64,000 nt of DNA from a virus. The position numbers and the translations under genes were made by a program. The notes under the pieces were generated by a model. It saw only the letters and a list, made by a program, of their open reading frames with translations. It had not been told where the DNA came from and made no database searches. The stretch spans positions 32,831 to 96,830 of IMG/VR virus record IMGVR_UViG_3300042987_004038. One strand, written 5' to 3'. Below, one piece after another: positions 1-64,000 of this stretch (positions within the stretch are counted from its first letter, which is position 1; every line of letters begins with the position of its first letter).

Positions 1-1
1 A

Positions 2-526
2 AAGACTTTCTTAACCCTGATGGCTGGATTATCAGGATTGCAAGAAAAGAAATACGATAGAATTGTCATCACAAGATCTCTCCAGACAGTTGGTAAAGAG
101 ATAGGATTTCTACCGGGAGACATTGATGACAAGATGAGCCCGTGGCTTTCTCCTATATTGGATAATTTTAGACAGGCATTCAAAGATGTCACATACTTTG
201 AAGCCATGAGACAGAAAGGACAAATTGAAATATCACCTCTTGCATTTATTAGAGGCAGAACTTTTAATAATACCTTCTTAATAGTTGATGAAGCACAAAA
301 TTCTACTATTCATGAGCTGAAAACTATCATCACGCGAGTAGGAGAAAACTCCAAGATTGTTCTTCTTGGCGATACAGATCAGATCGATACACCGTATCTT
401 GATAGCTTGTCGAATGGATTGACAATTACTATTGAGAAGTTTAAGAAGGAAAGGCTGACAGGTCATATAACTCTTACAAAAGGAGAGAGATCTGCGCTAG
501 CTACCTTGGCATCTCACCTGCTCTAG
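2..526 (+). CDS. phoH: PhoH-like ATPase (5' truncated by window edge)
   Basis: C-terminal part of a PhoH-family P-loop ATPase/RNA-helicase-like protein, common in marine phages as an auxiliary gene of uncertain role. The reading frame is open to the window edge and begins with Lys-Thr-Phe-Leu, the tail of a Walker A motif (GKT), so the ATG at 20 is internal and the true start lies upstream. Family landmarks visible are EIGFLPGD, then SPLAFIRGRTF, the Walker B stretch FLIVDEAQN, ITRVGENSKIVLLGD and DQID. The gene stops at a TAG that overlaps a late-promoter-like motif. Family assignment is firm; biological role in this phage is unknown. Confidence 0.93.
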   Translation, partial: KTFLTLMAGLSGLQEKKYDRIVITRSLQTVGKEIGFLPGDIDDKMSPWLSPILDNFRQAFKDVTYFEAMRQKGQIEISPLAFIRGRTFNNTFLIVDEAQNSTIHELKTIITRVGENSKIVLLGDTDQIDTPYLDSLSNGLTITIEKFKKERLTGHITLTKGERSALATLASHLL

Positions 527-533
527 ATATTTA
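526..533 (+). promoter_or_regulatory. Candidate late promoter (GATATTTA)
   Basis: GATATTTA followed by A lies at the very end of phoH. With T4 late-promoter geometry, transcription would begin about 6 bases downstream, directly on the TAAGGG ribosome binding site of the gene at 551. The same octamer precedes 45195 and 51108. Similarity to the T4 TATAAATA late element is partial, so this is inference. Confidence 0.35.
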
Positions 534-550
534 AGAGTAAGGGTGCAAAA

Positions 551-880
551 TTGGCCACAACAATACTCCAAAAGCGTGATCTTAACAGGTTTACCAAGAT
601 TTATCCTTATGCCAGATTTCAAAAGAGAGAGATAACAATAGTAGGAGAAGATTTCAAAGTTGAAACAGGCATAATCAATTTTTCTAATGAATCTGGTCCA
701 AAGATCTATAGCTTTTCACAGACTTTTTCTACAGCACCAGCCATTTCAGCTATTTCCGTTCAAACAACGGAAAATTCTAACGTAAATGTATTCGCTAGCA
801 CAGTTTCTACGACGTCAGTTACTTTTGAATCCAGCGCACCATTCACTGGACAAGTAACATTTACAGCAATTCAGGCATAA
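551..880 (+). CDS. Small virion-type protein, H-type-lectin-like
   Basis: A 109-residue protein started by TTG, 7 bases after a TAAGGG ribosome binding site; no ATG lies near. Residues 1-40 are basic and charged. Residues about 55-109 form a beta-rich Ser/Thr domain with FSQTFSTAPAISAISV followed by a VNVFAST..TTSVTFES pattern. That layout (F..xF...P.V...., then v.v...tttgf.l) resembles H-type lectin or discoidin-like sandwich domains, and the next gene repeats it. It precedes two fibre-like genes, so a role in the fibre or adhesion structure is likely. The lectin assignment is by pattern only. Confidence 0.6.
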   Translation: MATTILQKRDLNRFTKIYPYARFQKREITIVGEDFKVETGIINFSNESGPKIYSFSQTFSTAPAISAISVQTTENSNVNVFASTVSTTSVTFESSAPFTGQVTFTAIQA

Positions 881-881
881 A

Positions 882-1112
882 ATGATACAGATAGACACAA
901 CTGAGGTTAATTTTTCCAATCAGGAATTTTTAAACCTGAATTTTTCTCAACCATTTATGTCAATTCCTGCTATCTCTGCCATTCCAGTAACAGGAGCAGG
1001 ATCTCCTTGCAACGTTGAGATATTTGTAAGTAACCTAACAACAACCGGATGCACACTTAATTCTTCATCTCGTTTTACGGGAAAAGTAAGAGTTGTTGCG
1101 GTGAGAGGATAA
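882..1112 (+). CDS. Small paralogue of the preceding lectin-like protein
   Basis: A 76-residue protein starting one base after the stop of the upstream gene. It aligns along its length with residues 55-109 of that gene: FSQPFMSIPAISAIPV against FSQTFSTAPAISAISV, then VEIFVSNLTTTGCTL against VNVFASTVSTTSVTF, then a closing FTGKVRVVAVRG against FTGQVTFTAIQA. It therefore represents a tandem duplication of the lectin-like domain without the basic N-terminal part. A small trimeric or capping virion component is plausible from its place before fibre genes, but no function can be assigned. Confidence 0.6.
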   Translation: MIQIDTTEVNFSNQEFLNLNFSQPFMSIPAISAIPVTGAGSPCNVEIFVSNLTTTGCTLNSSSRFTGKVRVVAVRG

Positions 1113-1116
1113 AAAG

Positions 1117-3060
1117 ATGGCAAGAGATTTTCTCGCTTCCCAGATTAGAACAAATCAGATAATAGCATCAAGAAGCTTTTCTTCTCAGCCATCTCTTTTT
1201 GTTATATCTGCTTCAAACGCAAACGGTCTAGGTGCAATAACTCCCACTATGGGAGCAGGATCAGACACATTTTTATTTGTATCGGGAAGTAGATCATCTG
1301 ATGCTTTAGTTGTGCTAGGTGGAAGTGTAAAGATCAGCGGATCTTTAACTGTATTTGACAATGTGACCCTTGGACAGAGTGCAGTTGATGTTATTGATTT
1401 TGAAGGAAGAATAGGATCAAATGTTGTTCCTTCTTCGAATAAATCCTACATCCTTGGAAATCCGTCATTTCAGTGGCTTGAAACACATTCAAGCACGGGA
1501 TCATTTGAGCATCTATCTGTTTCACAAAGAGGCATCTTTCCGTCTCAGCTATCTGGATCAATACAGCGAACATCCGCAGGAATATCATACCTTGTTGCAG
1601 GAACTGGTGTTACAATAGCATCAGCTTCTAACGGGCAGATAACAATCAGTTCAGCTGGTGGCGCTGGAACTCCTGGAGGATCTAATACACAAGTTCAATT
1701 CAACGACAGTGGAGCCTTTGGAGGAGATGACGGATTAGTCTATGACAAGTCAACAAAAACTCTCATAGTTGGAAACTTACTTGTCACAGGATCAGTTACT
1801 GCAATTACTACATCAAATCTAACAGTTTCTGATCCTATCATCTACCTTGCATCTGGGTCTTCTGGGCCAAACGTAAAGTCTGTGATTGCCTTTGCATCAG
1901 GATCTCAGGACATAAATAAGTCTTTGATATTTGGATCAATTGGCGCAAATGATATATTTGCATTTGCAAGACAAGATGTTCAAGGAGGTACAATATCGCA
2001 GTCTTCCTTGTCGTTTACTGATCTTGCGCCAATAAGAGCTAGCAAACTGGAAATAGGAGGACCTGGTGCTGCATTAACTTCATCTGATGCATCCAGCGTC
2101 CTTTTGTTCTCAGATGCAGCTGGATCTATCAAGATTGTTCCAGGATCAATTGGATTAAGTTTAGGAAATAGCCTATCTTCAGTTGCAATCTCAGGATCAA
2201 ATGTTAGATTTGGAAGTGATTCAAGTGAGTTTGGAGGTGAAATACCTCCAATTCCTGGAAATGACGTCTATCTTTTTGTGTCAGGATCGGGATCATCAAA
2301 AAGAGCTCTATTTGGAGGTGACGCAGTCACTTCAGGATCTTTCATAGTAAAAGCATCTGGCGGATCAACAGCAGTAATTGCTAATCCTCTAGGAGTTTTG
2401 AGCGCATCATCGAACATTCAAGGCGGGGGAAATCTTCTGATTGCAGGAAATGCAACTGCTAGAGGGGGTCTTCTAACGCTTTCAAACACAGCAGGCGATG
2501 CTGCAATAAATCAGGATGGCTCTGGAAATTTCACAATAAGGAACCTCGTTAGCGGTGGTCAATTTTTGGCCAGCGTAAGAACGTCAGGTGGTGTAACATC
2601 GAATTTTCTTGATGTAAGACCCAACGGATCGCTAACGGGCTCTGTTATATCAATTTTTCCGTCATCTATCTACGCAGGAGCATCAAATCCATTCTTTTCG
2701 ACAGACACTACCTTCTTCGTTGCAGGCAAGAGAGGAGCAAAAGATGGAATTAATAGAGGCACCGCGGTATTTGGCGGAGATGCTGTCATATCAGGTTCAG
2801 CCTATATTGGGTCTGATGGGACAGATAAACTTGTCATTCTTGCCAACATAGGATCAGATATAATACCTGATTCTAATGTCACCAGAAATCTAGGTTCACC
2901 TGTGAGAAGATTCGCGAATGTCTATACAGGAGACCTTCATCTGAAGAATGATAGGGGTGATTACACGCTCATTGAAGAAGAAGAATGTCTAACAATCAGA
3001 TTCAACAAGACAGGAAAAAGATACAAGTTTGTTCTCGAACCTGCCCCAGAATTTGACTAA
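1117..3060 (+). CDS. Fibre-like virion protein 1
   Basis: A 647-residue Gly/Ser/Ala-rich protein of repetitive beta character, with an AGAGGAT ribosome binding site. A unit of the type FLFVSGS...ALFGGDAV.SGS recurs at about residues 50, 385 and 530, typical of trimeric fibre stalks. Near residue 230 there is a TSNLTVSDPIIYLASG segment, also found in the next gene. The C-terminal 45 residues (VYTGDLHLKNDRGDYTLIEE through GKRYKFVLE) are nearly identical in the neighbour and look like a conserved capping or trimerisation module. I infer a tail or head fibre; which one cannot be told from sequence. Confidence 0.72.
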   Translation: MARDFLASQIRTNQIIASRSFSSQPSLFVISASNANGLGAITPTMGAGSDTFLFVSGSRSSDALVVLGGSVKISGSLTVFDNVTLGQSAVDVIDFEGRIGSNVVPSSNKSYILGNPSFQWLETHSSTGSFEHLSVSQRGIFPSQLSGSIQRTSAGISYLVAGTGVTIASASNGQITISSAGGAGTPGGSNTQVQFNDSGAFGGDDGLVYDKSTKTLIVGNLLVTGSVTAITTSNLTVSDPIIYLASGSSGPNVKSVIAFASGSQDINKSLIFGSIGANDIFAFARQDVQGGTISQSSLSFTDLAPIRASKLEIGGPGAALTSSDASSVLLFSDAAGSIKIVPGSIGLSLGNSLSSVAISGSNVRFGSDSSEFGGEIPPIPGNDVYLFVSGSGSSKRALFGGDAVTSGSFIVKASGGSTAVIANPLGVLSASSNIQGGGNLLIAGNATARGGLLTLSNTAGDAAINQDGSGNFTIRNLVSGGQFLASVRTSGGVTSNFLDVRPNGSLTGSVISIFPSSIYAGASNPFFSTDTTFFVAGKRGAKDGINRGTAVFGGDAVISGSAYIGSDGTDKLVILANIGSDIIPDSNVTRNLGSPVRRFANVYTGDLHLKNDRGDYTLIEEEECLTIRFNKTGKRYKFVLEPAPEFD

Positions 3061-3117
3061 AAAACAACGGGCACAGCATATTAACAAGAGCACGATAGAT
3101 ATTCGAAAGAGGTAAAA

Positions 3118-5346
3118 ATGGCTTTAGTTGGAAATATTTCAGGATCAGGTGGAGTTAGTAACACAATCGGCATAACGGGATCTTTGATTATTGCCAATCC
3201 CGGAACTGCAGTATTTCCTACATTTCCAGGGTCAGACGTAGCCCTATTTGTTTCGGGAAACATTGCATCAAAGCCTGCAACATCGCCCGATCTTTCTGTT
3301 AGAGGAACGACAGTCTTCGGAGGCGATGTTGTAATTAGTGGTACGCTCTTTGGTGGCTCACCACTTTACATTGGTTCATTCCTATCAGCATCTCAGGGTG
3401 CAGAGATTGGTGGAACTGTTACATTTACAGGCACTACAGCTCCAAAATTCAATAATGGTCTATCTGGATCACTAACGAATCTTACTGATGGTACGAGCTA
3501 CCTCATAGCCGGATCAAACATTACCATTGCTACCGGCACAAACGGTGCAGTTACTATTAGCTCCACTGCAGCAGGAGGAGGATCAAACTTCTTCCTTGAT
3601 ACTGCAGGCGCTGGAAAGATCTACACGACAGCTAGCTCTGTTACTTTTCCTTTCGGAGAATTATTAGTTGATGAAGCAGCAGATAAAGGAACAGATGTTG
3701 TCTTCTATGTTTCCGGATCTGCATCTGGCACTGCTACCGCTCTATTTTCTGGAAATATTGTCACATCTGGATCAGTTAAGATTGCAGGAAATATAACAGG
3801 TGACAATACAGGACCAAGAACAATATTTGGAGATGTTGTTGGAATAACAATTGGAGGGGCTTCCAGCACAATTACTTCTCCAGGAAACTTAACAGTCAAT
3901 GGAAATTTGACCGTTAATGGAACAACAACCACAATAGACACAACTAACCTTCTTGTTAAAGATCCAGTTATCCTCATGGCCTCGGGCGCAGCGGGTCCCA
4001 ATAGAAACGGAGGAATAGCAATCTTTTCTGGATCTTCGGATGCAACTGCTCCGGGCGCTAGGACAGAGCTTGTATTTGGTCGAGTTGCGAACGATACATG
4101 GGGCGCCGGAAAGTTCAATACAGATAATGGAACATCGACAGATCTTACAGGTATGACGTTGCTTCCTGTAAGGGCTTCAAAGTTTGAAGTTGGAAGCACA
4201 AATGCTTATATTACATCTTCAAACGGCAGCGCAGTTTTAATAAATGCTGCGTCATCAAATACCATAGGCTTCAGCTTCGGTGGAATCGGATTTGCAGAGA
4301 TTCTTGAATCCGGTGTTGATGCAAAATTTGGATCAACGGGGACAAAAAATCTTGTTCTAAGTGGTACCAGCATCTCAATGGTCGCAGGTGCAAACGGAAC
4401 AACGTTCCAGAGAGACACAAGTGTTATTGGAGCTATAACGGGAGTTACCGCTACAAGCATGACTCTTGCTGCACGTTCAGGTGCAACAGCAACCTCTCTT
4501 GTTCTATCTGGATCTGGATTGACGCTGGGCGCAAACTCTACAGTTGTAGACTTCCAGTTTGGAACAGGCGCAGGATCTCTAAGGGGTGTGGCATCTAGTG
4601 CCAACGGATTTACTCTTGGATCACAGGCTGGAGTAAATCTAAATCTCAGCGGATCCAATAACCTCTTGATGCGTCACGGTGCAACAGGGGTTGGATTTCA
4701 GCAGCATTCTCTGCCATACCTAACGATAAATTCAGGATCAATTACTCTTTCTACAAATACTGCACTTATAACGGCAGATGCTGGAAAGGCTCTCTTGGTT
4801 GGCGGATCTCTGACTACGGTTGTTAGCGGTTCTGACATATTCCTAGATTCTTCAGCAAATGGTGTAACACTCAGGAAAGATTCAGCATCTTTTGCACAAA
4901 TCTCTTCTCCAGCTGCAAACACATTCACAATTGCACCTGCCGCTACATTCACAACAGCAAATATTGTTAACACTGTTGCAACTACAGTGAATTTTGCAGG
5001 ATTTGCATCAACATTGCTGAACATGGGAAATACAGCCGGAAGTACAGTAATTTCAGGATCTGTAACAATGCCGGGATCTCTATCAGTTCAGGGCGCCGTG
5101 ACGCTGGGAGATGGTGTTGGTGATAATATCACGTTTACAGGTCGTGCAGCATCAAGCCTGGTTCCAAATGCAAATAACTCATTCGATCTTGGTCAGCCAG
5201 ATCTTAGGTGGCGAAACATGTACACCGGTGACTTGCATCTCAAAAACGAGCGAGGAGACTGGACAATTATAGAGGAAAGAGATTTCCTTACAATTACAAA
5301 CAATCACACAGGAAGAAGATACAAGTTTGTAATGCAAGAGATCTAA
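3118..5346 (+). CDS. Fibre-like virion protein 2 (paralogue of the preceding gene)
   Basis: A 742-residue Gly/Ser/Thr-rich repetitive protein with a strong AAAGAGGT ribosome binding site. It shares with the upstream fibre gene the repeated DVALFVSGN..TVFGGDVVISG unit, a TTNLLVKDPVILMASG segment near residue 280, an LPVRASKFEVG segment, and the C-terminal MYTGDLHLKNERGDW...GRRYKFVMQEI module. The middle part differs and is longer. The pair reads as an ancient duplication followed by mosaic divergence, as expected for adhesion proteins under changing receptor selection. It is the last gene before a strong terminator. Confidence 0.72.
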   Translation: MALVGNISGSGGVSNTIGITGSLIIANPGTAVFPTFPGSDVALFVSGNIASKPATSPDLSVRGTTVFGGDVVISGTLFGGSPLYIGSFLSASQGAEIGGTVTFTGTTAPKFNNGLSGSLTNLTDGTSYLIAGSNITIATGTNGAVTISSTAAGGGSNFFLDTAGAGKIYTTASSVTFPFGELLVDEAADKGTDVVFYVSGSASGTATALFSGNIVTSGSVKIAGNITGDNTGPRTIFGDVVGITIGGASSTITSPGNLTVNGNLTVNGTTTTIDTTNLLVKDPVILMASGAAGPNRNGGIAIFSGSSDATAPGARTELVFGRVANDTWGAGKFNTDNGTSTDLTGMTLLPVRASKFEVGSTNAYITSSNGSAVLINAASSNTIGFSFGGIGFAEILESGVDAKFGSTGTKNLVLSGTSISMVAGANGTTFQRDTSVIGAITGVTATSMTLAARSGATATSLVLSGSGLTLGANSTVVDFQFGTGAGSLRGVASSANGFTLGSQAGVNLNLSGSNNLLMRHGATGVGFQQHSLPYLTINSGSITLSTNTALITADAGKALLVGGSLTTVVSGSDIFLDSSANGVTLRKDSASFAQISSPAANTFTIAPAATFTTANIVNTVATTVNFAGFASTLLNMGNTAGSTVISGSVTMPGSLSVQGAVTLGDGVGDNITFTGRAASSLVPNANNSFDLGQPDLRWRNMYTGDLHLKNERGDWTIIEERDFLTITNNHTGRRYKFVMQEI

Positions 5347-5363
5347 GACAAGATAGATTATAG

Positions 5364-5395
5364 AAAATCCCAGGCCTTTTGGGCCTGGGATTTTT
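5364..5395 (+). terminator. Rho-independent terminator after the fibre genes
   Basis: Perfect inverted repeat ATCCCAGGCC / GGCCTGGGAT at 5367-5376 and 5382-5391 with loop TTTTG, extended by an AAA/TTT pair and followed by a T run. It lies 18 bases after the stop of the second fibre gene and separates the fibre module from the glycan block. It is the clearest intrinsic terminator I found in the window. Confidence 0.93.
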
Positions 5396-5433
5396 GTTTA
5401 AACATTATGAATTGTTTGACTACTATTTGATTT

Positions 5434-7272
5434 ATGAATGATAAGATAATTTTTGTAGCTGATCTTTTTTCTGAAGACTACGCAGGTGGCGCTGAGTTAA
5501 CGACAGAAGCGCTAATAAGCAAGAACCCAATTAACACAGTTAAGATTCTTTCTAGAAACTTGAACATGCAAATCATGCAGCAATACGCAGATTGCGTGTG
5601 GGTCTTTGGAAATTTTGCATCCCTTGACTTCAATTTAATACCTGCAATTGCAACAAATCTTAGATACGTCATTCTCGAGTATGACTACAAGTTTTGTAAA
5701 TACAGATCAGTTGAAAAGCACTTAATAGAGACAGGGAGTCAGTGTGATTGTCACGATAGGGAAATAGGAAAACTAGTATCCGCTTTTTATTATGCGTCAG
5801 ATCACATCTTTTGGATGTCTTTAGAACAGAGAAGCCGATATCTTGAAAGATTTCCATTTTTATCCGATAAAAAGACTACTGTCCTAAGCTCAGTCTTCAG
5901 CGATAACTTCTTTGAAAAAATTTCATCAATAAATTCTGACAAAAGGAAGAGAGATGGATGGATTGTTCTTGGTTCAAAATCTTGGATCAAGGGAGCAGAT
6001 GATGCAGAATCCTGGTGCAAGGAGAATGGAAAAAAATATGAGATAGTATGGGATATTCCCTATGAAAAAATGCTTGATAAGTTTTCCATTGCAGAAGGAT
6101 TTGTCTATCTCCCGAAAGGAGGAGATACTTGCCCAAGGATGGTAATAGAGGCAAAGCTTCTTGGCTGCAGTATTGTCACAAACAGCAATGTCCAGCATGC
6201 AACTGAGGAATGGTTCCAGTCAGCGCCAGATGACATCTGTTCCTATCTAAAGGGAAGACCTGATGTGTTCTGGGGCGAGGTAATTCGAATCAATCAGAAC
6301 CAACCCAGCATATCAGGATACACTACGACGCTTGACTGCATTAAGCACAGGTATCCCTTTGAAGAATCAATCAGATCCATGATAGGATTTTGTGACGAAG
6401 TCGTTATTGTCGACGGAGGGTCAACTGATGGAACCTGGGAAGTTCTTCAGAATTGGGCACAAAATGAGAAGAAGCTTAAAATAGTGCAAAACAAGAGAGA
6501 CTGGTCTCACAAGAGATTCGCTGTCTTCGATGGAGACCAGAAGGCTGTTGCAAGAAGCTATTGCACCGGTGATTTTTGCTGGCAAATGGATGCTGATGAA
6601 GTCCTGCCAGCAGCTGATTGGGAAAAGGTAAGAAATATTTGTAAAAATTTCCCAAAGAATACAAATCTGATATGTCTGCCAGTTGTTGAATACTGGGGAT
6701 CAAAAGAAAAAGTTAGAATGGATATTACACCCTGGAAGTGGCGGCTTAGTAGAAATCTTCCTCACATCACGCACGGCATTCCTGCAAGTCTTCGCAGGGT
6801 TGATGAAAATGGAGATACATTCGCGCAACAAGGAACTGATGGATGTGATTACATCAATTCGAAGACCGGAGAACATATCTCAGCTGCAAACTTCTATACA
6901 GAGGAGGCGCATCGTGCCAGAATTGCAGCGCTAAACGGTCATGTCGAGGCACGACATGCATTCCAGGAATGGTTTAAGAACGCAATCAGTGTTCTCCCAT
7001 CTCCCAGGCATTTCTCATGGTTTGATATTGAGAGAAAAATTAGGACTTATAGGGATTACTGGCAAAAACACTGGGAAAGCTTGTACGATATTAAGCAAGA
7101 AGATACACCTGAAAACAACATGTTCTTTGATAAGTCTTGGAAAGACGTGTCTGATGATGAAATCACTAATTTATCAAGTAGGCTTTCTAGAGAAATGGGA
7201 GGGTGGATATTTCACAGAAAGATTGACTGGAATCAAAAGACACCCTATATGACAATATCTGAAAATGAATAA
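5434..7272 (+). CDS. Two-domain glycosyltransferase (GT4-like plus GT2-like)
   Basis: A 612-residue protein. Residues 1-285 resemble a GT-B/GT4 fold; the part near 200-260 has the donor-site pattern VYLPKGGDTCPRMVIEAKLLGCSIVTN. Residues about 295-560 form a GT2 (GT-A) domain with DEVVIVDGGSTDGT near 320 and a metal-binding DADE in WQMDADEVL near 385, preceded by the usual GTLV-type lead (SGYTTTLDCIKHRYP). Two transferases in one chain suggest consecutive sugar additions to one acceptor. First gene of the glycan block, after the terminator; it overlaps the next gene by 8 bases. Donor and acceptor are unknown. Confidence 0.82.
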   Translation: MNDKIIFVADLFSEDYAGGAELTTEALISKNPINTVKILSRNLNMQIMQQYADCVWVFGNFASLDFNLIPAIATNLRYVILEYDYKFCKYRSVEKHLIETGSQCDCHDREIGKLVSAFYYASDHIFWMSLEQRSRYLERFPFLSDKKTTVLSSVFSDNFFEKISSINSDKRKRDGWIVLGSKSWIKGADDAESWCKENGKKYEIVWDIPYEKMLDKFSIAEGFVYLPKGGDTCPRMVIEAKLLGCSIVTNSNVQHATEEWFQSAPDDICSYLKGRPDVFWGEVIRINQNQPSISGYTTTLDCIKHRYPFEESIRSMIGFCDEVVIVDGGSTDGTWEVLQNWAQNEKKLKIVQNKRDWSHKRFAVFDGDQKAVARSYCTGDFCWQMDADEVLPAADWEKVRNICKNFPKNTNLICLPVVEYWGSKEKVRMDITPWKWRLSRNLPHITHGIPASLRRVDENGDTFAQQGTDGCDYINSKTGEHISAANFYTEEAHRARIAALNGHVEARHAFQEWFKNAISVLPSPRHFSWFDIERKIRTYRDYWQKHWESLYDIKQEDTPENNMFFDKSWKDVSDDEITNLSSRLSREMGGWIFHRKIDWNQKTPYMTISENE

Positions 7273-8005
7273 GTTTCATTTTATTGTTCCTGCTTTTAAT
7301 TGCAGAAAAGAAATTGAGAGTACCCTCTGGTCAATTGTTGGTCAGACTTATAAAAATTGGACTGCAACAATAATTGATGATTTGTCAACAGACGGAACTG
7401 GAGAGTTTTGCGAAGACTTCTTTAGAAAAATTGGGATGTCTAATAAAGCTAGAGTCATCTATCGGACTGAAAAATTTGGAGAGACTAAAAACACTGTCGA
7501 CGTCTGTTCGACATTAGATGAAGATGAGATAGTCGTTAGACTAGATGCAGGAGACTGGATTACAGATCTTGGTTGCCTCCAGATATTGGATTCAGTTTAC
7601 GCATCTCATGATCCCGCTGTTTTGTGGACAGCGCACAGATGGGCATGGACAAACCAAAATATTTCTGGACCAATTGACCCAAACATTTCAGTGTATGACC
7701 AGCCCTGGAGAAGTAGTCACCTAAAAACATTTAGGGTTAGAGATTTCAAGGGTCTTGGCATAAAAAACTTCCTAGACGAAGAAGGAAACTATATTGTTAT
7801 AGCTTGTGATCAAGCTGTATTCTTGCCAATGATGGAAAGGGCCAGAAGGAAGGGTCGCCCTCTTGTATTTCTTCCTATGGTCATGTATCATTACTCAATA
7901 GATCTCCATAAGCCTGATCTTTTTACTTGCGACAGATCATTAAGGCAAAAGCAGAGCGCTGAATGGATAAGATCTCGAGGCTTTATAGATGAGAATACTA
8001 TTTGA
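7265..8005 (+). CDS. Family 2 glycosyltransferase
   Basis: A 246-residue GT2 enzyme (GT-A fold). The N-terminus FHFIVPAFNCRKEIESTLWS and then TATIIDDLSTDGTGE give the nucleotide-binding start, and VVRLDAGDWI near residue 90 holds the Asp-x-x-Asp style metal site. It is short for GT2 and has no membrane segment, so a soluble single-sugar transferase is likely. The start overlaps the upstream stop by 8 bases and its end overlaps the next start by 17 bases, consistent with coupled translation. Confidence 0.82.
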   Translation: MNKFHFIVPAFNCRKEIESTLWSIVGQTYKNWTATIIDDLSTDGTGEFCEDFFRKIGMSNKARVIYRTEKFGETKNTVDVCSTLDEDEIVVRLDAGDWITDLGCLQILDSVYASHDPAVLWTAHRWAWTNQNISGPIDPNISVYDQPWRSSHLKTFRVRDFKGLGIKNFLDEEGNYIVIACDQAVFLPMMERARRKGRPLVFLPMVMYHYSIDLHKPDLFTCDRSLRQKQSAEWIRSRGFIDENTI

Positions 8006-8906
8006 AAATGTTGACTTCAATTCAAGGACCGGACCAAATGGATTCGGGCTAAAGCTAGCAAAGAATTTGATCAAAGCTGGAAACGAGATTGTATCGAACA
8101 ATCCTGATGTTTGTTTGTCGTTTATTCAAAGCACTAATTCATTTTTTCCTACTGTTCTTAGGCTTGATGGAATTTACTTCAATTCAGATCAAGATTGGCA
8201 GAAAATGAATGAATTAATCAAGTGTAGCTATCAAAAATCTGAGTCAGTTATTATCCAGAGCCATTTTGACAAAGATTTAGTGTTTAAATTTTTTGGACAA
8301 AGAGAAAATGTTTTTGTAATACCTAACGGGACAGATATCGGAGAAATATCAAAAATTAATCCCGCGATTGATCCAAATAGATTTCCGCGTGAGAAAGTCT
8401 GGATGTGTGCATCTTCGTGGAGACCTCACAAAAGGCTTGATGAAAATATAAGACTTTTCCAGGAGAGAGCAGATAGTGATAGTGTTCTTCTCATTGCAGG
8501 TTCTAACATTGAGAGAAACATCTTTCGAAAAGAAAGAATAGACCAGAGAATCAGGATCTTGGGAGATCTAAGCTGGGAACAAATGATTTCATGCATGAAA
8601 TCGTCAGGAAATTTTTTACACCTTGCATGGCTTGATCATTGTCCGAATGTTGTAATTGACGCAAAAGCAGCAGGATGCAAAGTTCACGTCTCAAATTCTG
8701 GAGGAACTCCAGAGATTATTGATGAAGAAGATTTTCTATATGAAGATTCATATTTTGATTTTTCCCCGGTCAGTCTTTATTCTCCCCCTGAATTGAATTT
8801 TGTTGAAATGAAAATAAACAAAATCAAAAAATTTGATTTTGACATTTCTTCTTCTGCATCAAAGTACTATAGTGTAATGAAGGATTGTTATGAAAAAAAC
8901 CTCTGA
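7989..8906 (+). CDS. GT4-like glycosyltransferase
   Basis: A 305-residue GT-B protein. Visible GT4 features are VFVIPNGTDIGEI (end of the first Rossmann lobe), SSWRPHKRLDENIRLF, LLIAGSNIE, IRILGDLSWEQM and the acceptor/donor segment HLAWLDHCPNVVIDAKAAGCKVHVSNSGGTPEII, in which the usual E-x7-E is replaced by H..D. The N-terminal lobe is shorter than in typical GT4 enzymes (about 370-400 residues). It overlaps both neighbours. Sugar specificity cannot be deduced. Confidence 0.8.
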   Translation: MRILFENVDFNSRTGPNGFGLKLAKNLIKAGNEIVSNNPDVCLSFIQSTNSFFPTVLRLDGIYFNSDQDWQKMNELIKCSYQKSESVIIQSHFDKDLVFKFFGQRENVFVIPNGTDIGEISKINPAIDPNRFPREKVWMCASSWRPHKRLDENIRLFQERADSDSVLLIAGSNIERNIFRKERIDQRIRILGDLSWEQMISCMKSSGNFLHLAWLDHCPNVVIDAKAAGCKVHVSNSGGTPEIIDEEDFLYEDSYFDFSPVSLYSPPELNFVEMKINKIKKFDFDISSSASKYYSVMKDCYEKNL

Positions 8907-10140
8907 ATATGAATCATATGAGGACTACTGCACACGGCAGATGTCAAAAACACTCAATCCAGAAAAAAGAGAAAAGTGGCTGAGAGAAGAGTGGAATCCA
9001 AAGATTGAAGGTTTTATTCAGATATTTTCAAGATTTTCTGGATTTTTGAAACCTGACTCCAGAGTTCTGTGCATAGGAGCAAGAACTGGTCAAGAGGTTG
9101 TTGCCCTAAATAGGCTAGGAATAAAAGATGTCACGGGAATTGATCTTGTTGAGTGCCCTCCCCATGTAATCAAGGGAGACATGCATAATTTGTCATTTGA
9201 TGATGAATCATTTGATTTTGTTTTTTCAAATATTTTTGATCACTCTTTGTATCCAAAGAAGTTTATAAGTGAGATTGAGAGAGTCTTGAAAGTTGATGGA
9301 ATTTGTTCTTTACAATTCCAGATAAGCATAAATCAAGATGAATTCACAGAGCACATTATAGAAAATCCTTTTTATGACATTTTGCCTCTTTTTGATATTT
9401 CATATTGTCACCATGTCGAGAGCTTTCCTCCCAACTTTGCTGGCATGAATTTTGAAGTTATAATGAGAAAAGACAGAGATCTAACTTCTATATTCAAGAA
9501 TTATGGTACAATCGAGACGATTGAGGTTCCTGATGATTTCAATAGTCTTTGGTTTGATATCAATCTTCCAATCCAATCAAAGAAGCTTGATGATGCAAGA
9601 ATTTTTGATCCAGATGAGAGAGAAAATATTTTAAACAAGCTTTCAAAGCGAGCGTATTTCTTGGCTGTTCATGCTAAGCAATATAATTCAAAAAATATAG
9701 CTGAAGTTGGAACAGCTGAGGGTTGGCAATTCTATACGTTTTGCAAAGCTTTAACAGATGAAGATTCTATCTGGTCTTGTGATATTAGAGACGCAAGAAG
9801 CAAAAAATACAAGGACACTTTTAAATCAGAAAGATTTGTCAATGGAAACAGTCTAGAGCTTGCAAAGAAAATCAAAGAAAGCAATCAAAAGATAGATTTT
9901 TTCTACATCGATGGTGCACATGATAAGGGATCTGTTATAAATGATGTCATTTCCCTGTTAGATGTACAGGGAGAGAATCCTGTTTGGGTTTTTGATGATT
10001 TCGATCAGAGATTTGGATGCTTTGAAGACATTATCAATATTTCTGTATCTTCAAAGCATTTCAAGGTCTATACACTTGGAAAGACTGCTAGCGGTAATCC
10101 TACACATCAAGTAATGTGTAAATCAAAGTTTATCAACTAG
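8890..10140 (+). CDS. Double SAM-methyltransferase fusion
   Basis: A 416-residue protein with two class I methyltransferase domains. The first (about 50-200) has VLCIGARTGQEVVALN, GIDLVECPP and a DMHNLSFDDESFDFVFSN segment followed by IERVLKVDG, a type 11 pattern. The second (about 265-390) has IAEVGTAEGWQFYTF, SIWSCDIRD and FFYIDGAHDKGSVINDV, the type 24/CmcI-like pattern with an Asp-Gly-Ala-His site. Such proteins often O-methylate sugars. It overlaps the upstream gene by 17 bases. Whether both domains are active is unknown. Confidence 0.78.
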   Translation: MKKTSEYESYEDYCTRQMSKTLNPEKREKWLREEWNPKIEGFIQIFSRFSGFLKPDSRVLCIGARTGQEVVALNRLGIKDVTGIDLVECPPHVIKGDMHNLSFDDESFDFVFSNIFDHSLYPKKFISEIERVLKVDGICSLQFQISINQDEFTEHIIENPFYDILPLFDISYCHHVESFPPNFAGMNFEVIMRKDRDLTSIFKNYGTIETIEVPDDFNSLWFDINLPIQSKKLDDARIFDPDERENILNKLSKRAYFLAVHAKQYNSKNIAEVGTAEGWQFYTFCKALTDEDSIWSCDIRDARSKKYKDTFKSERFVNGNSLELAKKIKESNQKIDFFYIDGAHDKGSVINDVISLLDVQGENPVWVFDDFDQRFGCFEDIINISVSSKHFKVYTLGKTASGNPTHQVMCKSKFIN

Positions 10141-10147
10141 CTAATGA

Positions 10148-10174
10148 GTCTAGCCTACCATGTATCTGCTAGAC
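10148..10174 (+). other. Small hairpin in the gap before the epimerase gene
   Basis: Inverted repeat GTCTAGC (10148-10154) and GCTAGAC (10168-10174) with a 13-base loop, directly after the double methyltransferase gene. There is no T run immediately after it, so it is not a classical terminator; it could be an RNA processing or stability element. This 90-base gap is among the few longer gaps in the window. Confidence 0.35.
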
Positions 10175-10204
10175 AATGTCTTAAAAATTTTCTCAAAATT
10201 AAAG

Positions 10205-10210
10205 TATAAT
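10205..10210 (+). promoter_or_regulatory. Candidate promoter -10 element (TATAAT)
   Basis: A perfect TATAAT lies 20 bases before the epimerase start and just before its GGAAGAGG ribosome binding site. The best -35 candidate (TTAAAA, 10181-10186, spacing 18) is weak. It could be a host-type early/middle promoter, or a variant of the late TATAAATA element given the same distance to the ribosome binding site. Confidence 0.4.
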
Positions 10211-10230
10211 TCAATGGAAGAGGTCTATCT

Positions 10231-11235
10231 ATGAAAGCAATGCTGATAACGGGAATTGCAGGACTTTTGGGGTCGAGATTCGCAAAATGGGTCCTCGACA
10301 ATACTGATTACCAGGTCGTCGGCATTGATGACTTGTCTGGTGGATATATTGAAAATGTTGACAATAGAGCTGTTTTCTATAACGTAGACATATCTACGGA
10401 ACTAAAGTCTATTCAAGATATTTTTGAAAAGCATAATATTGAAATTGTTTATCACTTTGCTGCTTATGCAGCAGAGGGACTAAGCCCATTTATTAGAAGG
10501 TTTAATTATCAGAACAATCTAATAAGCTCAACTAATCTCATTAACTCCTCTATTAAGCATGATGTTAAAAGATTTGTCTTCACTAGTTCGATGGCAGTCT
10601 ATGGAGATAAAAACGAAGCACCGTTTAGTGAAGATCTAGCTCCTTGCCCAATAGATCCCTACGGGATTGCCAAATATGCAGTTGAAATGGATTTGAAATG
10701 TGCGTTTGAGCAGCATGGACTCAAATATACAATTATTAGACCGCACAATGTCTATGGTGAGGGACAAAATATCTGGGACAAGTATAGGAACGTTTTAGGG
10801 ATTTGGACCTATCAGCTCATGAATGATATTCGTCCAACAATATTCGGGGATGGATTGCAGAAGAGGTCATTTAGCTGCATTAGTGACTGTCTTGTTCCTC
10901 TGTGGAATGCATCGCAAAACGAAGATTGTGTCGGAGAAATAATCAACTTAGGTGGAATAAAAGAGACAACTATTATTGATGCTTATCGAACTCTTTCACG
11001 TGTTAGCAAAACAAACGTTGAGCCTAATTTTTTGCAGCCTAGACATGAAGCCAAATATGCATGGTCGACCTGGGAGAAATCACAAAATCTTCTAGATTTC
11101 AATCATAAAATTGATCTTGAAGAAGGATTGACAGAAATGTGGAATTGGGCACAAAGGCAGCCAAACAGAGAAAGAAAGTCCTGGAGCAGTTACGAACTCG
11201 AAAAAGGTCTATACGATTTCTGGAAAAACAAATGA
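10231..11235 (+). CDS. NAD-dependent sugar epimerase/dehydratase (extended SDR)
   Basis: A 334-residue extended short-chain dehydrogenase, of the UDP-glucose 4-epimerase type. It has the NAD motif G8-x-x-G11-x-x-G14 (TGIAGLLGSRF), an acidic GIDDLSGG after beta 2, HFAAYAAE, the catalytic Ser in TSSMAVYG (118-125) and Y144-x-x-x-K148. IIRPHNVYGEGQN is the usual substrate-lobe segment. It converts a nucleotide sugar, most likely by epimerisation or dehydration, to feed the neighbouring glycosyltransferases. Strong GGAAGAGG ribosome binding site. The exact substrate is not determinable. Confidence 0.88.
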   Translation: MKAMLITGIAGLLGSRFAKWVLDNTDYQVVGIDDLSGGYIENVDNRAVFYNVDISTELKSIQDIFEKHNIEIVYHFAAYAAEGLSPFIRRFNYQNNLISSTNLINSSIKHDVKRFVFTSSMAVYGDKNEAPFSEDLAPCPIDPYGIAKYAVEMDLKCAFEQHGLKYTIIRPHNVYGEGQNIWDKYRNVLGIWTYQLMNDIRPTIFGDGLQKRSFSCISDCLVPLWNASQNEDCVGEIINLGGIKETTIIDAYRTLSRVSKTNVEPNFLQPRHEAKYAWSTWEKSQNLLDFNHKIDLEEGLTEMWNWAQRQPNRERKSWSSYELEKGLYDFWKNK

Positions 11236-12230
11236 ATATTGACTTTATCTGTAGATCCAGGGATATAAAAGTTGGAACTTATAGAATCTTAGTGCATGAT
11301 TTGGCACGTGTCCTAGCTGATCAAGGACACAGCGTCCAAATTCACGGTCACGTTGAATCTACTAGAGAAGATTCAGTTCTGATCTATAGCAAAGGTGACG
11401 TTAATTTACATAGAACAAATGATAAAAGAATATGCGGTGCAATAAGTCTTAGTGGAGATTCAAATCAAAAATTTGATTTTTCAATAGTTAATTCAATTGA
11501 AGAGAAGAAATCAGTTGAGCACTTGTGCAAAGAAACTGTTATCATTAATCTTGTAGAAAAGATGTATCAGGGAATTCCTCTTAAGGATCACAAACCAGGT
11601 GATATTTTTACGGTAGGCTACCATGGAAGCTATACACATCTTCCCAAGCTAAAAGATGGATTTGTTGAGGCCTTTAATCATCTAATAGAAAATGGAAAAA
11701 GTATTAGGTTTAACTGTTTGACAAATAGCTCGACTATCTCAGGGGAGATTCTTAAAGATATCGGTCTTAATATGAAAAACGTCACATTTAGAGACTGGGA
11801 TTTTGGAATTGCAAGGGAGTTTATACAGCAGTCAGATGTTGGAATTATCCCAAACCTAACTTCTCTTAGGGATCACTCAGACATTGTAAATGATCACAAT
11901 AATCGAATAGGAACATACAATACTGATTATATTTTTAGATTTAAAAACAAGTCAAACCCAGGAAGATCTTTTGTATTCAATCAGCTAGGAATTCCTGTTA
12001 TTACTGATCTTACACCTTCAATGATGCCCATGTATTTTGACGAGATGTGCGGATCTGTCGCAACAAATTCACACACATGGCTAAGGGCAATCAATAGGTT
12101 TATGAGTCACACTGAAAGAAACAGTGCTGCATTAATTGCCTATAATAGATTTTGTGAATTGTACAGCATGGAAAAAGATGCCCAAAACTTAGTAAGAATC
12201 ATAGAAAATCTTCGAAAAGAGAGAATCTAG
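11232..12230 (+). CDS. GT4-like glycosyltransferase
   Basis: A 332-residue protein. The reading frame is open further upstream to 11139, but I place the start at the ATG of the ATGA overlap with the epimerase stop, which gives a proper N-terminus MNIDFICRSRDIKVGTYRIL. Features of a GT-B enzyme are LARVLADQGHSVQIHG, FTVGYHGSYTHLPKLKDGF, VTFRDWDFGIAREFIQQSDVGIIPN and GRSFVFNQLGIPVITDLTPS. The donor-site acidic pair typical of GT4 is not obvious. Assignment to a glycosyltransferase is likely; family membership is less sure. Confidence 0.68.
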   Translation: MNIDFICRSRDIKVGTYRILVHDLARVLADQGHSVQIHGHVESTREDSVLIYSKGDVNLHRTNDKRICGAISLSGDSNQKFDFSIVNSIEEKKSVEHLCKETVIINLVEKMYQGIPLKDHKPGDIFTVGYHGSYTHLPKLKDGFVEAFNHLIENGKSIRFNCLTNSSTISGEILKDIGLNMKNVTFRDWDFGIAREFIQQSDVGIIPNLTSLRDHSDIVNDHNNRIGTYNTDYIFRFKNKSNPGRSFVFNQLGIPVITDLTPSMMPMYFDEMCGSVATNSHTWLRAINRFMSHTERNSAALIAYNRFCELYSMEKDAQNLVRIIENLRKERI

Positions 12231-12845
12231 ATGGAATACCAAGATTACGTAAAAATGCAGACAGTATCTTCTCTTTCTCATGAAGAAGAGAAGCATGTTT
12301 GGGCAGAAGGACAACGACGCTTTGTAAGAGACATAATTAAAAATCTCAAAAAAGAAGATTTGATCCTTGATTGTGCATGCGGAGATGGAATAGGAATTGA
12401 AGAGCTTGGAAGACTGGGATTTGATGCAATCGGCGTAGATCTTGCAGAACCAAAGCTAGAAAGAGCAAGAAAAAAGAATCTAAAAGTTCTTAATTCTGAT
12501 ATGCATGATCTCTCTATTTTTGCAGATCATCAATTTAGTGTGATTATTTGTTCTCATACTTTAGAGCACGCCTATAATCCTGACAAAGTTATTGAAAATT
12601 TTAGAAGAATTTTAAAGCCAGGCGGTCTATTGTTCATAGTTCTGCCATTCCCTGATCTAAGCAATAATATTGATGTTCACATTGCAAAAGATGTGCTAGG
12701 AACATCAGATGAGAAAGATGGTGAAAATAAATTGAAATCATTTTTTGAAAATAGAGGATTTTCAATTTTTGAAAAGAAGTTTGACAGTTACAGAGAGCCA
12801 GAAATATGGCTATTTTTAAAAAATGTATCAAATGGTGAAATATGA
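12231..12845 (+). CDS. SAM-dependent methyltransferase (type 11)
   Basis: A 204-residue class I methyltransferase that begins directly after the upstream stop. The SAM site LILDCACGDGIGIEEL (about 42-57) is followed by the acidic AIGVDLAEPKLERA, then NSDMHDLSIF, the HTLEHAYNPD segment and RRILKPGGLLFIVLP. Its place between glycosyltransferases suggests methylation of a sugar or glycan end. It overlaps the next gene by 4 bases. Confidence 0.85.
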   Translation: MEYQDYVKMQTVSSLSHEEEKHVWAEGQRRFVRDIIKNLKKEDLILDCACGDGIGIEELGRLGFDAIGVDLAEPKLERARKKNLKVLNSDMHDLSIFADHQFSVIICSHTLEHAYNPDKVIENFRRILKPGGLLFIVLPFPDLSNNIDVHIAKDVLGTSDEKDGENKLKSFFENRGFSIFEKKFDSYREPEIWLFLKNVSNGEI

Positions 12846-13603
12846 GCAAATCAAAAGGAATACTATACATTGCATTCGGCGACTCTTTCACCAGAGAGGG
12901 AGTAATGTCTTATTTGTCGCTTAGGCGACATATGCCAAATATAAATGTCTGCTTTATGACTGATCGAACTGATCTTCTTGAATTGCATAAAAATGAAGAT
13001 TCAAATTTAATTGTTGAAAAAATACAGCCTAGACACATAAGATCAAAAGTTGACTTTGTATCAAAGACGCCCTTTGATAAGACGCTGTATCTTGATTCTG
13101 ATACTTTTGTTGTTAGAGATCTCTCTGATGTTTTTGAATCTCTTGATAGATTTGATGTTGCTCTGACTCACGACTTCGCAAGAAAGAGAAAGAAATATGC
13201 AGATATTATTCCTGAGTACGACCAAATTCCTTACTCTTTTTCTGAGGTAAATGGAGGAGTTTTTGCCTATGCAAAGAATGAAAGGACTGAGAAGTTTTTA
13301 AATCTCTGGAATCATTATTTTTACAAATACTTCAATCAGACAAATGGCTGGGATCAGGTAAGTTTAAGAATCTCTCTTTGGCAGAGTGATGTAAAGCTTT
13401 TTCATCTTCCCGTCGAATTCAACATAAGAAGCAAAGCTGTCAGAGAGAAGCAAGATAGATTCAAACACGAATACGGTGAACAGCATATGGCGCCTAGAAT
13501 CTATCATATGCACTATAATCCTGAAGTCCACCAGGGAATTTTCAGGATTCAAACGCTGGAAGATTTAGAGAAAAAAATAAAAGAAAATGCTCTGGAGTAC
13601 TAG
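12842..13603 (+). CDS. GT-A glycosyltransferase, GT8-like
   Basis: A 253-residue nucleotide-diphospho-sugar transferase. The N-terminus GILYIAFGDSFTREGVMSYL and the DKTLYLDSDTFVVRDLSDVF segment near residue 83 contain a Asp-Ser-Asp metal site; NGGVFAYAKNERTEKFLNLW follows, then WDQVSLRISLW, as in GT8/GT-A retaining enzymes. The C-terminal HMHYNP with a His could be the second metal ligand. ATGA overlap with the methyltransferase gene. Sugar unknown. Confidence 0.75.
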   Translation: MSKSKGILYIAFGDSFTREGVMSYLSLRRHMPNINVCFMTDRTDLLELHKNEDSNLIVEKIQPRHIRSKVDFVSKTPFDKTLYLDSDTFVVRDLSDVFESLDRFDVALTHDFARKRKKYADIIPEYDQIPYSFSEVNGGVFAYAKNERTEKFLNLWNHYFYKYFNQTNGWDQVSLRISLWQSDVKLFHLPVEFNIRSKAVREKQDRFKHEYGEQHMAPRIYHMHYNPEVHQGIFRIQTLEDLEKKIKENALEY

Positions 13604-13612
13604 GAGAAAATT

Positions 13613-14371
13613 ATGAAACTAGCTATATTGATCACTGCTCATGCTCAAACAATAGAGTGGGAATTAAATGCAGAGTTCTTTAAAAGAATGCCAAGCGACA
13701 GTATCATTAGAAATGCTGATATAATTGCATATGCTAATTGCAAAGATATTAAAGCTTCAAAAATTGAGCAATACTTGGAACTTTTTCCTAATCCGAGAAA
13801 GTATCTCTTATACACGCCCTTGAATGGACATTCAGTTGCTAATTTACCAATTGACGTAAGTACAAACCAGTATAAGACAAACTTCAATAACAGAGCAGGA
13901 TATTTATTTGGAGCCCTCGAGGCCTACACAGGAACATTTGATCTACTAAAAACATATGACTATGTAGTTCAAATAAACCCTGATGTTTATATCACTGATT
14001 GTTCTAAGCTTGAAACCTATTTGATGGAGAAAGTCAACTCACCTGAAGTTTTTCATGTCAATACAATGAGAGCTGATATTGACAAGGGATTCACGTGTGA
14101 CTTTATTGTTTATCGTCCTAACATGATGCCTGGAAATATTTTTTCCTCTTACAGATCTCCTGAAGTAATGAACTATGTCCTAGAGAAGTCAAATTCTGAT
14201 CCAAATTTTAAATTCATACCTGAGCAGATACTCAAGAGAATTTGTGATGTGTTCAATTTGAAATACGGAGTAATATGCCCGGGAACTAGAAATGGTAGAC
14301 AAATAGACGCTTATGGATTGTGGCATTGTCATGACATAGATGCTGCAAGAAGAGAGCTTGGGCTAGCATGA
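13613..14371 (+). CDS. Probable GT-A-like transferase, family uncertain
   Basis: A 252-residue protein with an AGGAGAAAATT leader. The N-terminus MKLAILITAHAQTIEWELN and the segment DYVVQINPDVYITDCSKLET near residue 120 resemble GT-A folds (an Asn-Pro-Asp in place of a DxD), and FIVYRPNMMPGN and PEQILKRICDVF recall transferases acting on O-antigen. I do not recognise a named family. Its position between two glycosyltransferase genes supports the reading. It overlaps the next gene by 4 bases. Confidence 0.5.
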   Translation: MKLAILITAHAQTIEWELNAEFFKRMPSDSIIRNADIIAYANCKDIKASKIEQYLELFPNPRKYLLYTPLNGHSVANLPIDVSTNQYKTNFNNRAGYLFGALEAYTGTFDLLKTYDYVVQINPDVYITDCSKLETYLMEKVNSPEVFHVNTMRADIDKGFTCDFIVYRPNMMPGNIFSSYRSPEVMNYVLEKSNSDPNFKFIPEQILKRICDVFNLKYGVICPGTRNGRQIDAYGLWHCHDIDAARRELGLA

Positions 14372-15309
14372 GAGCACTATTTCTACATTTTTCACATCTA
14401 AATGATGAAATTGAAGGAAGAGAGCTTCCTAGATATTTTGCAAAAATGGGTCATAGCGTCCACAGCCTTTTTGTGAAAGATGTAAGAAAATTTGTTGCAA
14501 GATTCCATTCCAATGGTTCGATTGAAACAATTAATGAGAATGAACTTTTTGAAAATTACGAATTGATTGTTTGCAAGAGTAGCTCATTCCAGAGATACGG
14601 AAAGAAATATACGGGACCAACAACACGAGTCGTTAATGTGACCCCAATGGGAATTGATTACAATCTCTCAGGTGTAACACAGGGTTTTGATGTTAGTCAG
14701 CTTATTAAACCCCCAGTTGAAGATATGAAAAATGTCTTAACCGGATACATTCCCTGGGAAAAAAGAAAAAACCAAATTGTCATAGCAGCAAGCATAGGAT
14801 CTGATAAAAATCAACTAGAATTCGTTGACTACTTTGATCCGCAGCTATTTCCTAATTTTAGAATCCTGTTTTTAGGAACAATTGTTTCTGATTCATACGT
14901 CCAGCAATTGAAAAATATTCTAAAAAGAAAAAATGTCGAATTTGAATTTGACAATGTTGATAGAAAAACTCTGGCTCAAATCTTCTTGGAGTCCAAGTTT
15001 TCTGCTTTAACAACAGATCCCAGGCCCGCTCAACCCTACGACCCCAGCCCGAGGGTTGTATTTGAATCAGTGAGTGCCGGAACACCGTGTCTATTATCAG
15101 ATCTGGTTAGAGTTCATGATGGAGCAAAGCGTTTTTCCTTCTTTTATGAACATCAAAACAGGAATTCATTTTTAGATATGATGAATCGTGTTTCTCATTT
15201 TGATATTTCTTCTCTATCAAAAGAAAGTCATGATTATGCTTCTCGAGAATATACAATGGAAAATGCGTGTAAAACTGCCTATAATGATATTATGGAAACA
15301 ATAAAGTGA
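14368..15309 (+). CDS. GT4-like glycosyltransferase
   Basis: A 313-residue GT-B-type protein. N-terminal MRALFLHFSHLNDEIEGREL and GHSVHSLFV form the first lobe; the second has KNQIVIAASIGSDKNQLEFV, FRILFLGTI and the donor-site run SPRVVFESVSAGTPCLLSD, with a good Glu in FESVSAG. It is shorter than typical GT4 enzymes. Starts on an ATGA overlap and ends overlapping a GTG start, so translation is likely coupled along the block. Confidence 0.7.
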   Translation: MRALFLHFSHLNDEIEGRELPRYFAKMGHSVHSLFVKDVRKFVARFHSNGSIETINENELFENYELIVCKSSSFQRYGKKYTGPTTRVVNVTPMGIDYNLSGVTQGFDVSQLIKPPVEDMKNVLTGYIPWEKRKNQIVIAASIGSDKNQLEFVDYFDPQLFPNFRILFLGTIVSDSYVQQLKNILKRKNVEFEFDNVDRKTLAQIFLESKFSALTTDPRPAQPYDPSPRVVFESVSAGTPCLLSDLVRVHDGAKRFSFFYEHQNRNSFLDMMNRVSHFDISSLSKESHDYASREYTMENACKTAYNDIMETIK

Positions 15310-15947
15310 CAACCAAAGATTTAATCTGTTTTATGTCTCATATAGACGATTTTGAGATATCTTGCCTCTCCTATCTCTTTAAGCACAAGGACGAGTATAG
15401 GGACATTAAGTGCATAGTGGCAACAACCTGGGATGCCAAAAAAGAGATCTGGAAAGAAAATCTTTCTGCCATTGAAGAAAAAATTCAAAGAAAGATTTCT
15501 TATGAAAATCTTGGTTTCGAACAGAGAAAAATGCAAACAAATCTTGATGACATAAAAAATAGTCTCTATGGAAAAATAAGCTTTGATAAGTCATCAAGAT
15601 TCGATATTATCTCTCACGATTTCAATGATTGTCACACAGATCACCTTGCTGCACATTTAATATCAAAAGGTCTCTACAAATATTCTGATAGATTTATTAC
15701 TGTGTATTCTCCAAGCTCTTCAAAATTTGATGCTAATTATTGGATAAATTTGACCGATGAAGATTTTGAATTTAAGAAACTTATGCTTGACAAGTATGAC
15801 ATTAATGTTGAGCAGTCCTATACAAAGCTAGGATATTATCTACAGAGTGAAAAGCACTATGATATTGGGAGTGCCTATTATCTTGAAAACTTTGTTCATA
15901 AGCACTACAATCACTATGAATGCTATAGGATACTGAAATGGTCATGA
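15306..15947 (+). CDS. PIG-L/LmbE-like deacetylase
   Basis: A 213-residue protein with GTG start overlapping the upstream TGA. It has the two zinc motifs of the PIG-L family: H12-x-D-D15 in MSHIDDFEISCL, and HDFNDCHTDHLAAH near residues 105-118 (H-x-D-H). The family removes acetyl groups from N-acetyl sugars such as GlcNAc linked to lipids, mycothiol precursors or antibiotics. Here it probably deacetylates an N-acetylated sugar of the glycan built by its neighbours. The zinc motifs are clear; the substrate is inference. Confidence 0.78.
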   Translation: MTTKDLICFMSHIDDFEISCLSYLFKHKDEYRDIKCIVATTWDAKKEIWKENLSAIEEKIQRKISYENLGFEQRKMQTNLDDIKNSLYGKISFDKSSRFDIISHDFNDCHTDHLAAHLISKGLYKYSDRFITVYSPSSSKFDANYWINLTDEDFEFKKLMLDKYDINVEQSYTKLGYYLQSEKHYDIGSAYYLENFVHKHYNHYECYRILKWS

Positions 15948-16588
15948 AGAATCCCAGGTACGTTGCAGATGCCTTTTATTTTGATACTGATATAGTGAGT
16001 AAAAATCCTACATTTGTTCATGTTGGAACTTTTACTGGCAAACTAGAGACAAAATTGACAGAAATGTTTCCGGATTGCAAAATTTATTCAATTGAGCCGC
16101 ATCCCGATAATTTTGCCAGGCTTGTCAAGAGCACAAGTCATCTGGAAAATGTAATTAGAATTAACAAAGCCGTTATTACAACTGATGACGAGAAGACAAA
16201 ACTAGAAGGCTCGGGATCTTGTGCAACCACGTATCTAACCACTCGTGGCATAGAAGTTCAGGCCACGACAATTGAAAAGATAATCAAAGAATATGAAATT
16301 TCTGATGTTGATTGCATGTTTTACAATGCTGAAGGATCAGAAATGGAATTTATTCCTTACATTGTATCGAATAGTATCAACAAGAAGATCAAGCAACTTT
16401 GTCTAAATTTTCACGTTCACGTCCCGCAGTTCAATATAACCTATGAAAAAGTTGATAATCTTCTGAGAAATTCAGGTATTTCTGATCTATACGACATCAA
16501 TGATGACAGGATCACAAAAATTGCTTCAAAAGCGACAGGCAGTCCAACGAGTGAAAAGTATCCATGCTTTCTTTTTATTAGAAAGTAA
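15938..16588 (+). CDS. FkbM-family methyltransferase
   Basis: A 216-residue methyltransferase, starting inside the end of the deacetylase gene. FVHVGTFTGKLETKLTEMFP is the SAM loop with IYSIEPHPDNFARLVKS, typical of the FkbM group, and there is VQATTIEKIIKEYEISDVD and an acidic NAEGSEMEFI where family members have D-x-E-G. FkbM enzymes O-methylate sugars and polyketides, so a sugar O-methyl group is the likely product. It ends directly before the next ATG. Confidence 0.82.
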   Translation: MVMKNPRYVADAFYFDTDIVSKNPTFVHVGTFTGKLETKLTEMFPDCKIYSIEPHPDNFARLVKSTSHLENVIRINKAVITTDDEKTKLEGSGSCATTYLTTRGIEVQATTIEKIIKEYEISDVDCMFYNAEGSEMEFIPYIVSNSINKKIKQLCLNFHVHVPQFNITYEKVDNLLRNSGISDLYDINDDRITKIASKATGSPTSEKYPCFLFIRK

Positions 16589-17182
16589 ATGATTATCTCT
16601 ATTCATCAGCCTGAGCATTTTCCATACATGGGATTCTTCCAAAAAATGGAAGCCTGTGACCTTTTTGTTGTACTTGATACAGTAAAGTTTAGAAAAAACT
16701 ACTTTCAAAATAGAAATAGATTTATCAACAGGTCTGGAGAAGAAGAGTGGTTTACTGTTCCTGTTGAAAAAGATGCAAATTCAAAGGCAATCAACCAAGT
16801 TTCTGTCTCCCAGATTGGAAATTGGCGAACAAAAGTTCCAAAGCAGATCAAGCTTAACCTGGGGCATAACGTAGAAGACATCTATCAGTCAAGTAACAAG
16901 CTTGTAGACATAAACATGGCATCAATAAACTGGGTAAGAGAAAAGCTTGGCATTAAGACGCCAATGATAATGTCATCTGATATCTCTCCAGTAGGCGCCA
17001 AGACTGATTTAATCATAGATGTTTGCCAAAAACTAAAAGCAGACGAATACATCTCAGGAGAAAGTGGAAGAGACTATCTTGAGAGACAAAAATTCTATGA
17101 TAATGGAATAAAGTTGACTTTTTTTGAACCAAAAGTTGACAATTTAATGTCTTCGATCTACAATATTCCAACGAGAAAATAA
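16589..17182 (+). CDS. WbqC-like protein
   Basis: A 197-residue protein of the WbqC family, which is found in O-antigen and surface-glycan clusters, often linked to amino-sugar acylation, though its reaction is not well established. The diagnostic N-terminus IISIHQPEHFPYMGFFQKM, then VLDTVKFRKNYFQNRNRF, FTVPVE and a later SGESGRDYL are all present. It is slightly shorter than usual (about 220-240). It starts immediately after the FkbM stop codon, supporting co-translation. Confidence 0.82.
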   Translation: MIISIHQPEHFPYMGFFQKMEACDLFVVLDTVKFRKNYFQNRNRFINRSGEEEWFTVPVEKDANSKAINQVSVSQIGNWRTKVPKQIKLNLGHNVEDIYQSSNKLVDINMASINWVREKLGIKTPMIMSSDISPVGAKTDLIIDVCQKLKADEYISGESGRDYLERQKFYDNGIKLTFFEPKVDNLMSSIYNIPTRK

Positions 17183-17184
17183 AA

Positions 17185-17949
17185 ATGAAAACTTACGATT
17201 GCTTCCTCTTTTTTGATGAATTTGATCTACTTGAATTAAGACTTGAAACTCTTTATGATCATGTTGACGTGTTTGTTTTGGTCGAAAGTAAGTTTACTTT
17301 TACAGGAAATCCAAAGCCTCTTTACTTTTTAGAAAATAGAGATAGATTTAAAAAGTGGTCTGATAAAATTAGACACGTAATAATTCAAGATAGGTTTGAA
17401 TCTGAAAATACATGGCAAACTGAGTACAGAGATAGGAATCAAATAGGTGTAGGCCTATTTGACGCTGAGCCGGAAGATCTAATATTTGTATCAGATTGTG
17501 ACGAAATCTGGGATCCAGAGAAAAAGCTCTTTTTAGTAGATCAAAATTTTCCCATTAGATACATGGCTACGCTGAGTTATTATTTTCTCAATCTAAGAAG
17601 AGTGAATTTCTCATCAGGAAGATGCACAGCAAGGACACACTTTAGAAATTTCAAAGATGCCCAATCTTTGAGATCTAATCAGAACTGTATTAAACTTGAA
17701 AATAGTAGCTGGCATTTTAGTTACATTGCTGATGCAGATAGAATTATCAAAAAGATTCAGGCTTTTTCACATACTGAATATAATACTCCGTATTTTACCG
17801 ACAAAGATAGAATCATAGAGAAGATTAAAGAAGGAAAAGATCTACTCGATAGAGATGCAGTGTATAAAGCAGTCCCAGTTGATCATACCTTTCCAAAGCC
17901 TATCCAGGAAAATCCAGACAGGTGGAAAAATTTCTTGAAAGATTTATGA
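17185..17949 (+). CDS. Family 17 glycosyltransferase
   Basis: A 254-residue GT17 member, related to beta-1,4-N-acetylglucosaminyltransferases. KTYDCFLFFDEFDLLELRLE, then HVDVFVLVESKFTFTGNPKP and LIFVSDCDEIWDP near residue 105 are the family hallmarks, with Asp-Cys-Asp as metal site. The C-terminal SWHFSYIADADRIIKKIQAFSHTEYN is also typical. This suggests an N-acetylglucosamine (or similar) addition, which would supply a substrate for the PIG-L-like deacetylase; that link is inference. Confidence 0.88.
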   Translation: MKTYDCFLFFDEFDLLELRLETLYDHVDVFVLVESKFTFTGNPKPLYFLENRDRFKKWSDKIRHVIIQDRFESENTWQTEYRDRNQIGVGLFDAEPEDLIFVSDCDEIWDPEKKLFLVDQNFPIRYMATLSYYFLNLRRVNFSSGRCTARTHFRNFKDAQSLRSNQNCIKLENSSWHFSYIADADRIIKKIQAFSHTEYNTPYFTDKDRIIEKIKEGKDLLDRDAVYKAVPVDHTFPKPIQENPDRWKNFLKDL

Positions 17950-17977
17950 TTGTTAAAAACAAGCAAAGAGAGAAAAA

Positions 17978-18922
17978 ATGAGCATTGCAGTAATTGGGCA
18001 GGGTTTTGTTGGGGGATCTCTGACGACAGTTTTTTCTGAAAGGGGATTTACTGTCTATACGTATGATAAATCAGGAAAGAGATCACCTGGTTCATTTGAT
18101 CTATCTTCCACATGGTCACTAAAGGGAATGATAGACTACGCAGAGAGAGTAGGACCCACAAAGGGTCAAAAGTTTTCTGGTGTCTACTTTGTTTGCGTGC
18201 CTACTCCAATGTACGAAGATGGATCTGCTGATCTTTCAATTGTTGAAAGTGTACTCGAAGAGCTGGCAGAATCTCCTGGTGAGAGAATAGCAGTTGTCAA
18301 GTCTACAGTTCCTCCCGGATCGACGGATAAGTGGAACAAGCGTTTTAATTCAAGCGGCCTCTATATTGTTTTTAATCCAGAGTTTTTAACTGAAGCAAAC
18401 GCAATTAATGATATGAGAGAGCAAAATCGGATTATTCTCGGAGGACCAAGGCCTCAAATAAATACAGTTAAAAATGTATTCCAGCGAGCATTTCCAAGCG
18501 TACCAATTGTCAAGACAGGCTCGACAACAGCTGAAATGGTAAAGTATGTTACCAATTGCTTCCTTGCAGTCAAGGTATCATTTGCAAATGAAATATCTCA
18601 GATATGTGAATCTCTTGATAAGAATGGATACAACATTGACTATGACAAGGTAATTGAGTATGCCAAATTTGATCAAAGGATTGGTGAGTCTCACTGGTCA
18701 GTACCAGGTCCGGTCCCTACACACGATGGAAGATATGTGAGAGGATTTGGCGGACATTGCTTTCCAAAAGATATTAATGCTCTAATTTCAGTTGCAAAAG
18801 AAAGCGGAGTAAATCCAACTGTGATGAACGCTGCCTGGGAAAAGAATCTGGAAGTTAGAGGTACAAATGATAGAGATTGGGAGCACCAGATTGGTAGGGC
18901 TGTGAGTAAAAAGATAAACTAG
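17978..18922 (+). CDS. ugd: UDP-glucose/GDP-mannose dehydrogenase-like (short)
   Basis: A 314-residue nucleotide-sugar dehydrogenase that would oxidise UDP-sugar C6 to a uronic acid with two NAD+. It has AVIGQGFVGGSL (G7-x-G9-x-x-G12), VCVPTPM, VVKSTVPPGSTDKW, FNPEFLTEANAIND, K190 and N193 in EMVKYVTNCF, and the catalytic C261 in FGGHCFPKD. Family members are usually 390-450 residues; this one ends about 50 residues after the catalytic Cys and so lacks the C-terminal UDP-binding domain. GAGAGAAAAA ribosome binding site. Activity is possible but not assured. Confidence 0.85.
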   Translation: MSIAVIGQGFVGGSLTTVFSERGFTVYTYDKSGKRSPGSFDLSSTWSLKGMIDYAERVGPTKGQKFSGVYFVCVPTPMYEDGSADLSIVESVLEELAESPGERIAVVKSTVPPGSTDKWNKRFNSSGLYIVFNPEFLTEANAINDMREQNRIILGGPRPQINTVKNVFQRAFPSVPIVKTGSTTAEMVKYVTNCFLAVKVSFANEISQICESLDKNGYNIDYDKVIEYAKFDQRIGESHWSVPGPVPTHDGRYVRGFGGHCFPKDINALISVAKESGVNPTVMNAAWEKNLEVRGTNDRDWEHQIGRAVSKKIN

Positions 18923-18945
18923 AGAAATATTGGATATGATTTTTT

Positions 18946-19761
18946 GTGACAAATTTTCCAACAGGCAAACCTCACGTTTCTTATTCTGAGATTAGGGCAT
19001 GGAAAGAATGCTCTTGGAGACATAAGCTTGTATATGTTGACAAGATAGACAAGTTTAAGCCTAGTCCAAATATTGACTTTGGCACCCATGTTCACGCTGA
19101 ATGTGAAGACTATCTGGTCAAGAGAACTTTTAATTTAGATCGACTTGAAAATAGCATAGCATCTGGGTGGAAAGAGAAGAACTTTGGAGATCCCACGCCT
19201 TGGATTTCTGAAGCAAAGCAAATCCTAGAAGAAATTCCAGAATTTCTGGAAAATAATTTTCCAGATTGGGCTTGTATTGCATCAGAACACCAACTTTATG
19301 AATCTATTGAAGGTAGCGACGTCAAATTTAAGGGATTCATAGACGGCATGATTAGATCGAAAAATAAGAGAGGCCAGGAAAAGCTCTGGTTAATAGACTG
19401 GAAAACAACCTCTGCTAGGGGCTGGAATAGTGATAAGCGTCGAGATTTTCTTGTTCAGGCACAACTTGCACTGTATAAATTTTATACGAGTCAAAAATTT
19501 GAAATAGATCCAAAAGACATAAAGTGTGCCTTTGTTCTTCTTAAGAGAGGATCAAAAAAAGGAAAAGCATGCGAACTAATAGACATCTCAGTTGGACCAA
19601 AAACACTTGAGAATGCTAATAAGCTTGTAACTTCAATGATCAAGAGTGTAAATTCTGGAATTTACCTAAAAAACAGATCATCGTGCACTTACTGCGAATT
19701 CAAGGGCACTGATCATTGCCCTGGATCTACAGAGTTTTCGGCATTTACGACGCAAAGATAG
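18946..19761 (+). CDS. Cas4/RecB-like PD-(D/E)XK nuclease with four Cys
   Basis: A 271-residue single-domain exonuclease of the PD-(D/E)XK superfamily, started at GTG. Motifs are SYSEIRAWKECSWRHKLVYVD, H48/H50 in FGTHVHAE, D133 in KGFIDGMI and D151-x-K153 in LWLIDWKTT, then a QAQLALYKF helix. C23, C247, C250 and C258 match the Cas4/AddB iron-sulfur pattern (one N-terminal and three C-terminal Cys). It probably processes DNA ends in replication or recombination. It is out of place between a sugar dehydrogenase and a glycosyltransferase. Confidence 0.85.
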   Translation: MTNFPTGKPHVSYSEIRAWKECSWRHKLVYVDKIDKFKPSPNIDFGTHVHAECEDYLVKRTFNLDRLENSIASGWKEKNFGDPTPWISEAKQILEEIPEFLENNFPDWACIASEHQLYESIEGSDVKFKGFIDGMIRSKNKRGQEKLWLIDWKTTSARGWNSDKRRDFLVQAQLALYKFYTSQKFEIDPKDIKCAFVLLKRGSKKGKACELIDISVGPKTLENANKLVTSMIKSVNSGIYLKNRSSCTYCEFKGTDHCPGSTEFSAFTTQR

Positions 19762-19783
19762 AGCTTATTGTTTGGATAATAAC

Positions 19784-21025
19784 ATGAAGAAGAAAGTACT
19801 AATTCTATCGGATCACGCCCTTTCAACGTCTGGTGTAGGAACTCAAACGCGACATCTAGTAAATGGTCTTCTTGAGAAGGGCAGGTGGACATTTAGACAG
19901 TTTGGTGCTGCAATGAAGCACACAGACTATAGGACTGTTGTTGTTAATGAGGATTTTATTATTAAGCCAATTGATGGTTTTGGGAATAGAGATCTTCTGA
20001 GAGTAACTCTTGCAACAGAGAAGCCCGATCTTCTTTTGATATTTACCGATCCAAGGTTTTTTATTTGGCTTTTTGAGATGGAAGATGAAATCCATCAAGT
20101 CTGTCCAATTGCCTGGTGGCATGTATGGGATAACCTCCCGTATCCTAGCTTCAATTCTCCTCTTTACGAAGCTACAGATTTAATTAACTGTCACTCATAT
20201 GCAACATTTGAGATGCTGAAAGACAGATTCCCTAATAAGACAAATTTTATCCCGCACTCACTTCCTCCTGATCTTTTTTATCCGCTTTCTGCCCAAGAAA
20301 GAAGGATGTACAAGTCAAGTCTTCTAGGAAGCGACAAGATAGAAAATTTTGTAGGAATCTGGGTAAATAGAAATGCGAGAAGAAAAAGGCCAAGCGATGT
20401 CCTTGAGGCTTGGAAGATATTTCTTGATGATTTGAAGAGAACCAAGGGACACCAGAAGGCTTCACTTATAATGCATACCGATCCGCTCGATCAAGAAGGG
20501 CCAAACTTGTACGCGGTATGTGATCACCTCGGAATATCAAACAATGTTGTATTTTCCAAGGAGAGGCTAGGCTTTGACAAGATGAATATTCTCTATAATA
20601 TTTCAGATTTTTGTCTAAATATTAGTTTTGCAGAGGGTTTTGGACTTGCAACGCTTGAATCAATGAATGCAGGTACACCAATCATAGCGGCAAAAACGGG
20701 AGGATTGACAAGGCAGGCTGTTGACCATAGAGACGGATCACACAATGGTATTGCTCTTGATATAGATCTCAAGGTAATGGTTGGGTCGCAGGGGGTCCCA
20801 TACATCTATGAGGACTATGTTTCAACAGAAAATACATCTCGAGCAATAATGAAACTCTATGAAATGTCAGATCTAGAAAAAGAGAAACTTAGAAGGAAAG
20901 TTTTTAGCTATTCAAGATCAGAATTCTCATTCAGCAAGACTATTGACGATTGGCATTCAACAGCTTCAAATCTAGTTGAAAACTGGAAAAAAGATAGAAA
21001 GAACTACGTTGTGAGGGAAATGTGA
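19784..21025 (+). CDS. GT4 glycosyltransferase
   Basis: A 413-residue GT-B enzyme. A TTG at 19772 is in frame, but the ATG at 19784 has a GGATAA ribosome binding site at the right distance and is preferred. Full GT4 architecture: KVLILSDHALSTSGVGTQTRHLV (N-lobe, Gly-rich), IPHSLPPDLFYPLS, VGIWVNRNARRKRPSDVLEAW, ASLIMHTDPLD, VVFSKERLGFDKMNILYN, and NISFAEGFGLATLESMNAGTP with the E-x7-E pair. The C-terminus ends in a basic helix. It overlaps the next gene by one base (TGATG). Confidence 0.85.
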   Translation: MKKKVLILSDHALSTSGVGTQTRHLVNGLLEKGRWTFRQFGAAMKHTDYRTVVVNEDFIIKPIDGFGNRDLLRVTLATEKPDLLLIFTDPRFFIWLFEMEDEIHQVCPIAWWHVWDNLPYPSFNSPLYEATDLINCHSYATFEMLKDRFPNKTNFIPHSLPPDLFYPLSAQERRMYKSSLLGSDKIENFVGIWVNRNARRKRPSDVLEAWKIFLDDLKRTKGHQKASLIMHTDPLDQEGPNLYAVCDHLGISNNVVFSKERLGFDKMNILYNISDFCLNISFAEGFGLATLESMNAGTPIIAAKTGGLTRQAVDHRDGSHNGIALDIDLKVMVGSQGVPYIYEDYVSTENTSRAIMKLYEMSDLEKEKLRRKVFSYSRSEFSFSKTIDDWHSTASNLVENWKKDRKNYVVREM

Positions 21026-22185
21026 TGGAAGTAGTTATCAGAGCTCCTCTGCTGAGTATTTCTGGATACGGACATCATAGCAGGCAAGTATTCGAATTTT
21101 TGATGTCAATTCCAAATACAAATGTTTCAACCCAGGTTGTTCAATGGGGAAATACTTCATGGATAATTGATGCTGATCAGGAGCTAGGAATTGCTGGCGA
21201 TATCATGAAGAGATCGACAGATAGACAATCAGGATTTGATATTTCTTTTCAAGTTCAACTCCCGGATGAATGGTCTAACACGCTCGCAAAAGTAAATGTT
21301 GGAATTACAGCAGCTGTTGAAACAAATCTTTGTAATCCAGTCTGGGCAGAAAAATGCAACTTAATGGATGCAATTATTGTTCCATCTAATTTCACAAAGG
21401 AAGTCCTTCAGAAATCAGGAAAGATTGAAAAACCTATTTTTGTTGTACCTGAATGGTTCATGCCAGAGATTGAATCATCAGAATTTATTACAGATATTTC
21501 AACTCGAACTAGATTCAATTTCTTGATAGTAAGCCAGCTTACGGCACAAGATCCCGATTATGATAGAAAGAACATTGCCAACACTCTGAAGTGGATTTTT
21601 GAGACATTCAAAGATGACAATGATGTAGGAATAATATTAAAGACAAATAGCGGAAGAGGAACGACGATTGACAGGGCGACAACAGAGCACTTCTTAAATC
21701 AGATAATCTCTACATCCAGAAAAAATAGTAAAGTACCTGTCTATTTTGTCCACGGATGCATGACAAACGAAGAAGTTTCTGGAATTTATAGAAATAAGTC
21801 TGTTAGAGCACTTGTTAGTCTCACAAGAGGAGAAGGGTTTGGATTGCCCATTCTTGAGGCAGCCGCATCTGGATTGCCAGTCATTGCGACGGACTGGTCT
21901 GCGCACACTGAGTTTTTGAATCTTGGAAAATGGATAAAAATAGACAGTAATTTGGTTGAAATACCTGAGTCAAGATCTGATGGCAGAATTTTTATAAAAG
22001 GGACAAAGTGGGCTAATCCATCGGAAGAATCATTCAAGAAGAAGATAAAGAAATTTAGAGAGTCTCATGAAACACCAAGTCAGTGGGCAAGAGAGCTCAA
22101 AGACAAGTGCCAAAGCGGATTTTCAAAGAGCACAATTCTCAAAAGGTATCAAGAAGTATTTCAAGAGATACTAAAGAATGTTTGA
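21025..22185 (+). CDS. GT4 glycosyltransferase
   Basis: A 386-residue GT-B enzyme. ATG at 21025, sharing the A of the upstream TGA, is preferred over the GTG just before it; a GAGGGAAA ribosome binding site lies upstream. VIRAPLLSISGYGHHSRQV is the N-lobe start and SLTRGEGFGLPILEAAASGLPVIATDWSAHTEF is the donor site with E-x7-E. FLIVSQLT and VGIILKTNSGRG belong to the second lobe. Last glycan gene in the block; its end overlaps a small membrane protein gene by 8 bases. Confidence 0.85.
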   Translation: MEVVIRAPLLSISGYGHHSRQVFEFLMSIPNTNVSTQVVQWGNTSWIIDADQELGIAGDIMKRSTDRQSGFDISFQVQLPDEWSNTLAKVNVGITAAVETNLCNPVWAEKCNLMDAIIVPSNFTKEVLQKSGKIEKPIFVVPEWFMPEIESSEFITDISTRTRFNFLIVSQLTAQDPDYDRKNIANTLKWIFETFKDDNDVGIILKTNSGRGTTIDRATTEHFLNQIISTSRKNSKVPVYFVHGCMTNEEVSGIYRNKSVRALVSLTRGEGFGLPILEAAASGLPVIATDWSAHTEFLNLGKWIKIDSNLVEIPESRSDGRIFIKGTKWANPSEESFKKKIKKFRESHETPSQWARELKDKCQSGFSKSTILKRYQEVFQEILKNV

Positions 22186-22471
22186 AATTATTTCTTTAAT
22201 TTTGTTTGTCCTTCTTTGCATTTCTATCTACTTTAACATAAAATTTGGAATAATTATTCTGAATTTAGTGGATGTTATTGAGGAAGTCCTCGATTCTCTT
22301 GACGAAAAATTCAAAATATTTTCGAAGATCCTTGAGAAGCCTGTTTTCTTCGATTCAGTTGAAGTAAGACAGGTAATACAAGAGATAAAAAATTGTCAAG
22401 ATTTAATACTTGAAATTGCAAACAAGCTATCGACATTCGGGAGATCGAAAAATGAAGAAGACAAAGACTAA
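22178..22471 (+). CDS. Small membrane protein, unknown
   Basis: A 97-residue protein. Residues about 2-36 are strongly hydrophobic (EIISLILFVLLCISIYFNIK followed by FGIIILNLV), giving one or two membrane segments; the rest is a charged helix ending in KNEEDKD. It overlaps both neighbours, which includes the sigma factor gene by 20 bases. I recognise no family. A membrane anchor or a host-takeover protein are possibilities without support. Confidence 0.6.
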   Translation: MFEIISLILFVLLCISIYFNIKFGIIILNLVDVIEEVLDSLDEKFKIFSKILEKPVFFDSVEVRQVIQEIKNCQDLILEIANKLSTFGRSKNEEDKD

Positions 22472-23171
22472 GAGATCTCCAAAAAAGAACGATCTTAAGA
22501 TGTACTTCCACTCCGGAACGCATGATGCGATAGTACTTTTTCAAGAAGAGTCTGATCCAGATACAAGAAATAAAATTTATACCAATGAGATTCTTCCTGC
22601 TTTTACTAAACTTGTTGAAAATCTAATTTTTATTCACGGAGCAAATGTCCACGTTCAGGTAGAAGAATTTAAAAGCGACTGCATTAGCTTTCTTTATGAA
22701 AAATTAAAAAAATTCGATGCTTCAAGAGGTAGCAAAGCTTTCTCTTACTTTAACGTCGTTGCAAAAAACTGGATCATTATGAGGATGAGACAGAAGATAA
22801 AGCACACTAAAAAGCATGTTAACATCGACGACAAGACTATTGTTCCTGAGCTTGATGTGCTCAACACAGTTGATCCTTCTTTTGAGATATACGGATCTGC
22901 TGGAAAAAAGGCCGCACAAACAGAGCAACTTGACCAAATGTTTTTTGAAGTTTCTGATAGATTGAATCAGGAAAATGAAAAAATTTGCATGGAAGCAATT
23001 ATTAAGCTTTTTCAAAATATTGATGATATTGATTTCTTCAATAAGAGGGCTATTTTTGTCTACATAAGAGAAATGACAAATCTTAATACTAAGCAAATTT
23101 CTACTGCTATGTCGTCAATAAAGAAACACTATAGAGAGGCAATGCAAGAATGTGAGTTTGATATTTTCTAG
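22452..23171 (+). CDS. 55: Late-transcription sigma factor, gp55-like
   Basis: A 239-residue protein. The frame is open from 22410, but the ATG at 22452 with a GGGAG sequence upstream is preferred and gives a Lys-rich N-terminus. Residues about 75-120 carry a sigma-70 region 2 pattern: LYEKLKKFDASRGSKAFSYF followed by NVVAKNWIIMRMRQ, with the Arg-Gly of core-binding helices. T4 gp55 likewise has region 2 but lacks region 4 and directs RNA polymerase to TATAAATA promoters. Motifs of that type occur in this window. Identity as a phage sigma factor is good, one-to-one equivalence to gp55 is inferred. Confidence 0.8.
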   Translation: MKKTKTKRSPKKNDLKMYFHSGTHDAIVLFQEESDPDTRNKIYTNEILPAFTKLVENLIFIHGANVHVQVEEFKSDCISFLYEKLKKFDASRGSKAFSYFNVVAKNWIIMRMRQKIKHTKKHVNIDDKTIVPELDVLNTVDPSFEIYGSAGKKAAQTEQLDQMFFEVSDRLNQENEKICMEAIIKLFQNIDDIDFFNKRAIFVYIREMTNLNTKQISTAMSSIKKHYREAMQECEFDIF

Positions 23172-23183
23172 AGGAAGAAATTC

Positions 23184-23564
23184 ATGTCAAAGAAAAGCTT
23201 AGACGTAGAAAGCCTTGATTCTCACCTCACAGATCTGAAGAGCAAGGAGCGGAAAGTTGCACAATTTGATGATCTTCTTGAGTCAATTGAAGGACTAGAT
23301 AGTAAGAAAAAAGTTTTGTGGTCAGAAATTTATAGAAATGCTCTAACTGATAGAGAGAGTGCGTCTATTTTATTTACTGATACAATCCTTCAAATTAAGG
23401 GGAATGCAGCAAATCATTCAATTCTTGGCCCTGTTGTTGTGAAATATATCGAGAGAATGTCAAGGGCAAATGATCAAATCATAAAGCTGGCTGAGATTAT
23501 TACAAACGAAGAAAATCGACCCGTAGACTCTGATTCAATTTTCAATCAGATATCAGAGGATTGA
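23184..23564 (+). CDS. Small helical protein, possible small terminase or transcription partner
   Basis: A 126-residue, mostly helical acidic protein with a GAGGAAG ribosome binding site. The core KKVLWSEIYRNALTDRESAS leads into LFTDTILQIKGNAANHSILG and a final VVVKYIERMSRANDQIIKLA helix. That order (helical body, then a helix ending in a N.Q...LA pattern) loosely resembles small terminase subunits of T4-like phages, and no other gp16 candidate is in the window. Its position after the sigma factor would also fit a gp33-like co-activator. Neither can be shown; I treat it as unassigned. Confidence 0.5.
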   Translation: MSKKSLDVESLDSHLTDLKSKERKVAQFDDLLESIEGLDSKKKVLWSEIYRNALTDRESASILFTDTILQIKGNAANHSILGPVVVKYIERMSRANDQIIKLAEIITNEENRPVDSDSIFNQISED

Positions 23565-23565
23565 A

Positions 23566-24675
23566 ATGTTTCAAGAAATACTTGTTACCGATTATATTTC
23601 ATGCTACAGCAAACTCACCAGCGACCAGATTACAAAGCTTTCAAGCGGCTTGGTTGATATAAACTTTCTAGAAAATTGTCCAAATGGGACAATTATTGGT
23701 GTTTTTATTGATCAAAAGTCTGACATGCAAAAGAGGATTTTTTATCCGTTTTTTTCACACATCAATATGCCAATCAAGCCAGGAGAAAGGGCATGGGCTT
23801 TTAGTCAAGGTCGTGGAAGAGTTCCTTACTGGATTACTAGGAAAGTTCAAAATACATCTGCAAATGACCCCAATTTCACAAATGATGATAGCGCAAAACT
23901 ATATTCTGCGCTCGGGAGTCAAGAGAACAAGAGAAATGTTGTATCAGGGATCTTTTATGATTCAAAGTCTGCTGCAAACTCTCTGGTCAAGATAAGATCA
24001 GATTCTTTGGCTTACCAGGATGATTTTATTGGAGAGCCTGCAGCCTATGTTGATGGAAATTGTAATGATGTTGTCATCCAAGGTTCAAATAACACAGCAA
24101 TAAAAATTGGAAATTTAGGATCATCAGGTACAGGAACAATAGACATAGTTGCCGGTCTTGGAAATCTTTCTCTACAAACGACAGTTGTAAACACTGAAGG
24201 ATACAGCGAAGTCCTAAAACCGCCTCTCGCGACAGACACATTGGTTTCTTCATTTGGGACGCTAAGCTCGGCGGATGAATCAAGAATTACAATTTCAAGA
24301 TCTTTCAACGCTGATGAATACTATTCTTTGACAGGAGATGATTCTGGATCTCAAAAATCAATCACTTTAAAGACAGACAGCGTTAGAATTATTGCACAAA
24401 ATGATTTAAAAATAATTGTTGGAACCAGTTCTGATCCATCAAGCATAATCCTAAAAAATGATGGGAATATCATTATTACTCCTTCTTCTGCTGGCGTTAT
24501 TAAGCTTGGAGGAGAAGACGCAACAGGTGCAATTCTCGCGTCAGTTGATTCAGTTGTTACATCAGGGCGTGTTGAGGCACCCTCTCTTGTTTCTACAGCA
24601 GGCGGATTGCTTGGTGCGCCTAGCCTTCCGGCAACTGGAATTTTTTCTACTAAGGTCCTGGTCAAGGTAACCTAA
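23566..24675 (+). CDS. 5: Baseplate hub/spike protein, gp5-like
   Basis: A 369-residue virion protein. Residues about 40-110 match the OB-fold of T4 gp5 and relatives: a GTIIGVFIDQ start, then FYPFFSHINMPIKPGERAWAF with PFF and P-I-K-P-G-E, and RVPYWITRKVQ and an N-D-P-N-F-T segment. The rest is Gly/Ser-rich beta (IVIQGSNNTAIKIG and later TDSVRIIAQNDLKIIVG), as expected for a spike helix. The lysozyme domain of T4 gp5 is absent. It would form the central spike of the baseplate. It overlaps the next gene by one base (TAATG). Confidence 0.8.
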   Translation: MFQEILVTDYISCYSKLTSDQITKLSSGLVDINFLENCPNGTIIGVFIDQKSDMQKRIFYPFFSHINMPIKPGERAWAFSQGRGRVPYWITRKVQNTSANDPNFTNDDSAKLYSALGSQENKRNVVSGIFYDSKSAANSLVKIRSDSLAYQDDFIGEPAAYVDGNCNDVVIQGSNNTAIKIGNLGSSGTGTIDIVAGLGNLSLQTTVVNTEGYSEVLKPPLATDTLVSSFGTLSSADESRITISRSFNADEYYSLTGDDSGSQKSITLKTDSVRIIAQNDLKIIVGTSSDPSSIILKNDGNIIITPSSAGVIKLGGEDATGAILASVDSVVTSGRVEAPSLVSTAGGLLGAPSLPATGIFSTKVLVKVT

Positions 24676-25766
24676 TGGGAACGCTGGAGACTGTAGGAAT
24701 TATTTCATCGGGAGAGATTACAACTTCCGCACGGACAAAATATAGAGATAATGTTGTCAGCACTCTTCTGAGCGGAATTACGTTGGGTGCGACGTCTCTC
24801 GCTGCAGGAACAATTTCTATGGGAAATTTTGAAACTGATCCAATTGATACAGTTAAACAAAATTATCCTGCGTGGCATGGTTTCTATATTGATGGACTCC
24901 AGAAGAATATTGCATTGCTATTAGACCTGATTCCGCCTGCAGCAATTCTAAAATTTTTGCCTGTCCCAATTTTTGATCCAACAGAGCCAATTGCTAGAGT
25001 GATAACTGAGCTCCAGGATTTATTTTTACAGATAGAATCATTGATAGGCGCCCCAATTGTTGATATTTTGATATCAAAGATTGATGTTACAATTGAAAAA
25101 GCTGCCGAAATATCAGCTGCAGTAACTGATGCAAATCCTGAAGCATTTTTTGAATCAATAAAATCAACAATAGAAGCTGTGCTTGATGCAGCGGATATCA
25201 ATCCAGACCTTGCCATTCAGAAAATCGAAGAACAAAGGGAAACAGTTATTGCCAAAGGCGTAGAAATAATTGAGAGTGCTAAAAACGCTGTCGAAGGCGT
25301 TTTGCCCGAGTTACCTATTCCATCTCTTGATATTTCTTTCATTGATCCTACACTTGACACTTCTCCTCTTTTTGCAACAGTTGAAGCAGACGGATACGAT
25401 GGAATAGCTACAAAATTTATCAAAATGATGACTGTATTCTTGTCAATCCCTGCTCAAATTGTTGAAGCTGCCAAGAGCGCAGCAGAGGCAGCAGCTGACG
25501 CGATTAAGGCAATTGTTGATGCTCTTAATTTGCTTATAACAAACTTTAAAGAAGGAATACTGGAACTTCTTAATGCCGTAGTGGGTTTTGTCTGGGATCT
25601 GATATCTCAAGTTTTGAGCATTATTTCGACAGCATTTCTGGAAATTTCTTCTATAATTAATATTATCTTCTTTTTTGCAAAAAGCTTTATTATTTCAATT
25701 ATTGGTTTTCTACTCGGATCGGGGATGATTGCACTTGCAGCTGCAAAATCTTTTGAGCTTGTTTAG
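24675..25766 (+). CDS. Hydrophobic helical baseplate-region protein
   Basis: A 363-residue protein starting in a TAATG overlap. The N-terminal third has SARTKYRDNVVSTLLSGITL and VKQNYPAWHGFYIDGLQ. The middle is amphipathic helix with Ala-rich heptads (EAAKSAAEAAADAIKAIVDA). The last 70 residues hold three or more strongly hydrophobic segments ending in SIIGFLLGSGMIALAAAKSF. Such a tail is rare for a structural protein and could interact with the host membrane or sit in the tail lumen. It lies between gp5- and gp25-like genes. No known family recognised. Confidence 0.55.
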   Translation: MGTLETVGIISSGEITTSARTKYRDNVVSTLLSGITLGATSLAAGTISMGNFETDPIDTVKQNYPAWHGFYIDGLQKNIALLLDLIPPAAILKFLPVPIFDPTEPIARVITELQDLFLQIESLIGAPIVDILISKIDVTIEKAAEISAAVTDANPEAFFESIKSTIEAVLDAADINPDLAIQKIEEQRETVIAKGVEIIESAKNAVEGVLPELPIPSLDISFIDPTLDTSPLFATVEADGYDGIATKFIKMMTVFLSIPAQIVEAAKSAAEAAADAIKAIVDALNLLITNFKEGILELLNAVVGFVWDLISQVLSIISTAFLEISSIINIIFFFAKSFIISIIGFLLGSGMIALAAAKSFELV

Positions 25767-25799
25767 CTTTGATTTCTTTTCTTCAAAATAATTAAAGAC

Positions 25800-26270
25800 A
25801 TGGCGTCAATCAGTTTTAAGAGTGTAGGAGACTTAAAAAATAATCCTCGTGCAGCACAAACTGCACAACCAAAGCCCGTTGGAATTTTAACCCCAGTTAA
25901 AATTACCTCCAGGGTTGGAGGACCTCTTGAAATGTCAAATACAGTCGTAGATCAAATGATTGATAATTTTAGAAATATGCTGATTGTTAATCACGGAGAA
26001 AGACTTCCGCTCTATGACTTTGGAGCAAATTTACGAGCACTTCTTACAGAAAGACTGTCACAACCAGATTATGATGAACAGGCAATGATGTATATTAAAG
26101 CAACAACTGAAAAATACATGCCTTACATAAGCTTGAATTCTTTTGAAACACAAATTCTCGAGAGCAATGACAGAACAACTTCAAGAATCAAAGTTCTTGT
26201 AGAGTTTTCAATTCCAAAGATCTCAACGGCTGTTCGTACTGTAGAAATCATTCTAAAAAACATCGGTTGA
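25800..26270 (+). CDS. 25: Baseplate wedge protein, gp25-like
   Basis: A 156-residue gp25/W-family wedge protein, which bridges hub and wedge in contractile baseplates. LIVNHGERLPLYDFGANLRA (residues about 61-80) carries the G-E-R and D-F-G marks of the family; the usual P of the EPR-type core motif is replaced. A following MYIKATTEKYMPYISL helix and ILESNDRTTSRIKVLVEF are also typical. The N-terminal 40 residues are Lys/Pro-rich and probably disordered. Weak ribosome binding site (TTAAAGA). Confidence 0.88.
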   Translation: MASISFKSVGDLKNNPRAAQTAQPKPVGILTPVKITSRVGGPLEMSNTVVDQMIDNFRNMLIVNHGERLPLYDFGANLRALLTERLSQPDYDEQAMMYIKATTEKYMPYISLNSFETQILESNDRTTSRIKVLVEFSIPKISTAVRTVEIILKNIG

Positions 26271-26272
26271 AA

Positions 26273-28123
26273 ATGTCACTCACAAACGTAAAGAAAAATC
26301 TAAAGCAAAAAAGACAAAGAAACTACTTGGCCAGAGACTTCGACAGTTTCAGGACAGAGCTTATCAAATATGCGAAGATCTATTTCCCAGATCAGATTCA
26401 GGACTTTTCTGAAGCATCTGTGGGTGGTCTCCTTGTCGATCTAGTTTCCTACATTGGAGATTCAACAGCTTTTTATCTAGACCACCAGTTCAATGAGCTT
26501 GGACTTGATACAGCTGTTGAGAGAAAAAATGTTGAAAGACTAATAAGACTTGCAGGCGTGAAAATCAGAGGCGCATCTCCCGCGTATTGCAATATTGATT
26601 TTTCATTTGTTGTTGACGCAACCACGCAAGGAAATGGGTATATTCCGGTAAATTCTCAATTACCAATTTTAAGAACTGGTACGCGAGTAACCTCAAATAC
26701 TGGAATTACATTCACACTTAGAACAAATGTTGATTTTTCTGAAGTTGACCAGTTTGGAAAATACATTTGTACATTTGTCACAAAAGATACAGATTCAAAT
26801 GGAAATCCTACAACATTTACTGTGACAAGATCTGGGATATGTGAATCCGGAGGAACAGCAGAAGAGTCTTTCCCGTTTGGATCAGATACAACTCCTTTCA
26901 AGACAATAACTTTATCAAATCCAAATGTGAATGAAATTCTTTTGGTTGTTGATTCTGAAGGGAACGAATACTATGAAGTTGACGCACTTTCACAAGATAC
27001 AGTTTTTAGATCCATTGAAAACTATAACTCCGATGTAGATTACGTTGAAAATGCTCTAGCAGTCGTTCCTGCACCATACAGATTTGCAACCCGTGCTGAA
27101 TCAGATTCGGGAGTTGTGACTATAGTTTTTGGATCTGGTCAAGCTGGGACGCTGGACAACGACATCTTACCTGATCCGAGCGAGGTATCGCTTCCTCTTT
27201 TTGGAGACAAGAAGACTTTTCCAAGGGCATCAATTGATCCAAATTCAATGATTGGATCGAAGAGTCTAGGAATAACTCCAATCAATACAACAATAAGAGT
27301 CAGATATAGGCACGGAGGAGGAATTTCCCACAATGTCTCCGCAAATACGGTGAAAACAATAAGCAATCTTGTCACAAAGTTCAGCCCAGGGCTGTCTCCG
27401 ACTAAGGTTGCAACAATAAGATCAACAATTTCAGTTAATAACCCTAGCGCAGCGAGCGGAGGAGAAAATGCTCCCACTCTTGAAGATCTAAGATCTGTGG
27501 CTCTGAGTATTAGAAATTCTCAAAACAGAGTCGTCTCTAAAGAAGACCTGATCGCAAGAATATTTTTGATGCCTACAAATTTTGGAAGAGCATTTAGAGT
27601 TGGTATACAGCCAAATCCAGTTAATCCTCTTTCTTCCCTTCTTTATGTGATCAGTAGAGACTCAGATGGATATCTTGCACAATCTCCAGACACACTCAAG
27701 AGAAACATTTCAACATACATAAATGAGTTCAGAGTTGTTTCGGATGCCTTTGACATACTTGATGCCAAGATAATTAATATTGGATTCACTTACAGTGTTG
27801 CCATAGACGACAGAGAAGACAAAGAAGGTGTCCTAACAAAGATAAACAATTCTATCGCAACATACTTGGACACAAATAATATGCAAATTGATGGCGGAAT
27901 ACAAGTTTCTGATCTAATAAATCTGATATTAAATCAGGATGGTGTGATAAGCCTAGAGAGCTATAGTTTTTCAAGCCTGACTGGAACTGTTGATGAGAGG
28001 GTCTATTCTTCTTTCTCCATAAATCCAAATACTTCAATTAGGCGAGGGGTGCTTTCTCCTCCTGTTGGATCAATATTTGAAGTAAAATACCCAGATGTTG
28101 ATATATCAGGAAATGCAATTTAG
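26273..28123 (+). CDS. 6: Baseplate wedge protein, gp6/J-like
   Basis: A 616-residue wedge protein, starting just after the gp25 stop; the ATG at 26273 is preferred over a TTG two codons earlier. It has YLARDFDSFRTELIKYAKIYFPDQIQDF and VGGLLVDLVSYIGDSTAFYLDHQFNEL, the conserved N-terminus of the gp6/Mu J family, and later ENAPTLEDLRSVALSIRNSQNRVVSKEDL in the mid-domain. T4 gp6 is 660 residues, so size agrees. It dimerises in T4 to close the ring of wedges. Strong assignment. Confidence 0.9.
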   Translation: MSLTNVKKNLKQKRQRNYLARDFDSFRTELIKYAKIYFPDQIQDFSEASVGGLLVDLVSYIGDSTAFYLDHQFNELGLDTAVERKNVERLIRLAGVKIRGASPAYCNIDFSFVVDATTQGNGYIPVNSQLPILRTGTRVTSNTGITFTLRTNVDFSEVDQFGKYICTFVTKDTDSNGNPTTFTVTRSGICESGGTAEESFPFGSDTTPFKTITLSNPNVNEILLVVDSEGNEYYEVDALSQDTVFRSIENYNSDVDYVENALAVVPAPYRFATRAESDSGVVTIVFGSGQAGTLDNDILPDPSEVSLPLFGDKKTFPRASIDPNSMIGSKSLGITPINTTIRVRYRHGGGISHNVSANTVKTISNLVTKFSPGLSPTKVATIRSTISVNNPSAASGGENAPTLEDLRSVALSIRNSQNRVVSKEDLIARIFLMPTNFGRAFRVGIQPNPVNPLSSLLYVISRDSDGYLAQSPDTLKRNISTYINEFRVVSDAFDILDAKIINIGFTYSVAIDDREDKEGVLTKINNSIATYLDTNNMQIDGGIQVSDLINLILNQDGVISLESYSFSSLTGTVDERVYSSFSINPNTSIRRGVLSPPVGSIFEVKYPDVDISGNAI

Positions 28124-28133
28124 GAGATTATAA

Positions 28134-29654
28134 ATGTACAGAATTTTTCAAGCAGACAAGGACTCGTACATCACTAACAAGATAATCTCCAATACTCTCC
28201 GAGCTACTGATTCAAATCTTGGTCAGGCAGGAACAATTGACTTGTTCAAAATGTATGATGAAAATACATTTACCGGAGAAGACAGCCCGATAGAGATAAG
28301 CAGAGCACTTATCCATTTTGACATTGATGACCTGCGAGATTCAATGAATAGTGGAGAGTTTGACCCCAATAGCTCAGATTTTTCTTGCAGCCTCTATTTA
28401 CACGATGTTTATGGAGGACAGACAACACCCACAAATTTTTCTCTAGTTGTCTACCCACTTTCAAAGAGCTTTGATGAAGGATCAGGAAGAGATGTTGTTC
28501 GCTTTGAAGATATTGATGTTGTAAATTTTATAACAGCCTCCGTCTCGAGCACAGTTGTCACATGGTCGGTCTCGGGCGCTAATTCGGGTGCTGATATTTC
28601 TGGATCCAATCAAGATTATTTTACACAAGGAAATTTAAACGACGGATTAGGAGTTGTTTCTTTTGCTTCAACTCAGGTGTTTTCGACTGGGCAGGAAGAT
28701 CTAAACGTAGATGTCACAAAAATAGTGTCGGGAGTTCTTGCAAATCAGCTACCAGATTCTGGATTTAGAATATCCTTTATCTCAAGTCAAGAATTAGACC
28801 AAAAAACAAGATTTGTTAAGCGTTTTGCTTCAAGAAACACTACGAATACATCAAAAAAACCCAAATTAATAGTCACCTACAACGATGTAATATCAGATAA
28901 GACAAAAAATTTTGAATTCAATACTTCTGGTACTCTGTTTTTGAATACATTTGCAGCAGGATCTCCTGCAAATTTACTTTCAGGCTCAAATTTATCACAA
29001 CTGACAGGAAGCAGCTGTATCAAGATTAAAATACAGTCAGGAAGTGTACAGAGGACATTTTTTGGATCCCAGCACAAGGTAGGAGATGTCTCAGTAACGG
29101 GAATCTATTCTTCAAGTTTCTTAGTAAATTCTTTTGATAGTGATATCTTTCAAAAGCTAACAGGGTCAGCTCAGTCTATTGATTCTTTTGATTTTAGCGT
29201 GAAATGGCTTTCAAATGATGAATCAGTACAATTTGCTACGGGATCACTCGAAATAAAAAGAAGAGATACAACGTATTTTTCACAGACACCACAGCGGTAT
29301 TTTATAAACATTACAAATATGCAATCATCCTACAAGCAAGATGAAAAGATTAGGTTCAGGCTATTCATCGAAGACTTCAATAGAAATGTAATATTCGTTA
29401 AAACTCCTCTTGAAAATACCGGAGTTGTTGTAGAAAAGTGTCTGTACAGCATTAGAGATTTTGAGAGCGGAGATATTATAGTTCCTTTCCACGATCCTGG
29501 AACGCAGACGTCCAACGATTCAACATCTCATTATTTTGATTTTTATATGTCGACACTGCCAAGAGGAAGAACATATACATTTGATTTTAAGATAATAAAC
29601 AAAGGCTTAGAAGCGCTAATAGGCGATGTAGCTGCAAAATTTAGGATTGAATAA
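28134..29654 (+). CDS. Virion protein with DNRLRE-like beta domain
   Basis: A 506-residue protein with an AGGAGAT ribosome binding site. Residues 1-255 resemble a DNRLRE/carbohydrate-binding-like sandwich: YRIFQADKDSYITNKIIS, EISRALIHFDIDDLR, FSCSLYLHDVYGG, and the closing FVKRFASRNTTNTSKKPKLI with VTY. The C-terminal half is beta-rich Ser/Thr repeats with several aromatic strands and no clear family. It is placed between gp6- and the LamG-bearing gene, so a baseplate-peripheral or receptor-side role is inferred. TAATG overlap follows. Confidence 0.6.
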   Translation: MYRIFQADKDSYITNKIISNTLRATDSNLGQAGTIDLFKMYDENTFTGEDSPIEISRALIHFDIDDLRDSMNSGEFDPNSSDFSCSLYLHDVYGGQTTPTNFSLVVYPLSKSFDEGSGRDVVRFEDIDVVNFITASVSSTVVTWSVSGANSGADISGSNQDYFTQGNLNDGLGVVSFASTQVFSTGQEDLNVDVTKIVSGVLANQLPDSGFRISFISSQELDQKTRFVKRFASRNTTNTSKKPKLIVTYNDVISDKTKNFEFNTSGTLFLNTFAAGSPANLLSGSNLSQLTGSSCIKIKIQSGSVQRTFFGSQHKVGDVSVTGIYSSSFLVNSFDSDIFQKLTGSAQSIDSFDFSVKWLSNDESVQFATGSLEIKRRDTTYFSQTPQRYFINITNMQSSYKQDEKIRFRLFIEDFNRNVIFVKTPLENTGVVVEKCLYSIRDFESGDIIVPFHDPGTQTSNDSTSHYFDFYMSTLPRGRTYTFDFKIINKGLEALIGDVAAKFRIE

Positions 29655-32600
29655 TGCCAAGACTTCGAACAAAGCCACCCGTCTTTAGGTCAAAAAAAAC
29701 GCAAACAGTTACAAATTCTGTCAAAAGAGACATCTCAAACGTATCTCTGCAGGGAAGAGATACGTCTAATGAGAATTTTTTTCTTGATTCATATAAGACT
29801 GGTTTTAAATCAACTCAGCAGCTAGCACTCGACTTTTCACAATTCAAAAATCACACGTTTTTTTCTCCAGCAAGAGCAAAAGTCGACGTTGCTCTATTTA
29901 AATCAATAAATGAATTTCCTTTTACAGGATCAATAACAGAAATTGACAAGTTTTTAGTTGGATTGACAGGTTTTGAAAGATACGTCTTTGATTCTATCCC
30001 AAGAAACACAGGGTATCTATTTTTTTCAGGGACACAAGTCGGAGAAACATCCGGAGGAACATACATAGATGTTTCTCCTATTTCGGGACATGAATTTCCA
30101 AATTCGCCTGGTGCAACAGCAGAACAAGCTCTTGTCATAAATGGAAGTCCTTTTGAAATTGAATTGCACTTATATGTGCCTGAGGTTTTTAACGACAATC
30201 AAATTGTTGTACAGCGGCTGCAAGATGAAGCCGGATATACTCTGGCTCTCTCTTCTTCTTTGTCAAGTAACGAATGCAAGATAGTCTTCCTTGTTTCTTC
30301 AGCTTCTGATTCTTACCTCGTTGCGTCTGGAACGTTAGAAAAAGGAAATTTTTCTCACGTTAGAGCGTGTCTGTTTAATACTGATAACGGGAAGCAGTCT
30401 TTTGTGTATCTAGATGATAAACTAATAAGCTCTTCATCGGATACACAAGATTTTGGATCTCTTGTATTTGATACATCTAGTCTCATAATTGGAAGTGGAT
30501 CTCGTCACACAATACTTGATTATGATTTTTTACCAAGACAAACGCTTAGTGGTGCAATCGACGAATTTAGATTTTTTTCAAAGCAGCGCGACGAGGAGAC
30601 TATAAGCAAGTTTTCAAAAAGTCAGATGTTTGCAACCGGAGGCCTTGAAGCTTATTTCAGATTTGATGAGCCTGCAGGAAACTATAGCATGAAAGACATC
30701 GTGCTAGACCACTCAGGAAGGTGTTTGCACTCTAGAATCTTAAACTACATTCCCGTTCTAAGAGTGACATCTTCTATCAGCGTTCCGCTTTATAGTCAAA
30801 ATCCATATTTTAGTCCTGTTCTTTACCCAGATTTTGTTCCATTTTCTTCAAGAATTACTGACCTTATTTCAAGTGCGTCAAGCTATGATAATGAAAATCC
30901 AAATATTGTAACAAATCTTGTGCCAATTCATTATCTTGTTGAGAGTGCAAACGCAGCAGGACTTCAGTCAGTGAGTAGCGGAATAGGTGTTTTCCCTTCG
31001 ATTGTTGATTTACCCGGAACTGGAGAGATTCCAGAAACATCTGCTCTCTTGCGTACGCTCATAATGATGTCAATACCGCTAGATGAAATCAAGCAATTTA
31101 TTGATAGCATGTCTACACTTCTCGCAGTCGAATTAGGGAATGAAGAAAAATTAAATAGTCAAATGATTAAATTTGCAGGAGACTATTTTGGAATAGATCT
31201 TCCAAACTTCTTTTCAAAATCAACTACCAATCAATTTTCATTCGGTGAAGATGTTAGTGAGACTGGATATTTTGAGTACACACTTAGAGCACTACGGGAT
31301 GATTTGTGGAGAAGAATTCTTGCAAACATGCCCTATGTTAACTCTTCTAAGGGCACAAAATCTGCTGTAAGATCAATATTTTTATCATCTGGAATAATTC
31401 CTGAGAACTTCTTTGTCATCAGAGAGTTTGGACAATCTGGAGAGACACGACTGGCCGATCTAAGGGATTACTCTGTTGAAGTCTCATCGATGCTTGATTT
31501 TTCATCTAGTCTTGGCACTCCCACCGGACAGTTTATCCCGCCGGGAGTTAGAACTAACTCTCCTAGAATTATAAGCCCGTTCTTAAGTGCCTCAAGAGTT
31601 GAGACAGGAATTCCGCGAATAACAGGAAACTTTGTCAGTAAAGACCTTTTTCCTCCTCACGGAATTTCCAATAACCCAAATGATGGACTATTAACGTCAG
31701 GATCCTTTTCAATAGAAGCATCTGTCATATTTGATAGAAAAATAAAACATGACATAACCCAAAGCATCTTTAGAATCATAACGACGGGCAGCGCTTCTCC
31801 GAATGATTTTTTGGTAGGAAATCTTTTCTATAGATCAGAAAGCCCAGAGACAGGATCTCTTGTGTTCGCTACGAGACCGACCTTTGAGCCCGGCACTGTT
31901 GCGCCAGAACCTCTTGTAATGAGCATACCTGGAATAAATCTGTTTGATGGAGAAAGATGGACTGTAGGAATTGAAAAAATAAGAGGCGATGTGATTGGAA
32001 CAACTTCGTCAAGCTACACACTTAGATGTGCAAGGCAGGTCGGAGATTATTTAGATTTCTTTTCTACCTCGTCTCTCTACTCGGACTATTCTGTTCTCCC
32101 CAATCAGTCAGTTTTTTTGAATAGATCAAGCCTCTATAATGCTTCCGGATCATATCTGATAATTGGGTCCCAAAGCATTACACCTAATACGAGATTTTTG
32201 AATGGGTACGAAAGTTATCTAGGAACAAAATTTTCAGGGAAAATTTCAGGTATCAAGTTCTTCTCATCTAAAATAGGTAACAAGTCTTTCATTGAGCATG
32301 CTAGAAATTTTGCAAGCATTGGAACCGATAATCCAGAAATTGGACTAGGATTTGATCTGGTTCAAACAGGGGCGTTTGAGCGGCTAAGAATTGACGCCTC
32401 TTGCGATCAAGCGACCACGGGAACAGATTCAATTGGCAATATTCTAATTTTCGACTTCAGTCAAAACGGACTTCATCTAAGTGGCTCTGGATTCCCACCA
32501 TCGAGATCAGTTGTCTCACCTCAAACTTTAAACATAAACAGAATTTCTCCTAGATTTGACCTTCAGCAAGTTGCAAACAAGGTCAGACCAAGAGGATTAG

Positions 32601-33127
32601 ATGTTCCTAATAAATCAGATCCGGGTTACGTAGTAACAGGTCCTGCATATGAAATATACGATGTTAATGAAATAGTTGATGACATAAGATTTGCAATTGA
32701 GCATTCAATAGTAAAGGCGCTTAACGAAGACATGATTTCTACGATTGGAGACACGCAGTACCTTGATAATTCTCTAGGTCGACCAGAATACATGTTCTCC
32801 GATTCTTATCCAGATCTTGATCATTTTTCAAATGTCTATTTCAATCGATTGACTGGAAAACTTGACATTATGAAAACATATGAAGTCTTTAGATGGGTTG
32901 ATGTCGCCTTGACCGACTTGGTTGAGTCAATACTTCCAAAAAGAACAAAATTTATGGGAATTAATTATATCATAGAATCACACTTGATAGAAAGAGCAAA
33001 ACTGAGATATAGGTCAGAAGACATGTTTATTCTCTCTCAAATTGATCCTCTTTATGAGAAAAGTGCAATTCTAAGAAAAGAAAGCCTTCTAACTACAAAC
33101 CTATCTGGAATAATAAAGAGACTATGA
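29654..33127 (+). CDS. Large LamG-containing baseplate wedge protein (possible gp7 analogue)
   Basis: A 1157-residue protein. Two LamG/concanavalin-A-like domains are visible: about 165-320 (FEIELHLYVPEVFNDNQIVV, then HVRACLFNTDNG, FVYLDDKL) and about 690-880 (GSFSIEASVIFD, GERWTVGIEK). Between them, near 545-585, lies RDDLWRRILANMPYVNSSKG with TKSAVRSIF, a motif shared with tail/baseplate proteins that connect wedges to the tail (gpI-like). This region of the genome in T4 holds gp7 and gp8, but the equivalence is inference. Overlaps the next gene by ATGA. Confidence 0.58.
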   Translation: MPRLRTKPPVFRSKKTQTVTNSVKRDISNVSLQGRDTSNENFFLDSYKTGFKSTQQLALDFSQFKNHTFFSPARAKVDVALFKSINEFPFTGSITEIDKFLVGLTGFERYVFDSIPRNTGYLFFSGTQVGETSGGTYIDVSPISGHEFPNSPGATAEQALVINGSPFEIELHLYVPEVFNDNQIVVQRLQDEAGYTLALSSSLSSNECKIVFLVSSASDSYLVASGTLEKGNFSHVRACLFNTDNGKQSFVYLDDKLISSSSDTQDFGSLVFDTSSLIIGSGSRHTILDYDFLPRQTLSGAIDEFRFFSKQRDEETISKFSKSQMFATGGLEAYFRFDEPAGNYSMKDIVLDHSGRCLHSRILNYIPVLRVTSSISVPLYSQNPYFSPVLYPDFVPFSSRITDLISSASSYDNENPNIVTNLVPIHYLVESANAAGLQSVSSGIGVFPSIVDLPGTGEIPETSALLRTLIMMSIPLDEIKQFIDSMSTLLAVELGNEEKLNSQMIKFAGDYFGIDLPNFFSKSTTNQFSFGEDVSETGYFEYTLRALRDDLWRRILANMPYVNSSKGTKSAVRSIFLSSGIIPENFFVIREFGQSGETRLADLRDYSVEVSSMLDFSSSLGTPTGQFIPPGVRTNSPRIISPFLSASRVETGIPRITGNFVSKDLFPPHGISNNPNDGLLTSGSFSIEASVIFDRKIKHDITQSIFRIITTGSASPNDFLVGNLFYRSESPETGSLVFATRPTFEPGTVAPEPLVMSIPGINLFDGERWTVGIEKIRGDVIGTTSSSYTLRCARQVGDYLDFFSTSSLYSDYSVLPNQSVFLNRSSLYNASGSYLIIGSQSITPNTRFLNGYESYLGTKFSGKISGIKFFSSKIGNKSFIEHARNFASIGTDNPEIGLGFDLVQTGAFERLRIDASCDQATTGTDSIGNILIFDFSQNGLHLSGSGFPPSRSVVSPQTLNINRISPRFDLQQVANKVRPRGLDVPNKSDPGYVVTGPAYEIYDVNEIVDDIRFAIEHSIVKALNEDMISTIGDTQYLDNSLGRPEYMFSDSYPDLDHFSNVYFNRLTGKLDIMKTYEVFRWVDVALTDLVESILPKRTKFMGINYIIESHLIERAKLRYRSEDMFILSQIDPLYEKSAILRKESLLTTNLSGIIKRL

Positions 33128-33837
33128 AACCTTTTTACGATAAAGGAAAGTTTAGAACTGATCTGCCAGAACCTCAGTCTTCTTCTCCGTCTTTTTTGCC
33201 AAGAAAGAACGGTTTTGGAGTAGAGATAAGAAATGGAAGAGATCTAAAGAAGAGAAATTCAACAATGTTTATCTCTTCTGGAAAATGGACGGAAATGCAA
33301 GATGATGGGCTCATAGACCAGCAAATCACACCTGGTGTGATTGGTGAGCTAATTGACGTCCTTGACGTAGTTCCTTTCTCTGACGCTGATGAGAGAAAAA
33401 GTCCAGAATCTGTTCTAAACTCATCAGAGTTAATCAGGGGAAATTCGATTGATTTTGAAGGAGAGACAAACAAAGATGGAAGGATAACCGTCTTTAATGT
33501 GAGATCCAGAGGATACGTATCAAACGAAGAGATCCCATTCAAAACTAGGGGAATCAAAGTCGAGTCAGTGACAATCACAGGAAGAGGCTCTGGTGTTAAG
33601 AGCGATTCCTTCCTGGACGGAGGTAGTTCAACTTTAGGAATTACCAGAGAAGGATTTTACGGTGAGAAAAAAGTGGAGAAAGATCCTTTTAGTGACAGAA
33701 TTTTGTTGAGTGATTTTGGAATGCTAAGAGACACGGGAGATTTTTCTTCAGAAGAGACCTATGGAACAAATGGCTTCTCCATTTATTCATCAGAATTTGG
33801 CATTGAATCAATTGCATTCTTGGGGCTTCTTAAATGA
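33124..33837 (+). CDS. Unknown virion-region protein
   Basis: A 237-residue acidic/basic mixed, beta-rich protein with ATGA overlaps at both ends, so it is translationally tied to its neighbours. Residues 1-50 are basic and Pro/Ser-rich (SSSPSFLPRKNGFG), and residues 120-237 are Gly/Ser with several strands (RGIKVESVTITGRGSGVKS). No family recognised. Its place between two large structural genes suggests a small baseplate or linker subunit. Confidence 0.5.
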   Translation: MKPFYDKGKFRTDLPEPQSSSPSFLPRKNGFGVEIRNGRDLKKRNSTMFISSGKWTEMQDDGLIDQQITPGVIGELIDVLDVVPFSDADERKSPESVLNSSELIRGNSIDFEGETNKDGRITVFNVRSRGYVSNEEIPFKTRGIKVESVTITGRGSGVKSDSFLDGGSSTLGITREGFYGEKKVEKDPFSDRILLSDFGMLRDTGDFSSEETYGTNGFSIYSSEFGIESIAFLGLLK

Positions 33838-36638
33838 AAAGCAGAATTTTAAATGTTTCTCCGAGAGCCTATCTTAGGCAGAAAGATTCAAAAAATGTAA
33901 TCCCTGCAATAGTTAGGACAGGAAATCAAAACGAAACCGGGAAAAAAGTCTCGCCTTTCTCTGAAAACGATGGCACTATAATTTTTGACCAGAATAAGAC
34001 AGTTCTTGCGCCATACATGATACCCAAAAATATTGCTTCTCTTTCGGGATTTTTGACCGGAAGTCTTCTGATGACTGGATCTATAAATCCAGGAGCAGCA
34101 TATCTTGACAAGAAAATTACAGAAGAATCTATTTATCCTTTTAAGGAATCATATAACCTATCAGCATACAACAAAAATTTTAGTCCTGGTTTCCCTGCAG
34201 AAGTTTATCCTGATTTTTCTTCTCCTGATTCTGATAAAGCAGCCTTGTTTTTTAACATAGGAACAAATTCAAATTTTGATGTGATCAAAGTAAAAAAATC
34301 AGACACTTTAAAAGACGCTGCAGGACCATTCTTAAACCAGGGAGGTTCAGGATTTATTTACTACAATCACGAAGAGAGGACCTGGGAGGACGTTGGAAAT
34401 AGAGATCCTTCATCTGGCACACCAATTGAGTATGATCCAGTATTTCAAATTGATGAAACCCTTGCAATAGCTGTCCCTGCGGAGAATAAAATCTCATCAG
34501 GTCAAGGAAATTTTTTAAGCCAGTTTTCTAGCAGCCCATATAGCATAACATCCGAAGGAACAAATTTTGTCCCAAAATCAAAGCAGATATTAAAAACAAG
34601 GGGCTATGATAAAATAGGAGAGCCTACTTCATTTTTTGAAGCCCCCTATGCTCCAAGGTACCATGCACCAACAGGAAGCTCGATAAGTTTGTCGAGTCTT
34701 ATTTCTGATCCATTTGTTGTTGATAGAATTTCTGTTAGTATTCCTATTACACTCATACGAACACAAGATGTCCCAACACCGGTTGGTCCTGGCAGAACAG
34801 ATGATGGGTTTGGAAGAGATATTGATAATCATGTCTTCTTCGTTTACGTGCAAAATCGATCTAATGCCAGCAAGGACAGTGTCCAGGATGTATCAAGTAG
34901 CATAAGATATCTCATTGCCAAAGAATCATTTTGTTCTTTCAATAAAAATACTTTTGATCTTGTTGAACCTGATCTTAAGCCATTTCACAGTTTTGCAAGC
35001 ATAACTGAATTCCAAATGGGCTCAAACATTGCTTCGAGCAGCAAAGCACCAATCACGCTGGCGAAAGATGTTGATCTTCTAATGACATTTAGGCCTGCTA
35101 CATTTGATAGAAACTTTGGAACGGTATCAAAATTAGCAGGAAGAGTCTATCACGCTCCTGCTACGTTTGTTACGGGCAGCGTCTTTGTTCAAAATTTCTG
35201 GAGAGGTGGACAATATGCATCTGGGTCTTCTGGAGAAGTTACAATACCAAGCCCAGGATCTGGAAATTATAGAAATATCAATAGACGCCAGGATGCAGAA
35301 TCACCAACAATAGAGAGCAAATTCTGCAAACCTAGTTCGCGTGCACTCATATCTTCTTTTTGGGAACAATATTCTGAAACATTCACTTCAGGTAGTGGTC
35401 TAGGAGAAGTTACAAAAGAGATCAATACATCTTCAACAACATCAGCTACATTAAAACTTTCTCCAATTGTTCTCTTTCCGGGAGATGAGCTTGTATTTGG
35501 AATAGAGTCCGGAGCAAACTCAAATATGGTATCTCCGGGAAGAACAAATGTCGGAACAGACAAAAGCGTGCTATCGGTGACAGGGTCTCGCCTTGTGATA
35601 AGACAAGGAGATGCAAATGTTGTCCTCTATGGCACAATGATGACAAATGCAAAGGAGAGACTTCCGGTTCTTAACCAGCACCTCGGATCAGACGCAGTTC
35701 AAGAGGACATCCACGATCCGGGACCATTTGATCAATTTGACATCTACGATAAAAAAATTCTTTCTGCTTCTTACGTTGATGGAATTTTCGCCGGAAAAAT
35801 GATTGGAGGTACTAGAAAGAGAGTAGCACTTGGGTCTAAGGGAGAATCGTGGATAACTGGATCTCTACAAAGAAATATTAGACTAGTGGACAACAATACA
35901 ATTTACTATGATTCCTATCTTCCGCCCCCGCCTGCGATAGTTTCGATGTTTGCAAATGCATCTGCTGACGTAAGGCCGATTGTTAAGTTTTTAAAGAGTG
36001 CAACAAATGGATTTGCCTTTGAAAATAATAGAAATTTGGACACCTTACTAAAAAGAAAATTTACCTTTGAGAGCGAGATAACTGTAAGACATCGGTCTCT
36101 TCAAATACGCCTTGTTGATGCGACAATTCCTGCAGCAGAAGACATAGACGGAGATACATCAAGATTTGTGCTGTTCTATAATGGAATAAATCCTTCTGTG
36201 GAATACCCGTCTACAGTTACAGTATCTAAAAAATCATACAGAGGCGCAGCTTCAATTAGATACGGATTGATAAGTGCAAGATTAACGTCTCCCGCACATG
36301 TCTTCAGCAGAAACAGTTATGGACAATTCAGAGATCTAATTGAACAACCAAAGATGTCAAGGTTTGTTTCAACTGAAACCGGAAAAGACGCGATTGAACA
36401 GCCTTTTGTTATTGCTTCTTTTGTGAGCGCGTCAACTGATACTCCTGTTGAGCCAAGTAGTACGCAATGTAGCAATCTAAGTGCATTTTGTACATCATCA
36501 GTGCCCTTCTCAGATAACGGAAGAGCTAGCAACAGAGGCGCTCTACCTGACGCACAAAATATTCAATTTGGTCCAAACAACCTGATTTTTGGAAATATAA
36601 ATAGCAATCCCAGCCAGATTGCAGGCACCACAGCGTGA
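33834..36638 (+). CDS. Large unknown virion-region protein
   Basis: A 934-residue Ser/Pro/Gly-rich beta protein, starting on an ATGA overlap. Noted stretches are SPRAYLRQKDSKNVIPAIVR at the N-terminus, a PPPP turn near residue 700 (YLPPPPAIVSMF), and IQFGPNNLIFGNINSNP at the C-terminus. It lacks signal peptide and membrane segments. I recognise no domain. The size, gene order and coupling point to an outer baseplate or tail appendage protein. Confidence 0.5.
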   Translation: MKSRILNVSPRAYLRQKDSKNVIPAIVRTGNQNETGKKVSPFSENDGTIIFDQNKTVLAPYMIPKNIASLSGFLTGSLLMTGSINPGAAYLDKKITEESIYPFKESYNLSAYNKNFSPGFPAEVYPDFSSPDSDKAALFFNIGTNSNFDVIKVKKSDTLKDAAGPFLNQGGSGFIYYNHEERTWEDVGNRDPSSGTPIEYDPVFQIDETLAIAVPAENKISSGQGNFLSQFSSSPYSITSEGTNFVPKSKQILKTRGYDKIGEPTSFFEAPYAPRYHAPTGSSISLSSLISDPFVVDRISVSIPITLIRTQDVPTPVGPGRTDDGFGRDIDNHVFFVYVQNRSNASKDSVQDVSSSIRYLIAKESFCSFNKNTFDLVEPDLKPFHSFASITEFQMGSNIASSSKAPITLAKDVDLLMTFRPATFDRNFGTVSKLAGRVYHAPATFVTGSVFVQNFWRGGQYASGSSGEVTIPSPGSGNYRNINRRQDAESPTIESKFCKPSSRALISSFWEQYSETFTSGSGLGEVTKEINTSSTTSATLKLSPIVLFPGDELVFGIESGANSNMVSPGRTNVGTDKSVLSVTGSRLVIRQGDANVVLYGTMMTNAKERLPVLNQHLGSDAVQEDIHDPGPFDQFDIYDKKILSASYVDGIFAGKMIGGTRKRVALGSKGESWITGSLQRNIRLVDNNTIYYDSYLPPPPAIVSMFANASADVRPIVKFLKSATNGFAFENNRNLDTLLKRKFTFESEITVRHRSLQIRLVDATIPAAEDIDGDTSRFVLFYNGINPSVEYPSTVTVSKKSYRGAASIRYGLISARLTSPAHVFSRNSYGQFRDLIEQPKMSRFVSTETGKDAIEQPFVIASFVSASTDTPVEPSSTQCSNLSAFCTSSVPFSDNGRASNRGALPDAQNIQFGPNNLIFGNINSNPSQIAGTTA

Positions 36639-36661
36639 AATAGTTATATTGTGAGAGAATT

Positions 36662-37597
36662 ATGGGAATCTTAGATTCAAAGAAAAGAATTATGGATGCT
36701 GTTCTAACACCTCTAGGAAGAGAGTATCTTGCAAGAGGAGGACTTAAGGTATCTTACGCAACAATCACAGACGGTCAGGCATATTATGACCCAAGCAGTG
36801 TAACTGGATCATATGATACTGCAAATGATAGAATCTATTTCGAATCTCCCTATTCTTTGCCTCATGACACTCTGGCACTGGTAACAGACGATACGGGTGA
36901 TCTCGTTCCGGCATCTGCATTTGGATACGATATTTCAACAGAGGGAACAATATACAGCGGAGGAAGTCCAGTCATTGGTCTTACATCCGGATCCAGCTTC
37001 TCTTCAGCGATTACCAGCGTAACTGATATGTTCAAGACTTCTCTTGGCTACAATATGATAGTTGCATCTGCAGATCCGCTCGATGATACACCTGATTTTG
37101 TAATTAATCCCAATCAGGGATCTTTTTATCTTGAAAACTCTATGGCAGAAAGGCTTTCTGTCACAAGCATAAACACTGCAGATTCACTTTTTTTTGACAG
37201 AAGATTTTCTGGAAAAGACCAGTTCAAATATTTGCCACCGGTTGTTTCAAGTGGAAAAAATAAAATTCAATTGGGAAAATTCAAAAACATAAAAAGGTCA
37301 AATGATTTTACATATGAAAATCTGAAACAAGAAGTTTTTGGTACAAATTCAAAATCAGTAAAGCAGCGACTTGACATAAAAATTCAAGATACCAGCCTTG
37401 AAAATGATATGGTTGTTCAACTTTTTGAAGTTACTCCAACAGGAGTTACAAAGCTTGATGCAGTTGATTTTGGAGAAGTGTTCGATTCTACTGACAGAGA
37501 AAGGCCTCAAAAAAGAATTGTCTTTTTTGGAAAGGTCTTTCTTGATGATACTGAAACAGCTACCTACGCAAACCTTTTTACCGTGGTATTTGACTAA
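36662..37597 (+). CDS. Virion protein with conserved N-terminal module, copy 1
   Basis: A 311-residue protein. The N-terminus MGILDSKKRIMDAVLTPLGR EYLARG matches the start of the gene at 45195 (MGYLDQSTNNIILDAVLTDT, then GRRLLASQG), a module I have seen in other phage structural proteins. The C-terminus (KRIVFFGKVFLDDTETATYA) is beta-like. It directly precedes a Fn3-like gene. The function is unknown; a decoration or appendage-joining role is possible. Confidence 0.55.
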   Translation: MGILDSKKRIMDAVLTPLGREYLARGGLKVSYATITDGQAYYDPSSVTGSYDTANDRIYFESPYSLPHDTLALVTDDTGDLVPASAFGYDISTEGTIYSGGSPVIGLTSGSSFSSAITSVTDMFKTSLGYNMIVASADPLDDTPDFVINPNQGSFYLENSMAERLSVTSINTADSLFFDRRFSGKDQFKYLPPVVSSGKNKIQLGKFKNIKRSNDFTYENLKQEVFGTNSKSVKQRLDIKIQDTSLENDMVVQLFEVTPTGVTKLDAVDFGEVFDSTDRERPQKRIVFFGKVFLDDTETATYANLFTVVFD

Positions 37598-39544
37598 ATG
37601 ATAAGAGCAAAGAGATCCCAATTTCAAAAATTTGCAAAATTTGCAAATAGCTCTGAGATATACATAAAGTCTCACTCTGAGATTGATGGTATAATATCTT
37701 TTACCTACATAATTCCGGTCTCAATTGATCAAAGTTTAGTTGATCAGCTTGATGGAGACTTACAGTTCAGAATTTTTAAATCACAAAAGCGCGCGCCAGC
37801 AATTTCCATAAAAAAATCAGATATTGCAGGAACAAACATTTTCAAAAAAATTGACAAACAAAGAACAGATCAAATATCGAGTAGAAAATATGATAAAAAA
37901 TACTTTTTGAACAAATTTATTGACAGGCCGGATCTTAAGCAAAAGAGCATGATCATTGAAGCTGAAATTGATAACAGCTTTATAGACACTGATAATTTTA
38001 CAGCAGAGATTGCTGCTGTGAGGCTAGATGGTAGCTCTACAGTGGTTGATTCTGTTGAAATAAACCACAGCAGCGCACTCAGGATTTATGATATTCCCAC
38101 AGATAACTTTATCATCTCTGCAACAAGAGACGAAAGAGGGATGATAACAGTCTCTGGTGTGTCAGAAGATCCAGTTACAAAGGGTTTTATTTTTTCTTAT
38201 AGATCAGATTCTTCTTCGACTTTTAAGCCTTTAGTTTTTTCAAAAAATAATAGTTCTTTTCTTGGTGCTGGGAAAATTTCAACCGCTAGATTTGACGTTG
38301 ATGATTCAGATCAATCTTTTACCCTTAGGGCAATTCCTGTTTCAAAGTTTTTTTCTCAAAAAATTGGAAATTTTAGTGAACAACGACTAGACTTTGTAAC
38401 AAATGGGAAATTTATTCCGGCATACATTTCACTTCTTACCAATGATCGTGTAAATTTCTCATCATTTAAAATCGACGATTCAATAAGAAGGGTCTTTTTA
38501 TACAGAGAATCTCTTGTTACTGGTGAAAAATCATTTGTTTCTAGCGCAGTTCCAATCGGAAATTACATCTCCATGCAAGATATTAATAGAATCCCTCAGT
38601 ACGATTTTAGATACATTTTTGAATACCAAAATGAGCAAGGTGAGACTATAAGAAGTCCTTCTGAGATAATTGTTCCTGGATTGAAGCTTGATAGTCTTGC
38701 AAAGATATCTGCAAAAAGATCTACTGGACAAATTCTTGCTTTTGATGTTACCGTAGAGTACCAGACTTCAACAATTTATGATGAGATCATTGCAGATCTA
38801 AAATCTCTTGGTCTAGAAAGCCTATATTCTACAGATCTTGAAAAAATGACGAACAATCTAAAGCCATTGACGCGTGTGATTGTTACAAAGATATCTCAAG
38901 AAACAGGAATAGAAGAAAATATTGGAGTATTCCAACCTGGAAAAATAATACTTTCATCAAATAACGGACAAGATAGCCCGGGATACATCTATAGATTTGA
39001 AGTTGCTGTAAGGTCAACTCCTGAGGCGCTTGAAATGCTTGCTTCTGGAAAAAATGTTTTGGCAAACAATTCTTTCAATCTAGGGTCTGTGACAGATCTT
39101 GCAACAAAATTGATAGGAAATAAATACAACACGGCAAGCAGCTTTACTTCCAAGTTTTTTACAAGATCATCAATTAAAAATTCTACCATAAAGTCAGGTG
39201 ATTCTCTATCTCTTGCTGATTTAAGCTATTATGCAGGTAGAACAGGAATTTTTGCCGACGTACGGGTCGATCCTGCCAAGAAAAATCCTGGACAAATAAC
39301 AAATATTGGAAAAATTTATACAAAAAAAGGAAATTTCATCACCTGGAGCGCGGTTAATTCACAAGAAAACATTGATTATTTTATTGTTACTATAGACGGA
39401 GAAGAATTTAAATCTTTTCCAACCCCAGACGCAAAGCAGAGATTTTTTGTGGGAAATAAGAATCCAAAATTAATTAATATAGCTCCCATTATTGTCGGAG
39501 AACATCAAGGAACAGAACAGAGAACACTCACGAGGAAGCTATAA
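37598..39544 (+). CDS. Virion protein with Fn3/Ig-like repeats
   Basis: A 648-residue beta-sandwich-rich protein beginning right after the upstream stop. Three or more units look Fn3-like: near 165-250 (NFIISATRDERGMITVSGVS, then KGFIFSYRSD), near 280-360 (IRRVFLYRESLVTGEKSFVS, RYIFEYQNEQGE) and at the C-terminus (NFITWSAVNSQENIDYFIVT). A region near 400-480 contains SLYSTDLEKMTNNLKPLTRV. Fn3 and Ig-like units are common add-ons of tail proteins that bind glycans weakly. TAATG overlap follows. Confidence 0.55.
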   Translation: MIRAKRSQFQKFAKFANSSEIYIKSHSEIDGIISFTYIIPVSIDQSLVDQLDGDLQFRIFKSQKRAPAISIKKSDIAGTNIFKKIDKQRTDQISSRKYDKKYFLNKFIDRPDLKQKSMIIEAEIDNSFIDTDNFTAEIAAVRLDGSSTVVDSVEINHSSALRIYDIPTDNFIISATRDERGMITVSGVSEDPVTKGFIFSYRSDSSSTFKPLVFSKNNSSFLGAGKISTARFDVDDSDQSFTLRAIPVSKFFSQKIGNFSEQRLDFVTNGKFIPAYISLLTNDRVNFSSFKIDDSIRRVFLYRESLVTGEKSFVSSAVPIGNYISMQDINRIPQYDFRYIFEYQNEQGETIRSPSEIIVPGLKLDSLAKISAKRSTGQILAFDVTVEYQTSTIYDEIIADLKSLGLESLYSTDLEKMTNNLKPLTRVIVTKISQETGIEENIGVFQPGKIILSSNNGQDSPGYIYRFEVAVRSTPEALEMLASGKNVLANNSFNLGSVTDLATKLIGNKYNTASSFTSKFFTRSSIKNSTIKSGDSLSLADLSYYAGRTGIFADVRVDPAKKNPGQITNIGKIYTKKGNFITWSAVNSQENIDYFIVTIDGEEFKSFPTPDAKQRFFVGNKNPKLINIAPIIVGEHQGTEQRTLTRKL

Positions 39545-42500
39545 TGCCAACAGAGATAATGTTTTCTGATGTAACAATTCCCTCCGAGGGCGCAGGATCA
39601 GCCTCAAGATTTGCGGGATCTATTGTTGCGTCGGGATTGTCTACAGCAGGGCCTCTCACACCAGAATCAGTTGCAAGCAGTGAAACAGTTTCAACGTTTG
39701 TTGAGTCTGCAAACACTGTCTACAAATATGGGGAAACTATATATGATTCCGAGCTAAAGGACAAGGGTATAACCAGCGCATATCCTGTTATTTTAGGTAC
39801 AGTTCCGTTTACAAACATCTACAAGAATGAGAGTCTAACAAATTACGGACAGATTTTTCAAATACAAAATGATTTAAGAGACGTGACAGTCACTATCGCA
39901 GATCAAATTGTATCAAATTTTTATTTATCTGGTGGAAATCTTATTTCTGATACAACTGAATCATCAGCTTTAGGCGGTTTTAGTGCTACACTTTCATCTT
40001 CTCCGGGTGCTAGCGCCTTTGATGATCTAACATTAACTGAGTATGGTACCACAGACACATCTACTGCAGAGGAGACTACTACAGACGCTTCTTCCACTGA
40101 TTCTTCCACATTGACGGCACCATCAGGTCTTTCTCAGATTAGAGATTCCAACAACGAAAAATATAATAATCTCATATCATATCTTCCCAAGGTTGTCAAT
40201 CTTAGAAATTCACTCATAAATGCCGCTGAAAACACAGTTGTTCCAAGTTCAGAAAATTTAGGTACAATCATATACAAGGGAATTGGAACGTCACTGACTG
40301 AAATTGCGAACGCTTACGGCTCAGAGTATGACCCATCATCAGCTGATACAGCAGAATTTAACAATCTCACAGTAGAATACGTTGATGACGATGTATCGAA
40401 ATACGATACTGGAACAAAGTCACTTTTGAATAGACACATTGAAAAGTTTATAGGAGATACTTCATCTCTAGAAAATAGTCAATACAAGACAGCTTTGCAC
40501 TATCAGGTTGCCAAGGCAGCACTCTTTCAGATGACAGAAGGAATTAGTCTAAGCGATATCGAAGACTACGGATATACTTCTCCGTACAGAAATCTTGACT
40601 ACCAGCAAATAGCAAGTGTTGAAAAATTTAGAGAAGAATCAAGCAATTTTTCCATGAAATCTGATCTCAAGTTTGCCAAGGCGACTCTTTCTCTTGCAGC
40701 AGAAATTATTGACAGTGATTATGCGGTTCCTTCTGGAAAAATATCGGGACAAAACATTCCGGAAGAAATGGAAAAATATGGCGTTCATCATAAGGGGCAA
40801 TACGTTTATGATTCTGATGGGAATCTAATAGGCGGTGCGAAGGCTGCTCTTGCTTTCCAGGATAGCGTTTCTGGGACGTATTTGAATTCACAAAGTTATT
40901 ATAGAGATACGCAGGTATTTGATAACAATGATCTAACTTTTCTAGAATCAGTAGCAGTAGGGGCAGCTGCCGGAGCTAGCGCAGGTGTGATTTCTGATCC
41001 ACTTACAGTTACTGCAGGTGCTATAATCGGCGCGGTTGTCGGAGCTGTATCCGATGTTATCGAGGGAAAAACTCTGTCGCTGGGATATAAGCCTGTAGTC
41101 TCAGTTCTCAAAGATACAGCAACAGCCGGATTTATTAAGCAGATACCAACAGTTCTTGCCTACAAAATAATGGAAGATGCAGGAAATTCAAAAATATCGA
41201 GCTGGCCTAAATCAATTAGCCCAAGTGCGAGCGATTCTGTTGACGTGGAAGATACGATCGGCAATGACATAAGATACATTTTTAAGATTAGCAATAATCA
41301 GACAATTGCCCCCTTTGATACATCATTTCCGGAGGAAATTGGAAAAAGTCTCTCTCCGATATCTAGCGTTCTTTTGTACGGAGATACAGCGCTTGATGAG
41401 GTATCTGACGGCCTGAGTGATCTAAATGATAGAATATTATCATTCGCATCAGACAACAAAGCAGTCTTGACAAATCAATGTGCATTAACAATTCTTAAGG
41501 TTTTTTATGAGGAGTTTTCTGGATATTTCAAGGGATCAGTTTTTGGAGGAAATACTGGTACGGGATCACTTATTCGAACTTTGATGTTTTTGAGAGCATC
41601 TGAAAATGATACTTCAGCTGCTGTTTTGTATCGTGCAATTCACAAGGCAGACCTCTCACGCGAAGTTGTATCATACGATTCGGAGGAATATAATTCTTCT
41701 TTTGCTGTAGCAATGTATCAGATTTCAACAGGTCAATCTTACGAAAACCTGGGCGGAGAAAAGTTTAACGGACTGGAAGATCTGCTTGGCAAGGTTGAAA
41801 TAGATCCTTATAAAGACACCCAAGAAAATGTTTACAATACTGTTTTTAATGAAGTAGGAAATTCCTTCCAGATGTTCAATAGGATAGTTGAGACCCTTGT
41901 TGGAATATATCCTACAATTGGTACGAGCGGAACGTCAGGAACAAGGCTTGCTCACACAATTAGAATGTCTGCCTATACTATGTTTCTTTATTTTCTGAGA
42001 TTGATTAGAACTAAAGCTTATCTTGATTTTGTTGTTGACTCCGACGATTCTGATATTGTTCAATTTGTTCCTAAGCTAGAGTGGGATAAAGAAGTCACGG
42101 CTATGCTTGTTGCTTGTTTTGACAATGCATTTGTTAAAACTGAGCTTGATTCAGAGTCTGATTTTTCTTATTACGAAGAAATCATTGGATCAACTCCAGC
42201 ACAAGAAAAAATAGACACTGTGAACAATCGTCTTTTCAAGTATGTACGATCTCCAGTAAAAAATGCAATACAGGTTAGTCAAGATGTTGCATCTCTTTTT
42301 GCATACCAAAAAACAATAATTGAAAACCAGATTGACATCATTAATGAAATAAAGGAGTACTATAGCAAGATTACTGAAGTATTTGACGGAGATTCTGAGA
42401 GAGCAACTCTTCTTATTTCTAGATACCTGACACCAGAATCCATTGTTGAAATGCTCTACAAAGCAAAAAGGTACCAGAGTGTAATTCCCGGTACCGGCAT

Positions 42501-43320
42501 TACTGAAATGATTACAAGATCAGCAAGCTACAGATCCATAGTTGAAACAGTCTTTAAGAACATAATTCCAAATAGAGGAGATCTTGGGATTTGTGTCGTG
42601 GGCATTCCTTACGGTCATTTAGAAAGGTTAAGGTTGGCTCGTGCTACAAGGAATCGATACTTTGGCATACAAACAAATGTTGATGACGTGAGAACGTCTG
42701 TAGATGATGAAAATGATGTCACTTATCCTTTCAAATATATCGAAAACTCCAGCAGTCAGAGACCTGACGTTGGCGGTCCTTTTGATATTACAATTGCAAA
42801 TATTTATGATGATTTTTCATCTACAACTTTTCCAACCTCTATCGATGATGACAGCATAAGCCTTGCCGTCGTGGATGGACTCGAGGGTTTTAGAGATTCT
42901 GGTGTCACAAATGCAACTCTTACAGCGATAGCAAGGTCTTCTCTTGGTAGTTCTGAAAAGAACATCGATTTGCGTGCCTATCTCGTGCAGGCAGCTTTGC
43001 AATCTTACATTGAAGATATCTACGGATTGTATTTTAGATATGCATCAACAAAATCACCAATGAGAACAGAAACGTATCCTGAAGAAATATATGCAGAAAG
43101 CGCACTTGCAAATGCTGGATATACTCCAGGAACACCTGAGCAAAAGCTTGAGTACGCTAGGCTCAAGTCTGCAATCATGATGCACAAAGACTTTGCAACC
43201 ACTAGGATGCTTGAAGAGCTTGAGGCATCTCCGGTTTTTGATAAGATTGTGTATATTCTTTATAAGCAATCAGATCTTGGAAATATTCTAAACGAATTCT
43301 ACACAAAGGTGAAAGTATAA
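39544..43320 (+). CDS. Very large virion-region protein with glycine-zipper hairpin
   Basis: A 1258-residue, largely helical protein, one of the two largest in the window. Around residues 469-508 there is a hydrophobic Gly/Ala hairpin: VAVGAAAGASAGVISDPL then TVTAGAIIGAVVGAVSDVI, suggestive of membrane insertion or tight helix packing. The remainder has long Ser/Thr-rich linkers in the first 200 residues and dense helices thereafter (KSAIMMHKDFATTRMLEELE near the end). I recognise no family. The length is in the range of tape-measure proteins, but the region and composition do not decide this. TAATG overlaps on both sides. Confidence 0.5.
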   Translation: MPTEIMFSDVTIPSEGAGSASRFAGSIVASGLSTAGPLTPESVASSETVSTFVESANTVYKYGETIYDSELKDKGITSAYPVILGTVPFTNIYKNESLTNYGQIFQIQNDLRDVTVTIADQIVSNFYLSGGNLISDTTESSALGGFSATLSSSPGASAFDDLTLTEYGTTDTSTAEETTTDASSTDSSTLTAPSGLSQIRDSNNEKYNNLISYLPKVVNLRNSLINAAENTVVPSSENLGTIIYKGIGTSLTEIANAYGSEYDPSSADTAEFNNLTVEYVDDDVSKYDTGTKSLLNRHIEKFIGDTSSLENSQYKTALHYQVAKAALFQMTEGISLSDIEDYGYTSPYRNLDYQQIASVEKFREESSNFSMKSDLKFAKATLSLAAEIIDSDYAVPSGKISGQNIPEEMEKYGVHHKGQYVYDSDGNLIGGAKAALAFQDSVSGTYLNSQSYYRDTQVFDNNDLTFLESVAVGAAAGASAGVISDPLTVTAGAIIGAVVGAVSDVIEGKTLSLGYKPVVSVLKDTATAGFIKQIPTVLAYKIMEDAGNSKISSWPKSISPSASDSVDVEDTIGNDIRYIFKISNNQTIAPFDTSFPEEIGKSLSPISSVLLYGDTALDEVSDGLSDLNDRILSFASDNKAVLTNQCALTILKVFYEEFSGYFKGSVFGGNTGTGSLIRTLMFLRASENDTSAAVLYRAIHKADLSREVVSYDSEEYNSSFAVAMYQISTGQSYENLGGEKFNGLEDLLGKVEIDPYKDTQENVYNTVFNEVGNSFQMFNRIVETLVGIYPTIGTSGTSGTRLAHTIRMSAYTMFLYFLRLIRTKAYLDFVVDSDDSDIVQFVPKLEWDKEVTAMLVACFDNAFVKTELDSESDFSYYEEIIGSTPAQEKIDTVNNRLFKYVRSPVKNAIQVSQDVASLFAYQKTIIENQIDIINEIKEYYSKITEVFDGDSERATLLISRYLTPESIVEMLYKAKRYQSVIPGTGITEMITRSASYRSIVETVFKNIIPNRGDLGICVVGIPYGHLERLRLARATRNRYFGIQTNVDDVRTSVDDENDVTYPFKYIENSSSQRPDVGGPFDITIANIYDDFSSTTFPTSIDDDSISLAVVDGLEGFRDSGVTNATLTAIARSSLGSSEKNIDLRAYLVQAALQSYIEDIYGLYFRYASTKSPMRTETYPEEIYAESALANAGYTPGTPEQKLEYARLKSAIMMHKDFATTRMLEELEASPVFDKIVYILYKQSDLGNILNEFYTKVKV

Positions 43321-45143
43321 TGTCATCATACATTATAGATTCAGATCTTTTAACTGCTACATCCTCTGTTAGCATACCATTCTACTATGTCTATTTACCA
43401 TCAGATGAATCAATTTCAGCCGGATTTGTCTACAACTATTATACAAGAGATGAAGGTGTTTCTGAGGCAGCATTTACATCGCTAGATGCAATTGACGCGG
43501 ATAGTGATCAGTATGCTTTTGTTGTTGAAAACTGGGAAGAAGGTGTCTATCCTCGACAAGTAAATTTGACATTTACATCTGGCAATGCATTTCCTGATGC
43601 TCCTCTTGAAGCCGGAGTCTTAGCAGCTGCAGTCGATCAGAGAAAGGTTGTGTATGAAGACGCACCGTTTGAAAATGGTTTTTCATCTATAATAGTCCAT
43701 GACACATCTATTGATTCACTCGTCTATGAATCGACGCGAGCCATAAGGCCAGAGAGTAGAAGGAGTATTTCAGATACAACAAGAGATTTTTTAAATGTTC
43801 AAAAATTGCAATCAGCCGGTTTGAGATTTTCCAAGGCGCAGACACGTCAAGAAATAACAGCCCTCTATGATAGTGATGTCAAATCTTTGAATCTTGGTAT
43901 TTCATTAAATAATTTTTTCGTGAACGATGTCGTAAAGACGTCATCGAGATGGCAGTCATCAGTTTTTTCTGATGAATTTGCATATACGCTCGATGATACA
44001 CAGGCCACGCAAAGAGATGCTAGAGAATCTGCAGTTAATCCCTTTTCAATCACTGAGAACGAAATTGACATCCAAGTTGACAGTATTTACTCAACCTTTA
44101 TAAGAGCTGATGTTTCTTCTGGTATAGGAGTCAACTTAATAGATTATGGCACCGAATTTGCCAGTGGAAAAGTTGGTTATATTATCGAGAAGTATGGAGA
44201 ACAAATTGATGGGTCTACGCTAAGATATCCCGATATTATCATTGAAGATCCTTCTCAAAAATCTTATCTGGATCCTTACGTAAGATATGGGGGTGTGTAC
44301 AAATACAGAGTGAGAACTGTATATCGAACAACAGTCATTGGTGTAGATGAGAGCGATCTAGAAACATTCGAAGGATATGATATTTCTGTTATTTTGTTCG
44401 CAACAACAGGCGAATACACAACAGTTCAATGCGTTGAGAAAATTCCACCACAGCCGCCCATAAATATTTCATTCCAACAAACTCTGTCTGGATTATACAT
44501 TAGATGGAATTTTCCAATCAATACTCAAAAAGATATAAAGAGATTCCAGGTCTTTAGAAGAGAGAGTCTTAGTGACCCTTTTGAGTTGTTAAAAGAAATA
44601 AATTTTGATAAAACTATATTGCCCTATACATCGGGAGAAAATGTTCCTGATAGTAAAACACAGATAGAGAATGGACCTGTTAAGCATTATCTTGATAACG
44701 ATTTTTTTGAAATTGAGAGTGACTATATCTACGCACTATGCTGCATAGACGCACACGGATATTCTTCTTCGTTTTCTGAGCAATTTAGGGTTAGATTTGA
44801 TAAAATTACAGGAAAGCTGATTATTACAAGAGTATCGCCTGAGGGTGCACCAAAGCCATATCCAAACGTCAAAGTTGAAGGAGATTTCTTTGATGACCTA
44901 ATCAAAGATAGCGGACACAGTAGGGTCAGAATATACTTTGATCCCGAGTATCTTGACGTAACAAGGGATGGAAATAGCTTGTCTCTTATTTCTCAAACTG
45001 GTTACTTGGGTGTAAATTACAGACTTTCTTTGACAGAAATAAACCTGGGACAAAATCAATCAGTTGACATTTCAATTACAGACAATACAATAGGAGCAGA
45101 TGGTATTCCTGTGAGTATTGCAAAATTCTACTCATCTAGTTGA
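43320..45143 (+). CDS. Virion protein with Fn3-like domains
   Basis: A 607-residue protein. Fn3-like strands occur near 330-370 (RYGGVYKYRVRTVYRTTVIG) and again near 380-460 (PPQPPINISFQQTLSGLYIR then WNFP and RFQVFRRESLSDPFELLKEI), ending with DYIYALCCIDAHGYSS. The N-terminal half is acidic. Domains resemble those in the 37598 gene. Placed at the end of a translationally coupled run (TAATG start). A peripheral tail/baseplate protein is the best inference. Confidence 0.55.
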   Translation: MSSYIIDSDLLTATSSVSIPFYYVYLPSDESISAGFVYNYYTRDEGVSEAAFTSLDAIDADSDQYAFVVENWEEGVYPRQVNLTFTSGNAFPDAPLEAGVLAAAVDQRKVVYEDAPFENGFSSIIVHDTSIDSLVYESTRAIRPESRRSISDTTRDFLNVQKLQSAGLRFSKAQTRQEITALYDSDVKSLNLGISLNNFFVNDVVKTSSRWQSSVFSDEFAYTLDDTQATQRDARESAVNPFSITENEIDIQVDSIYSTFIRADVSSGIGVNLIDYGTEFASGKVGYIIEKYGEQIDGSTLRYPDIIIEDPSQKSYLDPYVRYGGVYKYRVRTVYRTTVIGVDESDLETFEGYDISVILFATTGEYTTVQCVEKIPPQPPINISFQQTLSGLYIRWNFPINTQKDIKRFQVFRRESLSDPFELLKEINFDKTILPYTSGENVPDSKTQIENGPVKHYLDNDFFEIESDYIYALCCIDAHGYSSSFSEQFRVRFDKITGKLIITRVSPEGAPKPYPNVKVEGDFFDDLIKDSGHSRVRIYFDPEYLDVTRDGNSLSLISQTGYLGVNYRLSLTEINLGQNQSVDISITDNTIGADGIPVSIAKFYSSS

Positions 45144-45167
45144 TTTTTTGTGAGATGCGCAGCTTGT

Positions 45168-45175
45168 GATATTTA
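45168..45175 (+). promoter_or_regulatory. Candidate late promoter (GATATTTA)
   Basis: GATATTTA in the 51-base gap after the 43320 gene. Transcription with T4 late spacing would start about 45181, on the GAGGA ribosome binding site of the gene at 45195. Same octamer as at 526 and 51094. Supported by repetition only. Confidence 0.4.
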
Positions 45176-45194
45176 ATTGTGAGGATTGAAGAAA

Positions 45195-45899
45195 ATGGGA
45201 TATTTGGATCAGAGCACAAACAACATCATTCTTGATGCTGTTCTTACTGATACTGGTAGAAGGCTTCTGGCATCGCAGGGACGATTTGTTATAACAAAGT
45301 TTGCTCTTGCTGACGATGAGGTTGACTATTCCATCATTGAGCAGTACGGCAGGACTGTTGGAAAAGAGAAAATTGAGAAAAATACTCCTGTTTTTGAAGC
45401 ACTCACTAACCCAAATTTGGCGCTGCGAAACAGCCTCGTAAGCGTTTCAACTGTTTCAAATACTGTAACGTACCTTCCAACGCTTTCCATATCACCGACA
45501 GGAATCATTTCACTCAACTTTTCTAGCAAGTCAGCACAGACAGTCAATGTTACGCTTGAGATTGAGGATGGATTTTCTTGCCCACCTGAGCTCATTGACG
45601 ATGACTTCTTTGTGTATCTTGATAACAGGTTTTTGAGAGCGTATTCAAACAACGTCACTGTTCCATCTTCAATTTCGTCTACAAATACAGCGACTTATAT
45701 CTTTCCATCAAGCGCAACAAGCAGCACCAATCCTCTTGCCAGCCTTTCTTTTAGTCTCGTACCGCAATCTGTCCCTGCTGCAACGCAGACTGCATACAAG
45801 ATACCGGGAACTTCTTACATCTCCACCTACGTCGCGGTTATTGGAAGAAATTCTGGACAGAGAACAGATATTCAGGTCAACATAACAACAACACTGTAA
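45195..45899 (+). CDS. Virion protein with conserved N-terminal module, copy 2
   Basis: A 234-residue protein. ATG at 45195 chosen over a TTG three codons earlier, because GAGGA lies at good distance. N-terminal MGYLDQSTNNIILDAVLTDT then GRRLLASQGRFVITKFALAD is the paralogous partner of the 36662 gene; the Asp-Glu-Val-Asp-Tyr-Ser that follows is also typical. The rest is beta-rich, with Thr/Ser/Pro repeats (YIFPSSATSSTNPLASLSFS). It is the first gene after a candidate late promoter. Role in the virion is unknown. Confidence 0.6.
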   Translation: MGYLDQSTNNIILDAVLTDTGRRLLASQGRFVITKFALADDEVDYSIIEQYGRTVGKEKIEKNTPVFEALTNPNLALRNSLVSVSTVSNTVTYLPTLSISPTGIISLNFSSKSAQTVNVTLEIEDGFSCPPELIDDDFFVYLDNRFLRAYSNNVTVPSSISSTNTATYIFPSSATSSTNPLASLSFSLVPQSVPAATQTAYKIPGTSYISTYVAVIGRNSGQRTDIQVNITTTL

Positions 45900-45908
45900 G
45901 GATAGAAA

Positions 45909-47192
45909 ATGCCAGTCTACAAAGGAATTGGACCCAAAGACATAAAGACAGCAAAGTCTTTCTTGAATCAGCTTGTCGATGTAGTCCAGGAAAGCATCAG
46001 TGGATCAGCTACGAGAAAAGCATACGAAGTCTTTATATCTGGCTCTGGTGCAGCTTCTATCACGTCTTCTCTCTTTCAGACTGTCTTTGATCAAGATTTT
46101 ACGCTCGCAACTGCGAATGAGATGCTTGATATGACGATCGGGCTATATGCGTCTAGCACAATCGTAACTGAGGCTCCTGGATATGATGTTGATTCAGCAG
46201 GAAAGCTTGAATTTGATTCAAATTCTGCAATGATGAGAGAGAAGGTTCAAATTTACAACCAGTTCGCGCAGGTGCTGCTTGGAGATTCTAACTCACAATT
46301 TAGGTCTCCGTTTACGGGTCAGTCAACAGATGACAACATAGACGCAGCTCTTTTCATACCCATAAAGCGACTCTTCTTTAGGGATGGAATAAAGAAAGAG
46401 ACCTTTGCAATGAAGCTTTTTCAATCTGCAGCTCTAGATGGATCGCCGTCTGCCGGCACATATGAAAAAACAATTCTCAACGGATTGACAGCATCAAACA
46501 TCAGTTATCCAGGAGCATCTGGATCCATCATCATTACAGACGCAGGCGTAGGAAGCACGGGTCAATATACGTACGGCGGAACAGTTGCCAATCTAATAAA
46601 CTCCTCCAACACTTCACAAAACTTGGGACTCGTATTTTATGATCAGGGAATTGTCGTTCTTGACATGGAGAAGGTCTTCTTTGCAGATCAGCATATGAGT
46701 GGAACGATTAGCGCTGCAACAAGCTCTGATATTTTTTCTGGTGTCACAACAGTGGCAGGGACTACCTTCATTGGACGATCAGGCGCGCCTGTAGCAAATG
46801 TGGCAGCAAAATTTATTCCTGACTTTGTCGTTTCTGCGTCGATTGATGACATTGTAAACCACATCGCTTCAGTTAGATTTGGAAATACGTCTAATGCTAG
46901 CGATACTGCAATAACTTTCCAAAATCTAACAACAATAAATTCAACACTTGTGTTTTGTGAGGCTGCTGCAGATGAGTTTAACTACTCTTCAAATCCAACA
47001 TTCACAGATTCCGATGGTAGAATTGTGGTAATTGATAGCGGCTATGAGACTACTCAAAAGCCCTTCACATTTATAACTACAATTGGACTGTATGATGCTG
47101 CTGACAACTTGCTTGCAGTAGCTAAGCTTTCAAGGCCTGTTGAAAAGAATGACGAAAAGAAGCTTTCATTTAGAGTAAGACTCGACTACTGA
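45909..47192 (+). CDS. Virion protein with shared C-terminal motif, copy 1
   Basis: A 427-residue protein with an AAGGAT ribosome binding site. It begins PVYKGIGPKDIKTAKSFLNQ and ends with FTFITTIGLYDAADNLLAVA then KLSRPVEKNDEKKLSFRVRL. That tail also closes the next gene, so the two are partial paralogues. I have seen the IGLYN..NELLAVAKLS pattern in other phage structural proteins. The middle is beta-rich. It is not a tail sheath: no sheath domain is visible. Good ribosome binding sites on both genes suggest abundant products. Confidence 0.55.
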   Translation: MPVYKGIGPKDIKTAKSFLNQLVDVVQESISGSATRKAYEVFISGSGAASITSSLFQTVFDQDFTLATANEMLDMTIGLYASSTIVTEAPGYDVDSAGKLEFDSNSAMMREKVQIYNQFAQVLLGDSNSQFRSPFTGQSTDDNIDAALFIPIKRLFFRDGIKKETFAMKLFQSAALDGSPSAGTYEKTILNGLTASNISYPGASGSIIITDAGVGSTGQYTYGGTVANLINSSNTSQNLGLVFYDQGIVVLDMEKVFFADQHMSGTISAATSSDIFSGVTTVAGTTFIGRSGAPVANVAAKFIPDFVVSASIDDIVNHIASVRFGNTSNASDTAITFQNLTTINSTLVFCEAAADEFNYSSNPTFTDSDGRIVVIDSGYETTQKPFTFITTIGLYDAADNLLAVAKLSRPVEKNDEKKLSFRVRLDY

Positions 47193-47198
47193 GGTGGC

Positions 47199-49586
47199 AT
47201 GTCTGTTATCGAGATCAGCCCAGACCTCGTAGAGGTGACAACACTGGTTTTGCAACCAAGCCAGTCTTTTTCATCTTCGTCTCTTGGCATGCAAGGTGCA
47301 ATTAGAATCTACTCAAAGCCCACAAACTCTCTAAAAAGCTTTTCCGGGATTAGTTCCACAAATGCTTATACAGAGACTTCTGGTGTGACTGAAGATGATG
47401 ATCTTCTGTACAATGCAAGCCAGCAATATATTTCTGGTGCTACATCTATTTTTAAACAAATGGACGCTTACATCAGAAATGTTTCAACAGCTGATGTAAG
47501 CAGCAGACAGTTTATCCAGACATTTCCTGTTAGAATGTTTTCTCCGCCGAGTGTCACTCCTACAACATTTACCGACTCAGACGGAGACGGAGAAGTAGAT
47601 TCTGATTCTGTACCGCAGGACAGAAGCGAATGGACAAATTTCCAGCGTAGAAATATTAGTAAATTCTTAATGCTGGAACAAAGAACACAAAATCATTTGT
47701 CTTTTAATGCTTATGTGAATTACAATAGCTTGAATTTTGTCTCATCGAGTAATTTTGGAACAAGTTCAGCTCTCATTTTTCCAAATTTTCCAGATGCAAA
47801 CGGGACGAGAGATTATACTCCTGATGGTCCTTTTACTCTGGACTTCTTCATAAAGCCTCGGGCGCCTATTGATGAAATTGAACATTTTAGGGCAGGAACA
47901 GTCTTTCATATTTCTTCGTCAATATGCGTTTCTCTTGTAAGTGGATCAAGTCTAGCTTCGGATAGAAAGCCAGACAAATTTAGGATACTTCTGCAGCTAA
48001 GCCAGAGCGCTGATATTCCTCCCTCCCAGATACATCTTGGTTCTCTTCCTGCATCCTCGCCTTTAGATCTTGCTTTTGTTACGCCGGAATTTCTTCAAAG
48101 AGACAAGTGGAGCAGAGTTACAATTCGATGGGGTGCAAAAAATAGAAACTTTGGAACCGGGTCTATACGGGTTGATAATAACATAACAAATTTTTCTTCA
48201 AGAACAGATTCTATCAAGACTGGGCTTAATAGCAACGCAGTTGTCATAGGGAACTACTACGACAGCGGCGACAGAATTGCAAAGTTTTTTAATTCAAATG
48301 CATCATTGAAATATGGAACTCTGGAAGATCCTATTCCGGGAACGAATGATCCTGCTGGTTTTTCATTTAGCAACCCTTTAAATGCTGAAGTTCATCACAT
48401 TTCACTTTTCAAGAGATTTCTCACAGACTCGGAAATTACAAACATCAATGACCTTTTTGTAGAGACTCCAGGCGCAAAAGGTCCCGCCTTTTTCTTACCC
48501 CCTTTCTTTACTTCATCAATCCCATCTGATGGTGTTACAACTTACATCACCCCTAATGTGCTTGCAACTGTTGATACAGACAGCCCAGTGTCATACCAGC
48601 TTGCGCTAGGATATAATTCAACATTTGTAAATCTCCAAAATTTTGTAGTTGATTTTGCTAGATCTAGGCAGTCACGTGCTTACAACATGTCGGATGGAGT
48701 TGCTGTTCCAACTGCTTTTGATTCCAGAGATGGCACCATTGACCAGCTTCTGATGTTGCAGAGACAAAATAGAGCTAGAAATTTTTTCATACTGCCCTGC
48801 GATGATGGATTTTTTGAGCCAAGCTTTGAGATTCTTGATAGTGATAATTCAAGATTTCAAAATATTGGAGCTTCAAAATCTACAATGCTTATATCGATGG
48901 ATGCCCTTGCTCCCCCAGGAGAGATCTCTGAGGGGGGTGTGTACATACGCGGCGCGGAGTTTTCTGATTTTTCATATGATGGATCTGATTCTCCTTATTT
49001 GCCGCTGTATCAAAACATAAGCTACGGAACAGTTGGGCTACCCGACAACAGTTCCAATAGAATGCTTGTTTTCACAATACCAAGTCTCTACTACATGTCA
49101 AGAATCATCCCAGAATCTTTTGTCCTAACAGATAGCAATATCTCATATTCAGGCGGGATTTCAATGACATTGAAAGATGATGGAAGAGGAAATATCTACA
49201 GATGCGACGCTGTTTCTAAACCAGCAAAATGGAATAGAGTTGGCGCGATCTTCTATAATCACGGAATTGTTGCTTTAATATCTCCGCATCTTTCATTTTT
49301 TGGAAGAAATTCGTATGAGATGTCATTTAGAGGAGAAATGAGAAAAACAATTGCAAATTTCTCAGTCCCGGCGCCGCCTAGCGCTTTCAATAAGTCTCAA
49401 AATCCAACCTGGCAATCTTTCCCACCAACAAATCTAAAATCAGAGCAAGCAAAAGAATTCAATTATATCTCAGGAATAAATCTTCACGATGATAATTTCA
49501 ACGTAGTGATGCGAGCTAGACTTGCACAGGTTGTTCAAAAAAGAGAAGGCGACGAAATAGTCTTTAGAATAAGATATGACTTCTAG
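47199..49586 (+). CDS. Virion protein with LamG-like domain and shared C-terminal motif
   Basis: A 795-residue protein with GAGGTGG ribosome binding site. Residues about 205-400 form a LamG/ConA-like sandwich: PDGPFTLDFFIKPRAPIDEI, then VFHISSSICVSLVSGS, DKWSRVTIRWGAKNRNFGTG. Near residue 127 there is DSDGDGEVDSD, a calcium-loop-like run. The C-terminus (NYISGINLHDDNFNVVMRAR then LAQVVQKREGDEIVFRIRYD) matches the last 45 residues of the previous gene. A glycan-binding virion protein is plausible. It overlaps the RuvC-like gene by 11 bases. Confidence 0.58.
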   Translation: MSVIEISPDLVEVTTLVLQPSQSFSSSSLGMQGAIRIYSKPTNSLKSFSGISSTNAYTETSGVTEDDDLLYNASQQYISGATSIFKQMDAYIRNVSTADVSSRQFIQTFPVRMFSPPSVTPTTFTDSDGDGEVDSDSVPQDRSEWTNFQRRNISKFLMLEQRTQNHLSFNAYVNYNSLNFVSSSNFGTSSALIFPNFPDANGTRDYTPDGPFTLDFFIKPRAPIDEIEHFRAGTVFHISSSICVSLVSGSSLASDRKPDKFRILLQLSQSADIPPSQIHLGSLPASSPLDLAFVTPEFLQRDKWSRVTIRWGAKNRNFGTGSIRVDNNITNFSSRTDSIKTGLNSNAVVIGNYYDSGDRIAKFFNSNASLKYGTLEDPIPGTNDPAGFSFSNPLNAEVHHISLFKRFLTDSEITNINDLFVETPGAKGPAFFLPPFFTSSIPSDGVTTYITPNVLATVDTDSPVSYQLALGYNSTFVNLQNFVVDFARSRQSRAYNMSDGVAVPTAFDSRDGTIDQLLMLQRQNRARNFFILPCDDGFFEPSFEILDSDNSRFQNIGASKSTMLISMDALAPPGEISEGGVYIRGAEFSDFSYDGSDSPYLPLYQNISYGTVGLPDNSSNRMLVFTIPSLYYMSRIIPESFVLTDSNISYSGGISMTLKDDGRGNIYRCDAVSKPAKWNRVGAIFYNHGIVALISPHLSFFGRNSYEMSFRGEMRKTIANFSVPAPPSAFNKSQNPTWQSFPPTNLKSEQAKEFNYISGINLHDDNFNVVMRARLAQVVQKREGDEIVFRIRYDF

Positions 49587-50109
49587 AAAAATATTAGGAC
49601 TGGATATTTCTACATCTTGCACGGGATTGTGTTGCTTAGACGATAATGGGACGATTGTTTTAATTGAACCAATCGTCTTGACCTCTCACAAGACATTTGT
49701 TGAAAAATGTAATTTAATAAAAGAGAGCCTTGAGAGTGTAAAGAGAGAACACAAAATCACAGATGTATTTATAGAGCAAAATTTAAGCTCTTTTAGGCGA
49801 GGTCTTTCTTCTGCACACACTATCAACACACTTGCAAGATTCAACGGTGCATGTAGTTTTATCGCATACCAGGTCCTTGGAGTCGATCCGATCTCTTTGA
49901 ATGTTACAAATGCTAGAAACCATCTTAAAATAAAGATTGATCACAAGGACAAGACTCGAAACACAAAGCAGAAAGTTTTTGAATGGGTTGATTCAAAGAT
50001 TCACGTAGAGTGGCCACGCAAGAAGAACGGAGACATTAGAGAGACAGCGTATGACATGGCAGATGCATATGTGATAGCAATGGCAGGGCTGATGGGTTGT
50101 AAAGAGTAA
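49576..50109 (+). CDS. RuvC-like Holliday-junction resolvase
   Basis: A 177-residue RNase H-fold nuclease. RuvC-type acidic residues are visible: D10 in KILGLDISTSCTG, E67 in DVFIEQNLSS, and D160/D163 in AYDMADAYVIA. Lys-rich KIDHKDKTRNTKQKVFEWVD before the last motif fits a DNA-binding helix. It would cut four-way junctions before packaging, the job done in T4 by endonuclease VII (gp49). Coupled to the next, primase-like gene by a 14-base gap and to the upstream gene by overlap. Confidence 0.85.
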   Translation: MTSRKILGLDISTSCTGLCCLDDNGTIVLIEPIVLTSHKTFVEKCNLIKESLESVKREHKITDVFIEQNLSSFRRGLSSAHTINTLARFNGACSFIAYQVLGVDPISLNVTNARNHLKIKIDHKDKTRNTKQKVFEWVDSKIHVEWPRKKNGDIRETAYDMADAYVIAMAGLMGCKE

Positions 50110-50123
50110 TTCTCCTAGTAAAA

Positions 50124-51095
50124 TTGTTTGTGCAAACAACAATAACTGATCGTGTCAGATTTATTGAGAAAGTCTTTGGAAAGGGTGTCATTGCTAGAAG
50201 CGGTGAGGACATAGCAGTTTCGTGTCCAGTTTGCAATGATACAAAAAAGAAAAAGCTCTCAATATCTCTTAAAAGCTGGAGTTTTCATTGTTGGGTATGC
50301 AACGAAAAAGGGAGAACATTAGTCCCACTAATTAGAAAGACAAAGAGCAGAGAAACTCTTGAAGTCTATAAGCGGGATTTTTTAAATCTAAAATCTTTCC
50401 ATGAAAGCGAAGATGCCAAAGAAGATGAGGTGTTTTCATATCCCGAGGGGTTTGTTCCCGTCGTAAATCTTCTTGATTCAAGGCTTCCAAACGTTAGATC
50501 TGTTATATCTTATCTAAAATCTCGCGGTTTAAAAGAGGCAGATTTTTATAGATACAGAGTCGGAATGACTCCGGCAGGAAAAGACCCTAGACGCGTATTC
50601 TTCATATCTCTTGATGAAGAGGGTAATGAAAACTTTTTTGTTTCAAGAAGCATTGACGATCAATCAAAGTATCGGTATGTAAATTCAAAGGTTGATAAAA
50701 CTTCTATCATCTTTAATGAATGTGATATTGACTGGAATGAGCCAATTTTTCTAGTGGAAGGAGTTTTTGATCAAATTAGTCTATCTAAAAATAGCGCAGT
50801 GCTTCTTGGGTCAACACTTCCCGCTTCAAGTCTTCTTTTCAGAAAGCTAGTGCTCAATGAAGCACATGTGATTATCAGTCTTGATCCCGATGCAAAGAAG
50901 AAGTCGAAAGAAATCGCTGATTCTTTGACTGAATATGGGTGCAAGGTCCAAATTATGGACATTCAAGATTCAAAAGATCTAGGAAGTATGTCTCAACAGC
51001 AGATCAGTGAAGCAATGAAGAATATTTCAGACTGGAATCCAAAGACTTCGCTGCTAACAAAGATAAATTCAATTAGAAGTGGATCGATTTTGTGA
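50124..51095 (+). CDS. DNA primase-like, zinc ribbon plus TOPRIM
   Basis: A 323-residue protein resembling DnaG-type primase cores. The zinc ribbon is C34-P-V-C37 ... C56-W-V-C59; the TOPRIM part has E212 in FLVEGVFDQIS and D254-P-D256 in ISLDPDAKKK. Synthesises RNA primers in the phage replisome. The start is uncertain: TTG at 50124 or GTG at 50130, neither with a strong ribosome binding site. A helicase is not next to it. T4 gp61 is similar in size (342 residues). Confidence 0.82.
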   Translation: MFVQTTITDRVRFIEKVFGKGVIARSGEDIAVSCPVCNDTKKKKLSISLKSWSFHCWVCNEKGRTLVPLIRKTKSRETLEVYKRDFLNLKSFHESEDAKEDEVFSYPEGFVPVVNLLDSRLPNVRSVISYLKSRGLKEADFYRYRVGMTPAGKDPRRVFFISLDEEGNENFFVSRSIDDQSKYRYVNSKVDKTSIIFNECDIDWNEPIFLVEGVFDQISLSKNSAVLLGSTLPASSLLFRKLVLNEAHVIISLDPDAKKKSKEIADSLTEYGCKVQIMDIQDSKDLGSMSQQQISEAMKNISDWNPKTSLLTKINSIRSGSIL

Positions 51096-51101
51096 TATTT
51101 A
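51094..51101 (+). promoter_or_regulatory. Candidate late promoter (GATATTTA)
   Basis: GATATTTA overlaps the TGA stop of the primase gene and ends 6 bases before the ATG at 51108. With T4 spacing the transcript would be nearly leaderless for that gene, so this copy is the weakest of the three. Confidence 0.25.
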
Positions 51102-51107
51102 ATCATT

Positions 51108-51392
51108 ATGAAAAACGTAAGACACGCAATTCGATCAATTCTTGCCGATGACGCCCTATATCGAAGAGAAGACATTCCGGGAGATGTAGACGATCCACCT
51201 GACAGTGGGTGCGGATGCAAATCAGAATGTCATTGTGAAGAGGATTTCGTCACGCCAAAATACGCGCTTTACAGTCTTATAGGAGACGCCATCAGGATGT
51301 ATGACCAGATGGAATCAGAAAGCACTGGCAACCCAGAGATTGACGATCTAATAGTCAACATTGCACGAGAGATAAAAAGAACAGTCGGTTGA
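51108..51392 (+). CDS. Small Cys-rich protein, unknown
   Basis: A 94-residue acidic protein. A cluster GCGCKSECHCEED near residues 38-50 has four Cys and a His, suggesting a metal site. The rest (ALYSLIGDAIRMYDQMESES) is helical. No family known to me. It precedes the Mre11-Rad50 fusion by 31 bases with no terminator, so co-expression is likely. No ribosome binding site of consensus type. Confidence 0.55.
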   Translation: MKNVRHAIRSILADDALYRREDIPGDVDDPPDSGCGCKSECHCEEDFVTPKYALYSLIGDAIRMYDQMESESTGNPEIDDLIVNIAREIKRTVG

Positions 51393-51423
51393 ATAAGAAC
51401 CCAAAGATGTGTATGATTGTCTC

Positions 51424-54400
51424 ATGAAGATTGCACACTTTGCTGACGTCCATTTTCGAGGACTTGCGCGTCATTCTGAATATCGCGAGGCTTTTGAGGA
51501 CGCATTCAAAACACTGCGCCAGATTAAGCCAGATTTAATCTATATTGGCGGTGATATTGTTCATTCAAAAACCCAGGGGATTACTCCAGAGCTCATTGAC
51601 GTACTTCGGTGGTGGTTTAAATCGCTAGCCAGCATTGCTCCTGTTGATGTTCTCCTGGGAAACCATGATGGACTCATAATGAACAAACAGCGGCTTGATG
51701 CTGTGTCACCCATTGTTGAGGCGCTTGGTGATCCAAGAATTCGACTTCTCAAAAAGTCTGGTGTCTATTCGACGCAAGACCCGGGTGTTACTTTTTGTGT
51801 TTTCTCTCTCTTTGACCAGGAAGGGTGGAAGTCGGTCTCACCGATACCGGGAAAAATCAATATTGCTCTCTACCACGGATCTGTAAGGGGCGCGCTATCT
51901 GACACTGATTATGAGCTTGAGGGTGAGATAACGACAGGATTCTTTGAGAACTATGATTTCACTTTACTAGGCGACATACACAAGCGACAGTTTCTGAATA
52001 AGCAGAGAACCATTGCCTATTGTGGGTCAACAATTCAGCAGAACTATGCTGAAGAGAAAACAAAAGGATTCTTGCTCTGGGATATTAGATCTCACGATAA
52101 TTTCGATGTCACTTTTCACCCTGTCAAGAATGTGCATCCATTTGTGACAGTCACATGGAGGGATAATGCTGATACCAATCAGCTCCTTAGGGAGATACCA
52201 GAGAGGTCACGTGTTAGATTTGATATTCAATCAAGAGACACTGATGGGCTCAGGAGCTTCTGTTCTCTTGTTGAGTCATCTCTCTCTCCTGTTGAGATAA
52301 CATACAAGACCCAGACAGATAAATCAGGACCAGCAGAGAGTCCGACTGAGGAGATAAAGTCGATAGACGTCAAGCAGGCATTGGTAGATTTTATCAACAG
52401 GAGATCTCTACCATCTCAGGTGAATGAGGAAGCACTCAAAAAGCTTGATTATTACCTTGCTTCTCGAGATGGTGCGGAGGATGCTGTTAGGAATGTCAAG
52501 TGGGACCTAAAGCGCCTCGAGTTTAACAATCTCTTCTCTTATGGTGAGAACAACTACATTGACTTTGACGTCATGCCTGGGATTACGGGAATCTTTGGCA
52601 AGAACAGGTCTGGAAAGTCATCCATCATCGGTTCAATAACCTACTGCCTATTCAACACGACTGACCGTGGTAGCATGAAGAATCTTCATATTATCAATTC
52701 AAAGAAGAATGCATGCAGCGCAAAGGCGAGAGTATCTGTTTCTTCAGATGAATATGAGATCTCACGTGAGACAGTCAAGAATTTTCCCAAGAAGGGCGAA
52801 GTCTGGGCCAGCACGACGCTGTCTGTCACAAAACTCGGTGATGACGAAGAGAGTCACGTTGATCTGAACGATGAACAACGCCGTGAGACTGAAAAGGTCC
52901 TGCGCAAACTAATCGGCAATTCAGATGATTTCTTCTACACTTGCCTTGCTCCGCAGGGAAATATGAATCTCTTCATCAATGAGAAATCGACAGCTCGCAA
53001 GCAGATGCTGACTCGATTCCTTGACATTGACTACTTTGAGGAGCTTCACAACCGGGTCAAGTCTGATATCTCGCCCTATAGGGCGAGGCTCAAGGGTGCC
53101 GGTTCTGAGCAGGAGTGCAAAAATCAGATAGCTGAGCGCCAGAAAAAGATTGAGGACCTTGAGGCGCTCAAGAAGGCTTGCCGGGAGGAAGCAGAGCGGC
53201 TGAGAAGTCTGATATCGGACATCACGATGAAGATCTCACCTGATGTCGTCAACGATAGAAAGGAAATGGGACGACTTCAGTCATCTCGAGATTCTCTTAT
53301 TAGCGATATTGCGCGGATTGAGAATGAGATTAAGTCTGAGGAGAGCACACAGGAAGCTGTTAAGTCGAAGCATGAACGTGCAAAGACAGTTCTAGAGTCT
53401 GTCAATTTTGATGAGCTTCAAAAGTCTGCCAACGACCAACGTGACATCACGCGTCAAATCGAGTCTGAGGAACGCGATCTCAGGTCCAAGAAGCGCGAGA
53501 GAGACATCCTGACAAAGTCTGTTGAACTTCTAAGTCAGGTCCCATGTCATGGTCAGTATCCTAGCTGCCAATTCATCTGTGATTCACACAGAAACAAGGA
53601 GAGGCTTCCTGGCATCGACTCACAGATCAGCGCCAAGGACAGGTCAATCAGTATCCTCAGGAATAGATCTACGACCCTAGAGAAGGATGACCCGACCACG
53701 TCTTTGCAGAAGGCTACCAAAATTCGAGACCTCGAGAAGGACCTAAAGGTCGAGATTGAGCGGCACGAATCAAAGCTGGGAATTCTTAGAGAACGTATTA
53801 AGAACAAGCGCACAGATCTTCAGCAAGTAGAGACTCGGCTGAGGGAGATACAGCAGAAGATCTCAGGCACAGACATTCCCGAGGACACGCGTCTTGATGA
53901 ATACAACGATTCACTCAAGCACGCAGAGAACATGTCAATCTCTCATGCAACTGATATCGGTGTTCAGACTGAAAAGATTAACCAGCTCAAGAAGCAGCTT
54001 GAGGAGATTAGCTCCTCGCAGGATGCCATGCGCGTCCTTGAGACGCTCGAATCGGCTTTCTCAAAGAATGGCGTGCCACATGAAATTATCGCATCGGCAT
54101 TGCCACGAATCAATGCAGAGATCTCAGCGATTCTAGATGGAATTGCCGGTTTTACAGTTCAGATTGAATCAGATGATTCAAACTCCGTTGAGATTTACCT
54201 CAACTATGGTGACAACCGTCGACTGATTGAGCTAGGATCTGGAATGGAAAAGATGATATCCTCCATTGCCATTCGTGTTGCCCTCACCAATATCTCTGCT
54301 CTTCCAAAGTCAAGCATGTTCATCATCGATGAGGGATTTGGTGCACTTGATGACAGCAATCTTGAGGCATGCGCGCGCCTTCTGACCAATCTCAAGGGCT

Positions 54401-54507
54401 ACTTTAAGAACATCCTTATTATCTCACACGTTGATACAATTAAGGATGTTGTCGATAATGTTATCGATATCGGATGGGAAGATGGATTCGCAAGAGTCGC
54501 ATGCTAG
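51424..54507 (+). CDS. 47/46: Mre11-Rad50 (SbcD-SbcC; gp47-gp46) fusion nuclease-ATPase
   Basis: A 1027-residue single chain combining both subunits of the T4 gp47/gp46 recombination nuclease. The phosphoesterase half has D8-V-H10, GGD44, GNHD (79-82), H151 in YHGS and GDIHK (183-187). The ATPase half has Walker A GKNRSGKS (392-399), a coiled coil with Cys hook VPCHGQYPSCQFIC (C708, C715, C719), the ELGSGMEKM signature near 936, Walker B MFIIDEGFGALDD (965-977) and an ISHVD switch His. ATG 51424 is preferred over GTG 51409. It uses more C/G-ending codons than neighbours. It would process DNA ends for recombination-dependent replication. Confidence 0.93.
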   Translation: MKIAHFADVHFRGLARHSEYREAFEDAFKTLRQIKPDLIYIGGDIVHSKTQGITPELIDVLRWWFKSLASIAPVDVLLGNHDGLIMNKQRLDAVSPIVEALGDPRIRLLKKSGVYSTQDPGVTFCVFSLFDQEGWKSVSPIPGKINIALYHGSVRGALSDTDYELEGEITTGFFENYDFTLLGDIHKRQFLNKQRTIAYCGSTIQQNYAEEKTKGFLLWDIRSHDNFDVTFHPVKNVHPFVTVTWRDNADTNQLLREIPERSRVRFDIQSRDTDGLRSFCSLVESSLSPVEITYKTQTDKSGPAESPTEEIKSIDVKQALVDFINRRSLPSQVNEEALKKLDYYLASRDGAEDAVRNVKWDLKRLEFNNLFSYGENNYIDFDVMPGITGIFGKNRSGKSSIIGSITYCLFNTTDRGSMKNLHIINSKKNACSAKARVSVSSDEYEISRETVKNFPKKGEVWASTTLSVTKLGDDEESHVDLNDEQRRETEKVLRKLIGNSDDFFYTCLAPQGNMNLFINEKSTARKQMLTRFLDIDYFEELHNRVKSDISPYRARLKGAGSEQECKNQIAERQKKIEDLEALKKACREEAERLRSLISDITMKISPDVVNDRKEMGRLQSSRDSLISDIARIENEIKSEESTQEAVKSKHERAKTVLESVNFDELQKSANDQRDITRQIESEERDLRSKKRERDILTKSVELLSQVPCHGQYPSCQFICDSHRNKERLPGIDSQISAKDRSISILRNRSTTLEKDDPTTSLQKATKIRDLEKDLKVEIERHESKLGILRERIKNKRTDLQQVETRLREIQQKISGTDIPEDTRLDEYNDSLKHAENMSISHATDIGVQTEKINQLKKQLEEISSSQDAMRVLETLESAFSKNGVPHEIIASALPRINAEISAILDGIAGFTVQIESDDSNSVEIYLNYGDNRRLIELGSGMEKMISSIAIRVALTNISALPKSSMFIIDEGFGALDDSNLEACARLLTNLKGYFKNILIISHVDTIKDVVDNVIDIGWEDGFARVAC

Positions 54508-54730
54508 ATCGATGCCTTTTTTCTGTAGCATTTGTGAGTTTCCACACGATTTGAATAGAGACTGGCAATATTTTGAGAAATTTGAAATGTGTCAGGAATG
54601 TGCAATGACGCTGGTGGAAGCACGTCAAAATGAGTGGAAATTAGGCTGGAGACCAAGTCAGGACCAGATAGATATATATGTTAATGAAAGAATGCGCCTA
54701 GCAAGGCAATTGAGGGGATACAATGCTTAA
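54482..54730 (+). CDS. Small zinc-finger protein, unknown
   Basis: An 82-residue protein carrying two Cys pairs, CSIC and CQEC about 28 residues apart, a likely zinc ribbon, followed by a helical Arg-rich C-terminus (QDQIDIYVNERMRLARQLRG). Start uncertain: ATG at 54482, within the fusion gene and after GGATGGGAAG, is preferred; ATG at 54512 would give a protein starting MPFFCSICEF. Such proteins often bind DNA or RNA. It overlaps the next gene by 8 bases. Confidence 0.6.
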   Translation: MDSQESHARSMPFFCSICEFPHDLNRDWQYFEKFEMCQECAMTLVEARQNEWKLGWRPSQDQIDIYVNERMRLARQLRGYNA

Positions 54731-55106
54731 TATGCAGGACATAAACGTTCTGGGACAGATTTTAAATACAACATGGGGATCAAGTTCAACCGTTGTCTCT
54801 CCTAGATTTTCAATCAAGAGCACAATGAACGGAGAGATTCTTGTTCTCACCTACACGACTATTACAAATATAGTAATGGGAATAAATCCAAGAGATCAAG
54901 TAAAGGAGCAGGAGAGAGAGTCAGTTGAGACTATGAAGTCATATGTTAAGAAAGTTGAAAAAGAATTCAAAGAAGCTACTGGGAATTCACTCAAACTTAA
55001 AGAGACATCAACAGATGATTCAATAGAGATGATCTCTATGTCACCTCACAATCCGAAGCGCACTGCATATTATCGGAGAAAGTCGACTTACACGATCGGT
55101 GTTTAA
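54723..55106 (+). CDS. Unknown small protein before the terminase
   Basis: A 127-residue protein. N-terminal half is beta-like (LNTTWGSSSTVVSPRFSIKS), the middle is a charged helix (RDQVKEQERESVETMKSYVK) and the C-terminus reads MSPHNPKRTAYYRRKSTYTI. The strong conservation feel of that last stretch suggests a structural or packaging role, but I recognise no family. It sits between the zinc-finger gene and the terminase gene, whose GTG start follows directly on its stop. Confidence 0.55.
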   Translation: MLNMQDINVLGQILNTTWGSSSTVVSPRFSIKSTMNGEILVLTYTTITNIVMGINPRDQVKEQERESVETMKSYVKKVEKEFKEATGNSLKLKETSTDDSIEMISMSPHNPKRTAYYRRKSTYTIGV

Positions 55107-56717
55107 GTGTCAGCGCCGCAACTAAGCAAGCAGAATCAAGTTCAAGAAATAATTAGATGCGGCAAAGATCCTGTCTATTTTTTCAACACTTATGTAAAAA
55201 TTCAACACCCTACCAAGGGATTGCTACCTTTCAAGACGTATCCGTTTCAAAATGATTGTGTCAAAGACTTTATTGATCACAGATTCAATGTTGTTGTTAA
55301 GGGTAGACAGCTTGGTCTTTCTACATTGGTTGCAGCATATGCTGTCTGGCTTGCTCTTTATCAAAAAGACAAGAACATTCTCATCATTGCAACAAAGCTC
55401 CAAGTAGCTCAAAATTTTATCAAAAAGACAAAAACAATCCTCAGGAATTTGCCGCCCTGGCTTATGCTGCCGAAAATAACTGCTGACAATAAGCAGTTTA
55501 TTGAGTTCAGTCACGGTTCGTCAATCAAGGCAATTCCAACTTCAGATGATGCAGGAAGATCAGAATCTCTGTCTCTCCTAATTGTTGATGAGGCGGCTTT
55601 CGTAAAAAACTTTGATGAACTCTGGACAGGCTTGTATCCGACACTCTCTACTGGTGGTCGAGCAATCGTTCTTTCTACGCCCAACGGTGTAGGTGGTCAA
55701 TACTATAAGCTTTACAAAGAGGCGGAGTCGGGTGTCAACGAGTTTAATGCAATTAAGCTCAACTGGGACGTTCACCCAGAAAGAGATCAAGCCTGGTTTG
55801 ACAAAGAAACAAGAAATATGTCTGCCCGCCAGGTTGCACAGGAGCTACTTTGCGACTTTGCAGCGTCAGGAGAGACATTTCTTGGAGATGAAGAAATAAA
55901 ATGGGTCTATTCAAACATAAAAAGTCCAATTGATAGGAAAGGAATAGACAGAAACGTGTGGATCTGGAGATATCCGCTGGCTGAATCAAAATATCTGATC
56001 TCAGCGGACGTTGCAAGGGGTGATGGAAAAGACTATTCTACGTTTCACATCATTGATTTAATGGCAGGAGATGTAGTCGCTGAATATAGGGGTAAGATTG
56101 CACCCGATAGATTTGGCGACCTACTTTATGAGTTTGGAATGATGTATAACAAGGCACTGCTGTGTCCAGAAAATAACACATATGGATATGCTACCATCAT
56201 AAAGCTCAGAGATCTTGGATATCCAAGGATGTATTACCAAAAGAGCAACGCAGTCTATATTGGAGACTACATTCCTCCAGGAAATACTGAGTCTGCAGGA
56301 TTTAACACTAGTGGAAAAACACGTGGATTGATTCTCACCAAGCTGGAAGAACTGATAAGAAATAAACAGATTGTAACATACTCATCCAGGTTCTATGATG
56401 AGCTCAAGACTTTTGTGTGGCAAGATAACCGAGTTGCAGCCATGAAAGGAGAGAATGACGATCTTGTCATGTCTCTTGCGATCGGGTGCTGGCTATATGA
56501 TGCATCATCCGAGCACTCTAGAGATGCTGGTGAATTAAATAGAGCAATGCTTGCAGGAATGTCAGTTAATGCTAATCACTTTAACGGCGCATCGAATAGT
56601 ATTATAAGGAATGAACACATAAAAAATGTTCAAGCAAAACGAGATCTAGTTACAGGCGGAAAAAGACCTCAGTCAGGAATGATTCCTCCAGAATTTGCGT
56701 GGATGTATAGGGGATAA
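55107..56717 (+). CDS. 17: Terminase large subunit, gp17-like
   Basis: A 536-residue DNA-packaging motor. ATPase part: Walker A position VVKGRQLGLST (K65 to T73), where T4 has SRQLGKT, so the usual Lys is a Leu; Walker B LLIVDEAAF (157-165); coupling motif LSTPNGV (189-195). Nuclease part (RNase H fold): D301 in YLISADVARG, E355 in LLCPENNTYG, D451/D452 in ENDDLVMSLA. It is about 75 residues shorter than T4 gp17 (610), mainly at the N-terminus. GTG start directly after the preceding stop. It precedes the portal gene, without sheath/tube genes between. Confidence 0.96.
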   Translation: MSAPQLSKQNQVQEIIRCGKDPVYFFNTYVKIQHPTKGLLPFKTYPFQNDCVKDFIDHRFNVVVKGRQLGLSTLVAAYAVWLALYQKDKNILIIATKLQVAQNFIKKTKTILRNLPPWLMLPKITADNKQFIEFSHGSSIKAIPTSDDAGRSESLSLLIVDEAAFVKNFDELWTGLYPTLSTGGRAIVLSTPNGVGGQYYKLYKEAESGVNEFNAIKLNWDVHPERDQAWFDKETRNMSARQVAQELLCDFAASGETFLGDEEIKWVYSNIKSPIDRKGIDRNVWIWRYPLAESKYLISADVARGDGKDYSTFHIIDLMAGDVVAEYRGKIAPDRFGDLLYEFGMMYNKALLCPENNTYGYATIIKLRDLGYPRMYYQKSNAVYIGDYIPPGNTESAGFNTSGKTRGLILTKLEELIRNKQIVTYSSRFYDELKTFVWQDNRVAAMKGENDDLVMSLAIGCWLYDASSEHSRDAGELNRAMLAGMSVNANHFNGASNSIIRNEHIKNVQAKRDLVTGGKRPQSGMIPPEFAWMYRG

Positions 56718-56718
56718 A

Positions 56719-58746
56719 ATGGCAAAGAATGAAAACATCTTCAATCGACTGACAACGCTCTTTAGGAGCGGCCCAGTCGTTAAGAGAAGAGTAAGACAAT
56801 ATAAGGCAAGTGAAACAAGCACTTCTGCATATGAGCTTTTTAGAAAGACGCAGAGCAACGTTTATAGCACTGCAATGAGCGCGTATGGCGCGTATGACAG
56901 AATGGCAAGGTATTCTGACTTCCAGGAGATGGAATATACACCTGAAATTGCAAGCGCACTTGACATTTATTCTGAAGAAACAGTTTCGCCAGATGATCGT
57001 GGAAACATTCTGCACATTTACTCAGAAAATGCTCAAATACAGCGTCTGCTCAATGAGCTATTTTATGACACTCTGAATGTCAATTTCAACATGACTTCAT
57101 GGGTTAGAAACATGTGCAAGTACGGAGACTTCTTCCTATTCAACGATGTCTCTCCTGAGCACGGTGTTGTCAATGTATTTCCAATAGCAGTCAATGAGAT
57201 TGAAAGAGAAGAGGGATTTGACAAGGATGATCCTCTTGCAGTCAGATATAGGTGGGTGACGCAAGGAAATCAAACCTTGCAAAACTGGCAAGTTTCACAC
57301 TTCAGGCTATTGGGAAATGATGCATTTCTTCCTTATGGAACTTCTGTCCTTGAAGCAGCTCGAAGAATCTGGAGACAGATGATTCTTGTTGAGGATGCGA
57401 TGCTCGTCTACCGAATCATTAGAGCACCGGACCGCAGAGTGTTCTACGTTGACGTTGGAAACGTTCCTCCTGAAGAAATTCCAAATTACATGGAACAGGC
57501 TCAGTCAACTCTCAAAAAGAATCAAGTAATTGATCGTGCAACCGGAAGAGTTGACCTTCGTTACAATCCGATGTCTGTCGACGAGGATTACTTCATACCC
57601 GTTAGGGGTGGGCAATCAGGGACAAAGGTTGAAAATCTAGGAGGTGGTACAAACGCTGCTGCAATCGAAGATGTACAATATATCCAGAAAAAGCTTTTTT
57701 CTGCCCTAAAGATTCCAAAAGCATATCTTGGCTACGATGAAGGATTGGGTGCTAAGGCGACTCTTTCTCAAGAAGATATTAGATTCTCACGGTCGATTAA
57801 TAGAATCCAGAGAACCGTAGTATCTGAACTGAACAAGCTTGCAATTGTTCACCTCTACTGCAATGGATTTGATGGCCACGACTTGCTAGACTTTGAACTT
57901 AAGCTCACAAACCCATCTACAATTGCACAACAGCAAAAGCTAGAGCTCTACAATACAAAGTTTACAATAGCTCAGGCTGCAAAGAACGTTGAAAATCTTG
58001 TGGACATGAAATGGATTAAGAAGAACATTTTCATGATGCCAGATGAAGAAATTGAAGATATCGATAAAGGCCTTGTACAAGACAAAGAGCAGTCTTTGAG
58101 ACTTGAGGCTGTAAAGCTCCCAGAGCCTCCAGGCGCAGAGCAAGGGGGAGAAGGTTCTCCTCCAGGAGAAGGAGCTGAAACTACTGCTGGAATTGATCTT
58201 GCTCCTTCCTCAGGGGGAGCTTCTCCGATCACAGCTGGAGATTCAAGAAACAATAGAGGCCTTCCTCCCATAGACGAGGTTGATATTGATTATGATGAAG
58301 ACGTTGACCTGTCTAAAATAGCTGCAGCAAAGGGTTTGCCTTTGAAGGCTTTTGCAGGACTTTCAAGGCCTCGACCAGAGAAGCGTCAAATTCTAGATGA
58401 AAAGACCAAAATTGGACCAGACTACGCAGAAAGAGAGATCTACAATAGATCGAGAAGAAAAATGACTGGGTCGATCGGTACGAGGACACATCATAATGAC
58501 ATGGTAAAGTCTGATAAAAAAGATCCTCGTGATTCCATTGCGCATCCACACGGAGAGAAGAAAGACCTCATAAATCCACTAAAGAACGCGCACAAGGTGA
58601 AGATCGATGAAGGTGATTCTTACATTGAAGATTTTCTTGATAAGAGTCTAAAAAGCACAGAACGTCACGATCTTGAAGTCGAAGGGATACTTAGATCATT
58701 AGGCAGCATTGGCTCTGTGTCAAATACGACAGAGGAGAAAAAATAA
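56719..58746 (+). CDS. 20: Portal protein, gp20-like
   Basis: A 675-residue dodecameric portal protein. ATG at 56719 with AGGGGAT ribosome binding site is preferred over an earlier in-frame ATG at 56695, which lies inside the terminase gene. Clear gp20 core: YSDFQEMEYTPEIASALDIY, VEDAMLVYRIIRAPDRRVFY, YVDVGNVPPEEIPNYMEQAQ and KKLFSALKIPKAYLGYDEGL. T4 gp20 is 524 residues; here the extra length is a C-terminal tail from about residue 455, low-complexity Gly/Pro/Glu (PEPPGAEQGGEGSPPGEG) followed by charged helices. It ends with a TAATG overlap. Confidence 0.95.
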   Translation: MAKNENIFNRLTTLFRSGPVVKRRVRQYKASETSTSAYELFRKTQSNVYSTAMSAYGAYDRMARYSDFQEMEYTPEIASALDIYSEETVSPDDRGNILHIYSENAQIQRLLNELFYDTLNVNFNMTSWVRNMCKYGDFFLFNDVSPEHGVVNVFPIAVNEIEREEGFDKDDPLAVRYRWVTQGNQTLQNWQVSHFRLLGNDAFLPYGTSVLEAARRIWRQMILVEDAMLVYRIIRAPDRRVFYVDVGNVPPEEIPNYMEQAQSTLKKNQVIDRATGRVDLRYNPMSVDEDYFIPVRGGQSGTKVENLGGGTNAAAIEDVQYIQKKLFSALKIPKAYLGYDEGLGAKATLSQEDIRFSRSINRIQRTVVSELNKLAIVHLYCNGFDGHDLLDFELKLTNPSTIAQQQKLELYNTKFTIAQAAKNVENLVDMKWIKKNIFMMPDEEIEDIDKGLVQDKEQSLRLEAVKLPEPPGAEQGGEGSPPGEGAETTAGIDLAPSSGGASPITAGDSRNNRGLPPIDEVDIDYDEDVDLSKIAAAKGLPLKAFAGLSRPRPEKRQILDEKTKIGPDYAEREIYNRSRRKMTGSIGTRTHHNDMVKSDKKDPRDSIAHPHGEKKDLINPLKNAHKVKIDEGDSYIEDFLDKSLKSTERHDLEVEGILRSLGSIGSVSNTTEEKK

Positions 58747-59603
58747 TGGAAATAAACATAAATCACAACAAAAAGAGAAATGTTGGGATAGTGTACGAGT
58801 TGCTTCTACGCGCTGTTTCTTCATATCTTGTCGAGGGCAACAAGGAAAAGGCTCAGACCGCGCTTGACATTATTTCAAGAAGATTTTCGAGAGATACTGA
58901 ACTATTCAAAGAATTTAGGCTTTTCAATGCGCTTGCAAAAACGAAGGTCACAGACTCAGCAATTTCTGCAGTCATATTAACTGAGTCAAAATCTGCTGCA
59001 AGAAGGATTGATCTCGCTAAGCTTGACAGAGAGAAGTCTTTGCTGATAAAAGAAATCAATCATACGTTGAATGACAGCCTCTTCTTCCACAGAAGAATTT
59101 CAAATTATAGAGATCTTGCAACAATACAGATTGCACTCAATGAGTGGACACAGGGAGATCGTTCAGATCTTTCCCGGACTGTAATGGTCGAGACAAAGCT
59201 CGTCGAAATTCTTAAATGCGTGACACCGGAGCAGCGACCCTTACAAGAAGATAATTCTAATGTTGATTCACTTGTTATCAAAATTCTAAATGAAAAGTTC
59301 AACAAGAAGTATGCAGGAAGTCTAACTGCTGATCAAAGAGATCTCATTAGGGACTATGTTTTAATGGATTCATCATCCGGGCCCGATTCTAAGATGATAG
59401 AGAGAGCTTCTAAAATACAAAAAGAATCGCTTAGATGTCTTGATGAAATTGAAAAGAATGAAAAAAATCAAATAATCCAGGAAAACATAAAGGATATTAG
59501 AAAAAAAGTGACAAGCCTGGACATCAAGAATCTCGGAGATGAGACTCTTGGAAAATTAATGACGCTATCTCAGCTTATTGAAGAATCAAAGGAGACAAAA
59601 TGA
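58746..59603 (+). CDS. Probable prohead-core-associated protein
   Basis: A 285-residue, highly charged and predicted helical protein, between portal and protease, where T4 has the core genes 67 and 68. NVGIVYELLLRAVSSYLVEG opens it and SLDIKNLGDETLGKLMTLSQ closes it. No similarity to gp67 or gp68 is evident and it is much longer, so the role as core protein rests on position. TAATG overlap upstream and ATGA overlap with the protease gene. Confidence 0.5.
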   Translation: MEININHNKKRNVGIVYELLLRAVSSYLVEGNKEKAQTALDIISRRFSRDTELFKEFRLFNALAKTKVTDSAISAVILTESKSAARRIDLAKLDREKSLLIKEINHTLNDSLFFHRRISNYRDLATIQIALNEWTQGDRSDLSRTVMVETKLVEILKCVTPEQRPLQEDNSNVDSLVIKILNEKFNKKYAGSLTADQRDLIRDYVLMDSSSGPDSKMIERASKIQKESLRCLDEIEKNEKNQIIQENIKDIRKKVTSLDIKNLGDETLGKLMTLSQLIEESKETK

Positions 59604-60205
59604 GCGCCCTTTCTCTCCTAACGGAATGGACACCGCTTTCTCTGACGCCTGATCTGATCAGGGAGTCTAGATTGCAAAACTCTGGTAAAATCATGCTCAA
59701 GGGCGTGATCCAGCGGGCTGATACGCTAAATCAGAACGGCAGAATCTATCCTCGATCAATACTTGAGAGAGAGATCATTAATTATCAAAAATTCATTAGA
59801 GAGAATAGGGCACTTGGAGAATGTGACCACCCTGATACTTCTGTCGTTGAGCTTAAAAATGCTTCTCACATTGTTAGAGAAGCACGTATGGAAGGTGATA
59901 CAGTTTATGGATCTGTTGAACTTCTTGATACTCCAAGTGGAAAGATCTTGCAAAGTCTCATAGAATCCGGAGTCACACTGGGCATATCTTCGAGAGGCGT
60001 GGGATCCACTAGACAGCAAGATGGGAATACTATCGTGCAGGAAGATTTTCAATTAATTTGTTTCGACATTGTTTCTGAACCTAGCACACCCGGAGCATTT
60101 ATGCTCAAGGAGTCGAAGTCAATTAGGCCAGCAGATTTGCGTGCCACCTTTAATAGATCAGACAGGATTAATAGAATTTTCAATGATATCAAATCCTGGA
60201 AGTGA
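59600..60205 (+). CDS. 21: Prohead core protease, gp21-like
   Basis: A 201-residue serine protease of the herpesvirus-assemblin-like fold. RADTLNQNGRIYPRSILERE (residues 39-58), the catalytic H77 in GECDHPDTS, then LLDTPSGKILQSLIESG and the Ser in TLGISSRGVGS (S130 or S131) are all present. It cleaves scaffold and capsid precursors after Glu during head maturation. T4 gp21 has 212 residues. ATGA overlap with the upstream gene. A possible self-processing site FMLKE|S lies near its C-terminus. Confidence 0.94.
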   Translation: MSALSLLTEWTPLSLTPDLIRESRLQNSGKIMLKGVIQRADTLNQNGRIYPRSILEREIINYQKFIRENRALGECDHPDTSVVELKNASHIVREARMEGDTVYGSVELLDTPSGKILQSLIESGVTLGISSRGVGSTRQQDGNTIVQEDFQLICFDIVSEPSTPGAFMLKESKSIRPADLRATFNRSDRINRIFNDIKSWK

Positions 60206-60208
60206 TAG

Positions 60209-60718
60209 ATGAAAATGACAAGGAGAGAGCTAAAAGGTCTAGTCAAAGAATGCCTCGTAGAGATTCTATCAGAGGGCCTATCTGAGACTCAAAATGCTAT
60301 AAACGAGTCCAAGAGAGAGAGGCTGGAATCTCATCATGTAGCGCGTCAAAATGCTTCTGTAGAGTATGCAAGCAATCCAAGAAAAATGATTGCAGAGAAA
60401 ATTAGCTTCCTACCAAGCAAGTCTGAAATAAAACAGTCACAAGTTCAGGCGCCCGTTCAAAACGTCCGTGCGCTGGCGGGGTCTTTGACTTCTGATCCAG
60501 TCATGGCAGACATATTTGCCGATACAGCTAGATCGGGTGCACACAAAGGGATGAACGAATCAGTCGCTGGTCGGGTCGATCATGAACAAATGATTGCAAC
60601 TGCAGGAGATGCAGCGGCAAAAGTGATGCTAAAGAGTGATCCAACAGATATATTTGGAGAGAGCGCTAGCAAGTGGGCATCTCTCGCTTTTTCTGAGAAG
60701 ATACCTGCAAGATCTTGA
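60209..60718 (+). CDS. Small head-region protein, unknown
   Basis: A 169-residue protein. Its N-terminus RRELKGLVKECLVEILSEGL is a charged helix ending in Leu-Ser-Glu-Gly, which fits the T4 prohead-protease rule (L/I-x-E before G/A/S), so the first 22-23 residues may be a removable head-targeting piece. The rest is Ala/Ser-rich and basic. It starts 4 bases after the protease stop. I recognise no family. It may be an internal head protein. Confidence 0.55.
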   Translation: MKMTRRELKGLVKECLVEILSEGLSETQNAINESKRERLESHHVARQNASVEYASNPRKMIAEKISFLPSKSEIKQSQVQAPVQNVRALAGSLTSDPVMADIFADTARSGAHKGMNESVAGRVDHEQMIATAGDAAAKVMLKSDPTDIFGESASKWASLAFSEKIPARS

Positions 60719-60725
60719 GTAGCGT

Positions 60726-60733
60726 AATAAATA
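60726..60733 (+). promoter_or_regulatory. Candidate late promoter (AATAAATA)
   Basis: AATAAATA matches 7 of 8 bases of the T4 late element TATAAATA. T4 spacing would place the start of transcription near 60739, ahead of the CTAAGGGG ribosome binding site of the gene at 60760. Confidence 0.4.
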
Positions 60734-60759
60734 AAAATGTAACCTAAGGGGTTTTCAAC

Positions 60760-61059
60760 ATGGCAATCAAACTCACACCAGATAGACTTCGTCGCCTTGT
60801 CCTCGAGGAGAAGGCAAAAATGGCCAAATCAGAGAAGAAGCATGATCTCGATCCCAAGGCCAAGAAAGAGATGTACACTGAGATGGAAGAGGAGTCTTGG
60901 CACAAGGCAAAGGGACAAACTGTCAAGCAGACTCCCGGCAAGAAGCTCCAGACCCTAAAGATGATCAAGGAGCAAGAGGATGATCTTCGTGATCGCCTTC
61001 GCCGTCTCCAGGAGCGTCGTCTTGCTCTTCGTCGCCAGATAATTTCTGAGCTTGAGTAA
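60760..61059 (+). CDS. Small coiled-coil protein in the head module
   Basis: A 99-residue, very charged helical protein (RLRRLVLEEKAKMAKSEKKH, then DRLRRLQERRLALRRQIISE) with CTAAGGGG ribosome binding site. The C-terminal half has heptad spacing for a coiled coil. Its codons are rich in CGT/CTC/AAG compared with neighbours, like those of the capsid gene, suggesting high expression. It may be a small prohead core component such as the T4 gp67/gp68 class; that is inference. Confidence 0.6.
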   Translation: MAIKLTPDRLRRLVLEEKAKMAKSEKKHDLDPKAKKEMYTEMEEESWHKAKGQTVKQTPGKKLQTLKMIKEQEDDLRDRLRRLQERRLALRRQIISELE

Positions 61060-61086
61060 GTAAGACAAACAAAACAGGAGTTGCAA

Positions 61087-61617
61087 ATGTCATCAGTTAA
61101 GTATGGAACTGTAGTTCCGCTTGGAGTCCCCGGTGAAGGGGGGTTCGGGCACAGGAGCGACGTTAATCTTTCTGCGATGTTTGCAACTCCTGTTGGCACC
61201 ACGTACAGTGAAGAAGCTGTTAAAAATGCTGGAATTGCAGCTTTTAATGGTGCTGGTGGACCTGGAGACTCCATTCCAAATATCGGAGTCGCAGCTGGCG
61301 TTATAAATGATGGCGGATACGCATTTGGAAGTTTTGATCTAAATTATACGGGCGTTCCAGATCTAGAGACAGTTGTTGTTGGCGGAGAAGGATTGCCTGC
61401 ATCTCCTTACGTTCCAAATCCAGCATCTCCTGGACCCGGGAGTGTTTCTCCCTTTGACATCCCGGAGTATACAGGTGCTTTACCAGAAAAAGGGAATGAA
61501 TACGGATTTGGGCTAGGTGCTATCTCGCCGTCTGAGACTTCTCCGGGGGTCGCAGGCCAGACCTTAGGCACATACATCAGGGGAAGATCTTATCCTGGAT
61601 CTGATGGCAGAACTTAA
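61087..61617 (+). CDS. Gly/Pro-rich head-region protein, unknown
   Basis: A 176-residue low-complexity protein rich in Gly, Pro and Ser (VPLGVPGEGGFGHRSDVNLS; YVPNPASPGPGSVSPFDIPE), with no hydrophobic segment. The ATG at 61087 follows an AGGAG box; a TTG two codons earlier is less likely. Composition suggests an extended or disordered chain. It is coupled to the next gene by a TAATG overlap. No family recognised. Confidence 0.55.
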   Translation: MSSVKYGTVVPLGVPGEGGFGHRSDVNLSAMFATPVGTTYSEEAVKNAGIAAFNGAGGPGDSIPNIGVAAGVINDGGYAFGSFDLNYTGVPDLETVVVGGEGLPASPYVPNPASPGPGSVSPFDIPEYTGALPEKGNEYGFGLGAISPSETSPGVAGQTLGTYIRGRSYPGSDGRT

Positions 61618-62153
61618 TGCCTAGATTTGTCCACGACCAGAGAACAGGTGCCGGTTACGGGTTTGTTGGAAGAAAAGGATTTCAAAATACACAGATAGCA
61701 GGCGATAAATTCCCCTACAACACAGAAAATACTAGAGAAAACGAAGAAGATGGCGATGAAGATGATCTTGATTTGCGCGCCATGATTAACAAGCGGCTTT
61801 CTTACGGAAATTTAGCAAGAAAGCCTGAGCCCTATTCTAGAACTGATAGATTTACTATGTCAAAAAACAGGCTTGACCTCGCAGAGTCCGGAACACCTCG
61901 TACTACCCTAATAGGAATGGTTCCTTTCCCTATGAGAAAATTTGACGGACCTGCGGTTGGAGGATCATCTTCGAATCCTTCTTTTACTGTTTCGCCTGGC
62001 GTGGTCGATGTTGACCCAAGAGGATGGTCAATGGGCGATGTCAAATCAAAGACTGAAGAACTAAGAGCACCTCTTCGTTTTGTTGATGCAGTCAATCCTG
62101 AGATCAGGGAAAGAGTTGGAAAAAAGCTAAAAATTGCAAGACTTAAGCAGTAA
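61617..62153 (+). CDS. Unknown head-region protein
   Basis: A 178-residue basic protein with an acidic patch (RENEEDGDEDDLDLRAMINK) near residue 45 and a basic C-terminus (RVGKKLKIARLKQ). The start RFVHDQRTGAGYGFVGRKGF reads like a short beta segment. It is coupled to the preceding gene. No known family; placement between protease and scaffold suggests a packaged or core protein. Confidence 0.5.
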   Translation: MPRFVHDQRTGAGYGFVGRKGFQNTQIAGDKFPYNTENTRENEEDGDEDDLDLRAMINKRLSYGNLARKPEPYSRTDRFTMSKNRLDLAESGTPRTTLIGMVPFPMRKFDGPAVGGSSSNPSFTVSPGVVDVDPRGWSMGDVKSKTEELRAPLRFVDAVNPEIRERVGKKLKIARLKQ

Positions 62154-62174
62154 CAAGAACAAACAAAAGCATAG

Positions 62175-62182
62175 ATATAAAT
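62175..62182 (+). promoter_or_regulatory. Late promoter (TATAAATA)
   Basis: Exact match to the T4 late-promoter consensus TATAAATA, in the 54-base gap before the scaffold gene. T4-like spacing puts the transcript start near 62188, giving a 20-base leader that includes the AGAGGA ribosome binding site. Best promoter candidate in the window. Confidence 0.65.
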
Positions 62183-62207
62183 AATTTCAGCAGAAGAGGA
62201 AAGCGTA

Positions 62208-63578
62208 ATGTCAAGATCACTGTTCGAAGAAGCAATAGCTGATGCTAAGCAGCTTCGAGAAGCAGCAGAGATAAATGCTAAGAACGCAATCATTGAGGCT
62301 GTTACTCCTAGAATTAGAGAATTCATAGAGAAACAGCTAGTCGGAGACACTGAGAACAACAATGATTCAGATTTTCTTGAAGAATCAATCATTGGAGAAG
62401 ATCAGGATGACGAAGAAATTGCTCTTGATGAATCAGCGCTTAGATCTCTTACCAGTCTAATGAGGGGAGAAGCACCTGCCAACACACAAGGTGGCAGAGA
62501 TCTTGCAGCTCTTTCTGAGGCTTTTGATTCTCTCTCAGAAGATGAGCAAAAAAGACTTTTGACTCTTGTCAAAGAAGGCGACCTTAATATTAAGGACCAA
62601 AAGAAAGAAGAGAAAAAGTCTGATAAAGTAGATGACGCCTACGAGATCAATCTTGATGAGCTTAGGGCATCTATTGTTTCTGAAATGAAATCAAAAGCAA
62701 ATGGAGCTAAAATGAAAGGAAAGCATATGGATATGGAAGAAGAGCTCTATGAGCTCGACGAGATGATGATGGACGACGATGAGCTTGAAGAGGCTGATCT
62801 CGTATTTTCAAAAGAAGAGCTCGAGTCTCTCGGAATTGATTCAAAGGCGCTTCAATCGATGAGCCTGGGCGTCAAAGTTTCAGGAGAGGAAGGCGAAGAG
62901 GAAGAAGACACTGATGTCGAGGTCAGCGACGAGGAAGCCGAGGCTGCTCCCGAAGAGGAGCCAGAACCTGAAGGTGAGCCAGTTTCTGAGACAGTTTATG
63001 AAATTGATGAGAATATGCTTCGTCGTGAGCTTGCACGTCTTCGCGAAGCAAAGTCTCGCAAGAAGAACGGTGGCGCATCTTCATCACACAAGGCTGCCGC
63101 AGGCGCTTTTGGTGGTGGAACTCTCGAGGGAGAAGTTCTCGAGGTCGAGCTCAATAAGGCAGCCGCAAAGAGCGCCAAGATGAAATCAGATCTTATGAAA
63201 GAGGCACGGGAGAATCGTGCCCTAAGACAGCAGCTCAATGATTACAGAGGCGCAGTTGAAACGCTTCGTGAGCAACTTTCCGATCTTAACTTGTTCAACG
63301 CAAAGCTTCTTTACGTCAACAAGATCCTCCAGAACAAGGACGTTGCACCAAATCAACGTCGTTCAATCATCGAGGCACTTGACGGCGCAGCTAATCTTCG
63401 CGAGGCCAAGTTGCTATATGAGAGCCTTTCAACTTCGATTTCTTCGAAGAATGCGTCTCTCAACGAGTCAGTCAAGCACACAGCCGGCTTGGCATCACGC
63501 CCAACCACTTCTGCTTCTGCCCGAATGAGCGGTGCAGGTGAGGTGGATCGCTGGGCAATCCTTGCTGGTATCAAGTAA
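62208..63578 (+). CDS. 22: Prohead core scaffold, gp22-like
   Basis: A 456-residue, strongly acidic scaffold protein around which the capsid shell assembles and which the prohead protease later degrades. N-terminus LFEEAIADAKQLREAAEINA is a typical gp22 start. Residues about 227-259 are almost pure Glu/Asp/Pro, and about 330-400 form a helix ending NLFNAKLLYVNKILQNKD and QRRSIIEALDGA, conserved in the family. It is longer than T4 gp22 (269). Codons shift to C/G-ending forms in the C-terminal half. Confidence 0.88.
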   Translation: MSRSLFEEAIADAKQLREAAEINAKNAIIEAVTPRIREFIEKQLVGDTENNNDSDFLEESIIGEDQDDEEIALDESALRSLTSLMRGEAPANTQGGRDLAALSEAFDSLSEDEQKRLLTLVKEGDLNIKDQKKEEKKSDKVDDAYEINLDELRASIVSEMKSKANGAKMKGKHMDMEEELYELDEMMMDDDELEEADLVFSKEELESLGIDSKALQSMSLGVKVSGEEGEEEEDTDVEVSDEEAEAAPEEEPEPEGEPVSETVYEIDENMLRRELARLREAKSRKKNGGASSSHKAAAGAFGGGTLEGEVLEVELNKAAAKSAKMKSDLMKEARENRALRQQLNDYRGAVETLREQLSDLNLFNAKLLYVNKILQNKDVAPNQRRSIIEALDGAANLREAKLLYESLSTSISSKNASLNESVKHTAGLASRPTTSASARMSGAGEVDRWAILAGIK

Positions 63579-63600
63579 TCAAAAAGCTTAGGAGAAAAAA

Positions 63601-64000
63601 TGTCAAAGAATTTTTCATTAAACATGCTCGCTGAGGGAATCAGCGATCGCAACATCACTGAGGAGGGTCGTCGCCTCGTTGAGAAGTGGACCCGTACCGG
63701 TCTTCTTCGTGGTCTCGATGGCGTCAAGCGTGACAACATGGCTCGCCTCATGGAGAACCAGGCTGCACAGCTCCTCCGCGAGGTTAACTCTCTCGGAACC
63801 GGCGGCGCGAACGCTTCTTCTTCTGGTGACATCCGTGGCTTCACCAACATCGCCTTCCCGATCGTCCGCAGGGTGTTCGGCGGCCTCGTTGCTAACGAGC
63901 TCGTCTCCATCCAGCCAATGAGCCTTCCTTCCGGTCTGCTCTTCTACCTGGATTACACCTACGGATCTGATGTTGGCGGCGATGCCTCCCTCACAACTGG
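63601..64000 (+). CDS. 23: Major capsid protein, gp23-like (3' truncated by window edge)
   Basis: First 133 codons of the major capsid gene, running off the end with no stop. AGGAG ribosome binding site. Reads MSKNFSLNMLAEGISDRNIT, later RDNMARLMENQAAQLLREVN, then RGFTNIAFPIVRRVFGGLVA and ELVSIQPMSLPSGLLFYLDY. The T4 equivalent of the last part is VQPMNSPTG. Forms the icosahedral shell and is trimmed by gp21; Leu-Ala-Glu|Gly at residues 10-13 is a candidate cut. Codons are dominated by CGT, CTC, GGC, ATC and AAC, unlike the AT-rich bulk of the window, as expected for a very highly expressed gene. Confidence 0.95.

Follow-up and report, generated by a model that had tools for sequence, protein, structure and literature searches.

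The locus described here raises the question of whether an Mre11-like nuclease and a Rad50-like ATPase have genuinely been joined into one phage protein, and how such a single chain would work. It lies in the window, i.e., the whole 64,000-nt stretch of viral DNA analyzed (positions 32,831 to 96,830 of IMG/VR record IMGVR_UViG_3300042987_004038). Unless given with another contig, coordinates are those of the window, and features written as start..end lie on its plus strand.

The fusion gene and its genomic setting

The Mre11-Rad50 (SbcD-SbcC) fusion gene occupies 51424..54507 and runs from ATG to stop without an internal stop in its translation (1027 aa plus stop). An in-frame GTG at 51409 would give an alternative product of 1032 aa; the alignment of relatives begins at the ATG. 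Pfam searches placed Metallophos at residues 1-186 (E 9.7e-11) and AAA_23/SMC_N over residues 362-1016 (E 1.3e-14 and 1.7e-13), and PHROGs searches matched residues 1-341 to the SbcD-like phrog_100 and residues 355-1025 to the SbcC-like phrog_77. Translation, Pfam and PHROGs agree with the initial annotation, which had described a single unbroken frame of 1027 residues with Mre11 followed by Rad50. The 96.8-kb contig, a genome fragment, yielded one Rad50-type and one Mre11-type match, both within the fusion ORF, and no second Mre11 or Rad50 was seen on this part of the genome.

Just upstream of the fusion is a DNA primase-like gene (50124..51095; phrog_47, E 9.6e-38), which is itself preceded by a gene for a RuvC-like Holliday junction resolvase (49576..50109; phrog_159, E 2.5e-15). 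The order primase-like gene, then fusion, is common to the window, Microcystis phage Mel-JY01 and the uncultured phage LR756508. Terminase and portal genes lie downstream, and the terminase is closest to those of Mel-JY01, Flavobacterium and T4-like cyanophages. Small ORFs beside the fusion (51108-51392 and 54431-55106) gave no PHROG match.

To map the protein, an AF2 model of the single chain was built with 33 sequences (mean pLDDT 82.7, pTM 0.51); given this pTM, the relative placement of the two halves in the full model is not fixed. Foldseek searches with the model returned Mre11-Rad50 and SbcCD chains. The Mre11 phosphoesterase (nuclease) domain comprises residues 1-222 (51424..52089), as delimited by the Metallophos match, invariant columns and Foldseek matches to SbcD (4m0v/7dog, TMt 0.68-0.69). 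AF2 secondary structure and Foldseek place a capping domain at residues ~223-296 (52090..52311; edges approximate), the match to S. aureus SbcD 7dog taking in nuclease plus capping domain. The Rad50 half consists of an N-terminal ATPase lobe (residues 359-560; 52498..53103) containing Walker A (residues 392-399; 52597-52620), a coiled coil (residues ~561-880; 53104..54063; AF2 helices 562-879), and a C-terminal ATPase lobe (residues 881-1027; 54064..54504) containing Walker B and the D-loop (residues 965-977; 54316-54354). Both lobes were defined by Pfam, alignment and AF2, and the ABC signature reads LGSGMEKMISS.

The join is not an assembly artefact

An obvious alternative is that a sequencing or assembly error merged separate gp47 and gp46 genes. 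A search for similar fusions in phages, which the initial annotation had proposed, bears directly on this point. In a first scan of viral contigs we found 77 loci, and in 71 of them the single frame was either fully open or interrupted solely by the end of the contig; after a second scan, the total stood at at least 68 distinct full fused ORFs in environmental phages. In a maximum-likelihood tree, the fused sequences and those with the gene in pieces (see below) were split from two-gene sequences (T4, cyanophage, Ochrobactrum and Herelleviridae) by a branch with 100% support; the tree is a quick one with a short search and long branches, from which neither the root nor the number of fusion events can be read, and it does not include the proteins of Mimivirus R555 and Bacillus phage 0305phi8-36.

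The joint itself was compared in nine contigs. Identity over residues 316-358 was 56-90% at the amino acid level relative to near relatives, with no indels. Against the relative L002, identities at codon positions 1/2/3 were 75/78/56 for the helix-loop-helix (residues 316-347) and 90/100/45 for the connector that follows it, also without indels. Positions 1 and 2 are thus more conserved than position 3 across the joint, which is the pattern of a coding sequence, and by these comparisons the join is among the most conserved stretches. Since independent contigs carry the same frame, the joint is conserved with a coding pattern, and the clade is fully supported, the sequence evidence indicates that the join is genuine, and we consider the chance of an erroneous merger negligible.

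An apparent real-life case of such an error does exist. Listeria phage LMTA-57 (L080, 2917-5946) has a single 1009-aa ORF annotated as 'recombination exonuclease', and the stretch is one base shorter than that of near-identical siblings, which are annotated with two genes. Given this one-base difference, we dropped LMTA-57 as evidence of a second natural fusion.

Searches of cellular genome contigs returned fused-type matches on five MAG contigs (four full length and one ended by the contig), which are possibly binned phage DNA; other matches there were distant. On L177 (Halobacteriovorax MAG contig PBIO01000013.1, 109 kb), which is possibly phage and possibly a host lead for the clade, the fused gene is 41% identical.

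Relationship to known fusions and two-gene systems

The kind of fusion has been known since 2011, and the window gene adds another member. Yoshida, Claverie and Ogata described Mre11/Rad50 fusions in Mimivirus (R555), bacteria, plasmids, eukaryotes and Bacillus phage 0305phi8-36, reported that R555-like genes are abundant in aquatic viral metagenomes, and noted that metagenome scaffolds with such genes also carry genes similar to phage primases (Yoshida et al., 2011; PMC3175470). The position of the window gene beside a primase-like gene fits these scaffolds. Like the published fusions, it has an Mre11-like N-terminal and a Rad50-like C-terminal part in one ORF, a capping domain and helix-loop-helix, a short connector, and an aquatic phage context; relative to them, the present set provides complete phage genes with near-full alignment. 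The statement in the initial annotation that the two proteins are separate in T4 and in bacteria therefore holds for T4 and not for bacteria, where fusions have been published. Similarly, the existence of many phages with the same fusion, which that annotation had regarded as counting against its finding, largely removes the novelty of the gene and leaves its reality untouched. No later descriptions of fused phage SbcCD were found in the largely open-access literature searched.

Among isolated phages, Mel-JY01 carries one fused ORF of 1067 aa (WWT39521.1) downstream of the same primase-like gene; it differs from the window protein in its CxxC-type hook and in sequence (29.6% identity), and is annotated only as 'AAA domain containing protein'. 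T4 gp47 and gp46 have the same domains and, presumably, the same role as the fusion, but belong to a separate clade, have a CPTC hook, and are encoded by two genes separated by 46.1 and 46.2, whereas the window has a single frame. The E. coli SbcCD head complex (6s6v, 7yzo) is alike in the fold of both halves and differs in being made of two separate chains.

The joint retains putative docking helices

The initial annotation had treated residues of about 230 to 360 as a linker and suggested that fusion may remove the need for the C-terminal helices of Mre11 that bind Rad50. AF2 showed the supposed linker to be mostly folded: the capping domain reaches residue ~296, pLDDT is below 50 at 297-311, two helices span 316-326 and 331-347, and the Rad50 half opens with a strand from 359. 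Between the capping domain and the helices is a disordered, variable tether of 19 residues (297-315; 52312..52368), which is only 10-26% identical in relatives. The helix-loop-helix (52369..52464), which we regard as the Rad50-binding domain because a module of this kind contacts Rad50 in two-gene systems, is 56-65% identical in five relatives. A connector of 11 residues by AF2 boundaries (348-358; 52465..52497; 63-90% identical in relatives) then leads into Rad50, and its length agrees with the 9-12 residues estimated to bridge the Mre11 C terminus and the Rad50 N terminus in the T. maritima complex (PMC3175470).

By eye, the C terminus of T4 gp47 resembles the helix-loop-helix of the fusion (LMEEYINAIPDITDSDREALIQYANQLYVEATQ against LVDFINRRSLPSQVNEEALKKLDYYLASRD). 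Because the local profile alignment to T4 gp47 ended at residue 298, short of the C-terminal helices, E. coli SbcD was used instead. A family profile of 16 sequences aligned to residues 215-392 of SbcD in the SbcCD head structures (E 4e-4), a range that covers the helix-loop-helix and extends into the C-terminal region of SbcD. Judged by the predicted helices and this homology, the fusion would do away with the interval that separates gp47 from gp46 while keeping the docking module. The suggestion that the linker has replaced the docking helices, so that the protein works by tethering alone, draws on the variability of the tether and on the argument that a higher local concentration could in principle relax docking. 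However, both helices are predicted, the helix-loop-helix is conserved, and homology extends to SbcD residue 392; hence we find this suggestion improbable. Capping domain and helix-loop-helix are also retained in the fusions described in 2011, for which the same conclusion on the docking helices was reached (PMC3175470). The docking helices thus appear, from model and homology, to be kept in the fusion rather than dispensed with, which corrects the idea that joining the two proteins makes them unnecessary.

Mre11 active site and Rad50 hook

The initial annotation credited the protein with all Mre11 metal motifs. D8, H10, D44, N80, H151 and H186 are indeed present, but where P. furiosus Mre11 has His206 the protein carries Asp184, which is invariant in 33 aligned sequences. 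The same His-to-Asp change has been reported for R555, by published description (PMC3175470).

The cysteines of the proposed hook at 708-719 are likewise present, but alignment of relatives shows a variant spacing, C708-x6-C715 (53545..53568), rather than CxxC. In the AF2 model, long helices (662-705 and 719-755) lie on either side of the hook loop. A P-C-x6-C hook was found in 59 of 62 members of the fused clade, a CxxC hook in Mel-JY01 and LR756508, and CPxC in all five two-gene rows; the fusion thus lacks the CxxC zinc hook of the T4 gp46/gp47 type. Since the CXXC motif has been called highly conserved in Rad50 (PMC9569753), the conserved C-x6-C arrangement of this clade, a hook predicted from sequence, departs from the rule. 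The 2011 description mentions neither this hook nor genes in pieces; the words hook, zinc, CXXC, homing and split are all absent from its text (PMC3175470). The C-x6-C hook and the Mre11 genes in pieces described below look newer than the fusion itself, and these side results matter more than it does.

A proposed single-chain nuclease-ATPase

We conclude that the gene product is very probably a functional single-chain Mre11-Rad50 nuclease-ATPase from an aquatic phage related to T4, and the predicted counterpart of T4 gp47 plus gp46. The initial annotation's fixed 1:1 chain is supported. Two chains, each supplying one nuclease half and one ATPase half, would pair through Mre11 and through ATP-clamped Rad50 heads, such that a homodimer would form an M2R2-like particle. 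Within each chain the helix-loop-helix would dock in cis at the root of the coiled coil in that chain's Rad50 half, and the connector would cover the small remaining distance to the Rad50 N terminus. The tether would allow the nuclease to move between an ATP-bound and a cutting state, in the manner of two-subunit SbcCD. Fusion would fix the subunit ratio and keep the pair together without replacing the docking interface. By analogy with T4, the role would be DNA-end resection for recombination-dependent replication, together with DNA degradation. Such an assembly and role are likely, as judged from T4 gp46/47 and SbcCD. The usual Mre11-Rad50 complex must be reconstituted from two subunits; a natural single chain with fixed stoichiometry would be a handy object for structural and single-molecule work.

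Alternatively, the fusion might be a precursor that is later cut, e.g., in the disordered and variable tether, the working complex then being two-chained. Some relatives have a physically cut gene, which would make an unbroken chain unnecessary in this family. However, since the tether sits between the capping domain and the helix-loop-helix, cleavage within it would put the docking helices with Rad50 and not with Mre11; moreover, the tether contains no conserved cleavage motif among the relatives compared, and the natural cuts in relatives sit elsewhere, at the Mre11 active-site hairpin. We therefore think it unlikely that the chain is processed, and favor the intact single chain.

Relatives with the Mre11 half in pieces

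At 38 loci (28 distinct head pieces), including L064 (6001-9223), L070 (2291-6448), L083, L089 and L103, the gene is cut within the nuclease domain after the GDIHK motif. The head piece ends in a conserved acidic tail (consensus RDVExxIDExDLxKYPGAEVxE), one tail being common to all 28 distinct pieces, and the second piece starts with a basic lead, KIKIKxKKPW. At most cut loci the stop codon of the first ORF simply overlaps or adjoins the start codon of the second. In L070, L106 and L108 a 300-aa ORF for a homing-family endonuclease lies between the pieces (L070-type: phrog_3339, E 4.1e-17). In a 484-kb uncultured phage (L081, LR756508.1, 2944-7169) the gene is likewise cut at the GDIHK motif, but the inter-piece endonuclease differs, with an HNH-like N part (phrog_1271) and a TnsA-like C part.

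The tree shows at least five changes between the cut and the uncut state. The C-terminal part of L070 is 84% identical to the uncut L042 and 55% to the cut L103, while L070 and L103 share 86% identity over 246 bases at the cut; these identities mark L070 as a mosaic in which an uncut-type gene contains a cut-type junction. When L083 was modeled by AF2 with its stop read through, long strands at 188-200 and 222-234 and a third at 211-216 were obtained (pLDDT 87-95), the natural stop falling in the turn between 211-216 and 222-234. Tail and lead are thus confidently predicted to form an extended sheet in the joined chain; because this chain was joined artificially, their pairing in trans is only inferred.

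These results raise the possibility, to which we give an even chance, that a mobile cassette splits Mre11, bringing a homing endonuclease and pairing acidic and basic docking strands. The cassette would insert at the hairpin directly after the active-site GDIHK motif, and the acidic strand-helix-strand tail of the first piece would pair with the basic strand of the second, re-assembling the split nuclease without splicing. Every one of the 21 tail matches in viral contigs falls within an Mre11 piece, which makes the tail specific to the Mre11 protein; its use as a general cassette on other genes was accordingly unsupported. Instead of being part of a cassette, the acidic tail could be an extension that the hairpin acquired long ago. 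A split intein at the cut was rejected as well, since the tail (~25 residues) and lead (~15 residues) are too short for one. Searches of the annotated phage collection gave no match to the tail consensus and one partial self-match to the LR756508 tail, a scarcity for which a low-complexity filter is probably responsible, and a PHROG search with the tail gave a match to phrog_1175 that was not significant.

Phage genes split by homing endonucleases into working two-piece enzymes are known for nrdA, gene 43 and topoisomerase genes, and how the split polypeptides re-assemble is a question left unanswered in a 2010 review of the mobile elements of T4 (PMC2988022). No report of such splitting of Mre11 was found in the largely open-access literature covered. 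The Mre11 genes in pieces offer a testable answer to the question left by that review. At locus L098 (5066-8233), the second piece is open far upstream (1056 aa from stop to stop) and overlaps the first piece in another frame.
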